From contig NFUV01000002.1 of assembly GCA_002127295.1 (NCBI GenBank), positions 744,001 to 808,000 of the forward strand: a DNA stretch of 64,000 nt, in the 5' to 3' direction. Under the pieces are notes generated by a model, which worked only from the letters and a program-made list of their open reading frames with translations, had not been told where the DNA came from and ran no database searches. Of the stretch, positions 1 to 64,000 are shown piece after piece. Each line of letters starts with the position of its first letter. Within the stretch, counting starts at the first letter, position 1. Source of the stretch: Chitinophagaceae bacterium IBVUCB2 (GTDB lineage Bacteria; Bacteroidota; Bacteroidia; Chitinophagales; Chitinophagaceae). Both the position numbers and the translations under genes were made by a program.

Positions 1-453
1 TTCACATTGAACCGGCACCACTACGGAATCGGCAGCAGTTAAAGCATTTACAGTAATTAAACCAAGGGAAGGCGAGCAATCAATAACTATGAAATCATAT
101 TCATCCCGAATAGCTTCTAACTGGCTTTTTAATACCATTTCCCGGTTGGGATAATTGATCATTTCAATTTCGGCCCCCACTAAATCAATATGAGATGGAA
201 TAAGGTCGAGATTCGGGATTTCTGTTTTAAGAATAACATCTTTTGCTTTGGCCTCATTCACCATACAGTCATACAGGCTTTGGGTGATATTGTGCAGATC
301 AAAACCAACACCAGTTGTGCTATTAGCCTGTGGATCGCCATCTACGAGCAGAGTTTTATACTCCAGCACAGCAAAGCTTGCTGCCAGGTTGATGGCAGTA
401 GTAGTCTTGCCAACTCCTCCTTTTTGATTTGCTACACCGATTATTCTTCCCAT
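1..453 (-). CDS. parA: ParA family chromosome-partitioning ATPase (C-terminal part cut off by window edge)
   Basis: Deviant Walker-type ATPase of the ParA/Soj family, which with ParB moves replication origins apart. The visible 151 residues begin [20 protein letters not shown], containing the diagnostic KGGVGKTT P-loop, followed by [12 protein letters not shown] (Walker A-prime) and [11 protein letters not shown] (Walker B region). The ATG at 451-453 has an AAGGAG ribosome site about 12 bases upstream. The reading frame stays open to base 1, so the gene continues outside the window; parB would be expected next. Family is certain; a plasmid-type ParA cannot be excluded from this fragment, but the surrounding housekeeping genes favour the chromosomal Soj type. 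Confidence 0.95.
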
Positions 454-518
454 TTTGCCGAATACTCCTTGTAATGATTAAATGTTAGTGGTAAAATTGC
501 CGCCTGAAAGCAAGAACG

Positions 519-526
519 CAAAATTA
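519..526 (-). promoter_or_regulatory. Candidate -7 element for parA
   Basis: Read on the minus strand this is TAATTTTG, an exact match to the Bacteroidota -7 consensus TAnnTTTG, about 65 bases upstream of the parA start. No clear -33 box is visible at the right distance. Assignment is by motif only. Confidence 0.35.
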
Positions 527-603
527 AGTTTTGCCCATTTTACGGCATTCCGGCAAAAATAAGTGTTCAGTAAAACAATGCCTATAATTAATCTTTCACC
601 GCT

Positions 604-611
604 TAATTTTG
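604..611 (+). promoter_or_regulatory. Candidate -7 element for the metallophosphoesterase gene
   Basis: TAATTTTG matches TAnnTTTG exactly and ends 10 bases before the ATG at 622. With the usual short distance to the transcription start, the transcript would have almost no leader. No good -33 box is visible. Confidence 0.4.
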
Positions 612-621
612 TTAGTAACAT

Positions 622-1872
622 ATGCGTAATACTCCTTTTTGGTGGGTGCTGCTTGGTTTTATGGTACTCCTCGATGTTTATTTTTTCCAGGCATTGAAAA
701 TCGTTTCTCAATCCGCCGCTCCAAGAACCAAAACAATCATTTTTACTGTTTACTGGGTGCTTTCCATTGGGGCAATATTAATGCTGATAGCATTGCCTTA
801 TATCAGTTTCGACAGGCAGGCAAAGTTTGCCCGTACTGCCATTTTCTCGGTTATTGCAGGCTTGTTTTTTGCCAAATTGATAGCATCACTTTTCTTTTTT
901 ATAGACGATATACGGCGGGGTGCACAATGGTTGGTAGCTAAAGTTAGTGCTGATAAACCAGTACTGACCGAAGCTGGTGAAAAGGAAGGAATAACCCGTT
1001 CTGTATTTCTAAGCTGGGCAGGTATGGCCGTGGGTGGTGGATTGTTTGGAACATTGGTATATGGTTTTGGTAACAAATACCGCTACCAGGTTAATAAAAC
1101 GAAGCTGGCGTACAATAATTTACCGGTTGCATTTAAAGGTTTGAAAATTGTTCATATCTCCGATATTCATTCGGGAAGTTTTACTGATAAAAAAGCGGTG
1201 ATAAGAGGGGTAGAAAAGATCATGAAACAACAACCCGACCTCATTCTTTTTACCGGCGACCTGGTAAACAATGTAGCCATTGAGATGGAAGATTATATGG
1301 ATGTGTTTGATAAGCTGAAGGCACCGATGGGTGTTTATTCAACCTTAGGAAATCATGACTATGGTGATTATGTAAGCTGGGATAATGAAGAAGATAAAAA
1401 GGTCAACTTAGAAAAAATAAAAGAAGTACATGCTGCGCTGGGATGGCGGTTGCTGATGAATGAGCATGTGGTGTTGGAAAAAGGGGCTGATAAAATTGCG
1501 TTGCTGGGAGTTGAGAACTGGAGTTCAAAAGCCCGGTTCCCTAAATATGGTGATTTGCAAAAGGCATATGCCGGCGCAGAAGCTTTTCCGTTTAAAATAT
1601 TAATGAGCCATGATCCTTCCCATTGGAAAGGTGAAGTTTGCGAAAGTTATAAAGATATTGATCTGATGCTGGCAGGTCACACACATGGAATGCAATTTGG
1701 TGTGGAGTTGCCGGGTTTTAAATGGAGTCCCGTACAATATGTGTACAAAGAATGGGCTGGCTTGTATAAGAACGAAGCACAACGTTTATACATCAACAGG
1801 GGCTTTGGGTTTATAGGCTATCCCGGAAGAGTGGGAATTTTGCCAGAGATTACTGTTTTAGAGCTTTCCTGA
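622..1872 (+). CDS. Membrane-anchored metallophosphoesterase (YkuE-like)
   Basis: 416 residues. The N-terminus carries hydrophobic segments at about 7-27, 38-60 and 72-94, and another at 130-148. The calcineurin-like phosphoesterase domain begins near residue 172. All metal-binding motifs of the fold are present in order: DIH at 181-183, GDL at 212-214, GNHD at 243-246, then SHDP and GHTHG near the C-terminus. The family cleaves phosphoesters with two metal ions; YkuE-like members act at the membrane, possibly on lipid-linked substrates, but the substrate here cannot be read from sequence. The gene diverges from parA and is followed by a probable terminator, so it is probably monocistronic. 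Confidence 0.9.
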   Translation: MRNTPFWWVLLGFMVLLDVYFFQALKIVSQSAAPRTKTIIFTVYWVLSIGAILMLIALPYISFDRQAKFARTAIFSVIAGLFFAKLIASLFFFIDDIRRGAQWLVAKVSADKPVLTEAGEKEGITRSVFLSWAGMAVGGGLFGTLVYGFGNKYRYQVNKTKLAYNNLPVAFKGLKIVHISDIHSGSFTDKKAVIRGVEKIMKQQPDLILFTGDLVNNVAIEMEDYMDVFDKLKAPMGVYSTLGNHDYGDYVSWDNEEDKKVNLEKIKEVHAALGWRLLMNEHVVLEKGADKIALLGVENWSSKARFPKYGDLQKAYAGAEAFPFKILMSHDPSHWKGEVCESYKDIDLMLAGHTHGMQFGVELPGFKWSPVQYVYKEWAGLYKNEAQRLYINRGFGFIGYPGRVGILPEITVLELS

Positions 1873-1905
1873 CAGGAAATACTTAATACATCTTCAATAA
1901 TTCAG

Positions 1906-1950
1906 TAAGCAATTCGTTTTAGAACAGCGAATTGCGTTAAACTTTTTTTT
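1906..1950 (+). terminator. Probable rho-independent terminator after the metallophosphoesterase gene
   Basis: Perfect 8-bp stem GCAATTCG (1909-1916) / CGAATTGC (1928-1935), extended by TAA/TTA with a bulged G, then three bases and a run of eight T. The stem is only moderately GC-rich. Confidence 0.5.
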
Positions 1951-1965
1951 ACCCAGTAAGTCTTA

Positions 1966-1995
1966 TTCCGGATTTTTGGAGTTCAATATCCGGAA
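1966..1995. promoter_or_regulatory. Inverted repeat upstream of the gene at 2016
   Basis: TTCCGGAT (1966-1973) and ATCCGGAA (1988-1995) are exact reverse complements separated by 14 bases, 20 bases before the next start codon. It could be an operator or a leader hairpin; no T-run follows, so it is not a terminator. Confidence 0.4.
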
Positions 1996-2015
1996 AACCA
2001 GAATACGGCTGCCCG

Positions 2016-3044
2016 ATGCTCAAAAAAATTCTAATACTGCTGATGCCAATCATGCTGTGTATTGCTGCATACCCGCAAGTTAATACCCGTGATACTACTG
2101 TTATTCCTGCCAATGGTATTTCATCAATAGATACTACGATCGATTACGACGAACTGTTTAGTGATTTCGACGCTTTCATGGATTCCATATTGTCGCCGCG
2201 GAATTATTTACTGCTAAGCGTTTCTGTTGCTAAAGGGTATTATAACTTTCTTAATAAAGGGAACTCATCTATTGATGCTTCCCGGAGACTTACTTATTCT
2301 CCTTCCATCGGCTATTATCACAAAGGAGGATTGGGAATAACCGCAACGGGCTATATGACTAATGACGCAACCAATCTGAATTTATACCAGTATGCTATTT
2401 CTCCGTCCTATGATTATTTGCAAAACCGGAATTTGGCAACAGGTATTTCATTCACCAAATTTTTCACCAAAGATTCGTTGCCTTTTTATACTACACCTAT
2501 TCAAAATGAATTGTCTGCTTACTTCACCTATCGCAAGTGGTGGGTAAAACCGATGATAGCATTCAGCTATGGGTGGGGTAGCCGTACTGATTATACTGAA
2601 AGAGAAACTTCTATACAGGATCTGCGGTTAAGACGAAGAGGCTTTACCTATGTAAATACAGAAGAAACCGTCAGCGACTTTTCAATAATGACTTCTTTAC
2701 GTCATGATTTTTATTGGTTAGATGTGCTTGGTAAAAAAGATCATATTCGTTTTACACCACAACTATCTTTTACAAGCGGTACGCAAAAATTTGGCTTCAA
2801 CCAATCGAGTGGCACTTATGTTACCAATTTGCGAACGGCCAACAATGTATTGTTTAATTCGGAAAATGTTTACCTGGATGATGAATTAAAATTCCAACCA
2901 CTTTCTCTCAGTTTTTTTTTACGGGGAGAATATTCGGTAGGCAAGTTCTTTGTGCAGCCACAAGTTATATTCGATTATTATTTTCCTGCATCGGACAACC
3001 AGTTCAGTACTCTCTTTTCATTTAATGCAGGATTGATTTTTTGA
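2016..3044 (+). CDS. Exported probable outer-membrane beta-barrel protein, unknown function
   Basis: 342 residues. A signal peptide is clear (about residues 1-21, hydrophobic core LILLMPIMLCIAAYPQ). The mature part is rich in aromatic residues and in alternating hydrophobic/polar stretches such as YYNFL, GYYHKGGLGITATGYM and FFLRGEYSVGKFFVQPQV, and it ends in LIF, as is typical of outer-membrane barrels. I do not recognise a named family. It is a stand-alone gene between two regulatory or terminator structures and the next barrel gene. Confidence 0.7.
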   Translation: MLKKILILLMPIMLCIAAYPQVNTRDTTVIPANGISSIDTTIDYDELFSDFDAFMDSILSPRNYLLLSVSVAKGYYNFLNKGNSSIDASRRLTYSPSIGYYHKGGLGITATGYMTNDATNLNLYQYAISPSYDYLQNRNLATGISFTKFFTKDSLPFYTTPIQNELSAYFTYRKWWVKPMIAFSYGWGSRTDYTERETSIQDLRLRRRGFTYVNTEETVSDFSIMTSLRHDFYWLDVLGKKDHIRFTPQLSFTSGTQKFGFNQSSGTYVTNLRTANNVLFNSENVYLDDELKFQPLSLSFFLRGEYSVGKFFVQPQVIFDYYFPASDNQFSTLFSFNAGLIF

Positions 3045-3292
3045 TTTTAGAAAACCTTCACATTTAACTTACAATAGAACGGGTGCATAAACTGTTAGAC
3101 AGGTTGCAACGAATAAGTAATATATTTTATTTAACAACGAAGCCGGGTTACTGGCACTATACTTGAAATTTTCTTCCGGCTTTTAAACAATTAAAATATA
3201 CAAGTACTCCGCTGCCAAAAACATTTAAACACCAATTTGAAATGAACTTTTCCCCGGCGGGTGCATGTGAAAATTATTAAAACAACAAACAC

Positions 3293-3877
3293 ATGAAAAC
3301 AAGACTCCTGACGCTGTTCGCAGCACTGTTACTCACCCAGGCCGCTATGGCCCAATTTCATATCGGTGTAAAAGGTGGGGCCAACATTACTAAAGTAGAT
3401 GGCAAATCTTTTAAAGATGAATTCCGATACGGTTATCATCTCGGTGGATTTGCAGAAATTAGAATGGGAAACAAGTTTGTTCTGCAACCCGAGGTATTAT
3501 TTAACCAGTATTCTACAAGACTGGATAGTAATTATAAAAACGTTTATGAAGATGTGTTTAATTCTAACACTAATATCAAGCTTAATTATCTTTCTATTCC
3601 CATCTTGCTAAACTATAGATTGATCGGTAGTTTTCTTTCTTTACAGGCAGGTCCGCAATTTGGTGTGTTAATTGACCAGAATAAAACAACATTGCAAAAT
3701 GGCGGGGATGCATTTAAAAAAGGCGATCTGTCTATGCTGGCAGGGGTGCAGTTTAAAGTAGGTCCAATGCGAATCAATGGTCGTTATGCTGTTGGTTTAA
3801 ATAATATCAGCGACTTACCGGATGATGATAAATGGAAAAACCAGGGTTTCCAGGTTTCTGTAGGGTTAGCTTTATAG
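3293..3877 (+). CDS. Outer-membrane beta-barrel protein (OMP_b-brl_2 / PorT-like family)
   Basis: 194 residues with a signal peptide cleaved after MAQ (residues 1-20). The mature start FHIGVKGGANITKVDG and the later YLSIPILLNYRL and LQAGPQFGVLIDQ segments are typical of the small eight-stranded barrel family common in Bacteroidota (Pfam OMP_b-brl_2). It ends in LAL, compatible with barrel insertion. Its specific role is unknown; relatives are usually called porin family or PorT family proteins without evidence of pore activity. A strong terminator follows immediately. Confidence 0.85.
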   Translation: MKTRLLTLFAALLLTQAAMAQFHIGVKGGANITKVDGKSFKDEFRYGYHLGGFAEIRMGNKFVLQPEVLFNQYSTRLDSNYKNVYEDVFNSNTNIKLNYLSIPILLNYRLIGSFLSLQAGPQFGVLIDQNKTTLQNGGDAFKKGDLSMLAGVQFKVGPMRINGRYAVGLNNISDLPDDDKWKNQGFQVSVGLAL

Positions 3878-3894
3878 AATAATATTTTTATATC

Positions 3895-3929
3895 AAAGTC
3901 TCCCCTTTTAAAATGGGGGAGACTTTTTT
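3895..3929 (+). terminator. Rho-independent terminator
   Basis: Perfect 11-bp stem AAAGTCTCCCC (3895-3905) / GGGGAGACTTT (3916-3926) with a 10-base loop, running into six T. It ends the beta-barrel gene and separates it from lon. Confidence 0.88.
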
Positions 3930-4037
3930 GTGTAAACCCTTACCTGCCAGCTACATAGTTTGGCAGTTTTTTTATGACGGCATGAATCTTGGCAATACTG
4001 ATTTCCCGTTATACTTTTAACGCCCCTTAAACTAGAA

Positions 4038-6473
4038 ATGACAGATTGTCTAAAGAAGATTATGGATATAAATATTGAAAAATTTTTGCTGCGCTCAGAA
4101 GATGAGATGGATTTTATGCCGATTATTCCGTTGAATGAAACAGACCATGAAGATCCTAATAGTATTGCAGTACCTGAAGAGTTACCCTTATTACCGCTTA
4201 GAAATACAGTGCTGTTCCCCGGCGTGGTATTACCGATTACGGTGGGCCGGGATAAAAGCATCAAAGCTGTAAATGAAGCCTACAAAACTGACAAACTGAT
4301 AGGAGTGGTGGCGCAAAAAGACACCAATGTAGAAGATCCTGAAATAAAAGATTTGGAAAGTATTGGTACGGTGGCCAAAATTGTTAAGCTGATAAAGATG
4401 CCCGATGGAGGTACAACCATCATCATACAGGGTAAAAGCCGTTTCCTTATTGAATCAATTGCCGATGAAGAGCCTTACTTCAGGGCTAAAATAAAAAAAC
4501 TGCATGAAGAAGAATCTCCAAAAGATGCGGATTTTGATGCATATGTAGCAAACATTAAAGATCTGGCGGCTGATATTGTTCAGTTATCGCCCAATATTCC
4601 TACAGAAGCTTCTATCATTCTCCGGAACATTGAAAGTCCTGCTTTCCTGATCCACTTTGTTTCCAGTAACCTGAATACAGATATCAAAGACAAACAGCGA
4701 TTGCTGGAGTTAAATCAAATACGTCAACGGGCCGATCTGCTGATGCAGTTGCTGCAAAAAGAATTACAGTTTGCCGAGTTGAAAAATAAAGTAACCACTA
4801 AAACGAGAACCGAGTTAGATAAACAGCAACGGGAATACTTTCTGCAACAACAGATGAAAAGTATTAAAGAAGAATTAGGTGGCGACAGCAATTCACAAGA
4901 GATAAAAGAAATGCAAAAAAAGGCTGAAACAAAAAAATGGCCTGTTACTGCAAAAGAAATGTTCAAGAAAGGGATTGAAAAATTAGAGAGAATGCACCCA
5001 AGCACTCCCGATTTTTCAGTAGTGTATAATCATCTTGATTTGATGCTTGAACTTCCATGGGAAGATTATACCGAAGACCATTACGATCTGAAGAAAGCTC
5101 AAAAGACTCTTGATAGCGATCATTATGGAATGAAAAAAATCAAAGAACGTATTTTAGAATATCTAGCAGTATTGAAGTTGAAAGGTGATATGAAAAGCCC
5201 GATACTTTGTTTTGTAGGCCCTCCGGGAATTGGTAAAACTTCATTAGGCCGTAGTATCGCCAATGCTATCGGAAGAAAATATGTTCGTCTAAGTCTTGGT
5301 GGATTACATGATGAGAGTGAAATAAGAGGACATCGTAAAACATATATAGGCGCTATGCCGGGACGTATTTTACAATCCTTACGGAAAGTAAAATCATCCA
5401 ACCCGGTAATGATTTTGGATGAAATAGATAAAGTGGGCAGCGATCACCGTGGCGATCCTTCTTCTGCTTTACTGGAAGTATTAGACCCCGAGCAGAATCA
5501 TACTTTTTATGATAACTATTTGGAGGGAGAATATGATTTAAGCAAAGTGTTATTTATCGCCACTGCTAATAACTTTCAAAATATCCAGCCGGCATTAAGG
5601 GACAGGATGGAAGTAATTGATTTAAGTGGCTATGCAGTAGAAGAAAAAATTGAAATTGCAAAGCGACATTTATTTCCCAAACAAAAAGAATTGCATGGAC
5701 TTAAAAGCAGTGATTTTAAGATCAGTGATAAAGTATTGGAAAAAGTAATCCAGGATTATACAAGGGAGAGTGGGGTGAGGGAGTTAGACCGCCAGCTTGC
5801 TTCTATTATGCGTTACCAGGCAAAAGAATTGGCTTTTAAAGGGAAATTAAAAGCTACACTTACTGCTGATGACATTGAAACAATCATCGGCAAACCAAGA
5901 TACAGCAACGATATTTATAAAACGGCGAATATGGCCGGCGTAGCTGTTGGACTTGCCTGGACGTATGTGGGCGGTGATATTCTGTTCATAGAAGCAAGTT
6001 TAAGTGATGGTAAAGGTGAATTGCGGCTGACGGGTAATTTAGGAAATGTGATGAAGGAAAGTGCCAGTACTGCCTTAAGTTATTTGCAAGCCAATGCCAA
6101 GAAATATAAACTGGATGGAAAACTTTTTGAAAAGAAGAACATTCACATACATGTTCCCGAAGGAGCTGTCCCTAAGGATGGTCCGAGTGCAGGTATTACC
6201 ATGATGACAGCCATCGCCTCAGCATTAACAGGCTACCGGGTAAAGCCATTTTTAGCCATGACGGGTGAGATAACCCTGCGTGGGCAAGTATTACCGGTAG
6301 GTGGGATAAAAGAAAAAGTATTGGCAGCAAAAAGAGCTGGGCTAAAAGAAATTATTCTTTGTTCCCAGAATGAAAAGGATGTGGAGGAAATTGATTCAGC
6401 TTTTATAAAAGGCATTAAGTTTCATTATGTAAAAACCATGAGCCAGGTATTGGAAATGGCATTGGTTAAATAG
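4038..6473 (+). CDS. lon: Lon endopeptidase (ATP-dependent AAA+ serine protease)
   Basis: 811 residues, full length for LonA. The order is an N-terminal substrate-recognition domain (about 46-240, with LPLLPLRNTVLFPGVVLPI), a coiled-coil linker, an AAA+ module with Walker A GPPGIGKT at 394-401 and Walker B VMILDE at 457-462, then the protease domain. The Ser-Lys dyad is intact: Ser717 in PKDGPSAG and Lys760 in LPVGGIKEK. Lon degrades misfolded and regulatory proteins in the cytoplasm. The start may instead be the ATG at 4062 (MDINIEKF), which has AAGAAG just upstream; either leaves all domains complete. No heat-shock operator was identified upstream. Confidence 0.98.
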   Translation: MTDCLKKIMDINIEKFLLRSEDEMDFMPIIPLNETDHEDPNSIAVPEELPLLPLRNTVLFPGVVLPITVGRDKSIKAVNEAYKTDKLIGVVAQKDTNVEDPEIKDLESIGTVAKIVKLIKMPDGGTTIIIQGKSRFLIESIADEEPYFRAKIKKLHEEESPKDADFDAYVANIKDLAADIVQLSPNIPTEASIILRNIESPAFLIHFVSSNLNTDIKDKQRLLELNQIRQRADLLMQLLQKELQFAELKNKVTTKTRTELDKQQREYFLQQQMKSIKEELGGDSNSQEIKEMQKKAETKKWPVTAKEMFKKGIEKLERMHPSTPDFSVVYNHLDLMLELPWEDYTEDHYDLKKAQKTLDSDHYGMKKIKERILEYLAVLKLKGDMKSPILCFVGPPGIGKTSLGRSIANAIGRKYVRLSLGGLHDESEIRGHRKTYIGAMPGRILQSLRKVKSSNPVMILDEIDKVGSDHRGDPSSALLEVLDPEQNHTFYDNYLEGEYDLSKVLFIATANNFQNIQPALRDRMEVIDLSGYAVEEKIEIAKRHLFPKQKELHGLKSSDFKISDKVLEKVIQDYTRESGVRELDRQLASIMRYQAKELAFKGKLKATLTADDIETIIGKPRYSNDIYKTANMAGVAVGLAWTYVGGDILFIEASLSDGKGELRLTGNLGNVMKESASTALSYLQANAKKYKLDGKLFEKKNIHIHVPEGAVPKDGPSAGITMMTAIASALTGYRVKPFLAMTGEITLRGQVLPVGGIKEKVLAAKRAGLKEIILCSQNEKDVEEIDSAFIKGIKFHYVKTMSQVLEMALVK

Positions 6474-6546
6474 AATATTTCCTGCTTTTCTCAACCAACT
6501 TTCTTTTTTATTGTTATCAATTTTAATGTTGGTTGTTTAAGGTTTG

Positions 6547-6576
6547 CTTCCGCTTTGCGGAAGGATTAAGTAATCC
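6547..6576 (+). other. Two abutting hairpins upstream of porQ
   Basis: CTTCCGC/GCGGAAG (6547-6553 with 6557-6563) is followed at once by GGATTA/TAATCC (6563-6568 with 6571-6576). There is no T-run, so these are not a simple terminator. They lie between lon and the porQ start and could be a leader structure or a processed lon 3' end. Confidence 0.35.
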
Positions 6577-6621
6577 TCCTTGTTCGCAGGGAGGATTTTC
6601 TTTTGTTACTTTCGCAGGGCT

Positions 6622-7683
6622 TTGTATACACGAATTACAATATTGCTATTATGCCTCTCATGTAGTTGTGCTGCCCAGGTACTGGGTGGTAATTCTATTT
6701 TTAACTTCTTAAAGCTTTCCAATACGCCGCAGCTAACAGCACTGGGAGGTGTAAATGTATCTCAACCATCTGATGATGTAGGCTTGGCTTTTAATAATCC
6801 TGCTTTGCTAAAAGCTTCAATGCATACACAGATGAATGCGGTGTTTAACAGCTTTTATGGAGGTGCGAAAATTTATCATCTTGGTATGGGTTATAGAAAT
6901 GAAAAGCTGAATACCAATTTCGCATGGGGGCTACATTATTTTAATTATGGCAATGTGCAGGAAACAGATGCCGGAGGCAATTTGATGGGGCGGTTTAATC
7001 CCACTGATTGGGTAATACAAGTATCGGCTTCCAGAAGCTATTTAGAAAAATGGAATTATGGAGCAACCCTAAAATTTGTTAGCTCAAATTATGGCATGTA
7101 CCGCTCCAATGGGGTTGCAATGGATATTGGTGTATTGTATCATGATTCTGCAAAATTGTTTTCGGCTTCAGCTGTTTTGAAAAATGCAGGGTTTCAGATA
7201 AAAAAATATAACGACAGTGAGGCGGATGATCTTCCTTTTGATTTACAAATCGGAATAACCCAAAGATTAGAGAAAGCCCCTTTTAGCTTTTCGCTAACTG
7301 TGCAGCGGCTTCACCAGTTCGATATTAGCTATTCCGATACCAGCTTTAACAATGAAAATGGATTCGTTAATAGTAGCAATAAAAAATTCTCTTTTAACAA
7401 GCTTATAAACCATTTTGTTTTGGCTACAACTATTTACTTCGGTGATAAAATAGAAGCTATCGTCGGGTATAATTTTTTGCGAAGGAAAGAATTAAATATC
7501 GGAAGTATTGGTAATGGATTAAATGGTTTTTCAATAGGTGCAGGTGTGATGTTGGGCAAATTGCAGGTAAGATATGCCCGGGCTTATTATCAAAATAATT
7601 CTGCTTTTAACCAATTCGGGCTTACGATGAAATTGAATAATTATTTTGGATTGGGCAAATTTGGAGAACGGATTGGATGGTAA
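6622..7683 (+). CDS. porQ: Type IX secretion system protein PorQ
   Basis: About 353 residues. After the signal peptide (ILLLCLSCSCAAQ) the sequence GGNSIFNFLKLSNTPQLTALGG and SQPSDDVGLAFNNPALL matches the PorQ family, an outer-membrane barrel needed for type IX secretion and gliding in Bacteroidota. No ATG precedes the signal peptide in this frame. The likely start is TTG at 6622, giving MYTRITILLL; TTG at 6580 would add 14 residues from the hairpin region and is less likely. The 3' end lies next to the convergent PIG-L gene with no room for a terminator. Confidence 0.85.
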   Translation: MYTRITILLLCLSCSCAAQVLGGNSIFNFLKLSNTPQLTALGGVNVSQPSDDVGLAFNNPALLKASMHTQMNAVFNSFYGGAKIYHLGMGYRNEKLNTNFAWGLHYFNYGNVQETDAGGNLMGRFNPTDWVIQVSASRSYLEKWNYGATLKFVSSNYGMYRSNGVAMDIGVLYHDSAKLFSASAVLKNAGFQIKKYNDSEADDLPFDLQIGITQRLEKAPFSFSLTVQRLHQFDISYSDTSFNNENGFVNSSNKKFSFNKLINHFVLATTIYFGDKIEAIVGYNFLRRKELNIGSIGNGLNGFSIGAGVMLGKLQVRYARAYYQNNSAFNQFGLTMKLNNYFGLGKFGERIGW

Positions 7684-7684
7684 A

Positions 7685-8317
7685 TCAACTAATGATTTTA
7701 TACACCTCAAAAGCTTCTGCAAATTCATTATTGCTTTGCACCCCCCGTACCCTGGCTAATGAACGGATAAATTCTTCCTGCATATAATTTCGATGTGATT
7801 GCGATTGGTACGCTTTGATAGCTTTCACTTTTTTTTCGATATCCGGGGCAGATAATTTTATAAATAAAGCAGGACTAAACCGATTTTGATTCCATGGCAG
7901 GTCATAACCAAGTACAGAACTATTTTTAAAAGCCCGCAACGCTTCATTATGTATCACCTGGTGGTCTTGATGAATATCTGATGAGGAAGGGATAAATATC
8001 AGATCTGGTTGGATGTATTTATTGAGACTCACTAACTCTTCTAATATTTCTTGTCTTTTTTGGGAGAACTCCCGAACCTCAAAGTTGTAAAACATTAATT
8101 TTCCTGCATCCATTCCTAATTCTTTGATGGCAGATTTACATTCTCTTTCTAAAGTGTCGGGTGCTAAGCCTGCGGGTAATGATTTTTGACAGGATGAAAA
8201 TGCAGCATAATGAACTTCTCTTCCTTCACTGCAAAATTTGGCAATGCTGGCTCCACATCCCAATTCGCCATCATCTGTATGTGGTGCAAGTATCAATATT
8301 TTTTTTGGGTCAAACAT
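7685..8317 (-). CDS. PIG-L family N-acetylglucosaminyl deacetylase
   Basis: 210 residues with the zinc-binding motif APHTDDGELGCG at residues 11-22 (the usual PHPDDxELG with Thr for Pro) and the second motif HQDHQVIHNEA. PIG-L/LmbE enzymes remove acetyl groups from N-acetylglucosamine-containing molecules, including bacillithiol precursors and envelope glycans. It is the last gene of the long minus-strand envelope operon, 51 bases after DUF2304, so a glycan or lipid-linked sugar is the likelier substrate. A bacillithiol BshB role is the main alternative and cannot be excluded. Confidence 0.9.
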   Translation of the reverse strand: MFDPKKILILAPHTDDGELGCGASIAKFCSEGREVHYAAFSSCQKSLPAGLAPDTLERECKSAIKELGMDAGKLMFYNFEVREFSQKRQEILEELVSLNKYIQPDLIFIPSSSDIHQDHQVIHNEALRAFKNSSVLGYDLPWNQNRFSPALFIKLSAPDIEKKVKAIKAYQSQSHRNYMQEEFIRSLARVRGVQSNNEFAEAFEVYKIIS

Positions 8318-8368
8318 ATGTAGTGGGCAAAACTAATCATTAAGTTTCCGGAAATGAAATAGTTGCCT

Positions 8369-8710
8369 TTATTTTCCGACTTCTTTATTGGCGGAATCGG
8401 CTTCTTTCAGAGCTTGCTGGCGAACAATCTCCGTCAAAGTGGTTTCTAACCGGCGAATTCTTGCAAACATTTTCATTATAATAAAAATGAAAAAGAAGAT
8501 GCATATATAGAAAAGAAGATCGGCACCACGACCCACTCCCATCTTTCTGGCAATATCGTTGGTGTATTCAGGGAAAAGAATAAAGAAGATGGCCAGCCCA
8601 GAAAAAACGGTTAAAATAATCAGGTCGAAAATGGCACTGCGTAAGCGAACTATGTAAAAGAACATAGTAACAATAACTGCAGCTATCAGTAATATTTGTA
8701 TTCCATTCAT
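8369..8710 (-). CDS. DUF2304 family small membrane protein
   Basis: 113 residues with three hydrophobic segments (about 4-20, 28-46, 66-82) followed by a charged helix RIRRLETTLTEIVRQQALKEA, the usual form of DUF2304. These proteins nearly always sit beside a GT2 glycosyltransferase of the dolichyl-phosphate-mannose-synthase type, and that is the case here: the ATG overlaps the TGA of the GT2 gene in an ATGA junction. It may anchor or regulate the transferase; this is inferred from context only. Confidence 0.85.
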   Translation of the reverse strand: MNGIQILLIAAVIVTMFFYIVRLRSAIFDLIILTVFSGLAIFFILFPEYTNDIARKMGVGRGADLLFYICIFFFIFIIMKMFARIRRLETTLTEIVRQQALKEADSANKEVGK

Positions 8711-9402
8711 TTGAAAACTTTATTTAAAACTATGTCAAAAAAAATACGAAAACTACTCCATAATGTCTGCCCCTTTTGGCGGGAATAGTCTGTATATAAA
8801 ATTGTAGCAGGTGCTTCTATATATCTCAGTTTATTCTTTTTTATCTGTGAAAGTATTTCTGTTGCATGTGCCATCCGGTTTTCCCGAAGTTGAATTTTTT
8901 TTGCAGCTGAATTGGTCATTACCCGCAATCCATTATGGGCATCGGTTAATAATAGACCCGAGAAAAAATAATTAATATATCGGGCCAGTTTCAAGAGTCG
9001 TTTTCTTTTAGCAGGCATATTGTGCACGGAGCCTGTCATAAACCTTGAGCCCAGAATAATATCTGCTTTATTTTCAATCAGTACCTCCAGTAATTGATTA
9101 ATGTTTGTAGCATCATGCTGTCCGTCCGCATCAAAAGTTACAATGTATGCTGCATTTTTTGCAAGAGCAAAATCAATCCCGGTTTGTAGCGCAGCTCCCT
9201 GCCCCAGATTAACTCGGTGCCGTATAAAAAAAACAGAACCAGTAGCAACAAATGGTTTTAATGGTATAGCCGACCCATCATCAACCACTACCGGACTATA
9301 TCCAAATGACAATAACTTTTGCACAACGGTTTGAATCGTTGTGCTTTCATTATACGCCGGAATTACAACAAAGACTGATTTTGGGTTAACGTGGTGCGAC
9401 AT
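8707..9402 (-). CDS. Family 2 glycosyltransferase (polyprenyl-phosphate sugar synthase type)
   Basis: 231 residues from the ATG at 9402 (MSHHVNPKSVFVVIPAYNES). A longer in-frame start at 9507 lies deep in the upstream gene and is rejected. GT2 motifs: VVIPAYNE, VVDDGS, NLGQGAALQTGID, and the DxD-type FDADGQHD; LGSRFM follows. Such enzymes transfer a sugar from a nucleotide donor to undecaprenyl phosphate or a glycan. No long C-terminal membrane domain is present, so the neighbouring DUF2304 protein may supply membrane attachment. It overlaps the upstream GT-C gene by 17 bases, which implies co-translation. Confidence 0.9.
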   Translation of the reverse strand: MSHHVNPKSVFVVIPAYNESTTIQTVVQKLLSFGYSPVVVDDGSAIPLKPFVATGSVFFIRHRVNLGQGAALQTGIDFALAKNAAYIVTFDADGQHDATNINQLLEVLIENKADIILGSRFMTGSVHNMPAKRKRLLKLARYINYFFSGLLLTDAHNGLRVMTNSAAKKIQLRENRMAHATEILSQIKKNKLRYIEAPATILYTDYSRQKGQTLWSSFRIFFDIVLNKVFK

Positions 9403-11014
9403 AAACAGTATAAAAGTAGAACCCATTGATGTATCCAGCAACTTCTTTGTTAGGATTGGAAAGAAATGGTTGGAAATTGGAAAGCACATCGCTTCGTAAA
9501 AGAACAAATAGCAGAACTGGCTCCTTTGTATTAAAAGAGCCCAGGTTGTTGATAAGCTCTGTTTTATACATCATCGGTAGATGGCTGTTTAATGCTACCC
9601 GATTGTTCATATAATCAGACGAACCTGTTAATACCACTTTGGATACATTGTATTTTTTCTTTTGCTCCTGTACTACCTTTTCGGCCAGTTCCTGGGTCTT
9701 ATATTCTATTTTCCAGGTGTATTCTTCGCTGTTAAATTTCATGACCCTTTTTGCACTAAATAGAATACCTCTTGCCATATCAGGAACCAGCAGAAGAAAT
9801 AAGGCAGCCGCTACGAATTTTGCTATTTTACTGGGGTGATTAAAACGAGTATTGAAATAAACAAAGGTTGCAAGTTGTAACAGAATTATTGCAAGGCCAT
9901 AATAACGGGCTTCCTGTACATAGGTCCAGATGTTTAATTCTTTTGCCACTCTTAACGAGAGCAAGGATAAGACAGCTACCACAGCAAATAAGGAGAGGAA
10001 TATGAGGTAGTAAAATGAATTTGTATGAGAAATATTTTTTATTCCTTTTCTAATAAAAAATTTCAAAGAGAAAAATGAGAGAATTAGAAAACCCAACAGG
10101 TGAATTACTTGTAATAAGGAATTGATCCATGAGCCTTGTTGGTACGGTAGCCGGAAAAACAATCCAATTGTTTCCGGGTTTATAAATGCAGCCGGCAGAT
10201 ACGGGTAAGAGTGAAGCAGGTTTTCAGGATAAAAACCACGGGTTGGTTCTGTGATATAAGCCGCAGTACCACTAACAGATTTTTGATATATCAACAGGGC
10301 TGAAATACTCGCAGTTACCGCCAATAAAACAATAAGAGATGCTATTTTTATTATTCTTTGTTTGTCATAGCTGCCTTTTATCAATAAGAAGAAAGGAATT
10401 ACAAATACAACAGGGATATATAAATACTTAGCGAATGCACAAAATATAAGTGATAGTACTATTGCTAATGTATCAAACTTCCAGGTAGCCGGATTTTTTA
10501 TTAACCGAAGTGTGAAGAGTAGTGCTGTTAAATAGAGTGTGATGGCAATGGCATCAGCATAGGGTTGTTTATAAAATGAATAGATGACAAATCCTGTCAT
10601 TAATGTAAATAGATTAGTAAGATAAATCGGCGTTCCGAGATTTTTTAATATAGCCCTTGTAACAAATATCAATATAGCTGCAAATAAAATGTCTAGTGCC
10701 AGTCCTGCAACAATATAATTATGATTGAATAGCTTATAAAAAGGGGTTAGCAAAAAGGAATATCCTGGGGGCCATTTAATAAGAGGCTCGTATATTATTT
10801 CTGAAAGATTGTTAGGCAATACCTGGGCAATACTTATCCCTTTGCCATAAACAAAATTTTGTGTGGCGAGAGCCTGGTGGGATCGATCGCCGCCTAAATA
10901 GGAAAAGAATAACAACTGCGATATACGCCCCGTAATTGCACCCAAAACAATAAAGAAGGTTACTGGTCTATTTGATAAAAGTAATTTCAGTTTGGTGAAC
11001 GGGTCTGTTGCCAT
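9386..11014 (-). CDS. Polytopic GT-C type glycosyltransferase-like protein (paralogue of the next gene)
   Basis: 542 residues with about ten to twelve membrane segments. The first periplasmic loop carries GGDRSHQALATQNFVYGKG and then LIKWPPGYSFLLTPFYKL, which resembles the acidic first loop of GT39/ArnT-like transferases that use lipid-linked sugars. A soluble C-terminal region of about 100 residues follows. It is clearly homologous along its length to the protein at 11115-12758 (shared LATQNFVYG, PLIKWPPGYS, QKSVSG/QKSISG, RGFYPENLL/RGFFAENLL). Activity is inferred from fold and neighbours, not from a full catalytic signature. Confidence 0.75.
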   Translation of the reverse strand: MATDPFTKLKLLLSNRPVTFFIVLGAITGRISQLLFFSYLGGDRSHQALATQNFVYGKGISIAQVLPNNLSEIIYEPLIKWPPGYSFLLTPFYKLFNHNYIVAGLALDILFAAILIFVTRAILKNLGTPIYLTNLFTLMTGFVIYSFYKQPYADAIAITLYLTALLFTLRLIKNPATWKFDTLAIVLSLIFCAFAKYLYIPVVFVIPFFLLIKGSYDKQRIIKIASLIVLLAVTASISALLIYQKSVSGTAAYITEPTRGFYPENLLHSYPYLPAAFINPETIGLFFRLPYQQGSWINSLLQVIHLLGFLILSFFSLKFFIRKGIKNISHTNSFYYLIFLSLFAVVAVLSLLSLRVAKELNIWTYVQEARYYGLAIILLQLATFVYFNTRFNHPSKIAKFVAAALFLLLVPDMARGILFSAKRVMKFNSEEYTWKIEYKTQELAEKVVQEQKKKYNVSKVVLTGSSDYMNNRVALNSHLPMMYKTELINNLGSFNTKEPVLLFVLLRSDVLSNFQPFLSNPNKEVAGYINGFYFYTVYVAPR

Positions 11015-11114
11015 AGAAGGGTAAGCAAAGTTAGTATATGATATTCCTGTCTTAAGTTATTATCTTAATAGATTTGTGAATTGGTAATTTATTGAATAGC
11101 AAAAGTAGTGAAAG

Positions 11115-12758
11115 CTACTTTGTAATAACAGGCAAAATCCGGGTTATAAAAATCGAAAAATCATAGTAATGTCCTGCTAACGCCGGTTTTTCAATAGTTG
11201 TGATTTTTTTTACGAAACCTGAATCGTTATCATGAATAACAGATACAAGTAATACTGGTTTTTTTGTTTGAAGAACCACAGATTCGTTAGCGATGGAATT
11301 GGTCTCTAAAATCGGAATATGACTATACAAACTAATGCGGTTGTTGAAATAATACGAAGAACCAGCAAGTATAACATCGTTGGTTAGTGTTCTTTGCTTT
11401 TCTTTGGTTATGATTGAATCTACGTACTGTTGTATTTTCAAGTCGCCTTGCCAGCTGTATTCTTCTTTTCCAAAATGGAAGACTCTTTTTATTGTGAATA
11501 CTGTTCCTCTAAAAAGCTCGGGAAGTAAGCTTAGCAAAAGAAAGAAAAAAACAAGCCGAACCCATTTACTGCCACTCAATTTATAAATAGGGTAAAGCGC
11601 AAAAATCGAAAGATGGATCAAGACATTGGGAAGTCCATAATACCTGGGCTCCTGGATAAATGTCCACCAATTACCAGGAGTGTCTTCCCCTTTTGCAATT
11701 TGCAACGAAATTGTTGCTAACAGTACAATTGTTGCAATGCAAATACCAATGGTTATATAAAAAAAATCAGATCGCAGGGTTAGACTTTTCCATTTTGTCT
11801 TTTTAAGGTGCCGTGCCAGACAGATAATAGAAATTACTAAAAAAAGGAAATATAAGGCCTTGAATACTATTGACAGCAGCCGATCGGTAGCCGGAGAATT
11901 AAATAGTAGTCCAATAGTTTCAGGTTTGATTATTGCAGCCGGGATTAACGGGTATGCTGAAAGTAGATTCTCTGCAAAAAAACCACGGGGAGCATTGCTT
12001 ACATAAGTAGAAGCCCCGCTTATGCTTTTTTGATACAGTAAAGTTGTGGCCAGGCCTATGGTGAGTAGCAACGCAACAACGATACCGGCTCTAAGAACTG
12101 GTTTATTTTTACTGCGGTAGCCTTTCCATATAAGAAAGAACGGCACAGTAAATACAGCCGGCATAAAAAGATATTTCATAAATGCAGCGGCAAACAAAAA
12201 CAAAGACATCAAGAGTACTGCTTTTGGCAGTGCGATTTTATTTTTCAGGAACGATAAGGTACAATACAGGGCAATAATAAATAGGGTAGAGGCGATTGCA
12301 TCTGAGGATGTAATAAAATAAAAATAGTAAATAAAAAGACTGGAAATTATCGTGTATATATTGACGAGAAAAAGAGGTGTGTCAAGAAGCTGTAGAATTT
12401 TTCTTGATACAAATAAAAGGATGATCGCAAAAACAATATCGAGTAGTAGGGATGACAGCAGATAATCATTTCCGGTAATCGAGTAGAGCGGTGCCAGCAG
12501 TAATGAGTAACCGGGAGGCCATTTAATTAAAGGTGTATGAATGATCGTGGAAAGATCAGCAGGCAATACTGCTGCAGTTGTAATCCCGTCTCCATATACA
12601 AAGTTTTGTGTAGCTAATAGTTGATAGCTGCGATCAACTCTCATGTTGAAGAAAAAAACGAGCTGCAAAAACCGGCTGCTAATTGCTATTGCAATAATTG
12701 CAATAGTGGCCCACCTGGATGAAAATAGATTCTTTATTTTTTGTAATAATTCTTGCAT
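11115..12758 (-). CDS. Polytopic GT-C type glycosyltransferase-like protein (paralogue)
   Basis: 547 residues, same architecture as its neighbour: N-terminal membrane segment, first-loop MRVDRSYQLLATQNFVYGDG, then LIKWPPGYSLLLAPLYS, many further transmembrane helices and a soluble C-terminal tail. The pair are products of a tandem duplication that has since diverged. Only 13 bases separate it from the upstream sulfatase-fold gene, while 100 bases separate it from its paralogue. Together with GT2, DUF2304 and PIG-L it suggests assembly or decoration of an envelope glycan; the substrate is unknown. Confidence 0.75.
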   Translation of the reverse strand: MQELLQKIKNLFSSRWATIAIIAIAISSRFLQLVFFFNMRVDRSYQLLATQNFVYGDGITTAAVLPADLSTIIHTPLIKWPPGYSLLLAPLYSITGNDYLLSSLLLDIVFAIILLFVSRKILQLLDTPLFLVNIYTIISSLFIYYFYFITSSDAIASTLFIIALYCTLSFLKNKIALPKAVLLMSLFLFAAAFMKYLFMPAVFTVPFFLIWKGYRSKNKPVLRAGIVVALLLTIGLATTLLYQKSISGASTYVSNAPRGFFAENLLSAYPLIPAAIIKPETIGLLFNSPATDRLLSIVFKALYFLFLVISIICLARHLKKTKWKSLTLRSDFFYITIGICIATIVLLATISLQIAKGEDTPGNWWTFIQEPRYYGLPNVLIHLSIFALYPIYKLSGSKWVRLVFFFLLLSLLPELFRGTVFTIKRVFHFGKEEYSWQGDLKIQQYVDSIITKEKQRTLTNDVILAGSSYYFNNRISLYSHIPILETNSIANESVVLQTKKPVLLVSVIHDNDSGFVKKITTIEKPALAGHYYDFSIFITRILPVITK

Positions 12759-12771
12759 TCGTTATTACTTA

Positions 12772-14241
12772 TTACCACCAGTTTTTTATAAAAATGGTAG
12801 AATCTTTTAAAAGAGGCAGCCGCTGGTTAAACGAGGTGTTTAATAGTACCCTGAACTGATTAACCATTGACATGCTGTCGTAAAACTTTTCATAATTTTT
12901 CCCTGGCAGATAGATTGAATTGAAACTCATGAAATGCATCTCTTGATTTCCTTCTAAAAATCGGAAACCATGATCCCCCATAAACAAGATAATTGCCTTT
13001 GGGGAAGCAGTTTGTATTTCGTCGATCAACTTTAAAAATAACGTATTGCCATATTGCAAATACCCAAGGTATCTTTTTTTGTCTTGTCTGTTTGTTTCTA
13101 AGAATGATGTTTCGTAATCAGGATGGCCGCTACTGTCGAGTAAGTACGGGAAATGTGGCAACATTAAGTGGAGATAAACAAAGCGGGGTTTTGGATTTTT
13201 TCGTTTTGCTTCCGAAATGGTATTGTCGATCAGCGTCTGGTTTATATCCAGCCTGCCCCGAACAAATTTTTTGATCTCGGATTTAATTTTAAACCGGGTA
13301 ATAAAATTCCATCGGATGTCGCTGTTAAATCTGCCAATAAAAGTGTGCATGGTAAACAGCAATGTGCCAGTATTGAAAAAAGTAGAGGAGACGGGATTGG
13401 GTATATTGTCGATGGGAAAAGCGGAATTGTTTTTTATTGTGTAGCCCTGTTGCTTTAGCCAGGCAGTAACAGCATTATGATTTATCTGATTAAAAGAAGC
13501 ATTTAAACTTTTGTCATTAAACCTGTCACCCAATGAATCAATAAAGTTCATATTCAACAACGATGCAATAGAAAAAGGGGTGGAGTTATAATTGCTTTTC
13601 GAGTTCTGAACTACATGAAAACCCCGGTTGGATAGGTTTTTTTCATATTGTGAATTATCAAAGCCTAAGTACTCTTTCAATTGTTTATTGTTTGCATATT
13701 CATCTGCCACAATAAGATAAATATCAGGTTTTGCACAGGTATCGCAGGTGGTTAATTCTTTTGGAAATGTTACGACAGAAACTATTTTCTTAGTAAGTTT
13801 ATTCAGTAATAAATTACCCGTATCTATTATTATCAGGATCAGGAACAAGATGTTCAGGTATAGGGTAAGGGTTGAAAGATCTTTTTTGGTTCTTTTTAGC
13901 AGTAGAATTATTGCTAAAAGGAGAATAGCTGAAAAAGGGAGTATGAAGGTATGTTTTGCAAAGAACGAGTTGCCCAAAATAGTTCTTATAAAATCATGGG
14001 CCGGGCCAAAGAATAAATTATAGCACATTACCAGGAATGCTAAAATACTGGCCTTTTGTAAATCTCTGTAGAACAAATAGAATAATAAAGCAATAAGTAC
14101 GGAGACTCCAATATACTTTATACAAAGTATAGAAGCTGATCCGATAGGTACCCTACCATAAAAAGTTATATACCCATGTAACACAAAAAATATTGGTAAT
14201 AAAAGGAGATAAAGGGGTTGTTTTTTTAAAACTGGATTCAT
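12772..14241 (-). CDS. Membrane sulfatase-fold (LTA synthase / phosphoethanolamine transferase-like) protein
   Basis: 489 residues: about five N-terminal transmembrane helices (residues 8-147), then an extracytoplasmic alkaline-phosphatase-superfamily domain. Visible motifs are KPDIYLIVADEY (metal ligands Asp180/Glu181), NYNSTPFSIASLLN (Thr221 is the likely nucleophile), HLMLPHFPY, and GDHGFRF. This layout is shared with transferases that move phosphoglycerol or phosphoethanolamine from a lipid to an envelope polymer. A paralogue lies 11 bases upstream. The product is probably a periplasmic transferase that decorates a glycan; a hydrolase is the alternative. Confidence 0.8.
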   Translation of the reverse strand: MNPVLKKQPLYLLLLPIFFVLHGYITFYGRVPIGSASILCIKYIGVSVLIALLFYLFYRDLQKASILAFLVMCYNLFFGPAHDFIRTILGNSFFAKHTFILPFSAILLLAIILLLKRTKKDLSTLTLYLNILFLILIIIDTGNLLLNKLTKKIVSVVTFPKELTTCDTCAKPDIYLIVADEYANNKQLKEYLGFDNSQYEKNLSNRGFHVVQNSKSNYNSTPFSIASLLNMNFIDSLGDRFNDKSLNASFNQINHNAVTAWLKQQGYTIKNNSAFPIDNIPNPVSSTFFNTGTLLFTMHTFIGRFNSDIRWNFITRFKIKSEIKKFVRGRLDINQTLIDNTISEAKRKNPKPRFVYLHLMLPHFPYLLDSSGHPDYETSFLETNRQDKKRYLGYLQYGNTLFLKLIDEIQTASPKAIILFMGDHGFRFLEGNQEMHFMSFNSIYLPGKNYEKFYDSMSMVNQFRVLLNTSFNQRLPLLKDSTIFIKNWW

Positions 14242-14252
14242 TAATCTACATA

Positions 14253-15725
14253 TTATGGTGTCAAATAGCTCGTCGAATCTTTCAGCAGTGGGAATTTCTG
14301 TTCGAAGAGACTATTTAAAATTATTCTAAATTGGTTGACATTGGTCGTTCCTTTATAAAATAATTCATAATTAGCGTTAGGTAATAATACTGCATTTAGT
14401 GTAAAAAAAGAATAATCAAGGTTTTGATTCTTGCCTAGAACTCGTAAGCCATGGTCACTCATAAGAACAATGACGGGCTTTTTTCTGGAAGATAACAGGA
14501 TGTGATCGATTAGTGATAATATTTTTTTGTTGGCATAAATCAGGTATTGAATATATGCATTAGCTTGTCCTTCTGCAGGTATAGAATCGTAATTAATCTC
14601 CATGCCAGTACTATCATAAAAAAAAGGGCCATGCGGCATCAGAAAATGTGAGTATATAAATCGGGGAGAATTGCTTTGTTGCAATGCTATCTCTCTAGTT
14701 AGGCTATCCAGTTTATTGTTGTTAATTTTAATATCATTTAGACTTTCTTCTCGTATGACTTTTTTTAACCAAGGGAAGCGGTGGCTTTGGTTTTTATAAA
14801 GGCGGTATAAAAAAGTATGCTCAGTGTAAATAATATTTTCGTCAGGGAAAAACAAAGAATAATAGAATTTTTTTTCCTTGTCAGCTATGTTAAAGTAGGA
14901 ATAGTTATATATATCATACCCATTGTTAGCTAGAATTTTTGTAAGAGTATTTTTTTTTGTAAGGCTTTTGCATAAAAATAGGTCTTGTTGTGTTTCTATT
15001 TTGCTCAAATTATTAATATAATCCATGTTTAAGAGAGAAGCTATTGAATAAGGAGTTTTATTGTAATTTGATTGTGAGTTTTCCTGAATCGAAAACCCTC
15101 TTTTTTTTAAATCATTTAAAAAAGTTGAATTGTTAAACGATAGAATATTTTTTAACTGTAATGCCCCTGCATATTCATCTACAAGAATAAGATAAATATC
15201 AGGTTTTTCCCTTTTCGGAAAAACTCGTGTCATCTTTGATAAATCCGCAACGGTTTTTTTTTCTGAGATACTCCTATTTAATAAAAGATTACTAAGGTCA
15301 AGTAATATTAGAATCAAAAAAAGCAAGTTAAAGTATGAGGCAAGATGAAAACGACAGCTTTTTACTTTTATTAAGAGAATCACAAATGAGGTTATAATTG
15401 CTATTACAATAATTAATAAGAAAGTGTAACTGCTTAGAAAAGAAGATCCGAATAAGCGTTTCGAAAAATCATAAAAAATCCCAAAAAACAAATAGAATAA
15501 AACTAAGAGTAGTGAAATAATGCTAGCACTAAGAATATTTCTAAGGATTGTAAAGAATAGGAATGCAAGTAAAAGTTCTAAGACTATATATTTTACTCCT
15601 GTGATTAAAACAGTAGATACTGGAATAAAGTTGTAGTATTCTACAAACCCATGAAATGCAAAAAATAAAGGCATCAAGAACAAAAAAAGTGGAGTTGATG
15701 CAATTATTTTTTTAAGCTTACCCAT
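14253..15725 (-). CDS. Membrane sulfatase-fold protein (paralogue)
   Basis: 490 residues with the same plan as the downstream gene: about five membrane helices, then KPDIYLILVDEYAG, NYNKTPYSIASLLN with the candidate Thr nucleophile, HFLMPHGPF and SDHGLRVL. By eye it is more AT-rich than its paralogue, with many T and A runs. The start overlaps the end of the methyltransferase gene by 8 bases, so translation is probably coupled. The two copies may act on different positions of the same polymer; this is inference. Confidence 0.8.
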   Translation of the reverse strand: MGKLKKIIASTPLFLFLMPLFFAFHGFVEYYNFIPVSTVLITGVKYIVLELLLAFLFFTILRNILSASIISLLLVLFYLFFGIFYDFSKRLFGSSFLSSYTFLLIIVIAIITSFVILLIKVKSCRFHLASYFNLLFLILILLDLSNLLLNRSISEKKTVADLSKMTRVFPKREKPDIYLILVDEYAGALQLKNILSFNNSTFLNDLKKRGFSIQENSQSNYNKTPYSIASLLNMDYINNLSKIETQQDLFLCKSLTKKNTLTKILANNGYDIYNYSYFNIADKEKKFYYSLFFPDENIIYTEHTFLYRLYKNQSHRFPWLKKVIREESLNDIKINNNKLDSLTREIALQQSNSPRFIYSHFLMPHGPFFYDSTGMEINYDSIPAEGQANAYIQYLIYANKKILSLIDHILLSSRKKPVIVLMSDHGLRVLGKNQNLDYSFFTLNAVLLPNANYELFYKGTTNVNQFRIILNSLFEQKFPLLKDSTSYLTP

Positions 15726-17097
15726 TTTTTTTCATTAGATAAAGTACACGGTTAGAATTGCCTACAGTATGTTTTTCTTCAACAGTGAAGAAATCACCAA
15801 ATGCATGTACAAAATTTTCTTCCGTATAATAATTGTAAATATCTTTTTTATTCTTCAGCATGAATTGGATCTTCTCATCGGTCTTAGGAACAAATTCAAT
15901 AATCAGGTAAGTACATACCTGCTGAAAAGAATTTGCTATTTGTGCAAATGAAATATTTTTTCCAATTGCCAGGTGATGTATAACTGCTAAAGCCATGGCT
16001 AAATCAACTTTTGTTCTTTTGAAAAAAGCTGCCCTTTCGGTGTTATTAACGCCAATAGAAGGAGAGGGGTTCGAAAGATCAATAATTAAAGGCTGTATCC
16101 TTTTTTCTTTCTTATTTTTTAGTTCAGTGTAGAGATTGTTTATACAAATTGGATCAAAATCGCTGGCAATAATTTTTATATCGTTGGAAGCGAGAAGTTT
16201 TGAAAACATCCCATCATTAGCTCCCAGGTCAACCGCTGTTTTTAGGTCAGCAATTTTTTTCAACCAATCTTGAATGATGTGGGTTTTCTTCGTAAGATAA
16301 TCGTCCCGTTGGACAGCTTCATCATAATATTCTGACCAGGCTGTTTGTTGCCCGGGAGTTTTTAATTTAGCAACTAAGGTTTCAAGACTCGAAACAAGGT
16401 TTAATAATTTCTGCCTGGAAAATTTAGCTGATCGGTTCTCAGAAGAATTGCCTTTTGCTGAAACTTTTGCATGCAAGTGAATATGAAGATAAGTATGCAG
16501 CGAAAACTTGCTCCGCCAGGGTAATAATGATTTCGTAATTGCCAATGGAATACCTTCCGGGTAAGCTAATTGTAATTGTTGTAAAGGCATTTTACTATAA
16601 TGCATCAGCAGCAAAGGGCTTAGAAAGTTTTCACAAAACTGGCGGTAAGCAATCCAGGGTGTTTCCTCCTTATATTTTTCAAAAGAAAGACTATCTATAA
16701 AAATCAACTTGCCGTTATGCCATTGTATATTGTAAGGGGTAGCGTCCTTAAGTACCAATCCATAGGCTACAGATTCTTTAAGTAATTGGAGCGTAAGTAA
16801 AGCGGCATCTCGTAGCATATCAAAACTCCACTCAAAGGCATAAGAGATAAACGAAATGGGCTCAGGCTTTAATGTAAGATAGTAATCTGATGAGCCAGTA
16901 AGGTTTTCTTGTATTGTTTCATGCGGAATTAGTAAACCTTGTTTTACCAGGTTTGCATAACAGCCGCTATTGAGAAAAAAATCAAAATCGTCTTTAAAAA
17001 TTGTATTTACCTGCCGATAGAGCACCCCGTCTTTTTCAAAAATAAATCCTGATGGATCTCTAAATGAAGAAGGATGTGGAATAAAGGAATTTGGCAT
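15718..17097 (-). CDS. Kinase-like domain fused to class I SAM-dependent methyltransferase
   Basis: 459 residues. The C-terminal half is a class I methyltransferase with motif I VDLGANDGMFSKLLAS at about 289-304 and an acidic ASDFDP after the next strand. The N-terminal half contains LKDATPYNIQ (Asp118, Asn123) followed by GKLIFIDSLSFE (Asp135). This is the spacing of a kinase-fold catalytic loop (D-x4-N) and metal Asp, as in lipopolysaccharide and small-molecule kinases. Whether the kinase half is active is unknown. The ATG shares its bases with the TGA of the upstream 55-residue gene. Context suggests modification of a surface glycan. Confidence 0.8.
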   Translation of the reverse strand: MPNSFIPHPSSFRDPSGFIFEKDGVLYRQVNTIFKDDFDFFLNSGCYANLVKQGLLIPHETIQENLTGSSDYYLTLKPEPISFISYAFEWSFDMLRDAALLTLQLLKESVAYGLVLKDATPYNIQWHNGKLIFIDSLSFEKYKEETPWIAYRQFCENFLSPLLLMHYSKMPLQQLQLAYPEGIPLAITKSLLPWRSKFSLHTYLHIHLHAKVSAKGNSSENRSAKFSRQKLLNLVSSLETLVAKLKTPGQQTAWSEYYDEAVQRDDYLTKKTHIIQDWLKKIADLKTAVDLGANDGMFSKLLASNDIKIIASDFDPICINNLYTELKNKKEKRIQPLIIDLSNPSPSIGVNNTERAAFFKRTKVDLAMALAVIHHLAIGKNISFAQIANSFQQVCTYLIIEFVPKTDEKIQFMLKNKKDIYNYYTEENFVHAFGDFFTVEEKHTVGNSNRVLYLMKKNG

Positions 17098-17264
17098 CAG
17101 GCTTCAGATTTATCATCTGGTTTTTTGGGAGAACGGAAGAAGAATGCTTTTATATAATTCTTTATATTCCGAAAGAAAAAAGCAACTCCTAAAACTGCCG
17201 CCACTATCACTTGCACCAGGTAACTACCAGTGCCCGGATCTATATACAACAATGCATTTATCAC
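17097..17264 (-). CDS. 55-residue small membrane protein with YIDPGTGS motif
   Basis: Read from a GTG at 17262-17264: (M)INALLYIDPGTGSYLVQ, then a single hydrophobic helix VIVAAVLGVAFFF, then a basic RNIKNYIKAFFFRSPKKP and an acidic tail DDKSEA. The GTG overlaps the TGA of the M42 peptidase gene in a GTGA junction, and its own TGA overlaps the ATG of the methyltransferase gene in an ATGA junction, so it is locked into the operon on both sides. From memory, small proteins with YIDPGTGS-type motifs occur near sulfatase-fold envelope genes; I could not check this. Function unknown. Confidence 0.8.
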   Translation of the reverse strand: MINALLYIDPGTGSYLVQVIVAAVLGVAFFFRNIKNYIKAFFFRSPKKPDDKSEA

Positions 17265-18364
17265 AGGTATTTAAGGTTTGTTTTCGGGGTCAAAGTTAAC
17301 AAAGTTTCATACATCAGCTTAATGGTATTCTCAATGTCATCCCGGTGAATCATTTCCACTGTAGTATGCATATAGCGCAACGGAATAGAAATCAAAACAG
17401 AAGGGCAACCATCATTTGAATAGGCAAATGAATCTGTATCTGTACCCGTACTACGGCTCAATGCCCGCCACTGTACCGCAATTTTTTTATCTGTCGCTAC
17501 TTTTTCAACCACTCCCAACAGTTTATTATGTACAGCAGGCGCATAAGCAAGAGAAGGCCCCTTGCCGGTACTTACATCACCTTCAATTTGTTTATTGATC
17601 ATCGGAGTGGTTGTGTCATGCGTAACATCGGTAACAATGGCAATATCAGGCTTAATTCTGCGGGAGATCATTTCAGCACCTCTCAATCCAATTTCTTCCT
17701 GCACTGCATTTACAATGTAAAGGCCAAAAGGTAATTTCTTTTTATTTTCTTTCAGCATTCTGGCTACTTCTGCGATCATAAAACCACCAACACGATTATC
17801 AAAGGCTCTGCCAATATAATTTCCATTGGCCAACTCATCAAAACCATCCTGGTACGTAACTACAGCACCTATATGAATGCCCAATGCCTCCACTTCTTTA
17901 CGGTTTCTTGCACCACAATCCAGCCACAGGTTGTCAGTTTTAGGTTGTGTTTCTTTATCGGCACCTAATCTTGTATGTATGGCAGGCCATCCAAACACCG
18001 CTTTAACCTGGCCTTTTTTGCCATGAATGATTACCCTTGATGCCGGTGCTGTCTGGTGGTCCACCCCGCCATTTCTTTTCAGGTATATTAATCCTTCGGC
18101 TGTAACATAATTTACAAACCAGCTTATTTCATCGGCATGAGCTTCTATTACTACTTTAAATTTATTATCTGGATTAATAATACCAACAGCTGTTCCATAA
18201 GGATCCACATATTGTGTGTCAACATACGGTTTCAGGTATTCCAGCCATAGCTTTTGGCCCCAGGTTTCAAACCCTACCGGTGATGCATTATTAATGTAAT
18301 TACGAAAAAATTCAAATGCTTTATCTGAGATGATTGACTTCTTTGCTTTTGTTGCTTTTGCCAT
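17261..18364 (-). CDS. M42 family metallopeptidase (glutamyl aminopeptidase-type)
   Basis: 367 residues, normal for the M42 family of tetrahedral aminopeptidases. Metal-site and catalytic motifs in order: EAHADEISW, AFDNRVGG, QEEIGLRGAEM, VTDVTHD and HTTVEMIH. No signal peptide, so it is cytoplasmic. These enzymes remove N-terminal residues from peptides using two zinc or cobalt ions. Its position at the head of the envelope gene run, with a 4-base overlap to the small protein, is unexpected for a general peptidase and may simply reflect a shared promoter. Confidence 0.95.
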   Translation of the reverse strand: MAKATKAKKSIISDKAFEFFRNYINNASPVGFETWGQKLWLEYLKPYVDTQYVDPYGTAVGIINPDNKFKVVIEAHADEISWFVNYVTAEGLIYLKRNGGVDHQTAPASRVIIHGKKGQVKAVFGWPAIHTRLGADKETQPKTDNLWLDCGARNRKEVEALGIHIGAVVTYQDGFDELANGNYIGRAFDNRVGGFMIAEVARMLKENKKKLPFGLYIVNAVQEEIGLRGAEMISRRIKPDIAIVTDVTHDTTTPMINKQIEGDVSTGKGPSLAYAPAVHNKLLGVVEKVATDKKIAVQWRALSRSTGTDTDSFAYSNDGCPSVLISIPLRYMHTTVEMIHRDDIENTIKLMYETLLTLTPKTNLKYL

Positions 18365-18392
18365 TGTTGTATATTATAAGTTGTAAAAATAA

Positions 18393-19238
18393 TTAAATGC
18401 CCGTTACCAGCATTATTATTGCTGAAATAGCCATTAAACCGTCCAGCACAAAATAATAGAGCATATCTGAAAAATTATGGGTGGCATAATTATATAAAGC
18501 CGCAGTTATAATCCCGGGTAAAAGTAAAATTTCAATGGTGAATCCATTGTAGCCATATTGTATCAGCATTATTGTGGCGGCGGCAAAAACTAACAGCGAA
18601 AAAATAAAAAGACGGTAAATGCCTTTTATGCTCAAATAAGTAATAAGGCTGCGAATACCTGCAGTTTTATCATCTTCCCGGTCCCTGTAATCAAATAATA
18701 TGCAGATAGCATAGACAAGGAAAAAACGGCTGATGACAAATAATGTACAATCAGCTCTCCAGGGCTGCTCTGATAACACAATGGGTAAAATTGTTGTTAC
18801 ATAGGTCCACACCATAGCGAGGAAAATGGTTTTGCCCAATGCTACTTTTCGCAATGCCCTGAACCAGGGATGCGGGATTTTTGGTGCAGAATATAAAAAG
18901 GTAATCACTACAGCAAACAGCAGCCAAAACCAAAACTGAATAAGCAGGAAAAAGAAAATAGCAGCTCCTATCAATCCAATAAAAAAAAGTAACAGTATGA
19001 TAGTCCTGAATTGCTTTGTCCATTCTATCCTGGGCGAAGGAATTACTGACTCACCGGTAAGATACCAGTGAAAACTATAGCTGCAGATGGTGGCAAAGAA
19101 AACAAAATAAAGGAGATTAATATTTGGCGACTCTTGTAATAACAGGTGGGAACTTTGGTTCACCATTACAACAGCACAACAAGCAATAAACAGGTTACTG
19201 TAAACAAAAGATGATAAAAGCCTTCGTAATTGCTTCAA
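18393..19238 (-). CDS. UbiA-like polytopic membrane protein
   Basis: 281 residues with about eight or nine membrane helices. The segment CILFDYRDREDDKTAGIRSL (about 182-201) has the form of the second Asp-rich motif (DxxxD) of UbiA prenyltransferases. The first motif (NDxxDxxxD) is not recognisable: the corresponding N-terminal stretch reads VMVNQSSHLLL. It may be a divergent UbiA family member that lost or altered prenyl-diphosphate binding. It is followed after 28 bases by the M42 peptidase gene and preceded by 8 bases after the lipoprotein gene. Confidence 0.7.
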   Translation of the reverse strand: MKQLRRLLSSFVYSNLFIACCAVVMVNQSSHLLLQESPNINLLYFVFFATICSYSFHWYLTGESVIPSPRIEWTKQFRTIILLLFFIGLIGAAIFFFLLIQFWFWLLFAVVITFLYSAPKIPHPWFRALRKVALGKTIFLAMVWTYVTTILPIVLSEQPWRADCTLFVISRFFLVYAICILFDYRDREDDKTAGIRSLITYLSIKGIYRLFIFSLLVFAAATIMLIQYGYNGFTIEILLLPGIITAALYNYATHNFSDMLYYFVLDGLMAISAIIMLVTGI

Positions 19239-19246
19239 CGCTAAAC

Positions 19247-19696
19247 TCAGGGTTTTAATAGCCTTATACGAGCTGATTCCGTGTAGTTACTGCGTAATGA
19301 ATCTTTATCTTTTAAAATCATCCCCAGGGTAGCAGTAGTATCTTGAGAAACACCACCCAGTTTTGCAAAATCGGTATTGAAAGTGTTATACTCAAAAACA
19401 AGTTCTATATCAGCTTCAATTGTTTTCGGAGGCAGACCTAGTTGGTCAAAAGAATAGCGGAATGTATCTGTACGGGTAACAATGGCATTGTTATACCATT
19501 TATAAACGACCAAAGCAGAATCCAGGTTTCCTTCTTTATCAGTGTATTTACCTTTAACAGTAATCAAATTTCCACTGTTAACGTTTTCGGGAGAAATAGA
19601 TTTTATTTCAACCTGTGGAGTAGTTGTAAACTTATCTTTGTTACAGGCAATTATTATGATGGCTACAGCTGCTATTACTATTTGACGGACTTTCAT
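19247..19696 (-). CDS. Small lipoprotein, unknown function
   Basis: 149 residues. The N-terminus MKVRQIVIAAVAIIIIACN is a lipoprotein signal peptide with the lipid-modified Cys at residue 18. The mature part PQVEIKSISPENVNSGNLITVKGKYTDKEGNLDSALVVYKWYNN looks like an Ig-like or PKD-type beta-sandwich fold. I recognise no named family. It is the first gene of the minus-strand run and is divergent from the LuxE-like gene, with starts 53 bases apart. Confidence 0.75.
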   Translation of the reverse strand: MKVRQIVIAAVAIIIIACNKDKFTTTPQVEIKSISPENVNSGNLITVKGKYTDKEGNLDSALVVYKWYNNAIVTRTDTFRYSFDQLGLPPKTIEADIELVFEYNTFNTDFAKLGGVSQDTTATLGMILKDKDSLRSNYTESARIRLLKP

Positions 19697-19749
19697 TGCT
19701 TCGATTTGAGGTATTACAAATTTACATTATTAGGCAACACAAAGCGACG

Positions 19750-20733
19750 ATGCTGGAAGAATGGAATCATAAAATTTTTGGGATAAATCAAGGGGAATTT
19801 GAAGAAATAGCCCTTGAAATTTTCAATTTTCAGTACCATAACAATAAGGTTTATAAGGAATATACCGATGCATTGCAGGTACATCCTGCATCGGTTCAAT
19901 CCATTGGCCAAATTCCTTTTCTACCCATCCGTTTTTTTAAATCTCATGCTATAACGACTGGTTTCTTTGAGCCTGCCATTGTTTTCGAAAGCAGCGGCAC
20001 CACCGGAAGTATTAACAGCAAGCACTTTGTAAAAGACATCTCCTTATATGAAGATAGCTTTCTAAAGGCTTTCGCTGCTTTTTATGGCAACGTTCGGGAT
20101 TATTGTATCATCGGCTTGCTTCCTTCCTACCTGGAACGGAGCAGTTCATCGCTGGTTTATATGGTGGATAAGCTGATAACATTGAGCCAGCATTCCGAAA
20201 GTGGTTTTTATCTATATGACTACGACAAACTACATACTGTTTTAGCAGAGCTTGAAAAAGCAAATAAAAAAACATTGTTGATTGGCGTTACCTACGCCCT
20301 GCTCGATTTTGCGGAACAGTTTCCAATGCCATTAAAGAATACTATCATCATGGAAACGGGTGGTATGAAGGGAAGGAGAGAGGAAATGATACGACCGGAG
20401 GTACATCGGAGATTAAAAAATGGATTTGGTGATATGCCTATTCATTCAGAATATGGAATGACTGAACTGCTTTCCCAAGCTTATTCCAAAGGGCATGATG
20501 TTTTTAATTGCCCTCCCTGGATGAAAGTATTGGTAAGAGATGAAGAAGACCCGTTACTGGTGAAATCCCAGGGCTCGGGAGTTATTAATATTATTGATTT
20601 AGCCAATATTTATTCCTGCAGTTTTATTGCTACCGATGATGCCGGTAAATTGAATGCAGATTGCAGCTTTGAAGTAATGGGCCGTATTGATGGAAGCGAT
20701 TTGCGGGGCTGTAGCTTAATGGTAGCAATATAA
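19750..20733 (+). CDS. LuxE/PaaK-like acyl-activating enzyme
   Basis: 327 residues from the ATG at 19750 (MLEEWNHKIFG). An earlier in-frame start would add 18 residues from the promoter region and is rejected. The adenylate-forming motifs are FESSGTTGS (AMP-binding P-loop-like motif), SEYGMTELLSQ, and GVINIIDLANIYSCSFIATDD. LuxE enzymes activate fatty acids as acyl-AMP and pass them to a cysteine. No luxC, luxD or other reductase gene is nearby, so the role is not bioluminescence; acyl activation for a lipid or cofactor is more likely. It could share a divergent promoter with the lipoprotein gene. Confidence 0.85.
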   Translation: MLEEWNHKIFGINQGEFEEIALEIFNFQYHNNKVYKEYTDALQVHPASVQSIGQIPFLPIRFFKSHAITTGFFEPAIVFESSGTTGSINSKHFVKDISLYEDSFLKAFAAFYGNVRDYCIIGLLPSYLERSSSSLVYMVDKLITLSQHSESGFYLYDYDKLHTVLAELEKANKKTLLIGVTYALLDFAEQFPMPLKNTIIMETGGMKGRREEMIRPEVHRRLKNGFGDMPIHSEYGMTELLSQAYSKGHDVFNCPPWMKVLVRDEEDPLLVKSQGSGVINIIDLANIYSCSFIATDDAGKLNADCSFEVMGRIDGSDLRGCSLMVAI

Positions 20734-20865
20734 ATCAGCATTATATTTTCTAAAACTTGTCTTACCTTTTACCGCAATTCGTTATAATGAATTAGTAAAA
20801 CTTGATATGTTTATAATCAGGCCGATTTCTTTTTAAAACCTTCTATATTTTCACCAGCAAATAAA

Positions 20866-22653
20866 ATGTTTATGATAACATTGAAATGGACCAAACAAAC
20901 TCTTATTGTATGCTTACTGATAAGTTTTATACCGGTAACACAATCGTCGGCACAACAAGCAAATAATCTCTACTCGCAAACAAGTGAGATGGCGGATGCC
21001 ATGATCCAGTATGATGCAGATAAAGCAAGTATCCTGCGTTTTTATAGTACTGCAGCGCAGGGTGATTTTTTTATGCGCCAGCAAGGTCCAGGTTACAATT
21101 CACCAGAAAGGAGGAAGCGGTTACTGGAGTTAATAGACCAGTATCTTGATATTTTAAAAAAGTCGCCATTTGAAAAATGGAATATCAATGGTAAAGTAGA
21201 TTATGTACTTTTTAAAAGGAACCTGGAGAGTGATCAATACCAATTACTGGAGGAACAAAAAACCTACGACCAGGTTGCCAAGCATTTGACCTTTTCTGAT
21301 AAACTATACACATTACAAAAGCCACGCCGCAGAGGTATTGCTGTTAATGGCGAAGAAGTAGCAAAACAGTTGAATGAAATAAACAAGGATATTACGAATG
21401 CTACAAAAAAATTAAAAAGTATAGATAGTCTTGAAACAAAAGAAGCCAACCTTGCGTCTGATGCAGCAAAAGGATTACAGGGGATAATGAAAGACTATTT
21501 TAATTTTTACAATGGTTATGACCCAATGTTTAGTTGGTGGGTTCCTAAAACATATAGTGAAACGGATAGTTTGCTGAATGTATTTGCAACAGCTATAAAA
21601 AGAAAAGGGAAAGTAAATACTTTGCAAAAAGATGATGGCAGCGGAATAATTGGAAATCCCATTGGTGATGTAGAGCTTAGACGTCAATTAAAATTTGAGT
21701 GGATCGCTTATACTCCTGAAGAGTTGGTTGATATTGCCAATAAAGAATTTGCCTGGTGCGATGCAGAATTATTAAAAGCTTCCCGGGAAATGGGCTTTGG
21801 CGATAATTGGAAAGCAGCACAGGAAAAAGTAAAAATGAGCTATGTACCACCGGGAAAACAACCGGAAGCGATGTACGATCTGTATAAACAGTCAGTTGAT
21901 TTTTTAAAGAAGAACGACCTCTTAACATTACCACCATTATCAGAAGAAGCATGGGGTATGTATATGATGTCGGCAGAACGGCAAAGAGTGAGTCCTTTCT
22001 TTTTGGGAGGAACGTCATTGATCATTTCTTACCCTACCAACACAATGACCTATGAAGAAAAGCTGATGAGTATGCGTGGAAATAATCCGCATTTTTCCCG
22101 GGCAACTGTGCATCATGAATTATTAGCTGGTCACCACTTACAGGGATATATGACGGACAGGCATAAAACCTACCGCAACTTTGCTACACCTTTCTGGCAT
22201 GAAGGCAATGCGTTGTATTGGGAGTTATTATTATGGGATATGAAATTTCCCCGTTCGCCAGAAGACAGAGTTGGAATGTTGTTCTGGAGAATGCATCGTT
22301 GCGCAAGAATTATTTTTTCTCTTAATTATCATTTAGGAAAATGGACACCACAGCAGTGTATTGATTTCCTGGTTGACCGTGTTGGACATGAAAGAGCCAA
22401 TGCAGAAGGAGAAGTACGCCGTTCTTTTACCGGTGGCTATGGACCATTGTACCAGATCGCTTATAAGATCGGAGGCTTAGAATTTATGGCTTTGAAAAGA
22501 GAATTAGTGGATACGAAGAAGATGCCGATCAAACAATTTCACGATGCTATATTACATGAGAACAGTATGCCTATCGAAATGCTGAGAGCTATTTTAACTA
22601 ATCAAAACATAGGAAGAGATTATAAGCCGAGCTGGCAGTTTTATAATAAATAA
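20866..22653 (+). CDS. DUF885 family exported putative metallopeptidase
   Basis: 595 residues, a normal length for DUF885. An N-terminal signal peptide is visible (LIVCLLISFIPVTQSSAQQ). The zinc-binding signature lies in ATVHHELLAGHHLQGYM, where HHELLAGHH provides the HExxxxH-type ligands, and WHEGNALYWELLLWDM supplies a further Glu-rich helix, as seen in M32/M3-like gluzincins. The second ATG, at 20872, is an equally good start. The natural substrate is unknown; an exported peptidase acting on peptides or peptide-like compounds is likely. A terminator follows directly. Confidence 0.88.
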   Translation: MFMITLKWTKQTLIVCLLISFIPVTQSSAQQANNLYSQTSEMADAMIQYDADKASILRFYSTAAQGDFFMRQQGPGYNSPERRKRLLELIDQYLDILKKSPFEKWNINGKVDYVLFKRNLESDQYQLLEEQKTYDQVAKHLTFSDKLYTLQKPRRRGIAVNGEEVAKQLNEINKDITNATKKLKSIDSLETKEANLASDAAKGLQGIMKDYFNFYNGYDPMFSWWVPKTYSETDSLLNVFATAIKRKGKVNTLQKDDGSGIIGNPIGDVELRRQLKFEWIAYTPEELVDIANKEFAWCDAELLKASREMGFGDNWKAAQEKVKMSYVPPGKQPEAMYDLYKQSVDFLKKNDLLTLPPLSEEAWGMYMMSAERQRVSPFFLGGTSLIISYPTNTMTYEEKLMSMRGNNPHFSRATVHHELLAGHHLQGYMTDRHKTYRNFATPFWHEGNALYWELLLWDMKFPRSPEDRVGMLFWRMHRCARIIFSLNYHLGKWTPQQCIDFLVDRVGHERANAEGEVRRSFTGGYGPLYQIAYKIGGLEFMALKRELVDTKKMPIKQFHDAILHENSMPIEMLRAILTNQNIGRDYKPSWQFYNK

Positions 22654-22671
22654 TTGCAGTGTTTCAAGGGA

Positions 22672-22704
22672 AAAAGCCTTGTCTTAATTGACAGGGCTTT
22701 TTTA
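22672..22704 (+). terminator. Rho-independent terminator
   Basis: AAAGCCTTGTC (22673-22683) pairs with GACAGGGCTTT through one G-T wobble over a 6-base loop, followed by T-run. It ends the DUF885 gene and insulates the kai operon. Confidence 0.82.
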
Positions 22705-22845
22705 TGTAACATAATAAACAGACAAATATCATTTAACTCAACATGAACAGTATCCTACTCAGCCCTTTTCTTAATCTACAAAATGTGCAAATATTTCCAC
22801 AGACCTTCCCCTTTTCATTCGCTTTTCCGCTTTTTTTTCCGGCTT

Positions 22846-22853
22846 TATATTTG
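22846..22853 (+). promoter_or_regulatory. Candidate -7 element of the kai operon
   Basis: TATATTTG, an exact TAnnTTTG match, lies 47 bases upstream of the kaiC ATG and downstream of the DUF885 terminator. A TTTTC stretch about 20 bases upstream may serve as a weak -33 box. Confidence 0.45.
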
Positions 22854-22900
22854 TCATTTTCTTGAAGTTTAAGATTTGATTTTAAAATATTAAATTTTTT

Positions 22901-24625
22901 ATGGCCACTGTAACCAGGAAAAAGAAAAAATCTGTCCCCTCACCTCCATCATTCCCAAAATCGTTAACAGGCATTAGTGGTTTCGATGAAATTACGCAAG
23001 GCGGTTTGCCGAAAGGCCGGCCTACATTAATATGCGGAGAAGCTGGTTGTGGTAAAACATTGTTTGCAATGGAATTTATTGTAAGGGGTGCCGTGCAATA
23101 TAATGAGCCGGGTGTTTTTGTAGCTTTTGAAGAAAAGACAGATGAACTTGCAGCAAATGTTGCTTCCCTGGGATTTGATCTCAAAAAGTTAATAAAGCAA
23201 AATAAAGTACGTATTGATCATGTTCATATTGAGCGGAGCGAAATTGAAGAGACCGGCGAATATGACCTGGATGGATTATTCATACGCCTTGAACATGCTA
23301 TCGATTCTATCGGAGCTAAAAGAGTAGTACTTGATACCTTAGAAAATCTTTTTTCGGGATTGAATAATGAGGCAATTCTTCGGGCAGAACTAAGAAGGCT
23401 TTTTCAGTGGCTGAAAGAAAAAAATGTTACAGCCATCATCACCGGGGAAAAAGGAACGGGTATGCTAACCCGTGAAGGATTGGAAGAGTATGTATCTGAT
23501 TGTGTCGTTTTATTGGACCATCGTGTAAATAACCAAATTTCTACCCGCCGACTCAGGGTGATAAAATACAGGGGGTCATCCCATGGTACCAATGAATATC
23601 CTTTTCTTATTGATGAAGACGGGATTTCTGTATTACCGGTTACCTCTTTAAAAATGGAAGCTAAAATTTCATCTCAAAGAGTCTCTACAGGCATACCTAC
23701 TTTGGATGAAATGCTGGATGGTAAAGGTTTTTTTAAGGGAGGTAGTATACTCGTTTCCGGGACAGCTGGTACTGGTAAAACAAGTACAGCAGCCTGCTTC
23801 GCAGATGCAGCCTGCAAAAGAAATGAACGCTGTATTTATTTTGCGTTTGAAGAATCACCGGATCAGATAATCCGTAATATGCTTTCTATAGGTGTAGATC
23901 TTAAGAAGCATATTGATAATGGATTGCTGAAATTTCATGCATCACGACCTACAATGTACGGATTGGAAATGCACCTGGTAGTCATTTACAAAATGATAAA
24001 AAAATTTAAACCTAAAACAATAATTCTTGATCCAATTAGTAATCTTATTACGGTAGGTAATGTTGGGGAAGTGAAATCTATATTAACAAGATTGATCGAT
24101 TTTTTACAGACACAACAGATAACGGTAATGTTTACAGCATTAGCACTCAACAATATTGTTAACGAACAAACTGATGAAGGAGTTTCTTCTTTAGTGGATG
24201 CCTGGATATTAATCAGGGATATTGAATTGAATGGCGAACGAAACAGGGGTCTGTATATTATGAAAAGCCGTGGTATGAATCATTCCAACCAGGTTCGGGA
24301 ATTTACCATCACCAATAAAGGACTGAATCTGGAAGAAGTGTACCTGGGGCCTGATGGAATCTTAACAGGCTCTTCAAGACAAGCCCATTTATTACAGCAA
24401 CAAACAGAAGCTTTGCTTTTGAAACATTCTCTTGGTCGTAAGGATAAAGAAATAGGAAGAAAAGCGAAAGAATTACAGGCTAAGATCGCTACACTTACTT
24501 CTGAGTTTGAATCAATACAAGAAGAACTTAAGAATGATTTTATAGAGCAGGAACTGAGAAAAGAAGTAGTGCAAAAAAACCGGGCTGAACTTATTTCATT
24601 AAGAGGTAATAAAAAGATCAAATAA
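22901..24625 (+). CDS. kaiC: KaiC-like clock ATPase / autokinase
   Basis: 574 residues with two RecA-like domains, as in cyanobacterial KaiC. CI: Walker A GEAGCGKT at 46-53, catalytic Glu pair at 77-78, Walker B VVLD at 142-145. CII: Walker A GTAGTGKT at 287-294, Glu pair at 317-318, Walker B IILD at 374-377. The phosphosite position (Ser431/Thr432 in Synechococcus KaiC) aligns with Ser429-Ser430 in DEGVSSLVDAW, and IMKSRGMNH matches the following conserved strand. The KaiA-binding tail is replaced by a charged coiled coil at about 495-565. First gene of a five-gene operon with two KaiB proteins, a histidine kinase and a response regulator. No kaiA is present. Confidence 0.95.
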   Translation: MATVTRKKKKSVPSPPSFPKSLTGISGFDEITQGGLPKGRPTLICGEAGCGKTLFAMEFIVRGAVQYNEPGVFVAFEEKTDELAANVASLGFDLKKLIKQNKVRIDHVHIERSEIEETGEYDLDGLFIRLEHAIDSIGAKRVVLDTLENLFSGLNNEAILRAELRRLFQWLKEKNVTAIITGEKGTGMLTREGLEEYVSDCVVLLDHRVNNQISTRRLRVIKYRGSSHGTNEYPFLIDEDGISVLPVTSLKMEAKISSQRVSTGIPTLDEMLDGKGFFKGGSILVSGTAGTGKTSTAACFADAACKRNERCIYFAFEESPDQIIRNMLSIGVDLKKHIDNGLLKFHASRPTMYGLEMHLVVIYKMIKKFKPKTIILDPISNLITVGNVGEVKSILTRLIDFLQTQQITVMFTALALNNIVNEQTDEGVSSLVDAWILIRDIELNGERNRGLYIMKSRGMNHSNQVREFTITNKGLNLEEVYLGPDGILTGSSRQAHLLQQQTEALLLKHSLGRKDKEIGRKAKELQAKIATLTSEFESIQEELKNDFIEQELRKEVVQKNRAELISLRGNKKIK

Positions 24626-24663
24626 TACTTCGTAAAAACTATTTACAAAATATATAAATAATA

Positions 24664-24957
24664 ATGGCAGTAAAGGAAAAAAAATGGCAGTTGAAATTAT
24701 ACGTAGCGGGTCAAACACTTAAATCCGTAACGGCTATAAACAACCTCAATAAATATTGTGAAACACATTTAAAAGGGCAGTATACCATTGAAGTGATCGA
24801 TCTGTTAGTGAAACCACAATTAGCAGAGGGGGATCAAATTTTTGCAATTCCCACATTAGTGCGAAAAGTGCCGGTGCCGATCCGTAAAATAATAGGTGAT
24901 CTTTCTAATGAAGAAAAAGTATTAGTTGGATTAAATATTATTCCAGTAAAAATCTAA
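24664..24957 (+). CDS. kaiB: KaiB-like protein 1
   Basis: 97 residues, the length of cyanobacterial KaiB (about 100). The thioredoxin-like/fold-switch sequence is well kept: [60 protein letters not shown]. KaiB binds the KaiC CI ring after fold switching and recruits output or input factors. It lies 38 bases after kaiC and 29 bases before a second kaiB. Of the two copies this one is closer to the canonical KaiB consensus ([15 protein letters not shown]). Confidence 0.95.
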
Positions 24958-24986
24958 TTTATTAATGTTAGTGAAATAAATATGTA

Positions 24987-25307
24987 TTGAAAAAAAATAA
25001 CACTATAACTCCGGCCTATGTTTTACGACTCTTTATAACCGGTGCTTCACCAAATTCTATAAGGGCGGTAAATAACATAAAAGTTATTTGCGAAAAATAC
25101 ATAAAGGATAATTATGTCCTGGAGATTATAGATGTTTACCAACAACCGGCTGTAGCTAAAAATGAGCAGATTATTGCACTGCCATTATTGTTAAAGACGC
25201 ATCCATTTCCAGTAAGAAGGTTGATAGGGAATATGTCTGATACCGATAAGGTTTTAAGAGGTTTGGATTTGGATGGAAAAATTAATACAGATACAATTGA
25301 CAAATGA
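24987..25307 (+). CDS. kaiB: KaiB-like protein 2
   Basis: 106 residues. The core LRLFITGASPNSIRAVNNI, YVLEIIDVYQQPAVAKNEQI, ALPLLLKTHPFPVRRLIGNMS is a KaiB domain clearly diverged from the first copy, with a C-terminal extension after GLDLDG. The only upstream start compatible with the domain is TTG at 24987; the ATG at 24982 is followed at once by a stop. Its last 35 bases overlap the start of the histidine kinase gene, so dosage may be set by coupling. Possibly one KaiB serves the KaiC ring and the other the kinase, but this is inference. Confidence 0.9.
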   Translation: MKKNNTITPAYVLRLFITGASPNSIRAVNNIKVICEKYIKDNYVLEIIDVYQQPAVAKNEQIIALPLLLKTHPFPVRRLIGNMSDTDKVLRGLDLDGKINTDTIDK

Positions 25308-26541
25308 AAATAATACATATAACGATCTGAGCATACAGGTAGAGGAACTTACACATCAGCTTAATGAGGCTAATGAGATCATTGAAGCCATAAGAAAAGG
25401 AGAGGTTGATGCTATAATTGTGAAGAATGAAGAAAAGCATGAGGTCTACACTTTGCAAAGCGCCGATAAGGCCTATAGGATCTTTATTGAAAAAATGAAT
25501 GAAGGTGCATTAACCCTTAATAAGGACGGCCTTATCATATATTCCAATTCCAGTTTTGCAAACCTTGTAAATATGCCATTGGAAAATGTGATCGGGTTCA
25601 ATTTTATAAACTTTATACCCGATGCCTACAGGAATAGTGTTGCAGAACTTATGGAAACAGCATGGAAGAAGCAGGAAAGTAAAGGAGAAATAGTATTCGA
25701 TGGCAAAATAAAAATGGTACCCGTTTTATTATCGATGAATATGTTAGAGATTGATGGTGGTATTGCTCTTAGCGTAATTGCTACGGATATTACCTTGCAA
25801 AAAGAAACTCAACAACATAAAAAGGCATTGGAAAAAAAGGATGAATTTATATCTATTGCCAGTCATGAGTTAAAGACACCGGTAACAAGTATTAAAGGGT
25901 ATGTTCAACTGCTGCGGTATAATTTTCAGCAAGATGGTAATACCACGGCAGCAGATCTATTGACCAAGGTAGATGTGCAGATCAATAAGCTCACCAACCT
26001 GATCGGTGATCTGCTGGATGTGAAAAAAATAGAAAACGGGCAATTGCAATACCATGAAGAAGCTTTTGATTTCAACATTTTGGTGAATGAGGTTATAGAA
26101 GAAACAGAACGAGTATTAAAAAAACACCCGATAGTGGCTACGCTTTCAGAAAGCAAAACGATTTTAGGGGATAGAAATAAAATAGGACAGGTGATTACAA
26201 ATTTACTTGAAAATGCAAGTAAGTATTCGGAAGCAGGTTCAGTTATAAATGTAGAAAGTTCAGTAAAAGATAACAATAGGATAAGCTTAAGCGTAAAAGA
26301 TAAGGGCATTGGCATACCCAAAAATCAGTTGAATAAAATATTCGAACGGTTTTTCAGGGTAAGCAGTGAAAAAGAGAATACTTATTCGGGGCTGGGACTG
26401 GGATTATATATTTCTGCTGAAATTATTAAACGACATAATGGTATAATAGGAGTAGAGAGTGAAGAAGGAAATGGATCAACTTTTTATTTTGAATTACCAG
26501 TTTATAATAAACAAGAGAAAGAAAATGCAAGCAAAGGATAA
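25273..26541 (+). CDS. PAS-domain sensor histidine kinase of the kai operon
   Basis: 422 residues, no membrane segment, so cytosolic. Order: short N-terminal coiled coil (about 17-45), PAS domain (about 65-175, LTLNKDGLIIYSNSSFANLV), HisKA with phospho-acceptor His198 in SIASHELKTP, and HATPase with N-box Asn314, DKGIG at 343-347 and GLGLGL at 373-378. All catalytic motifs are intact. The kinase is encoded inside the kai operon, overlapping kaiB2 at its start and the response regulator at its end (17 bases). It is the likely output or input kinase of the KaiC cycle, comparable in role to SasA but without a KaiB-like sensor domain of its own. Confidence 0.93.
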   Translation: MEKLIQIQLTNENNTYNDLSIQVEELTHQLNEANEIIEAIRKGEVDAIIVKNEEKHEVYTLQSADKAYRIFIEKMNEGALTLNKDGLIIYSNSSFANLVNMPLENVIGFNFINFIPDAYRNSVAELMETAWKKQESKGEIVFDGKIKMVPVLLSMNMLEIDGGIALSVIATDITLQKETQQHKKALEKKDEFISIASHELKTPVTSIKGYVQLLRYNFQQDGNTTAADLLTKVDVQINKLTNLIGDLLDVKKIENGQLQYHEEAFDFNILVNEVIEETERVLKKHPIVATLSESKTILGDRNKIGQVITNLLENASKYSEAGSVINVESSVKDNNRISLSVKDKGIGIPKNQLNKIFERFFRVSSEKENTYSGLGLGLYISAEIIKRHNGIIGVESEEGNGSTFYFELPVYNKQEKENASKG

Positions 26542-26932
26542 GAAAATATTTATTGCAGATGATGATGCAGATATATTGCAAATAATCGGTATGATCCTTA
26601 AAACCCAGGGATACCAGGTTGTTACCAGTACCAATGCAAAAGATATATTTAAATATGCAGCAAAAGATCTGCCCGATATTATCCTTTTGGATATATGGAT
26701 GTCGGGGATAGATGGAAGAGATATCTGCAGTCAATTAAAGAGTCAAGAGCTGACAAAAAATATTCCGGTTCTTTTTATTTCTGCCAATTCTAATATTGAA
26801 GAAATTGCAAAGACCTATAAGGCAGATGGGTATATTGCTAAACCATTTGAAATGGATCATTTATTGGAACGTATCAATGCTTTTTTTTCTTATAGGAATT
26901 TTAATACCCGGCAGTTTAATTATATTCCCTAA
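26525..26932 (+). CDS. Single-domain response regulator of the kai operon
   Basis: 135 residues from the ATG at 26525 (MQAKDKKIFIADDDADI). A longer frame from 26459 runs inside the kinase gene and is rejected. It is a bare receiver domain: acidic cluster Asp12-Asp14, phospho-acceptor Asp56 in ILLDIWM, Ser86 in FISAN and Lys106 in IAKPFE. No DNA-binding domain, so output must pass through a protein partner or a further phosphotransfer step. It is the last gene of the kai operon, and a bidirectional-looking hairpin terminator follows. Confidence 0.93.
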   Translation: MQAKDKKIFIADDDADILQIIGMILKTQGYQVVTSTNAKDIFKYAAKDLPDIILLDIWMSGIDGRDICSQLKSQELTKNIPVLFISANSNIEEIAKTYKADGYIAKPFEMDHLLERINAFFSYRNFNTRQFNYIP

Positions 26933-26938
26933 AATATT

Positions 26939-26980
26939 AAAACCCTTGTCTAACTCAATTTTGACAAGGGTTTCTGTTTT
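26939..26980 (+). terminator. Terminator after the kai operon
   Basis: AAACCCTTGTC (26940-26950) pairs perfectly with GACAAGGGTTT (26963-26973), loop of 12 bases, then a T-rich stretch. It lies between the response regulator stop and the 3' end of the opposing tRNA gene, and could serve both strands. Confidence 0.75.
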
Positions 26981-26986
26981 TATTAG

Positions 26987-27070
26987 TGCCCAGGACTGGA
27001 TTCGAACCAGCACATCCTTTCGAACGCTGCCACCTGAAGGCAGTGCGTCTACCAATTTCGCCACCTGGGC
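26987..27070 (-). tRNA. tRNA-Leu (anticodon CAG)
   Basis: 84-base class II tRNA. Read on the minus strand: acceptor GCCCAGG pairs with CCTGGGC plus discriminator A, the D-arm contains GGCGAAATTGGTAGACGC, the anticodon stem is CTGCC/GGCAG around loop TTCAGGT (anticodon CAG at 27034-27036), then a long variable arm, and a T-arm with TTCGAAT. The 3' CCA is not encoded, which fits the CCA-adding enzyme found at 29764-31230. Confidence 0.95.
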
Positions 27071-27095
27071 ATAGGTGGGTTGCAAATATAAGAGT

Positions 27096-27902
27096 CTATA
27101 CGGAAACGTTGAAATCCCGCAGCGCATCATTCAAACTCGTTTTCAGATCGGTACTTGGTTTACGCTGACCAATGATCAATGCACAACCAACCCCAAACTC
27201 ACCTGCTGGAAATTTCTTCGTGTATGAGCCCGGAATCACCACACTTCTTGCCGGCACACGGCCTTTCATTTCTTTTGGCTCACTGCCACTCACATCAATA
27301 ATTTTTGTTGATTGTGTTAACACAACGTTTGCACCCAGCACTGCTTCTTTTTCTATAACCACACCTTCCACTACAATACAACGGCTGCCGATAAAACATC
27401 CATCTTCAACAATTACGGGGCTGGCCTGTAATGGTTCCAATACGCCACCAATACCAACCCCACCGCTCAGGTGCACACCTTTTCCTATTTGTGCGCAACT
27501 GCCAACAGTTGCCCAGGTATCAACCATGGTGCCTTCGTCTACATAGGCACCGATGTTTACGTAAGAAGGCATCAGCACCACATTTTTTGCTAAGTAAGCA
27601 CCGTATCTCGCCACTGCATGTGGTACGGCTCTAACGCCAAGTTCTTTGTAGTTTTTCTTCAACAACATTTTATCATAGAATTCAAATGGTGCCAGGTCCC
27701 ATGTCTGCATTTGTTGAATACCGAAATACATCAGGATGGCTTGCTTTATCCATTCATTCACTGTCCATCCAGCATCACCGGGAGATGCTACTCTTAACCG
27801 TCCTTTATCTACTTCTTCAATCACAGCTCTTACTGCATCACTATATTTATTGTCTTTTAATAACTCCCGATTCGACCATGCTTCCAATATTAATGCTTGC
27901 AT
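27096..27902 (-). CDS. dapD: 2,3,4,5-tetrahydropyridine-2,6-dicarboxylate N-succinyltransferase
   Basis: 268 residues, the usual size of DapD. The enzyme succinylates tetrahydrodipicolinate in the lysine and meso-diaminopimelate pathway, feeding peptidoglycan synthesis. The sequence has the N-terminal helical domain and a left-handed beta-helix of hexapeptide repeats from about residue 100 (VNIGAYVDEGTMVDTWATVG, IGKGVHLSGGVGIGGVLEP, VIVEDGCFIGSRCIV). It is divergent from the GT4 gene, and a small palindrome lies between the two promoters. No other dap gene is in the window. Confidence 0.97.
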   Translation of the reverse strand: MQALILEAWSNRELLKDNKYSDAVRAVIEEVDKGRLRVASPGDAGWTVNEWIKQAILMYFGIQQMQTWDLAPFEFYDKMLLKKNYKELGVRAVPHAVARYGAYLAKNVVLMPSYVNIGAYVDEGTMVDTWATVGSCAQIGKGVHLSGGVGIGGVLEPLQASPVIVEDGCFIGSRCIVVEGVVIEKEAVLGANVVLTQSTKIIDVSGSEPKEMKGRVPARSVVIPGSYTKKFPAGEFGVGCALIIGQRKPSTDLKTSLNDALRDFNVSV

Positions 27903-27920
27903 TTTGTATTCAATTTGCTG

Positions 27921-27928
27921 CGAAAATA
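27921..27928 (-). promoter_or_regulatory. Candidate -7 element for dapD
   Basis: Minus-strand TATTTTCG differs from TAnnTTTG in one position and lies 19 bases upstream of the dapD start codon. Confidence 0.35.
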
Positions 27929-27940
27929 ACTGTTATGTCG

Positions 27941-27955
27941 GAAAGTCAGACTTTC
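27941..27955. promoter_or_regulatory. Palindrome in the dapD / GT4 divergent promoter region
   Basis: GAAAGTC-A-GACTTTC is a perfect 7-bp inverted repeat around one base, placed between the two outward -7 boxes and over the expected -33 region of the plus-strand promoter. This is a typical place for a repressor operator. The cognate regulator is not known. Confidence 0.45.
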
Positions 27956-27976
27956 GATCTTCCGGTCTTGCGGACT

Positions 27977-27984
27977 TATCTTTG
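27977..27984 (+). promoter_or_regulatory. Candidate -7 element for the GT4 gene (near-leaderless)
   Basis: TATCTTTG is an exact TAnnTTTG match ending 5 bases before the ATG at 27990. A TTTC at 27952-27955 may act as -33. If correct, the mRNA begins at or next to the start codon. Confidence 0.5.
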
Positions 27985-27989
27985 CGACT

Positions 27990-29141
27990 ATGAATATCGG
28001 GTTTGATGCAAAACGGGCATATCACAACGGCACAGGGTTAGGGCATTACAGCCGAACCTTGCTGCAATCGTTGTCAGAATATTACCCAGAGCATCAGTAT
28101 TATTTATTCAATCCTAAATCTTCCGGTTCATTTGAGGTAAAAGGAAAAAATATTCATGAAGTATTACCACAGGGATTGATAAGTAAAATGTTCAGTTCCG
28201 CTTGGCGCAGCAGTTGGGTAAAAAAAGATTTGAAACGATTGAATATTGATTTGTATCACGGCCTCAGTCATGAAATACCAATGGGCATTGAGCAAACAGG
28301 AATAAAATCCGTTGTTACTATTCATGATCTGATACATGAGCGAAATCCCGAACAATATAATGCCATTGATATAAAGATTTATAGCAAAAAATTCCGCAAT
28401 GCCTGCACACATGCACATAAAGTAATTGCCATCAGTGAACAAACTAAAAGAGACATCATTGAATTTTATAAAACACCGGAAGAAAAAATTACGGTTTGTT
28501 ACCAAAGTTGCAATCCTTCGTTCGGAAAACAAGTAAGCGGGGAAGAAAAACAAAGAGTAAAAAAACAATACAGCTTGCCTGATGAATATTTTTTATCTGT
28601 TGGCTCCATTATTGAAAGAAAGAATTTATTAAGTATCTGTAAAGCCATTTTCTTACTCAGAAATGAATTAAACATTCCATTGGTAGTAATTGGTGATGGC
28701 GGAAAGTATAAACAGCAGGTAAAAGATTTCATTCATCAAAACGGGCTAGGAGAAAAAATTATCTTTCTTTCTGAAAAACCGGCAGCGATTTCATCCAAAT
28801 CCTTTCAATCAGCGATTGATTTCCCGGCAATTTATCAATCAGCCATCGCTATGGTTTATCCTTCTTTCTTTGAAGGCTTTGGTATCCCGGTATTGGAAGC
28901 ATTATGGAGTAAGGTGCCGGTTATTACCTCTAATGTATCTTGCTTGCCTGAAGCAGGTGGCAACGGAGCTTATTATGTAAACCCGGTTAGTGCTGAAGAA
29001 ATAGCAGGCGGCATGAATAAAATTTATTGCGATAAAGAATTTGCTGCCAGCTTAATTGAAAAAGGCTGGCAACATGCACAAAATTTTTCACCACTAAAAA
29101 GTGCTGCATCCGTAATGGATGTTTACAAATCACTATGGTAG
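27990..29141 (+). CDS. Family 4 glycosyltransferase (GT-B fold)
   Basis: 383 residues. The N-terminus MNIGFDAKRAYHNGTGLGHYSRTLLQSL carries the glycine-rich acceptor loop of GT4 enzymes. The C-terminal donor half has FFEGFGIPVLEALWSKVPVITSNVSCLPEAGGNGAYYV, with the E-x7-E type motif that binds the nucleotide sugar. A cytoplasmic transferase, probably for surface polysaccharide. Its stop overlaps the tsaC start by 7 bases, so the two are co-transcribed although functionally unrelated. Confidence 0.92.
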   Translation: MNIGFDAKRAYHNGTGLGHYSRTLLQSLSEYYPEHQYYLFNPKSSGSFEVKGKNIHEVLPQGLISKMFSSAWRSSWVKKDLKRLNIDLYHGLSHEIPMGIEQTGIKSVVTIHDLIHERNPEQYNAIDIKIYSKKFRNACTHAHKVIAISEQTKRDIIEFYKTPEEKITVCYQSCNPSFGKQVSGEEKQRVKKQYSLPDEYFLSVGSIIERKNLLSICKAIFLLRNELNIPLVVIGDGGKYKQQVKDFIHQNGLGEKIIFLSEKPAAISSKSFQSAIDFPAIYQSAIAMVYPSFFEGFGIPVLEALWSKVPVITSNVSCLPEAGGNGAYYVNPVSAEEIAGGMNKIYCDKEFAASLIEKGWQHAQNFSPLKSAASVMDVYKSLW

Positions 29142-29704
29142 ATTTTGAAAAAGATATTGAGCAATGTTTAGCAGTGCTGAAAAAAGGCGGTACCATTCTA
29201 TATCCAACGGATACTGTTTGGGGAATAGGTTGCGATGCTACTAATGCAGATGCAGTGCAAAAGATTTACGATATTAAGCAACGGCCAGACGAAAAAGCAA
29301 TGATTGTTTTAGTGGCAGATGAAAGAGAAGTTTTGCAATATGTTGCAAGTCCGGATTTAGCCGTTTTTGATTACCTGCAACATGCCAACAAGCCCACCAC
29401 GGTAATTTATGAAAATGCAATTGGCCTGGCCGATAATTTAACAGGTAATGATGGCAGCGTAGCTATCCGCATTTGCAATGAACAGTTTTGTAAGCATCTT
29501 CTCAAAAGATTTCGCAGACCGATTGTTTCTACTTCAGCTAATATATCGGGCCAACCAACGGCTAAATTGTTTTCGGATATTGATTTTGAAATAAAGAAAA
29601 GGGTTGATTATGTAGTCGGCTACCGGCAGGATGATACAACAAATGCGACACCGTCCTCGGTAATAAAATGGGACAATGGTAAGGCTACCATTATTCGCTC
29701 ATAA
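29135..29704 (+). CDS. tsaC: Threonylcarbamoyl-AMP synthase (YrdC/Sua5 family)
   Basis: 189 residues, the short TsaC form with only the YrdC domain. Motifs: KGGTILYPTDTVWGIGCDA, KQRPDEKAM, VAIRICNEQF and VSTSANISGQPTA. The enzyme makes threonylcarbamoyl-AMP from threonine, bicarbonate and ATP for the t6A37 modification of ANN-decoding tRNAs. The start overlaps the end of the GT4 gene by 7 bases. A strong terminator follows, before the CCA-adding enzyme gene, another tRNA maturation gene, and miaA is close by. Confidence 0.95.
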   Translation: MVDFEKDIEQCLAVLKKGGTILYPTDTVWGIGCDATNADAVQKIYDIKQRPDEKAMIVLVADEREVLQYVASPDLAVFDYLQHANKPTTVIYENAIGLADNLTGNDGSVAIRICNEQFCKHLLKRFRRPIVSTSANISGQPTAKLFSDIDFEIKKRVDYVVGYRQDDTTNATPSSVIKWDNGKATIIRS

Positions 29705-29733
29705 TATTCAATACAAATTAAAAAAATGATAAT

Positions 29734-29758
29734 AGGGTTTCATCGAAAACCCTTTTTT
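29734..29758 (+). terminator. Rho-independent terminator after tsaC
   Basis: AGGGTTT (29734-29740) pairs with AAACCCT (29747-29753) around a 6-base loop, followed by a run of T. Confidence 0.8.
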
Positions 29759-29789
29759 AATCTATGCGACCCTCTAAACCCGATGTATA

Positions 29790-29797
29790 TATCTTTG
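29790..29797 (+). promoter_or_regulatory. Candidate -7 element for the CCA-adding enzyme gene
   Basis: TATCTTTG, the same octamer as before the GT4 gene, ends 8 bases before the ATG at 29806. It lies inside the longer possible reading frame that begins at 29764, which argues that 29806 is the true start. Confidence 0.5.
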
Positions 29798-29805
29798 CGG
29801 ATTGT

Positions 29806-31230
29806 ATGGAAATAAATTGCACCAAAAAGGAATTAGCCCTGTTAAAAAAGATCGCCACTGCAGCTGAAGCTCTGGGAATGGAAACTTATTTGATTGGTGG
29901 TTTTGTACGGGATAAAATATTGGGAAGAGAAACAAAAGATGCAGATTTCGTTTGTGTAGGTGATGGAATAGAACTGGCAAAAGAAGTAGCCAAACAGTTT
30001 ACTCCAATTCCGCAGGTTGAATATTTTAGAAACTTTGGCACGGCACATATAAAAGTAGAGAACGATTTTGATGTTGAATTTGTCGGTGCCAGGAAAGAAA
30101 GTTACCAGTTTGATTCCCGCAAACCGGAAGTAGAGCCCGGAACAATAATAGATGATCAAAACCGGCGGGACTTTACCATCAATGCTTTGGCGATCAGTCT
30201 TAATAAAGATGATTATGGAAAATTAGTTGATCCGTTCAACGGTGTACAAGATATCAAAGACGGCATTATCAAAACACCACTTGCCCCATCACAAACGTTT
30301 AGTGATGACCCGTTGCGGATGATGCGGGCAATCCGGTTTGCTACACAACTTAATTTTGTGATTGAAGAAAAAACCTGGCAGGGTATCATAGATAGTGCAC
30401 ATCGTATTAAGATCATTTCGCAGGAAAGAATTACCGATGAACTGAATAAAATTATTGCTGCCCCTAAACCATCCATCGGGTTGGATCTATTATATAAAGC
30501 TGGATTACTGCAAATCATCTTTCCGCAAATGGTGGATTTAGCTGGTGCAGAATATAAAGATGGTCACGGCCACAAGGATAATTTCTATCACACCTTACAG
30601 GTGTTGGATAACTTAGCCGCTAATACCAATGATCTATGGTTGCGTTGGGCAGCTGTGTTACATGATATTGCCAAGCCGGTTACCAAAAAGTTTGAAGAAG
30701 GTCACGGATGGACTTTTCACGGCCATGAAGCAGTGGGCGGGAGAATGGTACCAAAGATTTTCATCAAACTAAAGCTGCCACAAAATGAAAAAATGCGATT
30801 GGTAAGAAAATTGGTGGAATTGCATTTACGTCCTATAAGTTTAACAAAAGAAAATATTACTGATTCTGCTATCCGTCGTTTATTATTCGATGCCGGCGAA
30901 GATTTTGATTCGTTGATGATGCTTTGTGAAGCAGACATCACTTCAAAGAACAAGCAAAAAGTAAAACGTTTCCTTGAAAATTTCCAACTGGTGCGGCAGA
31001 AATGTAAAGAGGTAGAAGAAAAAGATCATATACGTAACTGGCAACCACCCATTACAGGAGAAATTATTATGGAAACTTTCGGATTATCACCATCAAAACC
31101 GGTAGGAATTATTAAAGATGCCTTAAAGGATGCCATGTTGGATGGGGTTATCCCCAACACCTATGAGGCAGCATATCAATTTATGATAGAGAAGGGAAAA
31201 GAGTTTGGCTTAACAGTTGTTAAGTCTTAA
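29806..31230 (+). CDS. cca: CCA-adding tRNA nucleotidyltransferase with HD domain
   Basis: 474 residues from the ATG at 29806 (MEINCTKKELALLKK). An in-frame ATG at 29764 would place 14 extra residues over a promoter box. N-terminal class II polymerase-beta fold: LIGGFVRDKILG and the metal motif DADFV, then RRDFTINALAI and the RMMRAIRFATQLNF tail. The HD domain has HDIAKPVTK and HGHEAVGG. The enzyme adds or repairs the 3' CCA of tRNAs; the HD part gives phosphatase or phosphodiesterase activity. The tRNA-Leu in this window lacks an encoded CCA and would need it. Confidence 0.93.
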   Translation: MEINCTKKELALLKKIATAAEALGMETYLIGGFVRDKILGRETKDADFVCVGDGIELAKEVAKQFTPIPQVEYFRNFGTAHIKVENDFDVEFVGARKESYQFDSRKPEVEPGTIIDDQNRRDFTINALAISLNKDDYGKLVDPFNGVQDIKDGIIKTPLAPSQTFSDDPLRMMRAIRFATQLNFVIEEKTWQGIIDSAHRIKIISQERITDELNKIIAAPKPSIGLDLLYKAGLLQIIFPQMVDLAGAEYKDGHGHKDNFYHTLQVLDNLAANTNDLWLRWAAVLHDIAKPVTKKFEEGHGWTFHGHEAVGGRMVPKIFIKLKLPQNEKMRLVRKLVELHLRPISLTKENITDSAIRRLLFDAGEDFDSLMMLCEADITSKNKQKVKRFLENFQLVRQKCKEVEEKDHIRNWQPPITGEIIMETFGLSPSKPVGIIKDALKDAMLDGVIPNTYEAAYQFMIEKGKEFGLTVVKS

Positions 31231-31241
31231 GGCAAAATCCA

Positions 31242-31249
31242 TAAATTTG
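31242..31249 (+). promoter_or_regulatory. Candidate -7 element for the PRiA4_ORF3-like gene
   Basis: TAAATTTG is an exact TAnnTTTG match ending 4 bases before the ATG at 31254, a third near-leaderless arrangement in this region. TTG at 31217-31219 could be part of a -33 box, although the spacer is long. Confidence 0.45.
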
Positions 31250-31253
31250 CTCT

Positions 31254-31820
31254 ATGGCTATTCTAAAATTCAGGGTCTATTTCGAAGAGGATGAAAGTGT
31301 ATACAGGGATGTTGCAATTCGTCACACACAAACCTTCCAGGATTTGCATGAGGCAATATTAAAGTCGTATGAGTTTGATAATAAACATAAGGCTACATTT
31401 TACCGGAGCAATGACCATTGGCTAAGAGGCAGGGAAATTTCCCTGGAAGTCTATGAAAAAGATTATAAGGCGGCTCCGCTGATAATGAGTGAAACAACAA
31501 TCGGCTCAGAAATAAAAAATCCGAACCAGCGGTTTATTTACCAGTATGATTTTAATAGAAACTGGGGTTTCCTGATCGAACTGATTAATGTTTCCAAAGA
31601 AGAGAATGCAAAGCTTGTTTACCCGGCTACTGTAAGAACAGAAGGTATTGCACCCAGCCAGTATGGAACGAAAGGTTTGTTGGGGCCTAAATTTGCAGAC
31701 ATCGAAGAGAAATATGATTTAACACAGGTAGGAGAAGGTTTTGGTGAAAAAGATGAAGATGGTGAAGACCTGGGGGGAGATGGTGAAGTGATTGCTGAAG
31801 ATGGAGACGAAGAAGCATAG
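31254..31820 (+). CDS. PRiA4_ORF3-like (IS1096 TnpR-named) protein with acidic tail
   Basis: 188 residues. The N-terminal FRVYFEEDESVYRDVAIRHTQTFQDLHEAILKSYEFDNKHKATFYRS and the following WLRGREIS match the plasmid pRiA4b ORF3-like domain, an uncharacterised fold often mislabelled as a transposon resolvase. The last 35 residues are strongly acidic (EKDEDGEDLGGDGEVIAEDGDEE). There is no transposase, inverted repeat or target duplication around it, so it is a chromosomal gene, not a mobile element. A terminator follows. Confidence 0.85.
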   Translation: MAILKFRVYFEEDESVYRDVAIRHTQTFQDLHEAILKSYEFDNKHKATFYRSNDHWLRGREISLEVYEKDYKAAPLIMSETTIGSEIKNPNQRFIYQYDFNRNWGFLIELINVSKEENAKLVYPATVRTEGIAPSQYGTKGLLGPKFADIEEKYDLTQVGEGFGEKDEDGEDLGGDGEVIAEDGDEEA

Positions 31821-31849
31821 ACATTACTCGTAGTATAAGATTTTCATTG

Positions 31850-31873
31850 CCCCGGTCTTTGTGCCGGGGTTTT
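31850..31873 (+). terminator. Rho-independent terminator
   Basis: CCCCGG (31850-31855) pairs with CCGGGG (31864-31869), loop of 8 bases, then TTTT. Short but GC-rich; it sits only a few bases before miaA. Confidence 0.75.
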
Positions 31874-31880
31874 AAATAAA

Positions 31881-32786
31881 ATGGCATCAGCAACACATAA
31901 AAAAGTTATCGTCATAGCAGGTCCCACTGCAGTGGGAAAAACAGCTGTTGCTATTCAACTCGCAGAATATTTTCATACAGAAATTATTTCTGCAGACAGC
32001 CGTCAGTGTTTTAAAGAATTGAATATTGGCGTAGCAAGACCTACAGAACAGGAATTACAAAAAGTAAAACATCATTTTATCGCCTCTCATTCTATACAGG
32101 ATGAAGTAACAGCCGTTGATTTTGAAAAATATGCATTACAGAAAGTTGAAGATTTGTTTAAAGAACATGATGTGGTAGTAATGGTAGGTGGCACCGGGCT
32201 TTACATCAAAGCTTTTTGTGAAGGATTGGATATTATTCCGGCTGTTGATGCCGAAATAAGGGAACGAATAATAAAAGGATATAACGAAAAGGGATTGGAA
32301 TGGTTGCAGCAACAGTTACAAACTAAAGACCCATCGTTTTATGCAATAGGGGAGATTCAAAATCCCCAGCGGATGATGAGAGCACTTGAGGTATTTGAAA
32401 GCACAGGTCAGTCCATACTTTCATTTCGCAAGGGAGAGAAAGTAACACGAAATTTCAATATTATAAAGATTGGATTGGAGCTGCCAAAGGAAGAACTCCA
32501 CCGCAACATACATAACAGGGTAGATGCCATGATGCAAGCCGGGCAATTAGAGGAAGCTAAAGAATTAGTTGAGTATAAAACCCTCAATGCGTTACAAACG
32601 GTTGGGTATGCTGAACTTTTTGAACAGTTGGAGGGAAGAATTTCTTTAGCCGATGCAGTAGAAAGAATAAAAATAAATACCCGCCAATATGCTAAAAGGC
32701 AAATGACATGGTTTAAAAAAGATGTCGATATAAACTGGTTTAATCCTTTGCAGGTGAAAGAGATGATTGCACTGATCCAGGAATAA
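31881..32786 (+). CDS. miaA: tRNA dimethylallyltransferase
   Basis: 301 residues, complete. Motifs: P-loop AGPTAVGKTAVA, ISADSRQCFKELNIGVARPT (catalytic Asp), GGTGLYIKAFCEGLD, NPQRMMRALEVFESTGQS, and QTVGYAELFEQLEG, then the C-terminal RQYAKRQMTWFKKD. MiaA adds a dimethylallyl group to A37 of tRNAs that read UNN codons. It is the third tRNA-maturation gene within 4 kb, with tsaC and cca. Convergent with the AIG2-like gene, 4 bases apart. Confidence 0.97.
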   Translation: MASATHKKVIVIAGPTAVGKTAVAIQLAEYFHTEIISADSRQCFKELNIGVARPTEQELQKVKHHFIASHSIQDEVTAVDFEKYALQKVEDLFKEHDVVVMVGGTGLYIKAFCEGLDIIPAVDAEIRERIIKGYNEKGLEWLQQQLQTKDPSFYAIGEIQNPQRMMRALEVFESTGQSILSFRKGEKVTRNFNIIKIGLELPKEELHRNIHNRVDAMMQAGQLEEAKELVEYKTLNALQTVGYAELFEQLEGRISLADAVERIKINTRQYAKRQMTWFKKDVDINWFNPLQVKEMIALIQE

Positions 32787-32790
32787 AATA

Positions 32791-33135
32791 TCAGGTAGTA
32801 TCAACTGAGGTATATATCCAGGTTTCTTTTCCTGATTCAAGTATTACTTTGATCCGCTTATAATTTTCCGGTTCGTATTTATCGGCTTTTAGTATTTCTT
32901 CGTTGGTTAATTCCAATACGGTTCCTTTGATTAAATCGTTCTCTTCTTTTGTATGAATTAGTGTTTGCTGGTATTTACCTTCACCTTTTGATAAAAATGA
33001 TTGATCAGTAATTTCAATGGTTGCATTTTTATAGCCTCTCAGCGTATCTGCAGCTCCTTGGATAATTCTTCCAAATAACTCTACTTGTGTTTTTTCTGTT
33101 TGTAATGTTCCGTATGAAAAAAGGTATTGTTTCAT
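32791..33135 (-). CDS. Gamma-glutamylcyclotransferase-like (AIG2/GGCT) protein
   Basis: 114 residues. The N-terminal FSYGTLQTEKTQVELFGR contains the YGT(L)xx substrate-binding loop of the GGCT/AIG2 fold, and the rest (GTVLELTNEEILKADKYEPENYKR) follows the family pattern with the conserved D-x-YE-P-x-Y segment. Such proteins remove pyroglutamate-type groups or release gamma-glutamyl amines; the substrate is unknown. It lies 26 bases downstream of the pirin gene and is probably co-transcribed with it. Confidence 0.85.
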   Translation of the reverse strand: MKQYLFSYGTLQTEKTQVELFGRIIQGAADTLRGYKNATIEITDQSFLSKGEGKYQQTLIHTKEENDLIKGTVLELTNEEILKADKYEPENYKRIKVILESGKETWIYTSVDTT

Positions 33136-33161
33136 TTTGGCTGCAACCTTTGCTATGATCT

Positions 33162-34046
33162 TTATTTTTTGTTGAATGTTGGATATGGGACAAATTCTAT
33201 TTCGTCCCCCGGTATCTTATCAAATGACTGGTCCATCCATTTTTGTTTGGCATTTTTAATAAGATCAATATCACTGGCTACAAAGTTCCAGTCAATAAAA
33301 CGTTCTTCCGCAAATGGTTCGCCTCCGAAGATGTAGATGGTACTGTTAGCTTCTATAATAAATTCACATAAGCTGCTTTCTTTTGCTACCAGTAATTGCT
33401 TGGGTAAATAGATATTTCCATCACTTTCAACACTGCCTTCCAATATGTATAGACCCGCCTCGCCATATAATTCATGGCCTATATTTATGGTTTGCCTTCG
33501 GCTACTTTTTATCTCGATCATAAAAAGTTTGCTGTACACCGGAACCGCAGACTTATGGCCGAATGCTTCTCCTGCCACTAATTTAAATTGAAGGCCATCT
33601 TCGGTCCATTCTGGAATCTGGCCTGCATCGATATGAAAGAACTCAGGTTCCATTTGTTCCAGTTCTTTTGGCAAGGCCACCCAAATTTGAAGGCCATGCA
33701 TATTTTTATCAGAATGACGCAGGTATTCCGGTGTACGTTCAGAATGGACAATACCTTTTCCTGCCGTCATCCAGTTTACGGCACCTGGTTTTATTTCAAC
33801 TGCATTGCCCAGCGTATCCCGGTGCATGATACTGCCTTCAAATAAAAAAGTGAGTGTTGAAAGACCAATATGCGGATGAGGTAATACATCGAAATTTTCC
33901 CGTTCATTAAGTTTTACAGGCCCCATGTGGTCGATATAAATAAAAGGGCCTACCATTCTTTTTTGACGAAAAGGTAGCAACCGGCCTACCATGAATTTTC
34001 CTATACTAACTGCCCTTTCTTCAATTATGAGATTAATATTTGACAT
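33162..34046 (-). CDS. Pirin family protein
   Basis: 294 residues, bicupin. The N-terminal cupin contains the metal-site motif PHPHIGLSTLTFLFEG and HRDTLG, followed by GAVNWMTAGKGIVHSE, all diagnostic of pirins. The C-terminal cupin carries YILEGSVESDGNIYL. Bacterial pirins are iron-binding proteins; some act as quercetinases and others modulate central metabolism. Nothing upstream indicates regulation. About 200 bases without a gene separate it from the YgiD-like gene; I saw no feature there beyond AT-rich sequence. Confidence 0.93.
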   Translation of the reverse strand: MSNINLIIEERAVSIGKFMVGRLLPFRQKRMVGPFIYIDHMGPVKLNERENFDVLPHPHIGLSTLTFLFEGSIMHRDTLGNAVEIKPGAVNWMTAGKGIVHSERTPEYLRHSDKNMHGLQIWVALPKELEQMEPEFFHIDAGQIPEWTEDGLQFKLVAGEAFGHKSAVPVYSKLFMIEIKSSRRQTINIGHELYGEAGLYILEGSVESDGNIYLPKQLLVAKESSLCEFIIEANSTIYIFGGEPFAEERFIDWNFVASDIDLIKNAKQKWMDQSFDKIPGDEIEFVPYPTFNKK

Positions 34047-34245
34047 TGGAAAACATTTAAAAAAAATCTAACAAACAGTGCTACTGAGCCAATCCAATTT
34101 GCTTCATGAATGATTAATTATCCCAAAATAAATATTCTTAAGTGATTTTTACATCTGCCTGCAATAATCCAACGTTGTCATACTTAGGTTGAATGTTTTG
34201 GAAGTTATGAGTTATTAAGTTACGATTTGTTTTAGAGTTTCATAC

Positions 34246-35127
34246 TTATCCAATCTTAACCGAGGTCATGGTCAATGATCCCGCTACTGCTTTATCATTA
34301 AAAAATGAAATAGCATCCTTACTCCCCTTCAATCCCAGTGTGTATAGCAAAGGCAGGTAGTGCTCGGGTGTTGGAATAGCCAGTAAAGCTTCTTTACCCA
34401 AACTTTTATAATTGATCAATGGTTTATGATCATCTGTAGTGATCAGGTTTTTAAACCTGTCATTCATTTGCAATGCCCAGTCATACCCATAGCCGGGTTC
34501 TTTCATTTTATCCCAGGCTACCATTCTCAGATTGTGAACCATATTTCCACTTCCAATGATCAGCACTCCTTTCTTTCTTAACTCGTATAATTCTTTTGCA
34601 AGATCATAATGATATTGCGGACCCTTAGTGTAATCAATACTTAGTTGCAATACAGGAATTTTCGCTTCGGGGTACATATGTCTTACTACTGTCCAGGTTC
34701 CATGATCTAAACCCCAGTCATGATCCAGTTCTATTTTAGTGGAATGGATCAGTGACGCAGTTTCTTTTGCTAATACCGGATTTCCCGGTGCAGGATATTG
34801 TACAGCAAAAAGTTCATCCGGAAACCCACCAAAATCATGAATGGTTTTTGGAAAGTCCATTGCAGTTATTTGAGTTCCCTTTGTAAACCAGTGTGCTGAA
34901 ACCACCAACACGGCTTTGGGTGTTGGAATTTCTTTTGGCATTTGTGTCCACCGACGACTAAACTCAGTGTCTTCAATTCCGTTCATTGGGGAACCATGAC
35001 CTATGAAGAGAACAGGCATTACCTGCTCTTGTTCTTTTAAGCCACTTGTAAAATTGTTGAATGCTGATAATGTTGTCATACCTGCTGCTCCTGTTGTTAT
35101 TACTTTTAAAAAATGTTTGCGTTTCAT
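34246..35127 (-). CDS. ygiD: YgiD/LigB-type extradiol dioxygenase (4,5-DOPA dioxygenase family)
   Basis: 293 residues. The zinc/iron site residues lie in MPVLFIGHGSPMN, VVSAHWF and GLDHGTWTVVRHMYPEA, with GSGNMVHNLR near the C-terminus, the standard YgiD/DODA pattern. Compared with E. coli YgiD it has an N-terminal extension of about 30 residues, MKRKHFLKVITTGAAGMTTLSAF, which looks like a degenerate Tat or Sec leader, so it may be exported. It is the last gene of a run with DoxX, SDR, YceI and F420-reductase-like genes. Confidence 0.9.
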   Translation of the reverse strand: MKRKHFLKVITTGAAGMTTLSAFNNFTSGLKEQEQVMPVLFIGHGSPMNGIEDTEFSRRWTQMPKEIPTPKAVLVVSAHWFTKGTQITAMDFPKTIHDFGGFPDELFAVQYPAPGNPVLAKETASLIHSTKIELDHDWGLDHGTWTVVRHMYPEAKIPVLQLSIDYTKGPQYHYDLAKELYELRKKGVLIIGSGNMVHNLRMVAWDKMKEPGYGYDWALQMNDRFKNLITTDDHKPLINYKSLGKEALLAIPTPEHYLPLLYTLGLKGSKDAISFFNDKAVAGSLTMTSVKIG

Positions 35128-35146
35128 TCAAGATGAAGTGTTTATA

Positions 35147-35620
35147 TTATTGGTAAATCAATTGTGTAGGATCTTCCGGTTGAATACTAGGATGATACTT
35201 TTTTATTGATTGACGCTGTAATAAATAATCAATTGAAAACTTACCACTACCAGTAAACAAGAGTATTATATATACCAACAAATATTGCAAAGCCGGTTCC
35301 TGTTTAGACAAGGGGTCAGCAGCATGAATTAATCCTACTGCTACAAGCATGGTAATGATCAGCGGAATTGTTGCCAACCTTGTTGCAAAGCCAACCAAAA
35401 GAAGTATCGAACAGAACACTTCGGCAAACACTGCAAGTCCCAGCGACAATTCTGCACTCAATCCCATTACGGGAGGAAACTGTACCGGCCCTCCTGAAAA
35501 CAGCATCATCATTTTGGGAATGCCATGTGTTAACATTAGTGCGGCTATACCAATCCTTGCTATCAATATTGCCAGGTCAGTAGTGGCAGCAGCTTTATTT
35601 ACCTGTATTATTTTTTTCAT
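35147..35620 (-). CDS. DoxX family membrane protein
   Basis: 157 residues with four membrane helices. LIARIGIAALMLTHGIPKMMML is the typical first helix of DoxX, and GLAVFAEVFCSILLLVGFATRLATIPLIITM the central part. DoxX proteins are linked to quinone or thiosulfate redox chemistry and to oxidative-stress complexes in other bacteria. Located 19 bases before the ygiD-like gene in the same direction, inside a redox/stress gene group. Confidence 0.9.
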   Translation of the reverse strand: MKKIIQVNKAAATTDLAILIARIGIAALMLTHGIPKMMMLFSGGPVQFPPVMGLSAELSLGLAVFAEVFCSILLLVGFATRLATIPLIITMLVAVGLIHAADPLSKQEPALQYLLVYIILLFTGSGKFSIDYLLQRQSIKKYHPSIQPEDPTQLIYQ

Positions 35621-35696
35621 TGTATTTTATTTTTTTAAAATAGACTTCCTCTTTACAATTATTAGTTGTTGGAGGAAGTCTATAGAAAGATTTTAT

Positions 35697-36446
35697 TTAT
35701 TGTGCTAAATAACCCCCATCTGCGGCATAATAGGTACCTGTTACGAAGGATGATTTAGAAGAAGCTAACCAAAGTATTAGTTCGGCAATTTCCTCAGCTT
35801 CTCCTAATCGTCCGATGGGGTGTAAACCTACCAGTGCTTTGCGACCTGCTTCGTCAATAGAACTTGCAACCAGCGGTGTATTGATATATCCTGGCCCAAC
35901 AGAATTGATTCGAATATTCTTGTCAGCATATTCCAGGGCTGCTGCTTTTGTTAAACCAACCACACCATGTTTTGCTGCTACATATGCCGGTGAAAATTTT
36001 GTACCGGCCTGTCCCAGGATAGATGCAATGTTAATTATGCTTCCACCTGTTGGCAACATTGCAGGAAGCTGGTAACGCAATCCATAGAATACACCTGATA
36101 AATTAATGTCAATTACTTTTTGCCATCCATCCAGCGGATATTCGCCGGTAACACCCAGCGGACCGCCAATCCCTGCATTATTTACTGCTATATCTAAAGA
36201 GCCATATTTTTCAATGGTCTTTTTTACCAGTGTTTCGTTATCTGTTGCTTTAGATGAATCTGCTTTTACAAAAAAAGCTTCACCACCTGATTTTTTAATT
36301 TCTTCTACTACACTGTTGCCATTAGCTTCACTAATATCTGACACAACCACTCTGGCATCTTCTTTTGCAAAAAGCAACGCTGTTGATCTGCCAATGCCTG
36401 AACCTGCACCAGTAATGATGGCGACTTTATTTTCTAACTGTTTCAT
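35697..36446 (-). CDS. SDR family NAD(P)-dependent oxidoreductase
   Basis: 249 residues from the ATG at 36446 (MKQLENKVAIITGAG). A frame that opens at 36533 overlaps the upstream yceI gene and is rejected. Classical SDR: TGAGSGIG cofactor loop, NNAGIGG, catalytic Ser in INIASILGQAG, and Tyr-Lys in YVAAKHG, ending in YYAADGGYLAQ. Substrate not predictable. Co-directional with yceI, DoxX and ygiD. Confidence 0.93.
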   Translation of the reverse strand: MKQLENKVAIITGAGSGIGRSTALLFAKEDARVVVSDISEANGNSVVEEIKKSGGEAFFVKADSSKATDNETLVKKTIEKYGSLDIAVNNAGIGGPLGVTGEYPLDGWQKVIDINLSGVFYGLRYQLPAMLPTGGSIINIASILGQAGTKFSPAYVAAKHGVVGLTKAAALEYADKNIRINSVGPGYINTPLVASSIDEAGRKALVGLHPIGRLGEAEEIAELILWLASSKSSFVTGTYYAADGGYLAQ

Positions 36447-36492
36447 GATTGTTTTTTTTATTGTTAATAAATATGCTGATGTATCGTTACTA

Positions 36493-37065
36493 TTATTGTA
36501 TAAACTCTCCATCAGCTTTAATACGTACTTCATTACTTATCATAGGAGGCGGAAAACCATTTCCAAGATTGAAGTCTGTACGCTTGATAACACCAATAAC
36601 CTGGAAACCGGCTGTTTGTTTTTTGCTCATTGGATTTTCAACCGTCCCCTTATAACGCAATTCCATTATTACCTCTTTGGTGATGCCATGTAAATTCAGC
36701 TCCCCGGTGAGCTTATATTTATTCTTACCTGCTTTTTTTATAGAAGTGCTTTTGAAACTCATTGTCGGATATTTTGCTGCATCAAAAAAGTCTGCACTTC
36801 TCAGGTGATTGTCTCTTGCATCAACCCTTGTATCAATGGATGCTGTTTTAGCGGTGAGTTCAATTGTGGCATCATTAAAATCGGGTTTGGATGATTTAAT
36901 GGTGACGTCAAAATCATTGAAGGTTCCCGATACATCAGCAATACCGAGATGTGTTACGGTAAACCCCAATTGTGAATGGGCATCATCATTTTGCCAAGTT
37001 GCAACAACAGCAGTAAAAGCTGTCAAAGTAATAAATGCGGCGAGAATTAGTGTTATTTTTTTCAT
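36493..37065 (-). CDS. YceI family periplasmic protein
   Basis: 190 residues with a signal peptide (LILAAFITLTAFTAVVA). The lipocalin-like YceI domain is clear: WQNDDAHSQLGFTVTHLGIADVSGTFNDFDV, SIDTRVDARDNHLRSADFFDAAKYPTMSFKS and LTGELNLHGITKEV. YceI proteins bind polyisoprenoids and are often base- or stress-induced. Lies between the F420-reductase-like gene (30 bases upstream) and the SDR gene. Confidence 0.95.
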   Translation of the reverse strand: MKKITLILAAFITLTAFTAVVATWQNDDAHSQLGFTVTHLGIADVSGTFNDFDVTIKSSKPDFNDATIELTAKTASIDTRVDARDNHLRSADFFDAAKYPTMSFKSTSIKKAGKNKYKLTGELNLHGITKEVIMELRYKGTVENPMSKKQTAGFQVIGVIKRTDFNLGNGFPPPMISNEVRIKADGEFIQ

Positions 37066-37094
37066 TTGATTTTTTTAAATAGTTATATAAATTT

Positions 37095-37757
37095 TTAATG
37101 GTGTAATATTTTCCAGCCTGCCAGCCAGTTATAATTGTATTTCATTCCCAACTGAATCAGCAGAAGCTGCATATTCTCCAATGTTCTGCTTACACAAAGG
37201 TCTCCTGCTACGATCGGGTTAAATCCTGCTGTTGCTACTAATTCAGTAACTATTTGCAAAGCATCTTCATCATTTCCGGCAATGAAAGCATCCGCTTGTT
37301 TGCCATCAATGACCGGCGTTGTAAAATCAGCAGCGAAAGTGGTATTGAATGCTTTGATCACTTTTGAATTTGGCAACAGTTTTTGTAACTCCTCTGCAGC
37401 ACTTGTATCTGGTGCTGTTACTAATCCATTGTATGTTTCATTTAAAGGATTGGAAATGGAGATCACAATTTTCTGGTTGGCTACTTCTTTGATTTTTTTG
37501 GCCACTTCTTTTTCTGCTCCAAATGGTACAGCCAGAATAATAATATCTGCTTCCCAACCTGCTTCTGCGGGGCAAACTGCAGCTTCTACATCAGCAGCTG
37601 AATTGCTTGTCTTAATTTCTTTAACCAATGTCTCCAGTTCATCCTGCTTACTCCCTTTTAACAGCAGCCTGTAATTGCCTTTAGACAGGTTTTTTGAAAT
37701 GGCAGAACCTATATTACCTGTTGCCCCGATCACTGCTATTGTTTGTTTTGTTTTCAT
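37095..37757 (-). CDS. NADPH-dependent F420 reductase-like / NAD(P)-binding protein
   Basis: 220 residues from the ATG at 37757 (MKTKQTIAVIGATGNIGSAI). A frame from 37823 would run through a hairpin and a promoter-like box. Rossmann loop GATGNIGSAISKNL, then IILAVPFGAEKEVAKKI, ISISNPLN, KAFNTTFAADF and DAFIAGNDEDA, matching the F420-reductase (NpdG-like) or coenzyme-F420-dependent family that in Bacteroidota usually uses other substrates. First gene of the redox group downstream of a Crp/Fnr regulator. Confidence 0.88.
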   Translation of the reverse strand: MKTKQTIAVIGATGNIGSAISKNLSKGNYRLLLKGSKQDELETLVKEIKTSNSAADVEAAVCPAEAGWEADIIILAVPFGAEKEVAKKIKEVANQKIVISISNPLNETYNGLVTAPDTSAAEELQKLLPNSKVIKAFNTTFAADFTTPVIDGKQADAFIAGNDEDALQIVTELVATAGFNPIVAGDLCVSRTLENMQLLLIQLGMKYNYNWLAGWKILHH

Positions 37758-37778
37758 GTTCTTGCTTTTTTGATAAAG

Positions 37779-37803
37779 CAAAGCTATGCCAGGGTATAGC
37801 CTT
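37779..37803 (-). promoter_or_regulatory. -7 box overlapped by an inverted repeat, upstream of the redox operon
   Basis: On the minus strand TAGCTTTG (37779-37786) fits TAnnTTTG, 22 bases before the F420-reductase-like start. An imperfect inverted repeat, AAAGCTAT at 37780-37787 and ATAGCCTT at 37796-37803 (one mismatch, 8-base spacer), overlaps the box. A bound protein here would block or position RNA polymerase; the adjacent Crp/Fnr gene is the obvious candidate, by inference. Confidence 0.4.
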
Positions 37804-37820
37804 GCTCCATTGCCTGTAAG

Positions 37821-37853
37821 CAAGAAAAAGCATTGACTTTTGTCAATGCTTTT
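37821..37853 (-). terminator. Terminator of the Crp/Fnr gene
   Basis: Perfect 12-bp stem AAAAGCATTGAC (37826-37837) / GTCAATGCTTTT (37842-37853) with a 4-base loop. Read on the minus strand it follows the Crp/Fnr stop codon by 17 bases and runs into TTTTTCTTG. An operator role is possible, but the T-run favours a terminator. Confidence 0.72.
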
Positions 37854-37870
37854 AATATGAAAACTTTAAA

Positions 37871-38449
37871 TTATTTAGCTGAAATCCTTCGCCTCACCCG
37901 GCTTAATGTTTCAGGGGTAAGACCCATGTAAGAGGCAATCATGTGTTGGGGAACCCGTTGAACAATATCCGGGTAGAGTGCAGTAAAATTTGCATAACGT
38001 TCGGCTAATGGAGAGCTAATGATAGAGGTTAATCTCTTTTGCATAGCAAGATAAGCTCCTGTTATATTCAACCTTGTGTAGGTCTCATATTTAGGTATTT
38101 TCAATAATAATTCTTCATGTGCTGATTTGCTGATAAGTATCAGTTCGGCATCTTCTATTGCATCGATATTATATGTAGCAGGTTCACCGGTAAGAAAACT
38201 ATAGAGGTCAGAAATGATCCATCCTTCTATTCCAAATTGAATTATATGTTCATTGCCGGTATCGTCAACCGAATAGGCTTTTAAAGCTCCAGCTTCAATA
38301 AATGCAATGTTTTTGCATACATCTCCTTCCTGCAACAGGTATTGTTTTTTACGTAGTTTTTTTGGAGTGAGATAAGTTTTAATTAATGCTTCTTCCTCCT
38401 GTGTAAGAGGAACTTTTTTGGTGAAGTTCCGGAAGAATAATTCGTACAT
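37871..38449 (-). CDS. Crp/Fnr family transcriptional regulator
   Basis: 192 residues. N-terminal cyclic-nucleotide-binding-like domain (YLLQEGDVCKNIAFIEAGALKAY, DLYSFLTGEPATYNIDAIEDAELI) and a short C-terminal helix-turn-helix QHMIASYMGLTPETLSRVRRRI. The Bacteroidota subfamily of small Crp/Fnr proteins lacks the iron-sulfur cysteines of Fnr, and no cysteine cluster is seen here. Its neighbour is a redox/stress operon in the same direction, which it may control. Confidence 0.93.
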   Translation of the reverse strand: MYELFFRNFTKKVPLTQEEEALIKTYLTPKKLRKKQYLLQEGDVCKNIAFIEAGALKAYSVDDTGNEHIIQFGIEGWIISDLYSFLTGEPATYNIDAIEDAELILISKSAHEELLLKIPKYETYTRLNITGAYLAMQKRLTSIISSPLAERYANFTALYPDIVQRVPQHMIASYMGLTPETLSRVRRRISAK

Positions 38450-38596
38450 AAGGCTGTATTTATTGCAAAGATGCTAAGAATAAAATAACTATTAACAGTC
38501 TTAGGTAAAATAACGAACAGTGTAAAAAAGTTCAGGCTCGAAAAGCTGGAACTCTATGTTGTAAGTTTGCCTTCAGGCAGGCCAACAAGAATTTTT

Positions 38597-39031
38597 TTAT
38601 TGCGCATTTTTAATATAATTAGGCGATTCGCATTCTTGCCAATACTCAACAATTTTTACGATAATATCTTTCAACTTATCGTAATTATTGGGTTTGACGA
38701 AAAATCCTTGAATAGATCTTGAATAAGCGTCAATTACATGTTTCTGTTCCGCACTGGTAGAAAAGAAAAGATAGGGAATGGATTTTAATCTCAAATCTTC
38801 ATTGTTGTGAACTTTCTCTCTTAGTTCCATTCCGTTTAATTTGGGCATATTTATGTCGGAAAGGACAAGAAACGGTTCAATATCCGTATCGGTCAAATAC
38901 TCCAGGGCCTGTACGCTGTCGCCAAAAAAAATTAGCTTGTTTTTGTAATTAAGCTCTTCGAAGATTTCTGTCAGAATATCTTGGTCATCGACATCGTCTT
39001 CAATAATGACAATTGGCCCAGTTTTGTTCAC
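38597..39031 (-). CDS. Single-domain response regulator (Rcp1/CheY-like)
   Basis: 144 residues. Receiver domain with the acidic pair in VIIEDDVDDQDI, phospho-acceptor Asp59 in LVLSDINMPKLNG, the Thr/Ser switch in FFSTSAEQ and Lys in GFFVKPNN. No output domain. The double acidic motif EDDxDDQ and the PKLNG segment put it with the Rcp1-type regulators common in Bacteroidota. No partner kinase gene is adjacent, so it is an orphan here. Confidence 0.93.
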   Translation of the reverse strand: MNKTGPIVIIEDDVDDQDILTEIFEELNYKNKLIFFGDSVQALEYLTDTDIEPFLVLSDINMPKLNGMELREKVHNNEDLRLKSIPYLFFSTSAEQKHVIDAYSRSIQGFFVKPNNYDKLKDIIVKIVEYWQECESPNYIKNAQ

Positions 39032-39119
39032 TTAGATGTTTTAAGGTTAATTAATGTAAGTTATACCTCTTTCCTAAGCAAATGGCTCTTTTTTTATACA
39101 ATCGAAATTGTTAGAAATT

Positions 39120-39839
39120 TTATTGCAATTGTCGCTTATATAATTGTACCGCATTTTCGAATCCCAAATACAAAGAATCGCAGATCAATGCATGGCCAAT
39201 ACTCACTTCATCCAGCCAGGGAATATGCGTTTTAAAAAATTTCAGGTTTTGCATATCAAGATCATGTCCCGCATTTAATCCTAATCCTAATTCCTTTGCT
39301 TTAAGGGCAGCATCAACATAAGGTTTTACTCCCGATTCCTTTCTGCCTGCACTGAACTCTTTTGCATATCCTTCGGTATACAATTCAATTCTATCTGTTC
39401 CCGTAGCAACAGCACCTTCTATCATGGCTATATCAGGGTCAACAAAAATGCTAACCCGTATGCTGGCTTTTTTAAATACACTAATAATATCTTTTAGGTA
39501 ATCTTTATTTTTTATAGTATCCCATCCATGGTCAGAAGTTAATTGTCCCAATGTATCAGGCACTAATGTTACCTGGTCGGGTTTTGTTTCCAGCACTAGG
39601 TCCACAAATTTTTGCTCAGTGCAGTTGCCTTCAATATTGAACTCCGTGGTAATTATTTTTTTTATCTGCCGCACATCTTCGTAGCGGATATGTCGTTCGT
39701 CAGGTCTTGGGTGTACCGTTACACCATCTGCACCAAAAAGCTGAGCATCGACAGCGGCTTTTACTACATCGGGGTTATTGCCGCCTCTTGAATTACGTAG
39801 CGTAGCAAATTTGTTGATGTTGACAGAAAGTTTGGTCAT
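39120..39839 (-). CDS. pdxJ: Pyridoxine 5'-phosphate synthase
   Basis: 239 residues from the ATG at 39839 (MTKLSVNINKFATLRNSRGG). A slightly longer frame starts at 39854 but is less typical. PdxJ condenses deoxyxylulose 5-phosphate and aminoacetone phosphate into pyridoxine phosphate in vitamin B6 synthesis. Signature segments: FGADGVTVHPRPDERHIR, VTLVPDTLGQLTSDHGW, GLGLNAGHDLDMQNL, and VSIGHALICDSLYLG. No pdxA is adjacent; the DUF2452 gene lies 18 bases upstream in the same direction. Confidence 0.96.
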   Translation of the reverse strand: MTKLSVNINKFATLRNSRGGNNPDVVKAAVDAQLFGADGVTVHPRPDERHIRYEDVRQIKKIITTEFNIEGNCTEQKFVDLVLETKPDQVTLVPDTLGQLTSDHGWDTIKNKDYLKDIISVFKKASIRVSIFVDPDIAMIEGAVATGTDRIELYTEGYAKEFSAGRKESGVKPYVDAALKAKELGLGLNAGHDLDMQNLKFFKTHIPWLDEVSIGHALICDSLYLGFENAVQLYKRQLQ

Positions 39840-39857
39840 GCAACAAAAATACAATTC

Positions 39858-40646
39858 CTATAGCTCTTTCCATGTATGGTCGGCCAGCAATTGTACCGCT
39901 GCTACAAACTTTTTAAAAGGCCCTGATGGGCCCCATTCTTTTGGAGATACCAGGGAGAGTAAATGGGTGTCATCCTGTTTTTGATAGAGATAATAAGTTT
40001 GCCCGATATTGGGTTTGAAGGAAAGTTTAGCACTATAAATAGTTAGTGACAAATCTTTTCTTTTTTGTATTTCATGAGCTTGTAGCGCCAATAATTCTAT
40101 TTGCTTACGGATTTGTTCCAGCTGCATATTCGTCTGCTCTTCCATTGCTGTCAGTGCCTTGTGTTTTATAACCCCCTCTTCCGTGGCTTTTATAACTGCA
40201 CCTGATACGGATGCAGAATAAGGCAGTACACTTAATTGTTTGTGATAAATCTCATAATTAGTATAGGTAGTTCCATCTTCGCTAACGCCCTGCTGTGTAA
40301 TTTTTAAATATCCATTCGGCAATATTTCATGCAATACATGCAATGCTACCTCTCCCTTTTTGTAAAAATGGATTTCAAAGCTGATACTATCGGGGAAGCT
40401 GACTTGTACTTTATCGGCTACTTCTAATTTTTCGAAATCGTTGATTTCGCCATCAGCATGTATTCTATAAGCGGATGCATAGGCCTTACTTTCCAGCGAA
40501 ACCCAGTTGTGGTATATATTTAATTCTTTTGTATCAGGGATTGCTTCTATTTTATAAATACCGCTCTTAGGTCTTTCCCCCATTTCATACGAGCCTTTTT
40601 CAGGGAATAGTTGCCATGCTGCAAGGAAATTGTATGCTTTTACCAA
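39858..40646 (-). CDS. DUF2452 domain protein with extra N-terminal domain
   Basis: 262 residues. The C-terminal half (about residues 165-262) fits DUF2452: a helical EQTNMQLEQIRKQIELLALQAHEIQKR segment, then KPNIGQTYYLYQKQ and LVSPKEWGP, ending in ADHTWKEL. The N-terminal 130 residues (YNFLAAWQLFPEKGSYEMGERPKSGIYKI) form a separate, probably beta-rich module that I do not recognise. Soluble and without a signal peptide. Function unknown. Located directly upstream of pdxJ, so possibly co-transcribed. Confidence 0.75.
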   Translation of the reverse strand: MVKAYNFLAAWQLFPEKGSYEMGERPKSGIYKIEAIPDTKELNIYHNWVSLESKAYASAYRIHADGEINDFEKLEVADKVQVSFPDSISFEIHFYKKGEVALHVLHEILPNGYLKITQQGVSEDGTTYTNYEIYHKQLSVLPYSASVSGAVIKATEEGVIKHKALTAMEEQTNMQLEQIRKQIELLALQAHEIQKRKDLSLTIYSAKLSFKPNIGQTYYLYQKQDDTHLLSLVSPKEWGPSGPFKKFVAAVQLLADHTWKEL

Positions 40647-40778
40647 TTGGAATGATTTAGTTTTTTGAATTACAACCTATAAACAAACAGAGGCACTAAA
40701 GGTTTTAATTACTGGCAAAATACAAAGTAAAATAAATGCTATTCACCGATTTCCGTCATTCAGGGTATGTTTATTAAT

Positions 40779-40786
40779 TATCTTTA
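40779..40786 (+). promoter_or_regulatory. Candidate -7 element for the M48 peptidase gene
   Basis: TATCTTTA matches TAnnTTTG at all but the last position and lies 21 bases upstream of the ATG at 40808. Confidence 0.3.
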
Positions 40787-40807
40787 GCGGAGAATTAATA
40801 GGTATAG

Positions 40808-41875
40808 ATGAAAAGCTATTTTGGCAATTATTTTACTTCTTCTGGCAGCATGCCGTTTGAGTCTACCATCCTGGTTTTTGATAAGAACCTGAGTATTGGA
40901 TATAAAAGAGCCGATGGCAGCAACGCTATGGAAAGTTGGCTCCTAAAAGATGTGGAAACCAGTTTTGATCTTGGCCGCCAATTATCAAGAATTCGGAATA
41001 ATAAACTACCGGGTGCAGAATTGCAAATTGAAGGGAATGATGCTGCAAATTTTATTCATTCCGTACAGGCTGAGCAACAAAAGCCCTGGCATAAAAAGAG
41101 TTCCGGAAGAGAGTGGATAAGGAACGGTGCTCTTTTAGTTGGCATACTTGGTTTATTATTTCTGCTCTACCTCCTTATAGTTCCCTGGCTATCAGAAAAA
41201 TTAGCGGGTAAGATTTCTACTCAAACTGAAAAGCAACTGGGCGATGCGGCTTACGATGCAATGAGGCTGGGCGGAAATGAAGACACTGCTGCCAGCTATA
41301 TCGTCAATGAATTTTTTGGCGCTATGGAAGTGCCTACTCCTTACAGCATACGAATTACAGTGGTGAATGATAATGTGGTAAATGCTTTTGCATTGCCTGG
41401 AGGCCGTATTGTAATTTACAGTGCCCTGTTAAAACAAATTAACTCCTATCCCGAACTGGCCGCATTATTAAGTCATGAGTTCACTCATGTAAACAACAAA
41501 CATTCTACTAAATCTATTTTCAGAAGATTGGGGTCAAAAGTTTTTTTGGGTTTATTGTTTGGACGCTTTGGAACAGTAACCTCTGTATTGGTTGATCATG
41601 CAGATAATTTAAAATCGCTAAAGTATTCAAGACGACTGGAAAAAGAAGCCGATATGGATGGTCTGAATATTTTGGCACAGCGAAACATCGACCCACAGGG
41701 ATTTGTTGACTTATTTGGAAATTTAAAGCAAGCATCTCCCGGTTCAGAACTGCCTGAGTTTTTGGGCAGCCATCCTGATATTGATAAACGCATCGGGTAT
41801 ATTAAAGAAGCGTCAAAAAACATTACGGTGAAAGAAAATGAACAACTAAAAGCTATTTTTGAAAAATTAAAATAA
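40808..41875 (+). CDS. M48 family membrane-anchored metallopeptidase
   Basis: 355 residues. A soluble N-terminal domain of about 100 residues, one membrane helix at about 105-130 (ALLVGILGLLFLLYLLIVPWL), then the M48 peptidase domain with the zinc motif LLSHEFTHVNNKH and the third ligand Glu in LEKEADMDGL. It resembles the LoiP/BepA class used in outer-membrane protein quality control. The N-terminal module precedes the membrane helix, so topology is unusual: it would be cytoplasmic if the peptidase is periplasmic. The ybjQ-like gene follows after 12 bases. Confidence 0.9.
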   Translation: MKSYFGNYFTSSGSMPFESTILVFDKNLSIGYKRADGSNAMESWLLKDVETSFDLGRQLSRIRNNKLPGAELQIEGNDAANFIHSVQAEQQKPWHKKSSGREWIRNGALLVGILGLLFLLYLLIVPWLSEKLAGKISTQTEKQLGDAAYDAMRLGGNEDTAASYIVNEFFGAMEVPTPYSIRITVVNDNVVNAFALPGGRIVIYSALLKQINSYPELAALLSHEFTHVNNKHSTKSIFRRLGSKVFLGLLFGRFGTVTSVLVDHADNLKSLKYSRRLEKEADMDGLNILAQRNIDPQGFVDLFGNLKQASPGSELPEFLGSHPDIDKRIGYIKEASKNITVKENEQLKAIFEKLK

Positions 41876-41887
41876 AACTATAAACAC

Positions 41888-42205
41888 ATGCTTATTACAA
41901 CAACCAGTTCGGTAGACGGCAGACCTGTACAAGAGTACCTCGGTGTTATCAATGCGCAAAGTATTATTGGTGCCAATATCTTCAAAGATATTTTTGCAGG
42001 CCTGCGGGATGTATTTGGCGGCAGAAGTAAAACGTACGAAAAGGTGTTAGAGCAAGCCAAGGAAGATGCATTGAGGGAGTTAGCAGAAAAAGCACAAGCA
42101 ATGGGTGCTAACGGAATTTTAGGTGTTGATCTTGATTTTGAAACGATCGGCAGCGGGGGCAGTATGTTGATGGTAATTGCAACTGGCACAGCAGTGAAAC
42201 TATAA
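41888..42205 (+). CDS. YbjQ/DUF74 heavy-metal-binding domain protein
   Basis: 105 residues, the usual size. Signature segments: TTTSSVDGRPVQEYLGVINAQSIIGANIFKDIFAGLRDVFGGRS, and AMGANGILGVDLDFETIG. The family forms ring pentamers; a metal-binding role has been proposed but is unproven. No cysteine is visible. It is probably co-transcribed with the M48 peptidase gene 12 bases upstream. Confidence 0.93.
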   Translation: MLITTTSSVDGRPVQEYLGVINAQSIIGANIFKDIFAGLRDVFGGRSKTYEKVLEQAKEDALRELAEKAQAMGANGILGVDLDFETIGSGGSMLMVIATGTAVKL

Positions 42206-42221
42206 ATCTAAAAAATAAATA

Positions 42222-42254
42222 AAGCTTGTGATCAAATTATTGGGTCACAAGCTT
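42222..42254. terminator. Hairpin after ybjQ, possible terminator
   Basis: Perfect 10-bp stem AAGCTTGTGA (42222-42231) / TCACAAGCTT (42245-42254) with a 13-base loop, 17 bases after the ybjQ stop. The T-run is poor, so termination may be rho-dependent or the hairpin may stabilise the 3' end. Confidence 0.45.
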
Positions 42255-42370
42255 CAGTCCTTATTGCATCGCCTGTTGCAACGCTCCATTCATCGTTCTG
42301 TAATTAGTTGGTCGAAGTAGCATGGCATATTCTATATGCAGAAGAATGAGTGATTATATAAGCCGGTGAG

Positions 42371-42661
42371 CTAGAGCCTGCTTTGGTATTCGTCATTTTT
42401 TGCCAATTCGTCTTCAATTACACCATGCAGGTTCTTTTCGCTGGATAGTATCCATTGTGGCAATTGAGCTGAAGTAATTTTCCATTCCCCCTCTATTTTC
42501 TCCATGGTAAATAGAATCCTATTACCCCTTTCATCACTTACGTTTACGCTAAAAGCCCCAGTTTCAGGACTGCTTAATTTTCTAAAATTGAATTCCCGTT
42601 GGCGGTCGCCGGCTTTAAATTGCCGGGAAAACTGTATCATCTTCACAAATCTTACTTGCAT
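42371..42661 (-). CDS. Small protein of unknown function
   Basis: 96 residues, soluble, no signal peptide, mixed alpha/beta composition (QREFNFRKLSSPETGAFSVNVSDERGNRILFTMEKIEGEWKITSAQLPQWI). The part FTMEKIEGEWKI resembles a short beta-sheet as in NTF2-like folds, but this is only an impression. An internal ATG (MIQFSRQF, 42640) is an alternative start. It stands alone between the ybjQ hairpin and the CHU_C gene. I do not recognise a family. Confidence 0.6.
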   Translation of the reverse strand: MQVRFVKMIQFSRQFKAGDRQREFNFRKLSSPETGAFSVNVSDERGNRILFTMEKIEGEWKITSAQLPQWILSSEKNLHGVIEDELAKNDEYQSRL

Positions 42662-42793
42662 AGCACATTGATTTTTTGGACACTTTAATCATCAATTAGT
42701 ATGCTAAGAACATTTTTTGGGGATAAGTTCCCTTACAAAAATTGGATATCAGCAAAACCCGGGAAATGAAAAAAAAATTAACAGTTAAAGCGA

Positions 42794-45412
42794 TCACTTT
42801 ATCAGTGTAACAACGCCTTTTTGAAAATAAGCAGCACCTGTATAGTCAGTAGCTTTTACTACCCATACAAAAGTGTTCGTGGCTTGCAGTTGTCCATTTA
42901 CTCTGCCGTCCCAACCTTGTCCGTTGATCCGGGTAGTAAATAGGAGTTGCCCCCAGCGGTTATAGATGCTAAAATATTCAATGGATTTTATGCCAACAGC
43001 AATAGGCCTCACCACATCATTAAGCCCATCATTATTGGGGGTAAAGCCGGTAGGCACAAAAACAGTTGGAGGGGTTTTGAAAACTTTTATTGTAATATAT
43101 GCAGAGTCGCGGCAGCCTTCTTCGCTAAAGCCCACCACTTTGTACCGTGTGTCTTCACTGGTTATAGAAAATATAGCCACGGGATTTGGAATATTAGTGG
43201 CAGAAAGCACACCTTGGGGCGACCATATATATGCAACAGCACCTGTTGCATTTAATTGCAATGGTTGACCTGCAATTACCGCAGTATCATTACCCGCCGA
43301 TACATTCATCTTAGGATTTACCGTAACAGTAACTGTATCTCTTGATGGCTTTGGACAACCACTCAATAAATTATATACAGTCAGCACATAATCTGTTGTT
43401 CTTGGCGGATATCCTACCGGCCTTAAAGTACTTGCATTATTCAGCCGGTTAGGTGGCGACCAACTCCACGAAGTTCCATCGGTGGAGCCGTTCAATTGGG
43501 CGGCGGTATTATAGCAAATGGAAAAATCCTCACCAGCATTTACAGTAGGGTAGGGCACAGTAGTTACAACAACATTTTCTGTAGCAATACAGCCGCCAAT
43601 CCTGGCTGTAACTGTGTAATTTGTTTGTTGATTATTGGTAAAAACAAATGGGCTCTTTTCCGTAGCATCAATTATTTGCGAAGCCGGTGTCCACGAAAAT
43701 TGTAAACCATCTGAAATGGTTCTTAATTGTATCGTATCTCCACGGCAGATAATTGTATCATTCATCGGTTGTAACGTAACAAAATTTACTACTCTTACTT
43801 TAACGGAATCTGTGTTGATACAGCCATCCTCATTTAATGTAACGTAGTAAATAGTAGTGGTAGCTGGAGAAACAGTAGGGGAGGATGTGTTTGGATTAGT
43901 AATATTTACCAGTGGTGACCAGCTGAAAACACCAGTACCACTTGCCTGCAACATCACATTATCATTTATGCAAATCAATGTGTCTTTAAATGCCAGTGCA
44001 ATAGGTGGTTTGTCGATTATGAAAACATCTTTGGTAACAGTATCCCTGCACCCTCTTGTATCAGTAGCAATTAGCCGTACGTTTTTTACTCCAATTCCAG
44101 GATAAGTATAGGTTGGATTTTGTAGTGTTGATACATCTGTTGCTGTAGATGGTTCTCCAAAATCCCAGCGCCATGAATTCGGTGTACCGTGTACTGATGT
44201 AGTACCATCAAGGAAACTTGTAGGTTTGGTAAGACAAATACCATTTGATGTAAAGTTTGGAGCAAAACCGGGAAAGACCCTGATGGTAGATGTAGTTGAA
44301 TCGGTGCAGGGCTGCCCTCGGTTAATAACCAGCTTCACTGTATACACTCCAATCATAGGGAAAGTGTAAGTTGCTACTGGTCCGGAGAATGAAAAAATAT
44401 TCACATTTGCATTGTTATAAAATTCCCAATCAGTAGAAAGTATCAATGGACTGGTAGATTGGTTAGCGATTGAAATAGTTTGAGTATTCTTACAAAGAAG
44501 GTACTCCGGTAATAAAGCGGCAGCAGCAATATTACAATCTGCTACCTGTATCTGAACATCTTTTCGTTGCCTTGCAATAACCACTCCGTTTCTTATCTCT
44601 TCTACGCAAACAGTAATAACATATGTTCCCTGTCCGGGGGCAATCCCTGTTACAAGCCCAGTCGTAGCATTAATCTGAACAGCACCACCTAAAGGTGCGG
44701 TGCTGGAAAATGAAGGTTCATTATAAGGCACAGAAGGAAATGGAGGAGGGCCGGTGGGGGTAGAATTGCCGCCGGCACTAGTACTTGCATAGGCTTCGCA
44801 AAACGAATAACGCAATTCATCACCATCTGCATCTTCTGCGGCAAAACTATAAGTAAAATCATTTTCAGCACATATAACTACAAGATCACTTCCGGTAAAA
44901 ACAGCACTGTTATTATCGGGACCATCTGCGGCAGGTGTTATGCCCGGTATTTCTGCAGTATAAGTAGCACCCACCTGGCTCGATCCTGGTGCAAGGTTAT
45001 CAATACCATCAATTCTGTAATTTACCTGGCTTGAAATTATATACCCTCCCGCCGAAGCAGGAACTGAAATGGTGAAATTATAATATGCTACATCATAACA
45101 AACTTGTGGAGGATTAGTAATACATGGATCGGGATTAGTAATGCTGATATTCTCCTGGCTGTTGATATTAACCGTGAAGTCGTTTATTCTTGCTCCGTTT
45201 GTTTTATCAAAAATTGAAATCCAGGTAGGATTGGGAAACTGGCGATTACTGCCACAGCGTTGTAGCAACCTGAGAGTAACGGCATATTGATATTGTCCGT
45301 TATTAATTCCCACTAATCTATAATACATCTCCCCCCCGGTAATATGGCTGGCCCTGGTTGCAAATGGAAGAGCAACCAGCAATAGTATTGTATAAAGTAA
45401 TTTTCGAAGCAT
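42794..45412 (-). CDS. Large secreted protein with PKD repeats and type IX (type B) sorting domain
   Basis: 872 residues. Signal peptide (about 1-21, LLYTILLLVALPFATRA), then a conserved N-terminal module (SHITGGEMYYRLVGINNGQY), two PKD-like domains (WEFYNNANV...TYTFPMIGVYTVKLV and WRWDFGEPS...TYTYPGIGVKNVRLI), and several Ig-like repeats each with a W-SP motif (FSWSPLVNI, FSWTPASQI, WSWSPPNRL, YIWSPQGVL). It ends in a CHU_C gliding-motility C-terminal domain (VFVPTGFTPNNDGLND, IYNRWGQLLF, GWDGRVNGQ). The tail directs export by type IX secretion. Probably a surface adhesin or matrix protein; it fits the porQ and sprE-like genes found elsewhere in the window. Confidence 0.92.
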   Translation of the reverse strand: MLRKLLYTILLLVALPFATRASHITGGEMYYRLVGINNGQYQYAVTLRLLQRCGSNRQFPNPTWISIFDKTNGARINDFTVNINSQENISITNPDPCITNPPQVCYDVAYYNFTISVPASAGGYIISSQVNYRIDGIDNLAPGSSQVGATYTAEIPGITPAADGPDNNSAVFTGSDLVVICAENDFTYSFAAEDADGDELRYSFCEAYASTSAGGNSTPTGPPPFPSVPYNEPSFSSTAPLGGAVQINATTGLVTGIAPGQGTYVITVCVEEIRNGVVIARQRKDVQIQVADCNIAAAALLPEYLLCKNTQTISIANQSTSPLILSTDWEFYNNANVNIFSFSGPVATYTFPMIGVYTVKLVINRGQPCTDSTTSTIRVFPGFAPNFTSNGICLTKPTSFLDGTTSVHGTPNSWRWDFGEPSTATDVSTLQNPTYTYPGIGVKNVRLIATDTRGCRDTVTKDVFIIDKPPIALAFKDTLICINDNVMLQASGTGVFSWSPLVNITNPNTSSPTVSPATTTIYYVTLNEDGCINTDSVKVRVVNFVTLQPMNDTIICRGDTIQLRTISDGLQFSWTPASQIIDATEKSPFVFTNNQQTNYTVTARIGGCIATENVVVTTVPYPTVNAGEDFSICYNTAAQLNGSTDGTSWSWSPPNRLNNASTLRPVGYPPRTTDYVLTVYNLLSGCPKPSRDTVTVTVNPKMNVSAGNDTAVIAGQPLQLNATGAVAYIWSPQGVLSATNIPNPVAIFSITSEDTRYKVVGFSEEGCRDSAYITIKVFKTPPTVFVPTGFTPNNDGLNDVVRPIAVGIKSIEYFSIYNRWGQLLFTTRINGQGWDGRVNGQLQATNTFVWVVKATDYTGAAYFQKGVVTLIK

Positions 45413-45598
45413 CGCTTCTTTCTGTTTGAGCCAGGGGAAAAACCTTCTTTATAAAGGTAAGTATATAAACGAATGGATAAAAGAGTTAGATGTAAAGGCA
45501 GAAAAGCTTTTTTGGGCTTCCAACTAATTGATTTTAACAGACGTCTCACTGCTGTCATTGCAATAAATGACTATTTTTAAGACATAACTATTTGTAAT

Positions 45599-46090
45599 AT
45601 GAAGCTTGTCCTGCTATTCGCCTTGTTTTTATCCACTGCAGCCACTGCCCAGGAATGTAAATTAATAAAGGAAACAGATCCTTATACCAAGGAAACATTG
45701 CTTTCTACCGGTTTTATTTTTGTAACGGGAGGTTCGGTTACGGTGGATGCAAATAGCAAAGAAATTGATGTGCTGTTTTCAATCGCAGGTGCAGATAAAT
45801 GTTATGATAATAATTCTACGGCTGTTATCTACTTTGAAGGTTCAAAAGTAAAAACAACCTTACGCAATGGTGGTACGATGAACTGCGAAGGTCTTTTTCA
45901 TTTTATATTTAAAAACACTGCCAGTACAACAGCGGTTTTGAAAAAAATTACTACACAGAAGATCACTCATATTGTATTTACAGGTAATAATAAGAAAGAA
46001 ACAACCCTTAGTATTTCTCCGCAACAGCAAGACGCATTAGTACTGTTGGCTAATTGTCTGGTAACGGATGCAAAATCCCTGATAAAGTAG
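45599..46090 (+). CDS. Small exported protein of unknown function
   Basis: 163 residues with a clear signal peptide (LVLLFALFLSTAATAQ, cleaved about residue 18). The mature part is beta-rich (STGFIFVTGGSVTVDANSKEIDVLFSI, STAVIYFEGSKVKTTLRNGGTMNCEGLFHFIF) and has four cysteines, three in ECK, KCYDNN and MNCEG and one near the C-terminus, so disulfides are possible. No family recognised. Divergent from the CHU_C protein gene. Confidence 0.7.
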   Translation: MKLVLLFALFLSTAATAQECKLIKETDPYTKETLLSTGFIFVTGGSVTVDANSKEIDVLFSIAGADKCYDNNSTAVIYFEGSKVKTTLRNGGTMNCEGLFHFIFKNTASTTAVLKKITTQKITHIVFTGNNKKETTLSISPQQQDALVLLANCLVTDAKSLIK

Positions 46091-46315
46091 CTCGTATAAC
46101 AGGGAATTAAAATAAACACTTAGCATTTGTAAGGAATTTTGTAAGTAGTTGTAGTTGTACCAACGACAACTGAATAGTGTAATAAACTATTTTTTGATAT
46201 GCTTAATATTCCGTTCTTGCAGCCAGAAAAACAACAGTAAGTAATTTCCCTATAAGAACCCCATCCTGTGAATGCCAATACCAATCCTATTGTTTTGACC
46301 TTTAATTCCAACCCC

Positions 46316-46756
46316 ATGAAAAGTCAACTAAACGCTGCCGTACCCGAGGTTTCCAGCAACGGTCTATCATTGCAGCAATTGGTAAACCGGTTCGTAAGCA
46401 GTTCACATGAAATGGCATTTCGCAATAAAGTAATTATTGTAAATGAAGTGCCCGGGGATTTGATCATAACCGCCGACGAAAATAAAGTAGTCCCTGTTAT
46501 TGATGAACTGCTTACAGCCGTAGTTTTAAATGGGAAAAACAGCAGCATATATGTAAGTGCCGATCGCTACCGGGATATTATTATTCTTAATATACAGGAT
46601 CGAAATAATAACAATGGGTATGCTTTAGCTTTTAGTATCATGTCTGTAGAGCAGCAGGCAACAGCGGCGGGTGGTTCTCTAACTATTGACGGCAAACAGA
46701 AAAAGGTGACTACTATCTCATTCAGCTTTCCCATTTATTTGCAGCAAACGGCGTAA
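46316..46756 (+). CDS. Degenerate stand-alone HATPase-like protein
   Basis: 146 residues from the ATG at 46316 (MKSQLNAAVPEVSS); an in-frame ATG at 46268 would add 16 residues. The segment FRNKVIIVNEVPGDLIITADENKVVPVIDELLTAVVLNGKNSSIYVSADRYRDIIILNIQDRN aligns by eye with the N-box to G1 region of histidine kinase ATPase domains, but the N-box Asn and the G-box glycines are missing. It ends TTISFSFPI, as HATPase domains often do. No HisKA part exists. It is probably a non-catalytic relic or adaptor; the family is inferred. Confidence 0.55.
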   Translation: MKSQLNAAVPEVSSNGLSLQQLVNRFVSSSHEMAFRNKVIIVNEVPGDLIITADENKVVPVIDELLTAVVLNGKNSSIYVSADRYRDIIILNIQDRNNNNGYALAFSIMSVEQQATAAGGSLTIDGKQKKVTTISFSFPIYLQQTA

Positions 46757-46765
46757 GAAATTCAA

Positions 46766-47362
46766 CTAGCGGAAAGTACCTGATAATGTAAAGCAGGCCC
46801 TGTTGTTGATTTTATAGAAAATCTGGCCGTTTATTTTCCGGATGGTTCGGCTCTTTTCTTTATCTAACAATCTCCCTTTATTATCAAAAAATTGTGGCTG
46901 ATCAAAAAAAGCTACTGTAAAATATTTTTCTTTGCGTTTTGAGCCGAGCTTGTTATGACGTAGTGAAAGAAATACCATGAACTTCTCTTGTCCTCTTTCA
47001 TAATAATCAAGGTTGGTGATCCAGGTACAACGCATTTGTTTCATATCAGCAAAAAGAGAAAGCATTTCAGGTACATTAAACCTGTAGGCCTTTAAAGTAT
47101 CTGCAAGATTATTTTCACCGGGGTTAAAATGATAAATGTAGCGGATGCTGTCGGTGATAATTTCTATACCCACTTCGGCATAATTTTTATCCCGTACTTC
47201 AAACGAAAAAGGATGCAGCCGGTGTATTTTCTTAAATCGATCTTTAATTGAAACAAGAGTTGCTTCATTCTGCCGGTAATAATCAGCTGTCAGCTCTCTG
47301 TTGGACGAGCAGGATGCACAAAGAATACTTGCCGATAAAATATATGCCAGGTAGTTTTTCAT
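46766..47362 (-). CDS. Lipoprotein linked to the CHAT locus
   Basis: 198 residues from the ATG at 47362 (MKNYLAYILSASILCASCSSN), a lipoprotein signal with the lipidated Cys at residue 15 or 18. A longer frame from 47452 would start with TTG inside the upstream gene and is rejected. The body (LVSIKDRFKKIHRLHPFSFEVRDKNYAEVGIEIITDSIRYIYHF) is unrecognised. Its ATG overlaps the TGA of the upstream gene in an ATGA junction, so the two proteins are made together and may act together at the outer membrane. Confidence 0.75.
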   Translation of the reverse strand: MKNYLAYILSASILCASCSSNRELTADYYRQNEATLVSIKDRFKKIHRLHPFSFEVRDKNYAEVGIEIITDSIRYIYHFNPGENNLADTLKAYRFNVPEMLSLFADMKQMRCTWITNLDYYERGQEKFMVFLSLRHNKLGSKRKEKYFTVAFFDQPQFFDNKGRLLDKEKSRTIRKINGQIFYKINNRACFTLSGTFR

Positions 47363-48270
47363 TTTACATTGGTTGCATAAGTAATACCAAAAACAGCTTT
47401 GCGCAATAATTCTGGCGAAATTTGCTGCAACGATTTCATGCCATAATCCCAATAAATAATATTGATTTTATCATTATCAACTTTTTGAATATCCAGTAAT
47501 AAGATATAATGCGTAGGAATGCTGAAACGGGACGATGTATGTTTCTTACGATATAAAAGCCGGTTATTAAGATATAGAAATACTGTACCTCTTTCTAATC
47601 TCTCTTGAATATGGATATAAAGATCATCTATCCACGGACGCATAAGATCGGATCCCCGGGCCCGTATTCTTAACTTGAAGACTTTGCGCAGCATCCGGTT
47701 GAATTTGGAATAATTAGTAGAAGCCCAAAGTGTATTTTCGTCCCCCTTGTCAAAATTCAGGTTTACAAAATTCAGGTAACCTTTAAAACGGTCTGCCAGG
47801 CATAGAAACCACATTTGCGCTGCAGGATTTAAGTCAAGAGCTCCTTTGTATTTTAATAAACCTGCTTCTGCTAAAATGGCTTTACCGGGTCTAAAATTTA
47901 TATTGTTATAACTGGCTTTTCCTTCTTTATATAATTTTAGCATAAACTGGCAAAAGCCCAGGGGATCATTTTTTAGCGGCAGGTAGGTGAGAGCAGAGTA
48001 GGCACAAAAATTATTAGTTCGGCCTTCATAAAATTTTAGGGGGGAAGTGGCAAAGCCTCTCAGGTTGTCAAAAAAAATATCAGGTTGTACATTTATCCAA
48101 TACCTGCTTGAGTCGGTTCGCTGTACACTATCCAGCCAGGCCATTGCCTGGGATTGTGTAGAAGTTTGAATGCTGTCTGCGACACTTTCTGTGTTTTTCG
48201 CTGAAACTGAAAAACAGGTAAATACTAAAAGAATAAATGGATTGTATATGTGGAGGGCAACTTTCTTCAT
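47359..48270 (-). CDS. Exported protein with possible papain-like cysteine peptidase triad
   Basis: 303 residues with a signal peptide (about 1-24, FILLVFTCFSVSA). No named family recognised. Three elements occur in the order and setting of C39/papain-like peptidases: Cys89 in NNFCAYSAL at the start of a hydrophobic helix, His254 in PTHYILLLDI at the start of a strand, and Asp275 in IIYWDYG. The triad is inference from spacing. The start is 48 bases after the stop of the TPR-CHAT gene and the end overlaps the lipoprotein gene by 4 bases, so it belongs to the CHAT locus. Confidence 0.65.
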   Translation of the reverse strand: MKKVALHIYNPFILLVFTCFSVSAKNTESVADSIQTSTQSQAMAWLDSVQRTDSSRYWINVQPDIFFDNLRGFATSPLKFYEGRTNNFCAYSALTYLPLKNDPLGFCQFMLKLYKEGKASYNNINFRPGKAILAEAGLLKYKGALDLNPAAQMWFLCLADRFKGYLNFVNLNFDKGDENTLWASTNYSKFNRMLRKVFKLRIRARGSDLMRPWIDDLYIHIQERLERGTVFLYLNNRLLYRKKHTSSRFSIPTHYILLLDIQKVDNDKINIIYWDYGMKSLQQISPELLRKAVFGITYATNVK

Positions 48271-48287
48271 AAAGGGACAACTTTACA

Positions 48288-48411
48288 AAAATAGTTCCAT
48301 TTGTTTGTATGCTGTCGTTTATCTTACCAAAATCCAAGCCGCCCATTTATAAGGCTCATTGCGGTATTTATTTTTCATGGTTGTCTGGGTATTTCGAAAT
48401 GCATCATCTAT
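48288..48411. repeat. Direct repeat copy A, at the 3' end of CHAT gene 1
   Basis: This 124-base stretch and the one at 52289-52412 are about 94 percent identical by eye (7 mismatches), and 48350-48400 has almost none. The repeat covers the last 31 codons of both CHAT genes and continues about 31 bases beyond both stop codons. It marks the duplication or a later conversion event. Confidence 0.85.
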
Positions 48412-51288
48412 TGTGTTGCCTGTAAATAATTTTCTGTAAAACTCTGTCATAAACTCCGCTGTTTCAGCATCCGGAACATCCCATAAGCTCATAATTAGAT
48501 TTTTCGCACCTGCAATTTTAAAGGCCCGCTGTAATCCGTACACACCTTCACTGCCTTGAATATCGCCTAAACCTGTTTCGCAGGCAGAAAGGACCGCTAG
48601 CTTAGTATTTGATAAATTTAAGTTAGCTACTTCATAAGCAGTTAAAATTCCATCCTGTATACCGGAAATGGATTTATTATCCCATGCATAATTTGCACCT
48701 GCCATTGTTAATCCTGAACGCATTAAAGGGTCGTCTGATTGCTTGAAAATCCTTCCTTCAGTAGCTACCGAATTTTCTAGTTTTCCTTTAGGGTCGGGGA
48801 AGAAAAAACCATGCGTGGCTATATGTAAAACTTCTGGGGAATTCCTACCTGATATTGATTTTAAGGATTCTTCGGTAGCCTCCCAACCTATGTACGAAGT
48901 TACTATATAATTTTTATCAGATGCCATCTGGCTTATATTCTCCACTTCTAATTTGCTATCGGGTAAATATTGATAAATATTGCCTCTTTCAAGATCATTC
49001 GGAAATGAACGGCTTACAATGTATGAGCTTGTATATTTAATTGCCGCTTGTTTTAAAGCCGTTGTATCTCCATCATAAAATATACCGCCATACAAGTTTA
49101 ATTTGTCAGATATCCTTACATAATCTTGTTCATAATTAGAAACAGATCCTGTAGTATTGAGTTGAAAGAATTTGTATTTGTCGCTAAGAATCTTGTTGTC
49201 TTTCATTGTTAGCGCTGCAACTGGAATTTTATGTAAAATTCCAGTTGCAGAAAAGTAAATCGTTGAGATTCCAGAAAGATGAGCCTCCAAAGGGTGCCAA
49301 ATCAATTCATACAATTGAGTGCTTTTACTATATCGAAAGTTAATTGTGGTTTCTTTTTTTTCGGTTCGTGTTTTAGTTATAATGTAGTCAAAATCCCGGT
49401 TATTGAAAAGCGGTACTGTAATTGGTTCTGCAATTTTATTTTTAAGTAAAATAGCACAATAGAATACTGTATCTCTCACATTGTAAGAAAAAAATTCTAT
49501 AGCAGCTTCGGTTTTTTCTAATTTACTTATAATGTCGTTTATTGTAGGTGTTTTGAATTGTTGTGCCACAAAATTTGGTGATAATTTAGTTAACTCCTTC
49601 TCAATTTTTTCAGCTTGTTCTGTTAAAAGATTAATGTTCTCCTTACTATCTCCCGATTTTGAATATTGGTAAACAATTGTATTTCTTATAACATTATATT
49701 TTTTAAGTAGTTGCTGATAGGCAGGGTTTGAATTTTTTCTATTAGTAATAATTGCAGTTTTTAATAATAATCCTTTTAATAATAATTGCATATTATAGGC
49801 AGTTTCTTTTAAAGATTTATTATCACTGATTATTATTTGTTTGTTCAGCTCATTAAAGTAGCGGTTTGAATAAATAAGGTAGCTTTGTTTTTGATTGTCA
49901 GAAAGAAAATTGAAATTCTTTTTTAGTGTTTCTTCTACGACATCAATACTTTTTTTTAGAACACTTTCTCCCTCTGATACTTTCCCCCATTTTTTCAGGT
50001 TCATTGCTCTATTTAGCAGATAGTCGGAATATTTTTTTGTAAGTGTGCTATTATTTTTTTCTGCGTTAGCAATCAAAAGTTTATAAACAGAGTCGGCTTT
50101 GCTATAGTTTTCATTTAAAGTTAATAATAGAGATTTATAGTGTAAGTAAGTAGAATAACTAAAGCTGAAGCTGAAATTTTTTTTATTAAAAGCTTCATCG
50201 AGCTCGAGCATCAAGGAATCTGCCGATTTTTTTTCATTAACCAACAAATGAAATTGAATCAGAAGTGTTCGGATTTGGGTAAATTCTACAATATTTTCTT
50301 TCTTAATATCCGGGATAATTTTTTTAACCGAGCTAATTATTATCTTTAAGTTAGTAAGGTCCTCTGAAGAAATATAAATGTTTCCTAGTAAAACCAGAGT
50401 CGTTAAATAGTGGTCACTTTTTTTTTGGAATGTTGTTTCCAGATTCTTCTTTGCAAGAAGAAAATATTTTTCTGCTTTCTTGCTCTCGCCAATTGTGTAA
50501 TAGAAAGATGCTTGGTAGTAGAGTACTTTTCCATAAGTTGGATGATTCGCACCATAATACTCTTTTGCCCACTCTTCTAAATTGATATATATGGAGTCGG
50601 CTCTTTTGATGTCCTCAATATGCATAAAAAATGAGCCAAAATTTGTCATATAAGTGATGTGGCTCTGAGGATCATATTTTTTAGCGTATTCGGCGTTGTA
50701 ATATGTGTCACTTTTTTTAATGAGTTCTAATCCTTCTAAGTACCTGTTAGTATGTATATAGCCAAATCCTAAGTCGGACAAACAACTGCTCATTAGAAAT
50801 CGTACATCTTCTATATTGTAAGTAGCTTCAAAAGTATTAACTACCCCACCTTTAGCTAGTTTATCAATATTCTTAAGTAAAATTTCTCTACATTTTTCTA
50901 GAAAAGGGGTAGTTTTAAAATAATTATTTTTCCGATGATAAATAAGATAATGAATATTTAATGCTGAGTAATACTTAATGTCACTAGCTCCATATCTTTT
51001 TAGAACGACAAGTTCCAGCTCTTCAATTAATTTTTCAGATTCATCATATCTTTTTAATAATCCGTTTGCCATAGCGGAATAGTAAAGAAGGTAAGGATAT
51101 ATAGTGTCTGATTTTTGTTGGGTCGATAGAATAATTTTGCGAACACTATCAGCGTAAATATTCGCCTCTTTTAACTGCCCTATACTAAATAGTCTCACTA
51201 GCTCAACCTGTAATGAAGCAAGCTTTGGATTTTGGGAATAGCTAATTTTTGATGCTAATAAGAAAATTATTAAAATGGGGATCCTCAT
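48319..51288 (-). CDS. Exported TPR-CHAT protease-like protein 1
   Basis: 989 residues. Signal peptide MRIPILIIFLLASKISYSQ, then roughly 500 residues of helical tetratricopeptide-type repeats (such as YANAEYAKKYDPQSH-type and KVLYYQASFYYTIGESKKAEKYFLLAKK), and a C-terminal CHAT (caspase-like) domain. The catalytic pair is present: His826 in HIATHGFF and Cys903 in LSACETGLGD. The segment GVYGLQRAFKIAGAKNLIMSLWDVPD is the standard CHAT core. Located 12 bases after a LolA-like gene, mirroring the second cassette. By eye it is more AT-rich than its paralogue. The natural substrate is unknown. Confidence 0.9.
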   Translation of the reverse strand: MRIPILIIFLLASKISYSQNPKLASLQVELVRLFSIGQLKEANIYADSVRKIILSTQQKSDTIYPYLLYYSAMANGLLKRYDESEKLIEELELVVLKRYGASDIKYYSALNIHYLIYHRKNNYFKTTPFLEKCREILLKNIDKLAKGGVVNTFEATYNIEDVRFLMSSCLSDLGFGYIHTNRYLEGLELIKKSDTYYNAEYAKKYDPQSHITYMTNFGSFFMHIEDIKRADSIYINLEEWAKEYYGANHPTYGKVLYYQASFYYTIGESKKAEKYFLLAKKNLETTFQKKSDHYLTTLVLLGNIYISSEDLTNLKIIISSVKKIIPDIKKENIVEFTQIRTLLIQFHLLVNEKKSADSLMLELDEAFNKKNFSFSFSYSTYLHYKSLLLTLNENYSKADSVYKLLIANAEKNNSTLTKKYSDYLLNRAMNLKKWGKVSEGESVLKKSIDVVEETLKKNFNFLSDNQKQSYLIYSNRYFNELNKQIIISDNKSLKETAYNMQLLLKGLLLKTAIITNRKNSNPAYQQLLKKYNVIRNTIVYQYSKSGDSKENINLLTEQAEKIEKELTKLSPNFVAQQFKTPTINDIISKLEKTEAAIEFFSYNVRDTVFYCAILLKNKIAEPITVPLFNNRDFDYIITKTRTEKKETTINFRYSKSTQLYELIWHPLEAHLSGISTIYFSATGILHKIPVAALTMKDNKILSDKYKFFQLNTTGSVSNYEQDYVRISDKLNLYGGIFYDGDTTALKQAAIKYTSSYIVSRSFPNDLERGNIYQYLPDSKLEVENISQMASDKNYIVTSYIGWEATEESLKSISGRNSPEVLHIATHGFFFPDPKGKLENSVATEGRIFKQSDDPLMRSGLTMAGANYAWDNKSISGIQDGILTAYEVANLNLSNTKLAVLSACETGLGDIQGSEGVYGLQRAFKIAGAKNLIMSLWDVPDAETAEFMTEFYRKLFTGNTIDDAFRNTQTTMKNKYRNEPYKWAAWILVR

Positions 51289-51300
51289 TTGATTTAAAAC

Positions 51301-52044
51301 TTAAAATTCAGATTTTTTTGCAGCAACAGGATCAAAAACTGAAGAGTTTAATGGGGAGTTAATTGTCAGTTTTCTTATGAACATTTTACCAGGCCCAAGT
51401 GTCAATGCATAAGGAATAATATATCCTTCTGGTGTTTTTTGAAAATTTCCAAACATATTTTCTGAAATTATTTGGCCTTTCTCATTTGAGGATATCGTTA
51501 TTATTGTCTTTACAAGGTAGTTAGATACTGTATCAACAAACCCCCTAATTTGCTGTCCTGATTTTAAAATAATTTTTAGTTTATAGCATACCAGATCGTC
51601 TTCCACCTCCAAACCCTCATAAGTAATAGCATGTCCTTTTTCCTTGTAATTGAAAAGCGGACCCTGAAGGTCTAAAGAGCTTAAATAGATTTCTGTTTCT
51701 TCTGCTTTCATAGGTTGAGGTTCTTTCATTCCTTGAAAAGGGAAATACTGCCATCCGTTTTTCGGAGTTACAATAATAAAACCAGGGGTTTTTAAAACGG
51801 TAACATCAAATCGCTGTCCAATGTTGTGATATAAATATGCCTTAAGAGGTAACTCATAAGCCTCTATTCTAAAAGTCCCCTCAATAGTAAGTGTATTAAG
51901 AGAATCTAATTTTTGCTGGCCACCCATTGCAGCAACATGTTTTTTTACAATTTGATCAACTTCCTGCCCTGCTAATTTTAAAGGAGTATTCAATATAGAC
52001 GGCAAGAGAATCAATAGGAAGCTAATTTTTTTAGATTGGCGCAT
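51301..52044 (-). CDS. LolA-like exported protein 1 (partner of CHAT 1)
   Basis: 247 residues with a signal peptide. KHVAAMGGQQKLDSLNTLTIEGTFRI is the N-terminal pattern of the outer-membrane lipoprotein-sorting (LolA/LolB-like) beta-barrel half, and GWQYFPFQGMKEPQPM, CYKLKIILKSGQQIRGFVDTVSNYLVKTII follow. It is about half identical by eye to the protein at 55314-56057. It is always placed 12 bases before a CHAT gene here, so the pair probably works together in the periplasm. General Lol function is unlikely because the normal lolA would not be duplicated beside CHAT genes. Confidence 0.8.
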   Translation of the reverse strand: MRQSKKISFLLILLPSILNTPLKLAGQEVDQIVKKHVAAMGGQQKLDSLNTLTIEGTFRIEAYELPLKAYLYHNIGQRFDVTVLKTPGFIIVTPKNGWQYFPFQGMKEPQPMKAEETEIYLSSLDLQGPLFNYKEKGHAITYEGLEVEDDLVCYKLKIILKSGQQIRGFVDTVSNYLVKTIITISSNEKGQIISENMFGNFQKTPEGYIIPYALTLGPGKMFIRKLTINSPLNSSVFDPVAAKKSEF

Positions 52045-52288
52045 ACAATTCAGATTTAGAAATTTATCGAAATTGATATGAAAGTAGGGCCGGTTGTTAG
52101 TATTTAAAACATAAGGGAGGGTAGCTTGACTATGTTCTCAGTATATTAAGTTAATAACTTTATTTTAAAACTAATAAAGATAAATAAGAAAATTTTCCTT
52201 CTAAAATGTGAGTCTTTATTTTCAACGAAATATTATTATTTGTAATAAGGTTTGAGAAAGAACGGTAACCTTTTTATTGAGAAATCTT

Positions 52289-52412
52289 AAAATAGTTCCA
52301 TTTCTTTGTATGCCGTCGTTTATCTTACCAAAATCCACGCAGCCCATTTATAAGGCTCATTGCGGTATTTATTTTTCATGGTTGTCTGGGTGTTTCTAAA
52401 TGCCTCATCTAT
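52289..52412. repeat. Direct repeat copy B, at the 3' end of CHAT gene 2
   Basis: Partner of 48288-48411, offset 4001 bases. Includes the last 31 codons of CHAT gene 2 and 31 bases downstream of its stop codon. Confidence 0.85.
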
Positions 52413-55301
52413 AGGTTCTCCTTTAAATATGTTTTTATATAATAAGGTCATAAATTCTGCAGACTCCACATCCGGTACTTTCCATAAGCTCATCACAAGG
52501 TTTTGTACTCCGGCCATATTAAAAGATCGCTGGAGCCCATACACTCCTTCAGTTCCATTTATGTCTCCTAAACCGGTTTCACAGGCAGAAAGAACGACTA
52601 GCCAGGTATTAGGTAAGTACATATTTGAAATCTCATACGCTGTAAGAATTCCATCGTCAATATCAGTAGCGGCTTTGCCCTTCCAGGCAAGTTCAGCTCC
52701 TGCAAACGCAAGGCCGGCCCGGAATAAAGGATTGTCTGACTGTTTGAAAATGTTGCTTCCCCGCTGGTTTTCGTATACTACATCTTTTTTTTGTTTTTTG
52801 GGATCAGGAAAAAAGAATCCATGAGACGCAATATGAAGGATAGCCGGTGAAGCATTACCATCAAGACTTTTTATGCTTTCCTCACTTGCCTCAATACCTT
52901 TCCGAACTTCTATTGAAATTTTCAGAGGTTTCCCCATTTCCAAAATTTCTGTTACTTCTGTTTGGGTGGCGGGAAGATAAGGGAAGCCACCACTTCTTTC
53001 CAGTTCATCCGGAAGAGCCCGGGAAATCATTTTGGAGGTGTTATATGTCCGAGCTACTTTTTTTAAGTCGGTAGAGTCTGCAGTATAATCTATTCCTCCA
53101 TAAAGAATAATTTTATCCGACGTGGATATGATGTGCTGATGCTGGTTAGTAATGTAACTGGTTGTATTAACCTTTGAAAGTTCATAACGATCACTGAGTA
53201 ATTCGTCATCTTCTGTTCTTAAGGCAGCTAAACTTATCTGATGAAGAAGTCCGGATGCTGCAAAGTAAATTTTTTGGACCGAGGAAAGCTGTTGTTCAAG
53301 GGGTTTCCAGATCAGCCGGTATATAGATTTTGATATTTCTCCTTTATATATCAAATTGATGGTGGCCTCATGATTAATTGACTTACTTGCCAATAATTTT
53401 TCCAATTCGTTTTCCCGGCATAGTTTAATTATTTGTGGCTTCTTATTGTGTGCATTTATGATTAAGGCTGCCAGCCAATTAGTATCAGAGGCGGTATAGT
53501 TTATAAATTCTAACGCAGCTTCTCCTTTTTGAAGTGCTGCTGAAATATCTGTAAATGTTTTTGATTTAAACTGTTGGTCAATTATTGTACGGGAATATTT
53601 TGAGAGTTTTTTTTCTAATAGTTCTTCTTGTTTTTTTAATTCTTCAAGCTCTTTTTGTGAAGTGGATGATTTGCCCGATTGCTCAATAATGGTTTTTCTG
53701 ATGTTTACATACTCATAAAACTGTTGCTGTTGAACTGAATCTTTCCATTTCAACTGGCGGTTGGATAACACCGATGTTTTTAATAACAAACCTTTTAATA
53801 GCAATTGAGAATTATAGGAAGTAGTAATAAGTTCTTCTGAGCCGATAACCGAAGAAATATTGTATAGCATATGAAATAAAGACTCGCTATGAGAAAGATA
53901 ATTTTGACGTTGGTTATCTGAAAAGAAAGGAAAATTCTTCTTTAAAACTTCGGTCATACTTCCTGCACCTTTCAGGATATAGGCATTAGCACTATCATAA
54001 ATACCCCATTTTAGATAATTATGCGCTTTTTTCATTACAGCAAAAGAGTAGCTCTTGCTTTTTGTACCTGTATTTTGAATTTCATGTTGCATCAGTCCTG
54101 AATAATAAAGATCGGCCTCTTTGAATTGCTTCAATTGGGAATGATACATGATCCGAAGAATAATATATTGCTGATTAGCATTGGTGATTTCCGTTTGCCA
54201 GTCAGCACAATAAGGATGCACCTTATTTAGTAATGAATCAGCTTCGGAAAAATTGTTTTTGAGCAACATCAACCTGATCTGGGGAAACATACAAAAAAGC
54301 CAATTGGTTTTATCTAGCTGGGCATTTTTTGGGGCTACCATTTGTATTACCTTGAGCATGTTGGACGCCATTGGCAGGTTGTCCGTATCCATGTACAAAT
54401 TACTCAGAAAGCAAACGGTAGTGAGATATGCAAAAGAACTTTTTTGAAGTGAATTTTCAAGAATTTTTTTTGTTTGTAACAATAACCCGATCGCTTTTTT
54501 ATCATCCTGCATTTGGGAATAAAAATTGGCTACTTGCCAAAGCGTTTGCGCATAACTGGGGTGAGTTTCATTATATGCTTCTTTAGCCCATTCCAGGGCC
54601 TTGTTACAAATAGCTTCGGCTTCTTCTAATCGCTCTGTGTAACTCATAAAATAAGCATATTGAAAAAGACGACCTATATAACTCGAGGGGTCATGGGCAA
54701 GTATATAGTCCCGGTCTGTAAAAAGCTCGGCCTCTTTGAAATATTTTTCTGCTTCCGATATTTTACCTGTAAACATATAAGACATTGCGGAACTTTCGAG
54801 GCTCACGGAAAGATTAAAACGTATATCCGCTTTATTATAAATCATTTCAAAACCAGGGAAGCTGTTATTTTCCTGAGAAAGTAATTTGTATAATATTTTT
54901 TGTATCCTGTCATTACATTTCATTCTATTTGGACGGTCCTCCTTAATGCTATAATATTGGCTTTGGAGGTACAGTACACCATAGTACTTCATATTCTCTT
55001 CCCCGAATCTTTTTGCAACAATTCTTTCAAGGGGCTTTAAAGTTTCAACAGATTTTTCATAATCTTTCTCAAGACCATATATCATTGTGGCAATATATAA
55101 TATATAAGAGTAGATAGAGTCGTCTCTGTTTTTGTCATCTTTAAGAAGTGGTAGCACCTCATCAGCCATTTTATAAGCCTTCTTAAAATTACCACTCCCG
55201 AATAATCGTGTCAGTTCTGTGTGAATGGAATCATAATTGATGGATTGGGCGTTGCTTTTCAAGCAAATCAAAAGAAAAAAAACTATAGTGATTCTATTCA
55301 T
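52320..55301 (-). CDS. Exported TPR-CHAT protease-like protein 2
   Basis: 993 residues, paralogue of the gene at 48319. Signal peptide MNRITIVFFLLICLKSNAQ, TPR-like helical region (for example SYAQTLWQVANFYSQMQDDKK, NYLKWGIYDSANAYILKGAGSM), and C-terminal CHAT domain with His827 in HIASHGFF and Cys907 in LSACETGLGD. The last 27 residues are identical to copy 1, far more alike than the rest. A LolA-like gene ends 12 bases upstream. A 275-base gap without gene separates it from the next cassette. CHAT proteases cleave specific partners elsewhere; none can be named here. Confidence 0.9.
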   Translation of the reverse strand: MNRITIVFFLLICLKSNAQSINYDSIHTELTRLFGSGNFKKAYKMADEVLPLLKDDKNRDDSIYSYILYIATMIYGLEKDYEKSVETLKPLERIVAKRFGEENMKYYGVLYLQSQYYSIKEDRPNRMKCNDRIQKILYKLLSQENNSFPGFEMIYNKADIRFNLSVSLESSAMSYMFTGKISEAEKYFKEAELFTDRDYILAHDPSSYIGRLFQYAYFMSYTERLEEAEAICNKALEWAKEAYNETHPSYAQTLWQVANFYSQMQDDKKAIGLLLQTKKILENSLQKSSFAYLTTVCFLSNLYMDTDNLPMASNMLKVIQMVAPKNAQLDKTNWLFCMFPQIRLMLLKNNFSEADSLLNKVHPYCADWQTEITNANQQYIILRIMYHSQLKQFKEADLYYSGLMQHEIQNTGTKSKSYSFAVMKKAHNYLKWGIYDSANAYILKGAGSMTEVLKKNFPFFSDNQRQNYLSHSESLFHMLYNISSVIGSEELITTSYNSQLLLKGLLLKTSVLSNRQLKWKDSVQQQQFYEYVNIRKTIIEQSGKSSTSQKELEELKKQEELLEKKLSKYSRTIIDQQFKSKTFTDISAALQKGEAALEFINYTASDTNWLAALIINAHNKKPQIIKLCRENELEKLLASKSINHEATINLIYKGEISKSIYRLIWKPLEQQLSSVQKIYFAASGLLHQISLAALRTEDDELLSDRYELSKVNTTSYITNQHQHIISTSDKIILYGGIDYTADSTDLKKVARTYNTSKMISRALPDELERSGGFPYLPATQTEVTEILEMGKPLKISIEVRKGIEASEESIKSLDGNASPAILHIASHGFFFPDPKKQKKDVVYENQRGSNIFKQSDNPLFRAGLAFAGAELAWKGKAATDIDDGILTAYEISNMYLPNTWLVVLSACETGLGDINGTEGVYGLQRSFNMAGVQNLVMSLWKVPDVESAEFMTLLYKNIFKGEPIDEAFRNTQTTMKNKYRNEPYKWAAWILVR

Positions 55302-55313
55302 TTTTTGATCACA

Positions 55314-56057
55314 TTATTTTTTTTCGGACGAAGCAGGAATTGTGGGGCTAAACAATTGGGGATCCAGTACATTATTTATATATATGCGGCTCACAAATGC
55401 CTGTCCTGGTCCAAGTGTCATTGCAAAAGGAAATACAAATCCATCTTTAGTTTTCTGATAGTTTGCAAACCTGTTTTCAAGTGTACTCTCTTTCCCATCA
55501 GCTTTTATTTGTAAAACAGTTTTAGTGATAAAATGCGTTGCAGTGTCTACAAAGTTTGTAAGCATTTTGCCGGAATTTAGTTTAACAACAAGCTTATAGC
55601 AAGGAGATTCATCTACATTTTCAATTCCGGCATATTCGATAGCATTTGCCTTTTTCTTATAATTGTAAAGAACTCCCTGTAAATCCATAAAGGGTAAATA
55701 GGTATCGAGCTCTTCCTGGTTTAATGATTTTGGTTCTTTCATACCCTGGATAGGGAAATACTGCCAGCCATTAACTGGTGTTGCAATTATAAAGCTGGGA
55801 ACTTTCATGATCATCACATCATAACGCTGCCCAACAGTATTTGCCATATAGGCTTTGAGGGGAAGTTCCCATCCTTCCAGGATAAAGACTCCTTCAAACG
55901 TAATAGTTTTTAAAGAATCAAGTTTTTCCTTGCCACCCATTGCCTGCGTATGTTTTTCTACAATATCGTCAATGGTCTGGGCATTTAGGTTCTGTAAAAA
56001 AAATGTAATGGCCAATAGTCCGGCCATGATAATTTTTGGGGCTTGTTTTTTTTTCAT
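55314..56057 (-). CDS. LolA-like exported protein 2 (partner of CHAT 2)
   Basis: 247 residues, same length as copy 1. Signal peptide MAGLLAITFFLQNLNAQ, then EKHTQAMGGKEKLDSLKTITFEGVFIL, GWQYFPIQGMKEPKSLNQEELDTYLPFMDLQGVLYNYKKKA and FVDTATHFITKTVLQI. Beta-rich with LolA-like fold expected. It is the most upstream gene of the locus; the intergenic sequence above it (about 170 bases) holds only the ahcY terminator and no clear promoter. Confidence 0.8.
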   Translation of the reverse strand: MKKKQAPKIIMAGLLAITFFLQNLNAQTIDDIVEKHTQAMGGKEKLDSLKTITFEGVFILEGWELPLKAYMANTVGQRYDVMIMKVPSFIIATPVNGWQYFPIQGMKEPKSLNQEELDTYLPFMDLQGVLYNYKKKANAIEYAGIENVDESPCYKLVVKLNSGKMLTNFVDTATHFITKTVLQIKADGKESTLENRFANYQKTKDGFVFPFAMTLGPGQAFVSRIYINNVLDPQLFSPTIPASSEKK

Positions 56058-56225
56058 TACCTCTTTTTTTAATACTAATTATGGGAACCAAGTATTGAGG
56101 TTGATCAAGGGAGTTATTATAACTACATGGATTCTAAAGCAGGTTCAGAAGGGTAGAGGGATAATGCTATTTAAAAAATAAGCACTCTTAAGATAAAAAG
56201 AAAATCCGGGAAAACAACTATTAAA

Positions 56226-56259
56226 TAAAAAACCCGCCTCTAAAGAGACGGGCTTTTTA
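56226..56259 (-). terminator. Terminator after ahcY
   Basis: Minus-strand CCCGTCTC-TTTA-GAGGCGGG (one G-T wobble) followed by TTTTTTATTT, 35 bases beyond the ahcY stop codon. Confidence 0.78.
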
Positions 56260-56293
56260 TGTGATCGATTATTAAAGAATAACCTAACTTATT

Positions 56294-57622
56294 TTAGTAG
56301 CGATAAAGATCAGACTTAAACGGACCTTCTTTGCTAATGCCTAAGTATTCAGCTTGTGCTGTTGTCAATTCTTCCAACACCACACCAATCTTTTCAAGGT
56401 GCAGGCGGGCAACTTTCTCATCCAAATGCTTTGGAAGAACATATACTTTGTTCTCATAGTTCTTATGGTTCAACCATAATTCTATCTGCGCTAATGTTTG
56501 GTTAGAGAAGGAGTTACTCATTACAAATGAAGGGTGACCAGTAGCACAGCCCAAATTTACCAAACGGCCTTCTGCTAATATAATGATGTCTTTCCCCTCT
56601 ACATTATAAATATCAACCTGTGGCTTGATAGTATCTTTTGTACTTCCGTAGTTGTCATTCAACCAGGCAATATCAATCTCAATATCAAAGTGGCCAATGT
56701 TACAAACAATTGCTTTGTCTTTCATGGCTTTAAAATGCGCACCGGTAATCAAGTCACGGCAACCACTCGCTGTAACAACAATATCAGCTTCTTTTACTGC
56801 ATCAATCATTTTCTTAACCTCAAAACCATCCATTGCCGCTTGCAGGGCACAGATTGGATCTATTTCAGTAACAATAACACGGCAGCCTGCACCTGCTAAT
56901 GAAGCAGCAGAACCTTTACCTACATCACCATAACCACCAACTACAGCTACTTTACCAGCCAGCATAACATCAGTAGCACGGCGAATAGAATCCACTAATG
57001 ATTCTTTACAGCCATACTTATTATCGAATTTAGATTTGGTAACTGAATCGTTTACGTTGATAGCAGGCATTGGTAAGGTACCTTTTGCTACTCTTTCATA
57101 TAAACGGTGTACACCAGTTGTAGTTTCTTCAGAAATACCTTTTACATGCTGAATTAATTCAGGGTAAGTGTCCAACACCATATTGGTCAAATCACCACCA
57201 TCATCCAGTATCATATTCAAGGGCTTGTCAGCACTACCAAAGAATAATGTTTGTTCAATACACCAATCAGCTTCGGCTTGTGATTGTCCTTTCCAGGCAA
57301 ATACACCGATACCTGCAGCAGCAATAGCAGCAGCAGCATGATCCTGTGTAGAGAAGATATTACAAGAGCTCCATTTTACTTCCGCACCTAATGCAGTTAA
57401 GGTTTCAATTAACACAGCGGTTTGAATAGTCATGTGTAAGCAACCTGCTACTCTTGCACCTTTCAGGGGTTGAGAAGGACCGTATTCTTTACGGATTGCC
57501 ATTAGACCGGGCATTTCTGCTTCAGCCAAACGAATTTCTTTACGTCCCCATTCTGCCAGGGAGATATCTGCAACCTTATAAGCAAGGCTGAAATCGATTG
57601 ATGTTTTTGAAAGTGTTGACAT
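56294..57622 (-). CDS. ahcY: Adenosylhomocysteinase (S-adenosyl-L-homocysteine hydrolase)
   Basis: 442 residues from the ATG at 57622 ([21 protein letters not shown]). Splits S-adenosylhomocysteine into adenosine and homocysteine in the methyl cycle. Motifs: [48 protein letters not shown], the NAD site [15 protein letters not shown], and the C-terminal DLYRY. A long, highly conserved family, so assignment is certain. Divergent from an Lrp/AsnC regulator with starts 115 bases apart. Confidence 0.98.
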
Positions 57623-57640
57623 TGTTTGTTTTTTAGAACA

Positions 57641-57660
57641 CAAAAATACTGTTATAGTAT
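57641..57660 (-). promoter_or_regulatory. -7 box and small palindrome between ahcY and the Lrp gene
   Basis: Minus-strand TATTTTTG (57641-57648) fits TAnnTTTG 18 bases upstream of ahcY. ATACT-GTTAT-AGTAT (57646-57660) is a 5-bp inverted repeat overlapping its upstream side and could be an Lrp/AsnC site. Both are motif-level calls. Confidence 0.35.
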
Positions 57661-57737
57661 ATTATTCTAAGGAATTGTGTAAATTTGGAGGAATATCCTT
57701 TTATTTAACATTTTAAAGTTGAATCTACTTTTTACCC

Positions 57738-58241
57738 ATGTCAAAAGCACTTAAAACAGAAAAAACAGCTACTGCTGATATTATACTGGATAGTAAAGAT
57801 CTTTCGATCCTGAATTTGCTGCAGCAAAATGCAAGGATGACCGTGAAAGAAATAGCCGATACCATACACCTGAGTACTACACCTGTGCATGAGCGAATAA
57901 AACGGATGGAGGCCAATGGTGTGATAAAACAGTATGCAACTTTAGTGGATCATACTAAAGTGAAGAAAAGCCTGATCGCTATTTGTTATGTGTCGCTTAA
58001 GGAACACAATAAAACAGCGGGTACAAAATTTGTCAAAGCAATTCAACAAATGCCGGATGTAGTAGAATGTTATACAATTTCAGGAGAATTTGATTTTATG
58101 TTGAAAGTGATGTGTGAGGATATGAATGCCTACCATGATTTTCATGTTAATAAATTAAGCCAAATCGAAAACATGGGACATGTGCAGAGCATATTTGTGA
58201 TGGGGGTAATAAAACAGACCCATCAGTTGGTATATACTTAA
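57738..58241 (+). CDS. Lrp/AsnC family transcriptional regulator
   Basis: 167 residues. N-terminal winged helix-turn-helix (SKDLSILNLLQQNARMTVKEIADTIHLSTTPVHERIKRMEANGVIKQY) and C-terminal RAM ligand-binding domain (VVECYTISGEFDFMLKVMCEDM). These regulators bind amino acids or methyl-cycle compounds and act as octamers on palindromic sites. The divergent position with ahcY suggests control of the methyl cycle or of itself, by inference. Confidence 0.95.
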   Translation: MSKALKTEKTATADIILDSKDLSILNLLQQNARMTVKEIADTIHLSTTPVHERIKRMEANGVIKQYATLVDHTKVKKSLIAICYVSLKEHNKTAGTKFVKAIQQMPDVVECYTISGEFDFMLKVMCEDMNAYHDFHVNKLSQIENMGHVQSIFVMGVIKQTHQLVYT

Positions 58242-58277
58242 ATGCACTTGATCCGTCGGCGTTGTTATCAAAAACTC

Positions 58278-58285
58278 TAACTTTG
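58278..58285 (+). promoter_or_regulatory. Candidate -7 element for the gene at 58305
   Basis: TAACTTTG is an exact TAnnTTTG match, 19 bases before the ATG at 58305. Confidence 0.4.
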
Positions 58286-58304
58286 TCATATAATTTTAGC
58301 TCAT

Positions 58305-58604
58305 ATGATTTCGTATGATACGGTATCAGAAGCTGTGAACGGACTAAAAAAAAGAGGTTTTGATGTTGATTTCAACCTTCAGGAGAATTGTATCGTCTGC
58401 CATGACGATAAGTTCCATGTAGAAGATTTTGAAATTGTAGAAGTGTATCGTTTTGAAGGAAATACCGACCCATCCGATGAAGCGATATTGTATGCCATTC
58501 AGTCCACTAATGGTTTGAGCGGTGTGCTGGTAAATGGTTACGGTATTTCGGCGGATACAATGAGCTCAGAAATGGTTAAAAAGTTAAGCATCCATAAACC
58601 CTGA
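58305..58604 (+). CDS. Small conserved protein, often mis-named phosphoribosylpyrophosphate synthetase
   Basis: 99 residues. YDTVSEAVNGLKKRGFDVDFNLQENCIVCHDDKFHVEDFEIVEVYRFEG and YAIQSTNGLSGVLVNGYG are typical of a small Bacteroidota family I recall being named phosphoribosylpyrophosphate synthetase. It is far too short to be that enzyme and has none of its motifs, so the name should not be used. A pair of cysteines (ENCIVCH) is visible. Soluble; function unknown. Confidence 0.75.
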   Translation: MISYDTVSEAVNGLKKRGFDVDFNLQENCIVCHDDKFHVEDFEIVEVYRFEGNTDPSDEAILYAIQSTNGLSGVLVNGYGISADTMSSEMVKKLSIHKP

Positions 58605-58615
58605 TAACGATTAGT

Positions 58616-59092
58616 ATGCAACAATTGGTTAGAGTAGCGATTTTAGCTGCTATTATGTTGCCATCCGCTCTGGTGGCGCAAACTGATAGCATTCGCATTA
58701 TATGTCCTTTAAATGAGGCAGTGGTAGTACCTCCTCCAACAAATGTGATACGATACGATATCGAAGATCTGTGTATTGTATTGACCAGTATCCCGGATTC
58801 AGTAGTAAAAGCATGTACCAATGCAAGGGTAACTAATGTGGTCCAAAATCCCGACGATAATAATAAATGGGAAGTAGTGATTTTTTGCAAATACAAAGAC
58901 AAGGAATATTATTTCTGGTACACCGGTTTAGAGAGTGTTGTTGTGCGACGACATGAAAGTTTAAAACAAGGACAGTCCCTGGGCACAATTAAACCCGGAG
59001 GCCGAATTGAATTCCTGATGTATGATTTTGAAACCCAGGTTGACCCTACGAAATACCTTGATTGTAAAGGAGTATTAAAACGAGGCTTTTGA
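58616..59092 (+). CDS. Exported protein with a degenerate M23/LytM-like domain
   Basis: 158 residues with a signal peptide (VAILAAIMLPSALVAQ). The C-terminal half reads YYFWYTGLESVVVRRHESLKQGQSLGTIKPGGRIEFLMYDFETQVDPTKYLDC, which follows the order of the LytM/M23 fold (Y-H-L, V-x-G-x-x-V, G-Q-x-I-G, H-x-H-F, VDP-x-x-Y-L). The metal-binding His and Asp positions are absent (IEFLM in place of HLHFE). It may be a non-catalytic LytM-like regulator or binding domain. The family is inferred by pattern; it may be unrelated. It lies 11 bases downstream of the gene at 58305. Confidence 0.6.
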   Translation: MQQLVRVAILAAIMLPSALVAQTDSIRIICPLNEAVVVPPPTNVIRYDIEDLCIVLTSIPDSVVKACTNARVTNVVQNPDDNNKWEVVIFCKYKDKEYYFWYTGLESVVVRRHESLKQGQSLGTIKPGGRIEFLMYDFETQVDPTKYLDCKGVLKRGF

Positions 59093-59096
59093 TTTT

Positions 59097-60299
59097 CTAA
59101 ATCTTTCTCTCCATTACATAATCATTCATAAAATAGCCATTGCCAATATTAATATCTTCTTCATTGATAATTACAAATCCGAGTTTTTCATAGAAGTCTT
59201 TGGCTTTGTTATTTCGGTTTACATTTAAACGTAGAGCTACACCACCTTTGCGAACCATCGCTTTTAAAATTTCATTGATTACAAATTTGCCGATTCCTTT
59301 GCCCTGTTTTTGGGGTAATACATACAGCTTATGCAATTTGTAAATGCCGTTCTCCATTAAACTGAAAGAGGCAAAGCCAATTGGAATTTTTCCATCACTT
59401 ACTATTATAAACTCATGATTCTCCTTCATCTGCCCAACTAAAGAGTCTTCACTATACATCATCTGTAACATGTAATCAATTTGATCTGCTGATATAATTG
59501 AAGCGTAAGTAGATGGCCATATTTTATGACTTAATTCTCTGATAAGGGGAATATCTTTTTGTATGGCCTGGCGGAGCTTTAGATTGGCAGTTGGCATATA
59601 GGTTTGTTGAGATAGAACCCTGTGTTTATAAATAAGTTTCCAACTTAAACGTAATGCTACAATAAAAGAAATGACTGCTCCCAGGAATAGCAATATGTTG
59701 ATTATATAATCTTCCATGCCGGGAGATTGCTGCCAGAATAACAACACATCGTAAGTCCCATGAAAAAAAACGGCCCAAAATAAACCCAATACCAGTAGTG
59801 CAGTTTTGCGGGTAGGATTGAACTTTGCCCGGCCTACATGATATCCCATTAAAACCCCGAAAGTGGCATGGGCCGGAACGGATAAAAACATTCTCAGTAA
59901 TGCTACCTGGTAGCCACGGCCCTCAGCGGCAGAACTTGTTACGTATAATATATTCTCGAGTGTAGCAAAGCCCATGCTAACCATTACGGCGTAAACAATT
60001 CCATCGAGCGGTTCGTCAAAACTTTTTTTTGGATAGGAGTAAAGGCGCAGTGCAGCAAATTTGCAGGCTTCTTCTGTTAGGGCTACTACAAAGAAAGCTT
60101 TAAGAGCCATTCCGGCTATACTATTGTTGAAGCTGTTATAAAAATATCTTTCAATAAAAAAAGCTGGTATGATACTAACAGCTCCTAGAATGAAGCTTAC
60201 GATCATATTCAACTTAGGTTCCCTGTTATAGGCATCACGATGAAAAATAAAAAGACAAATAGCAAGACCTGGTGCAATGGCGAGAGCTATATAATCCAT
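59097..60299 (-). CDS. PrsW intramembrane protease fused to a GNAT acetyltransferase domain
   Basis: 400 residues. Residues 1-225 are polytopic and carry the PrsW motifs: Glu76-Glu77 in LTEEACK, FDEPLDGIVY, Glu115-Asn116 in LENILY, His144 in PAHATFG, and His180-Asp184 in FFHGTYD. PrsW proteases cut anti-sigma factors within the membrane. Residues 238-400 form a GNAT domain with the acetyl-CoA loop QKQGKGIGKFV (about 330-340) and LRLNVNRNNKAKDFYEKLGF. The frame is continuous. This is a fusion that couples intramembrane proteolysis to acetylation; acetyltransferase activity on a protein or amine is unknown. Confidence 0.9.
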   Translation of the reverse strand: MDYIALAIAPGLAICLFIFHRDAYNREPKLNMIVSFILGAVSIIPAFFIERYFYNSFNNSIAGMALKAFFVVALTEEACKFAALRLYSYPKKSFDEPLDGIVYAVMVSMGFATLENILYVTSSAAEGRGYQVALLRMFLSVPAHATFGVLMGYHVGRAKFNPTRKTALLVLGLFWAVFFHGTYDVLLFWQQSPGMEDYIINILLFLGAVISFIVALRLSWKLIYKHRVLSQQTYMPTANLKLRQAIQKDIPLIRELSHKIWPSTYASIISADQIDYMLQMMYSEDSLVGQMKENHEFIIVSDGKIPIGFASFSLMENGIYKLHKLYVLPQKQGKGIGKFVINEILKAMVRKGGVALRLNVNRNNKAKDFYEKLGFVIINEEDINIGNGYFMNDYVMERKI

Positions 60300-60346
60300 T
60301 AGTTTTATTTATGTAATGAAAGATAAATAAAGATGGCTGAATCGCT

Positions 60347-60385
60347 AAACAAAAAAGGTTTGCTACTGGCAAACCTTTTTTGTTT
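60347..60385. terminator. Strong bidirectional terminator hairpin
   Basis: Perfect 17-bp stem (60347-60363 with 60369-60385) and a 5-base loop, with A- and T-runs on both sides of the GC core. It follows the PBP1A stop codon on the minus strand and lies before the PrsW-GNAT gene. Confidence 0.88.
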
Positions 60386-60408
60386 AGTATGTTCGTTATT
60401 CAATTTCG

Positions 60409-62820
60409 TTACTCTTTCTTTCCAAATATTTTTTTTAATATTCCTTTTTTCTTTTCAGGCTCCTTGTTAGGAGCTCCAATTTGCTTCGTATCGCCATTGT
60501 CTTCTTTCTTAATCGGTGTTTTTGAAGAAGTATCTTTTTTGGGTGGTGTTTTCCCATCATCATCTTTAACCGGTGTTGATTCAGGACCTATATACTCATT
60601 GCTGCCATTATTATAATCATCCTCTGTGCCCACTCCCTGGTCTTCACCTTCAGCTCCCGGATCAGGATCGGAATCGCTGACAATAATATCGGCACTGTTT
60701 ATTTCATTTTCCAACTCAGCTGGTTTCACAAATTTTGCATCTTTCTCAATACCTAATTTTTTATTGGCCAGCACTTTTTGAAAGAAATATTCGCAGATGG
60801 GTCTTGCCATTCTTGAACCATCACCTTCGTTGCGTATAAACTGGTCATCAAATCCCACCCATGATCCTGCTAACAGTTGCGGTGTGTATCCAATAAACCA
60901 TGCATCTGCATTATCATCTGTAGTTCCTGTTTTTCCTCCCATTTCTGCTGCGCCAACACGGGTACGCATACCTCTTGCTGTTCCTTTGTCAACCGTTCCC
61001 TGCATCATGCGGGCCATTGTATAAGCCGTTATTTCACTCACGGCTTCTTTACGATTAATATTAAAATCAAAACGTTTTATCACATTGCCATTTCTGTCTT
61101 CAATACGGCTGATAGAATAGGGTTTAGTTGAAAAACCACGACCAGCGAAAATGGTATAACCCCAAAGCATTTCATACATCGAAAGATCGCAGGTGCCCAA
61201 TGCAATAGAAGGGAATGGCTTTACAACTGTTGGAATATTAATGCGGCTGAGAAACTCACTAAACTGTTTTGGTCCTACTTGCTTCATAATGTAAGCGGTT
61301 GCACAGTTTTTAGAGTAGGCCAATGCGTTTGCCATCGATATACTTCCGCCGGGGCATTTTTTACCTGCAGGTACCCATGCATCACCACCAAAGTTTTGTG
61401 CTGTATTCTCACATTCTGTTTCCGGGGTAAAACCTCTTTCTTCCATTGCTTGTGTGTAAAGGAATGGCTTAATAGTAGAACCAACCTGTCTTTTTGTTTT
61501 CAGGTTTACATGGTCAAATTTGTACGTTTTAAAATTAATACCACCTACCCAGGCCAGTACTTCGCCGGTTACAGGATCCATTGCCATAAAAGATGCCTGC
61601 TCCATTTGCCGGTGATACTTAATTGAATCCAGAGGTGTCATCACAGTATCTTTTTCTCTTTTAGCATTCCATGCAAAAACCTTCATTGGTGTTTTTACTT
61701 TAAATGATGCTCTTATTTCTTTATCACTTAATCCGTCTTCTTCTAAGTTTCTCCACCGGTCAGATTCTTTCATGGCTCTTTCCAGGATCTTTTCATGACC
61801 ATTCCAAAGCGTTCCTTTTTTGATGGAAGCTCTTGCATTAACGCTGCGTTGCAATGCCATCATTTGTTTGGCCATTGCTTCTTCTGCATACTCCTGCATT
61901 TGAGGATTAATAGTCGTATATATTTTTAAACCATCATCATAAATATCATATCCATCACCATTTGGCTTTTCAACATCTTTCAATGCCAGGCGAACTTCGT
62001 CTTTTAAAATTTCCCGGAAATAAGGAGCATAACCTGTGTTCTCATCCAGTTTTTTATAATTGAGTTTTATCGGTAACGCTTTTAACCTTAATGCATCTGC
62101 AGAAGTTATTTTGCCATTGGTTTCCATCTGCCCGATAACAATATTGCGACGTTCTAAGGCCGCTTTGGGATTACGTACCGGGTTATAGATACTATTACCT
62201 TTTAGCATGCCCACTAATAAAGCGGCTTCTTCGATCGTTAGTCTATCTGGTTCTTTTTGAAAAAAAGTTCTTGATGCATTTCTTATACCATAAATATTGT
62301 TACCAAAAGGAACGGCATTGAGGTAAAGTGTAAGTATCTCTTCTTTTGTAAAATTCTTTTCAAGTTTTACGGCAATGATCCATTCTTTTAATTTCTGTAT
62401 AACACGAACAGCCCTGTTAGAGGCTCTTTCATTGAAAAGATTCAATGCAAGTTGCTGAGTTATCGTACTACCTCCTCCTTGGCCTCCTAATGTAAGAACG
62501 GCCCTCATGGTTGATTTGCCATCAATACCACTATGGCTGTAAAAACGTTCATCTTCTGTTGCTATTAGGGCATTGATCACATGGCTCGAAATGTCACTGT
62601 ATTTTACATTACTGCGGTTGCCTCTTTCAGTATAATATTTCCCCATCAGCGTTCCATCTACCGCATATACTTCTGAGGCCTGGAGAATAGAAGGATTTTG
62701 TAATTCTGCTATAGATGGCATTTTGCCAAATACTCCCCAATTAGCAAGGAGCAATAAAATAATAAAAACAGCAAGACCGCCTCCGAAGATGTACCAGAAA
62801 ATACGAACAGCTTTTTTCAT
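60409..62820 (-). CDS. Penicillin-binding protein 1A (bifunctional transglycosylase/transpeptidase)
   Basis: 803 residues from the ATG at 62820 (MKKAVRIFWYIF). A frame from 62859 adds 13 hydrophobic residues and is less likely. N-terminal membrane anchor, GT51 transglycosylase domain (ATEDERFYSHSGID with the catalytic Glu, and GGSTITQQLALNL), then the transpeptidase domain with STIKPF (Ser nucleophile), YSKNCATAY and KTGTTDDNADAW. A disordered Asp/Lys-rich tail ends in KKKGILKKIFGKKE. It builds peptidoglycan at the inner membrane. Strong terminator after it. Confidence 0.96.
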   Translation of the reverse strand: MKKAVRIFWYIFGGGLAVFIILLLLANWGVFGKMPSIAELQNPSILQASEVYAVDGTLMGKYYTERGNRSNVKYSDISSHVINALIATEDERFYSHSGIDGKSTMRAVLTLGGQGGGSTITQQLALNLFNERASNRAVRVIQKLKEWIIAVKLEKNFTKEEILTLYLNAVPFGNNIYGIRNASRTFFQKEPDRLTIEEAALLVGMLKGNSIYNPVRNPKAALERRNIVIGQMETNGKITSADALRLKALPIKLNYKKLDENTGYAPYFREILKDEVRLALKDVEKPNGDGYDIYDDGLKIYTTINPQMQEYAEEAMAKQMMALQRSVNARASIKKGTLWNGHEKILERAMKESDRWRNLEEDGLSDKEIRASFKVKTPMKVFAWNAKREKDTVMTPLDSIKYHRQMEQASFMAMDPVTGEVLAWVGGINFKTYKFDHVNLKTKRQVGSTIKPFLYTQAMEERGFTPETECENTAQNFGGDAWVPAGKKCPGGSISMANALAYSKNCATAYIMKQVGPKQFSEFLSRINIPTVVKPFPSIALGTCDLSMYEMLWGYTIFAGRGFSTKPYSISRIEDRNGNVIKRFDFNINRKEAVSEITAYTMARMMQGTVDKGTARGMRTRVGAAEMGGKTGTTDDNADAWFIGYTPQLLAGSWVGFDDQFIRNEGDGSRMARPICEYFFQKVLANKKLGIEKDAKFVKPAELENEINSADIIVSDSDPDPGAEGEDQGVGTEDDYNNGSNEYIGPESTPVKDDDGKTPPKKDTSSKTPIKKEDNGDTKQIGAPNKEPEKKKGILKKIFGKKE

Positions 62821-62956
62821 AATGATAATGAATTGAGGTAAGAGTAAGCCTAGCAGCAAAAAATGTGCTAATAAAACTCAGCATCGAAAGTAAGAAAATC
62901 CACGACGGCAGTACTATCCCGGTGATTAATTTTTTGCCAAAACAAAGCTGTAGTTC

Positions 62957-64000
62957 TTAGAATTTGCCCGGCCAGTGCTGGTTTATAAAGGCTTTGTATT
63001 TATCAACGTTCTTTTCTGCCTTTAAAATCTCAAGATTGCTGCCACTGATGATGATAAACCCATATTTTCCTCCTTTTAACCAGGGGATAATTTCATTGGC
63101 TGTCTTAGGCTGGGTTTTATCTACGTAATCTACCGCATCTTTTGCATTCTTAAATGGAGCAATAAGCAGTAAGCGATTGTCAGGGTCCAGCTGGGTAAGG
63201 TCAACTGAATAAGTCTTGTTATAAAATGTTTCCCTGTTATAGCGGAAGAAAGCATTTTTAGCTTCGTTAGAAAAAACAGGATCAACTTTATTTAGTACTA
63301 ACACAACATAATACGATTCGTCAGCTACATATTTATAAACTGAAGCAGGAGGAGTTACAACGGGTTTAGCCGTCGTTGTATCTGTTACTGCTGGCGGAAC
63401 TTTTACAACCGGTGGTGGAGGTTTTGTAGTACTTGTATCTGCTACCGGCTTTTTATCAACCGGGGGAAGAGTAACCACAGGGTTTGGAGTTGTTGCTCCA
63501 TCATCATTTCTTGTTACTACCAGATTCTTTAAATCATTTTCAATTTGTGCTCTTCTGCTTAGTACATCTAATAGTCCTCTTGCTTTAGCAGCTAATGGCG
63601 TATTAGGGAATTGGGAAAGTATAGACTGTAATACATTTGTAGCTGTACTGTCATCCCTTTGTTTTATATAATATACTGCCTCAATATAAAGTAATTGTGG
63701 TGTCCAGAAGTTCTTGCCATATTTTTTATCAGCTTCTTTCTTTTGTGCAATGGCCTGTTCAAACTTTCCTTCAATAAACAGATCGTATATGCCTTCGTAC
63801 GTTTTTGTTGCTTCCGAATTGGCAGTGGTTGACTGGGGGTTTTTGCCAGTTAAAACAATTGCAGTGTAATTACTTGTTTGATGTTTTTCAAAAAGCGTCT
63901 TCTTCATAATGGCTGCATTCAGAGCATCGCCATTTTTATTGTAACAATAATAAAGATTGAAAAGTACTTCATCCATTTTCTCAAATGCAGGGAAACGGCT
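62957..64000 (-). CDS. SprE/PorW-like type IX secretion lipoprotein (C-terminal part)
   Basis: The last 347 codons; the frame is open from 64000 (SRFPAFEKMDEVLFNLYY). Tetratricopeptide-like region first (PQLLYIEAVYYIKQRDDSTATNVLQSILSQFPNT), a Thr/Pro-rich linker (about 150-210 of the visible part), and the C-terminal domain YYVVLVLNKVDPVFSNEAKNAFFRYNRETF, GKYGFIIISGSNLEIL, NQHWPGKF. This order fits SprE/PorW, a lipoprotein required for type IX secretion and gliding. It fits the porQ gene and the CHU_C protein in this window. The N-terminus, with signal peptide, lies outside. Confidence 0.8.
   Translation of the reverse strand, partial: SRFPAFEKMDEVLFNLYYCYNKNGDALNAAIMKKTLFEKHQTSNYTAIVLTGKNPQSTTANSEATKTYEGIYDLFIEGKFEQAIAQKKEADKKYGKNFWTPQLLYIEAVYYIKQRDDSTATNVLQSILSQFPNTPLAAKARGLLDVLSRRAQIENDLKNLVVTRNDDGATTPNPVVTLPPVDKKPVADTSTTKPPPPVVKVPPAVTDTTTAKPVVTPPASVYKYVADESYYVVLVLNKVDPVFSNEAKNAFFRYNRETFYNKTYSVDLTQLDPDNRLLLIAPFKNAKDAVDYVDKTQPKTANEIIPWLKGGKYGFIIISGSNLEILKAEKNVDKYKAFINQHWPGKF

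Follow-up and report, generated by a model that had tools for sequence, protein, structure and literature searches.

A kaiC-kaiB1-kaiB2-kinase operon in a Chitinophagaceae genome, with two distinct KaiB paralogues and a candidate Kai output adaptor

Operons in which kaiC is followed by kaiB and a PAS-containing histidine kinase gene (kaiC-kaiB-PAS/HK) form a described class (PMC4794148, PMC3164672). The R. palustris member is presented in PMC4794148 as one transcript with, by bioinformatics, one promoter, and a proto-circadian role is shown for it there. For R. sphaeroides KD131, a KaiBC hourglass has been described (Pitsawong 2023, PMC10076222) that has no KaiA and whose KaiC carries a Ser-Ser pair and a coiled tail; in the available part of the main text of that structure paper, neither a histidine kinase nor SasA is mentioned. 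The Legionella KaiB Lpp1115 (PDB 4kun) is fold-switched according to PMC10808063 and PMC11551320. In cyanobacteria, the coupling of the KaiC clock to output is provided by the kinase SasA (PDB 6x61, 1t4y), which carries a fused KaiB-like domain. Finally, the Ramlibacter RtaNt kinases are encoded after kaiC and have an N-terminal domain of their own; the relevant account in PMC3164672 describes this group as being without kaiB, with SY/TY/SF-type KaiC, and with a domain likened to SasA and KaiB.

Here, we analyse a locus in the genome of Chitinophagaceae bacterium IBVUCB2, contained in a stretch of 64,000 nucleotides that we call the window. Its genes are co-directional and stand in the order of the kaiC-kaiB-PAS/HK class. 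The R. palustris operon has the same order but one KaiB, where the window has two. The operon of R. sphaeroides KD131 (L104) also shares this order, and its kinase carries the N-terminal module discussed below (74.7 bits); the Ser-Ser pair, the coiled KaiC tail and the absence of KaiA are likewise common to both. However, that operon has one KaiB, an HWE core and no receiver directly behind the kinase, whereas the window has two KaiBs, a HisKA core and a receiver, and R. sphaeroides is a phototroph. As in Lpp1115, a fold-switched state is predicted for the second KaiB of the window, but this protein is paired with a KaiB of the ground-state type, and its sequence is not closest to Lpp1115. The window kinase would, like SasA, couple KaiC to an output, but no PF07689 domain is found in it and its module is unlike KaiB. 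With the RtaNt group it shares its place behind kaiC as a dedicated kinase and the possession of an N-terminal domain of its own, while differing in the other features named above. Operons of kaiC, kaiB and kinase genes and Kai proteins of Bacteroidota were previously known; what is added here is the pairing of the KaiBs, the kinase module, and the findings on the receiver, which is not conserved, and on the host, which encodes a rhodopsin.

Operon organization and conservation

The features of the locus are the following:

22670..22703, + strand: terminator hairpin of the upstream gene, the 5' limit of the operon (22660-22712 folds at -22.3 kcal/mol, z -6.5)
22901..24625, + strand: kaiC, double-domain KaiC2-type ATPase/autokinase (574 aa; two PF06745 domains, 375 bits)
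24185..24190, + strand: codons of S429-S430, the predicted CII autophosphorylation pair (aligned with the Ser pair of 8dba)
24368..24622, + strand: C-terminal extension of KaiC, which matches the coiled coil of its R. sphaeroides counterpart (phmmer alignment with 8dba, through residue 571)
24664..24957, + strand: kaiB1 (97 aa; PF07689, 90.8 bits)
24987..25307, + strand: kaiB2 (106 aa; TTG start; PF07689, 80.5 bits)
25273..26541, + strand: soluble histidine kinase (422 aa; PAS, HisKA, HATPase_c)
25309..25494, + strand: N-terminal module of the kinase, proposed Kai output adaptor (kinase residues 13-74; alignment A4)
26525..26932, + strand: lone receiver without output domain, lineage-specific (135 aa from ATG; PF00072)
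26940..26973, + strand: terminator hairpin of the operon itself (26935-26985 folds at -15.9 kcal/mol, z -4.6)

All five genes are found by the domain scan, with scores that are too large for chance. According to the ORF coordinates, the gaps are 38 nt between kaiC and kaiB1 and 29 nt between kaiB1 and kaiB2, while the coding regions of kaiB2 and the kinase overlap by 35 nt and those of the kinase and the receiver by 17 nt. Both terminators are far more stable than shuffled sequence, although a simple hairpin scan recovers only a shorter alternative hairpin for the first and misses the second. These results bear out the preliminary description, which had claimed five co-directional genes with overlaps or gaps under 40 bases between an upstream and a downstream terminator, and the kaiC-kaiB1-kaiB2-kinase-receiver operon is real. 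An exact Bacteroidota-type promoter pattern has 0 matches in the whole window. Downstream of the operon there is a tRNA-Leu gene on the opposite strand.

The kaiC-kaiB1-kaiB2-kinase arrangement is conserved. In the draw of 294 Chitinophagaceae genomes, tandem kaiBs are found in 33 of the 36 KaiB-positive ones. Over all the loci with a KaiB that were compared, 111 in number, a partner ORF was available at 97. The distribution is patchy, with 38 of 392 Bacteroidota genomes above the cut-off, and the kai genes are missing from the three genomes of the same genus in the Chitinophagaceae draw. Co-occurrence of the genes in relatives, whose absence the preliminary description had named as one of two observations that would argue against a functional unit, is indeed found: the kaiC-kaiB-kaiB-kinase order recurs across Bacteroidota and, in Pseudomonadota, at 4 of 11 kai loci examined.

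The same does not hold for the receiver, which had been presented as a fixed fifth member and which we have dropped as an obligatory gene of the operon, as it is not conserved behind the kinase. Among the kaiB1-kaiB2 loci whose kinase has the H-box class of the window (SHELxTP), a lone receiver follows the kinase only in the window itself (1/22). In the SHDLxEP class it is present at 22 of 35 loci but is of a different type (EDDxDD), and among the others at 2 of 8 loci, with weak scores. It should be noted that these counts exclude the duplicate loci L112 and L130 and those without a kaiB1-kaiB2 pair or a partner ORF, and that the receiver profile was seeded by receivers found with that of the window, so that distant ones may escape. 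Since the lone receiver is not kept across the kinase classes, phosphotransfer from the kinase to the window receiver is plausible but would be lineage-specific.

KaiC class and the two KaiB proteins

The top PDB match of the window KaiC is R. sphaeroides KaiC (8dba, 655 bits in phmmer). The protein has the Walker A GKT loops and the catalytic Glu pairs E77/E78 and E317/E318, the latter unchanged in 24 of 24 aligned KaiC. The Ser-Ser pair is likewise invariant in these 24 sequences and is SS at 63 of 63 loci with kaiB1 and kaiB2. Beyond G474, the chain extends by a further 100 residues, compared with the ca 50 residues asked of a coil. All three sequence features of a KaiC2, or R. sphaeroides-type, KaiC are thus present, namely two domains, Ser-Ser and coil, and by these marks the window KaiC belongs to the KaiA-independent KaiC2 class. 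KaiA (PF07688) is absent from the genome, while the same search detects it in the S. elongatus control. By this absence and by its Ser-Ser pair in place of Ser-Thr, the system differs from a cyanobacterial KaiABC oscillator. Beyond KaiB1 and KaiB2 the genome has no further KaiB, and no second KaiC was counted because none of the remaining PF06745 matches, which lie in ORFs of 345-460 aa, exceeds 39 bits.

We now turn to the KaiB pair. The AlphaFold2 (AF2) model of KaiB1, built with 20 close sequences, adopts the ground-state fold with a pLDDT of 64 (ca 51-66 by blocks in the C-terminal half), and its 17 best PDB matches are all ground-state KaiB. The model of KaiB2, built with 24 sequences, is thioredoxin-like with a pLDDT of 79; its 11 best matches are fold-switched KaiB, with Legionella KaiB at ranks 2-3, followed by the N-terminal domain of SasA. 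KaiB1 is accordingly predicted, from a low-confidence model, to be of the ground-state, fold-switching type, and KaiB2 to be a fold-switched, thioredoxin-like KaiB. The two KaiBs are therefore different paralogues for which opposite folds are predicted, a point that the preliminary description had overlooked.

The order of the two types is nearly constant in 71 pairs, counted after removal of four identical sequences and of loci L110 and L137. Position 1 is of the A1 type in 71/71 and position 2 of the A2 type in 68/71, partly by construction, as the A1 and A2 profiles were built from the window and 19 (KaiB1) or 23 (KaiB2) relatives that overlap the scored pairs. According to PMC10808063, the changes I68R, V83D and N84R flip the KaiB of R. 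sphaeroides. Sites 68 and 83 are hydrophobic in 71/71 KaiB1, while a charge at one or both is found in 63/71 KaiB2; in the window KaiB2 the residues at sites 68, 83 and 84 are V, R and G, respectively. On the other hand, KaiB2 may still switch, because the prolines linked to toggling are retained in most cases (site 65 in 70/71, site 67 in 66/71). The best score of the KaiB2 profile is for an ordinary cyanobacterial KaiB (4kso, 106.5 bits), with the Legionella protein tenth (4kun, 92.8 bits).

In a KaiB tree, the KaiBs of R. sphaeroides and T. elongatus fall with the position-1 sequences, whereas most of those from position 2 are separate; the tree holds 113 of 190 sequences after thinning and has few columns, and 63 of its 110 inner branches are open. 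It does not establish a single duplication, because the position-2 sequences need 7 changes.

The N-terminal module of the kinase

The module comprises ca 60 residues, for which the sequence suggests a helix and short strands, and scans of Pfam and NCBIfam assign no family to it. It had been overlooked in the preliminary description as a piece confined to kai operons. Of the module matches, 29 of 30 in the 392 Bacteroidota genomes and 34 of 34 in the 294 Chitinophagaceae genomes immediately follow kaiB (61 different genomes in all, two being in both draws), always on the same strand and at a distance of 20-287 nt. With the module profile, the corresponding count in 299 Pseudomonadota genomes is 11 of 13, including one match behind a KaiB/KaiC remnant (L160) and one in G673, a genome in which the operon had been seen before this search. 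The Fisher tests of this adjacency, and of receiver presence above, ignore relatedness. In the sampled genomes, then, the module occurs only in kai operons, chance-level matches aside, and we read it as a Kai output adaptor. The idea that this N-terminal motif is widespread among kinases without a kai context finds no support in the sampled Bacteroidota and Pseudomonadota. A tblastn search of plasmids with one module sequence returned only its own record, the method being too weak there.

In the census of 96 KaiC loci, made after removing identical, partial and short sequences, 9 of the 91 of the SS type are without a module partner, some of them on short contigs. The enzyme part behind the module can be HisKA, HWE, a HisKA-receiver hybrid, HD or GGDEF-EAL, or there may be a PAS domain alone. 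The module does not need the KaiC coil, because it also occurs beside the coil-less KaiC of L018 and L023.

Proposed mechanism and alternative explanations

We favour, as somewhat probable, the reading that the operon encodes a KaiBC timer or energy gauge which works without KaiA and has an output enzyme of its own. On the basis of homology to the R. sphaeroides protein, KaiC would autophosphorylate at S429/S430 at high ATP in the absence of KaiA, its C-terminal coils would join two hexamers, and rising ADP would lead to its dephosphorylation; energy sensing is plausible through this homology (PMC10076222). The binding steps, phosphotransfer steps and timing that we infer would be as follows. 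KaiB1 would be the fold-switcher, whose slow binding to the CI ring sets the delay. KaiB2 would be a second ligand that is predicted to stay in the KaiC-binding shape and to need no fold switch, and it may either compete with KaiB1 for the ring or mark the ring for the kinase. The module would be the kinase's reader of the Kai complex, relaying its state via the PAS domain to the HisKA/ATPase core, and in the window lineage the phosphoryl group would pass on to the lone receiver.

An alternative, possible but in our view doubtful, is that the system works like the stress or energy switch reported for the kai operon of Legionella, the kinase being gated by the ATP/ADP state of KaiC without a useful delay or rhythm. 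It fits with a host that is not a cyanobacterium, with the patchy occurrence of the genes, and with KaiB2, whose model resembles the fold-switched Legionella KaiB, which in turn scores lower with the KaiB1 profile (74.4 bits) than with the KaiB2 profile. Against it, both KaiB1 and KaiC, the latter with its coil, correspond to the hourglass type of R. sphaeroides, and light could move ATP, because the host genome has a rhodopsin gene. That gene also calls for caution with the label "heterotroph" given to the host earlier. In the Chitinophagaceae draw no link between rhodopsin and KaiB is seen (rhodopsin in 4/36 KaiB-positive genomes vs 22/258 others), and a phytochrome PHY domain is absent from the host genome.

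Two further explanations concern the module, and we consider both unlikely. In one, KaiB2 is the KaiC-reading domain of a split SasA that signals to the kinase in trans, the module being its docking site. Within pairs, the KaiB2 gene indeed adjoins the kinase gene, with overlapping coding ends in the window; KaiB2 is predicted to be fold-switched, with SasA among its structural matches; and SasA reaches 21.9 and 20.3 bits with the KaiB2 profile, compared with 14.2 for the KaiB1 profile, which does not list 1t4y, although the KaiB2 profile benefits from its greater diversity. However, R. sphaeroides, Rhizobium and others have the same module behind just one KaiB, of the KaiB1 type. The module does not, then, need KaiB2, which is unnecessary for output in operons where there is no second KaiB, and this weakens KaiB2 as an obligatory kinase partner. 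The module itself shows no similarity to the KaiB2 profile (hhalign probability 0.4). The other explanation, to which we give still less credence, is that the module is a common coiled-coil PAS leader, linked to kai by shared kinase ancestry and not by Kai binding. Its first half resembles a generic coiled coil, with coiled-coil proteins as its top PDB matches, and a weak similarity to LysR_substrate is seen in 10 of 24 members (best E 4.6e-5). Yet the 3 matches outside the kai context in the 392, 294 and 299 genomes are all near the threshold, none exceeding 23 bits, and the catalytic parts behind the module belong to unrelated families, so that it has kept its place beside kaiB while the enzymes changed.

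Returning to the KaiBC timer or gauge, we see an even chance that it reflects a more general principle. Ser-Ser, KaiA-less KaiBC systems would share one Kai-reading adaptor of ca 60 residues that connects interchangeable enzymes (HisKA, HWE and hybrid kinases, HD, GGDEF-EAL) to the same clock. In operons with two KaiBs, a toggling form and one that is locked and always on would naturally act together on a single KaiC ring. The module is a small and direct target for asking how KaiA-less KaiBC timers signal to the cell, and the presence, in a single operon, of two KaiBs whose predicted folds are opposite offers a natural experiment on the contribution of fold switching. The pair also bears on the proposal, made in PMC11551320, that toggling KaiB arose via duplication of a fold-switched KaiB. 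For the Bacteroidota, whose member studied here carries a rhodopsin gene, the operon may represent the extension of a light- or energy-timed system into this phylum.

The kai operon and its distribution

The operon was described preliminarily as a run of kaiC, two kaiB genes, a histidine kinase gene and a receiver gene between two terminators, and all five genes, their spacing and the flanking hairpins are confirmed here:

22901-24625, kaiC
24664-24957, kaiB1
24987-25307, kaiB2
25273-26541, PAS histidine kinase
26525-26932, lone receiver

The gaps are 38 nt (kaiC/kaiB1) and 29 nt (kaiB1/kaiB2), the overlaps 35 nt (kaiB2/kinase) and 17 nt (kinase/receiver), and the hairpins have z values of -6.5 upstream and -4.6 downstream. 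The host genome, of 4.0 Mb, yielded no KaiA, no KaiB beyond these two and, by our reading of its KaiC-family matches, no second KaiC. The operon is a two-KaiB variant of the known KaiA-less KaiBC class, its mechanism being assigned by homology and inference; kaiC-kaiB-kinase operons have already been described (PMC4794148, PMC3164672).

The closest solved relatives of the window KaiC are the R. sphaeroides structures 8dba (655 bits) and 8fwi (651 bits), while full-length entries of the S. elongatus and T. elongatus type score about 320-330 bits. The 8dba alignment takes in the C-terminal extension, which in R. sphaeroides KaiC links two hexamers (PMC10076222). Across 24 relatives there is no variation at S429/S430, the Ser-Ser pair, or at the catalytic glutamates. 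Judged by its sequence, the protein belongs to KaiC2, a class that is KaiA-independent. Some Bacteroidetes encode only KaiB2/KaiC2-like proteins (Schmelling 2017, PMC5520375), where KaiB2 denotes a homologue class and is not the same as kaiB2 of the present operon.

The order kaiC-kaiB1-kaiB2-kinase recurs in other Bacteroidota, including Mucilaginibacter, Dyadobacter, Niastella, Ferruginibacter and Flavobacterium. KaiB is above the cut-off in 38 of 392 sampled Bacteroidota genomes, 21 of them with tandem genes, and in 36 of 294 Chitinophagaceae, with tandem genes in 33; it is absent from all three same-genus genomes of the latter sample. A kinase also accompanies kaiC-kaiB-kaiB outside the phylum: one Pararhizobium plasmid, one Omnitrophota MAG (L020) and four Pseudomonadota loci (L151, L152, L155, L157) have this grouping. 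At two Bacteroidota loci (L066 and L098, family f35), a KaiB gene has a kinase gene on either side, and the stretch contains no kaiC.

A module behind KaiB

In 97 of 111 fetched KaiB loci an ORF of at least 200 aa begins close to where the last kaiB stops, and in 88 of these the largest such ORF carries, N-terminally, the module found in the window kinase (the profile was built from the same set). In five of the nine misses that ORF is KaiC itself (L075, L079, L107, L141, L144); the others are L064, L066 and L098, which have KaiB without KaiC, and L099. Of the 14 loci lacking such an ORF, L014 and L137 nevertheless carry the module, in an ORF that is shorter or displaced. The module accompanies 82 of 91 Ser-Ser KaiC and none of five Ser-Thr KaiC (96 loci).

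A profile of 24 rows and 62 positions (A4) was then used for genome searches. The 392 Bacteroidota gave 30 matches, 29 directly behind kaiB (57-107 bits) and one of 22 bits (G012) in an unrelated ORF; in the 294 Chitinophagaceae, 34 of 34 lie directly behind kaiB. Two matched genomes are common to both draws, which leaves 61 different ones. Conversely, 9 of the 38 and 2 of the 36 KaiB-positive genomes have no module. Among 299 Pseudomonadota there are 13 matches, nine at 57-83, two at 28-36 and two at 21-22 bits. Ten (L150-L159) lie behind kaiB within a kaiC-kaiB operon, one (L160) follows a 78-aa remnant with similarity to KaiB and KaiC, and the weakest two (L161, L162) are in unrelated ORFs. 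It should be noted that one of the 11 kai-linked genomes, G673, was the centre of the draw, its operon being known beforehand; excluding it gives 10 of 12. At L160 the remnant directly precedes the gene for a PAS-HD protein whose module is worn, and the locus looks like a decayed kai operon.

What follows the module is quite variable. A Pfam scan of 17 proteins found HisKA kinases, HWE kinases (L104, L154), kinase-receiver hybrids (L101, L150, L152, L016, L159, L081), HD_5 domains, which we take to be HD-GYP-like (L071, L160), GGDEF-EAL (L158), PAS alone (L087) and PAS with a weak GAF (L156). The window module matches no Pfam family above the cut-off and no NCBIfam family. We infer that it is an output adaptor, for which we found no name.

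Two KaiB paralogues

The first KaiB type occupies position 1 in 71 of 71 pairs and the second type position 2 in 68, the remaining three being near ties. Mean identity is 78% among position-1 proteins, 54% among position-2 proteins and 46% when the two KaiBs of a locus are compared with each other. AF2 was run with close relatives only, a similar approach having been tested on KaiB (PMC10808063). The KaiB1 model has the ground-state fold (pLDDT 64), and its best 17 PDB matches are all ground-state KaiB; the KaiB2 model is thioredoxin-like (pLDDT 79), and its best 11 matches are all fold-switched KaiB, followed by SasA. The substitutions I68R, V83D and N84R flip R. sphaeroides KaiB (PMC10808063). 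All 71 position-1 proteins carry hydrophobic residues at sites 68 and 83, and one or both sites are charged in 63 of 71 position-2 proteins. KaiB1 and KaiB2 are predicted to have opposite folds, ground-state and fold-switched, within one operon. Against this stand the toggling prolines retained in position-2 KaiB, the weakness of the KaiB1 model and the KaiB2 sequence, which scores highest with cyanobacterial KaiB; moreover, a fold favoured by AF2 is no measure of thermodynamic stability.

The predicted ground-state type accompanies the coil of KaiC, since a long-tailed KaiC is present in 66 of 82 loci with KaiB1-type KaiB versus 1 of 14 with the KaiB2 type only. Four loci (L018, L021, L023, L028) form a separate Bacteroidota subsystem with coil-less KaiC, only KaiB2-type KaiB and a module-bearing kinase. 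A KaiB2-type kaiB without kaiC in the fetched stretch occurs on Hymenobacter plasmids (L102, L108) and at L100.

Among the papers listed in literature searches, none is devoted, to judge by titles and the opening of abstracts, to tandem KaiBs of opposite fold or to the module; a mention in text or tables is possible.

Receiver and light

The lone receiver, preliminarily taken as part of the unit, is not a fixed fifth member: kinases of the window's H-box class (SHELxTP) occur at 22 loci, and at none of these but the window's own does one lie behind the kinase. SHDLxEP kinases have one, of EDDxDD type, in 22 of 35 loci, and other kinases in 2 of 8. The window receiver resembles one located upstream on the opposite strand, next to another kinase, in L004, L065, L067 and L068. 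To judge by its sequence, the window receiver probably has a canonical acidic pocket, Asp, Ser and Lys, which makes phosphotransfer from the kinase plausible.

Outside the window, the host genome carries a microbial rhodopsin gene (153.5 bits):

G000:C2:948169-948825 (L164 4119-4856), microbial rhodopsin

Across Chitinophagaceae no link between rhodopsin and KaiB was found (4 of 36 KaiB-positive genomes versus 22 of 258 others). The host protein has D, T and E at the three motif places, presumably those of a proton pump, and the gene behind it is, we assume, a Blh/Brp-type carotene dioxygenase. With such a rhodopsin, light could shift ATP/ADP in this organism, a possible photoheterotroph.
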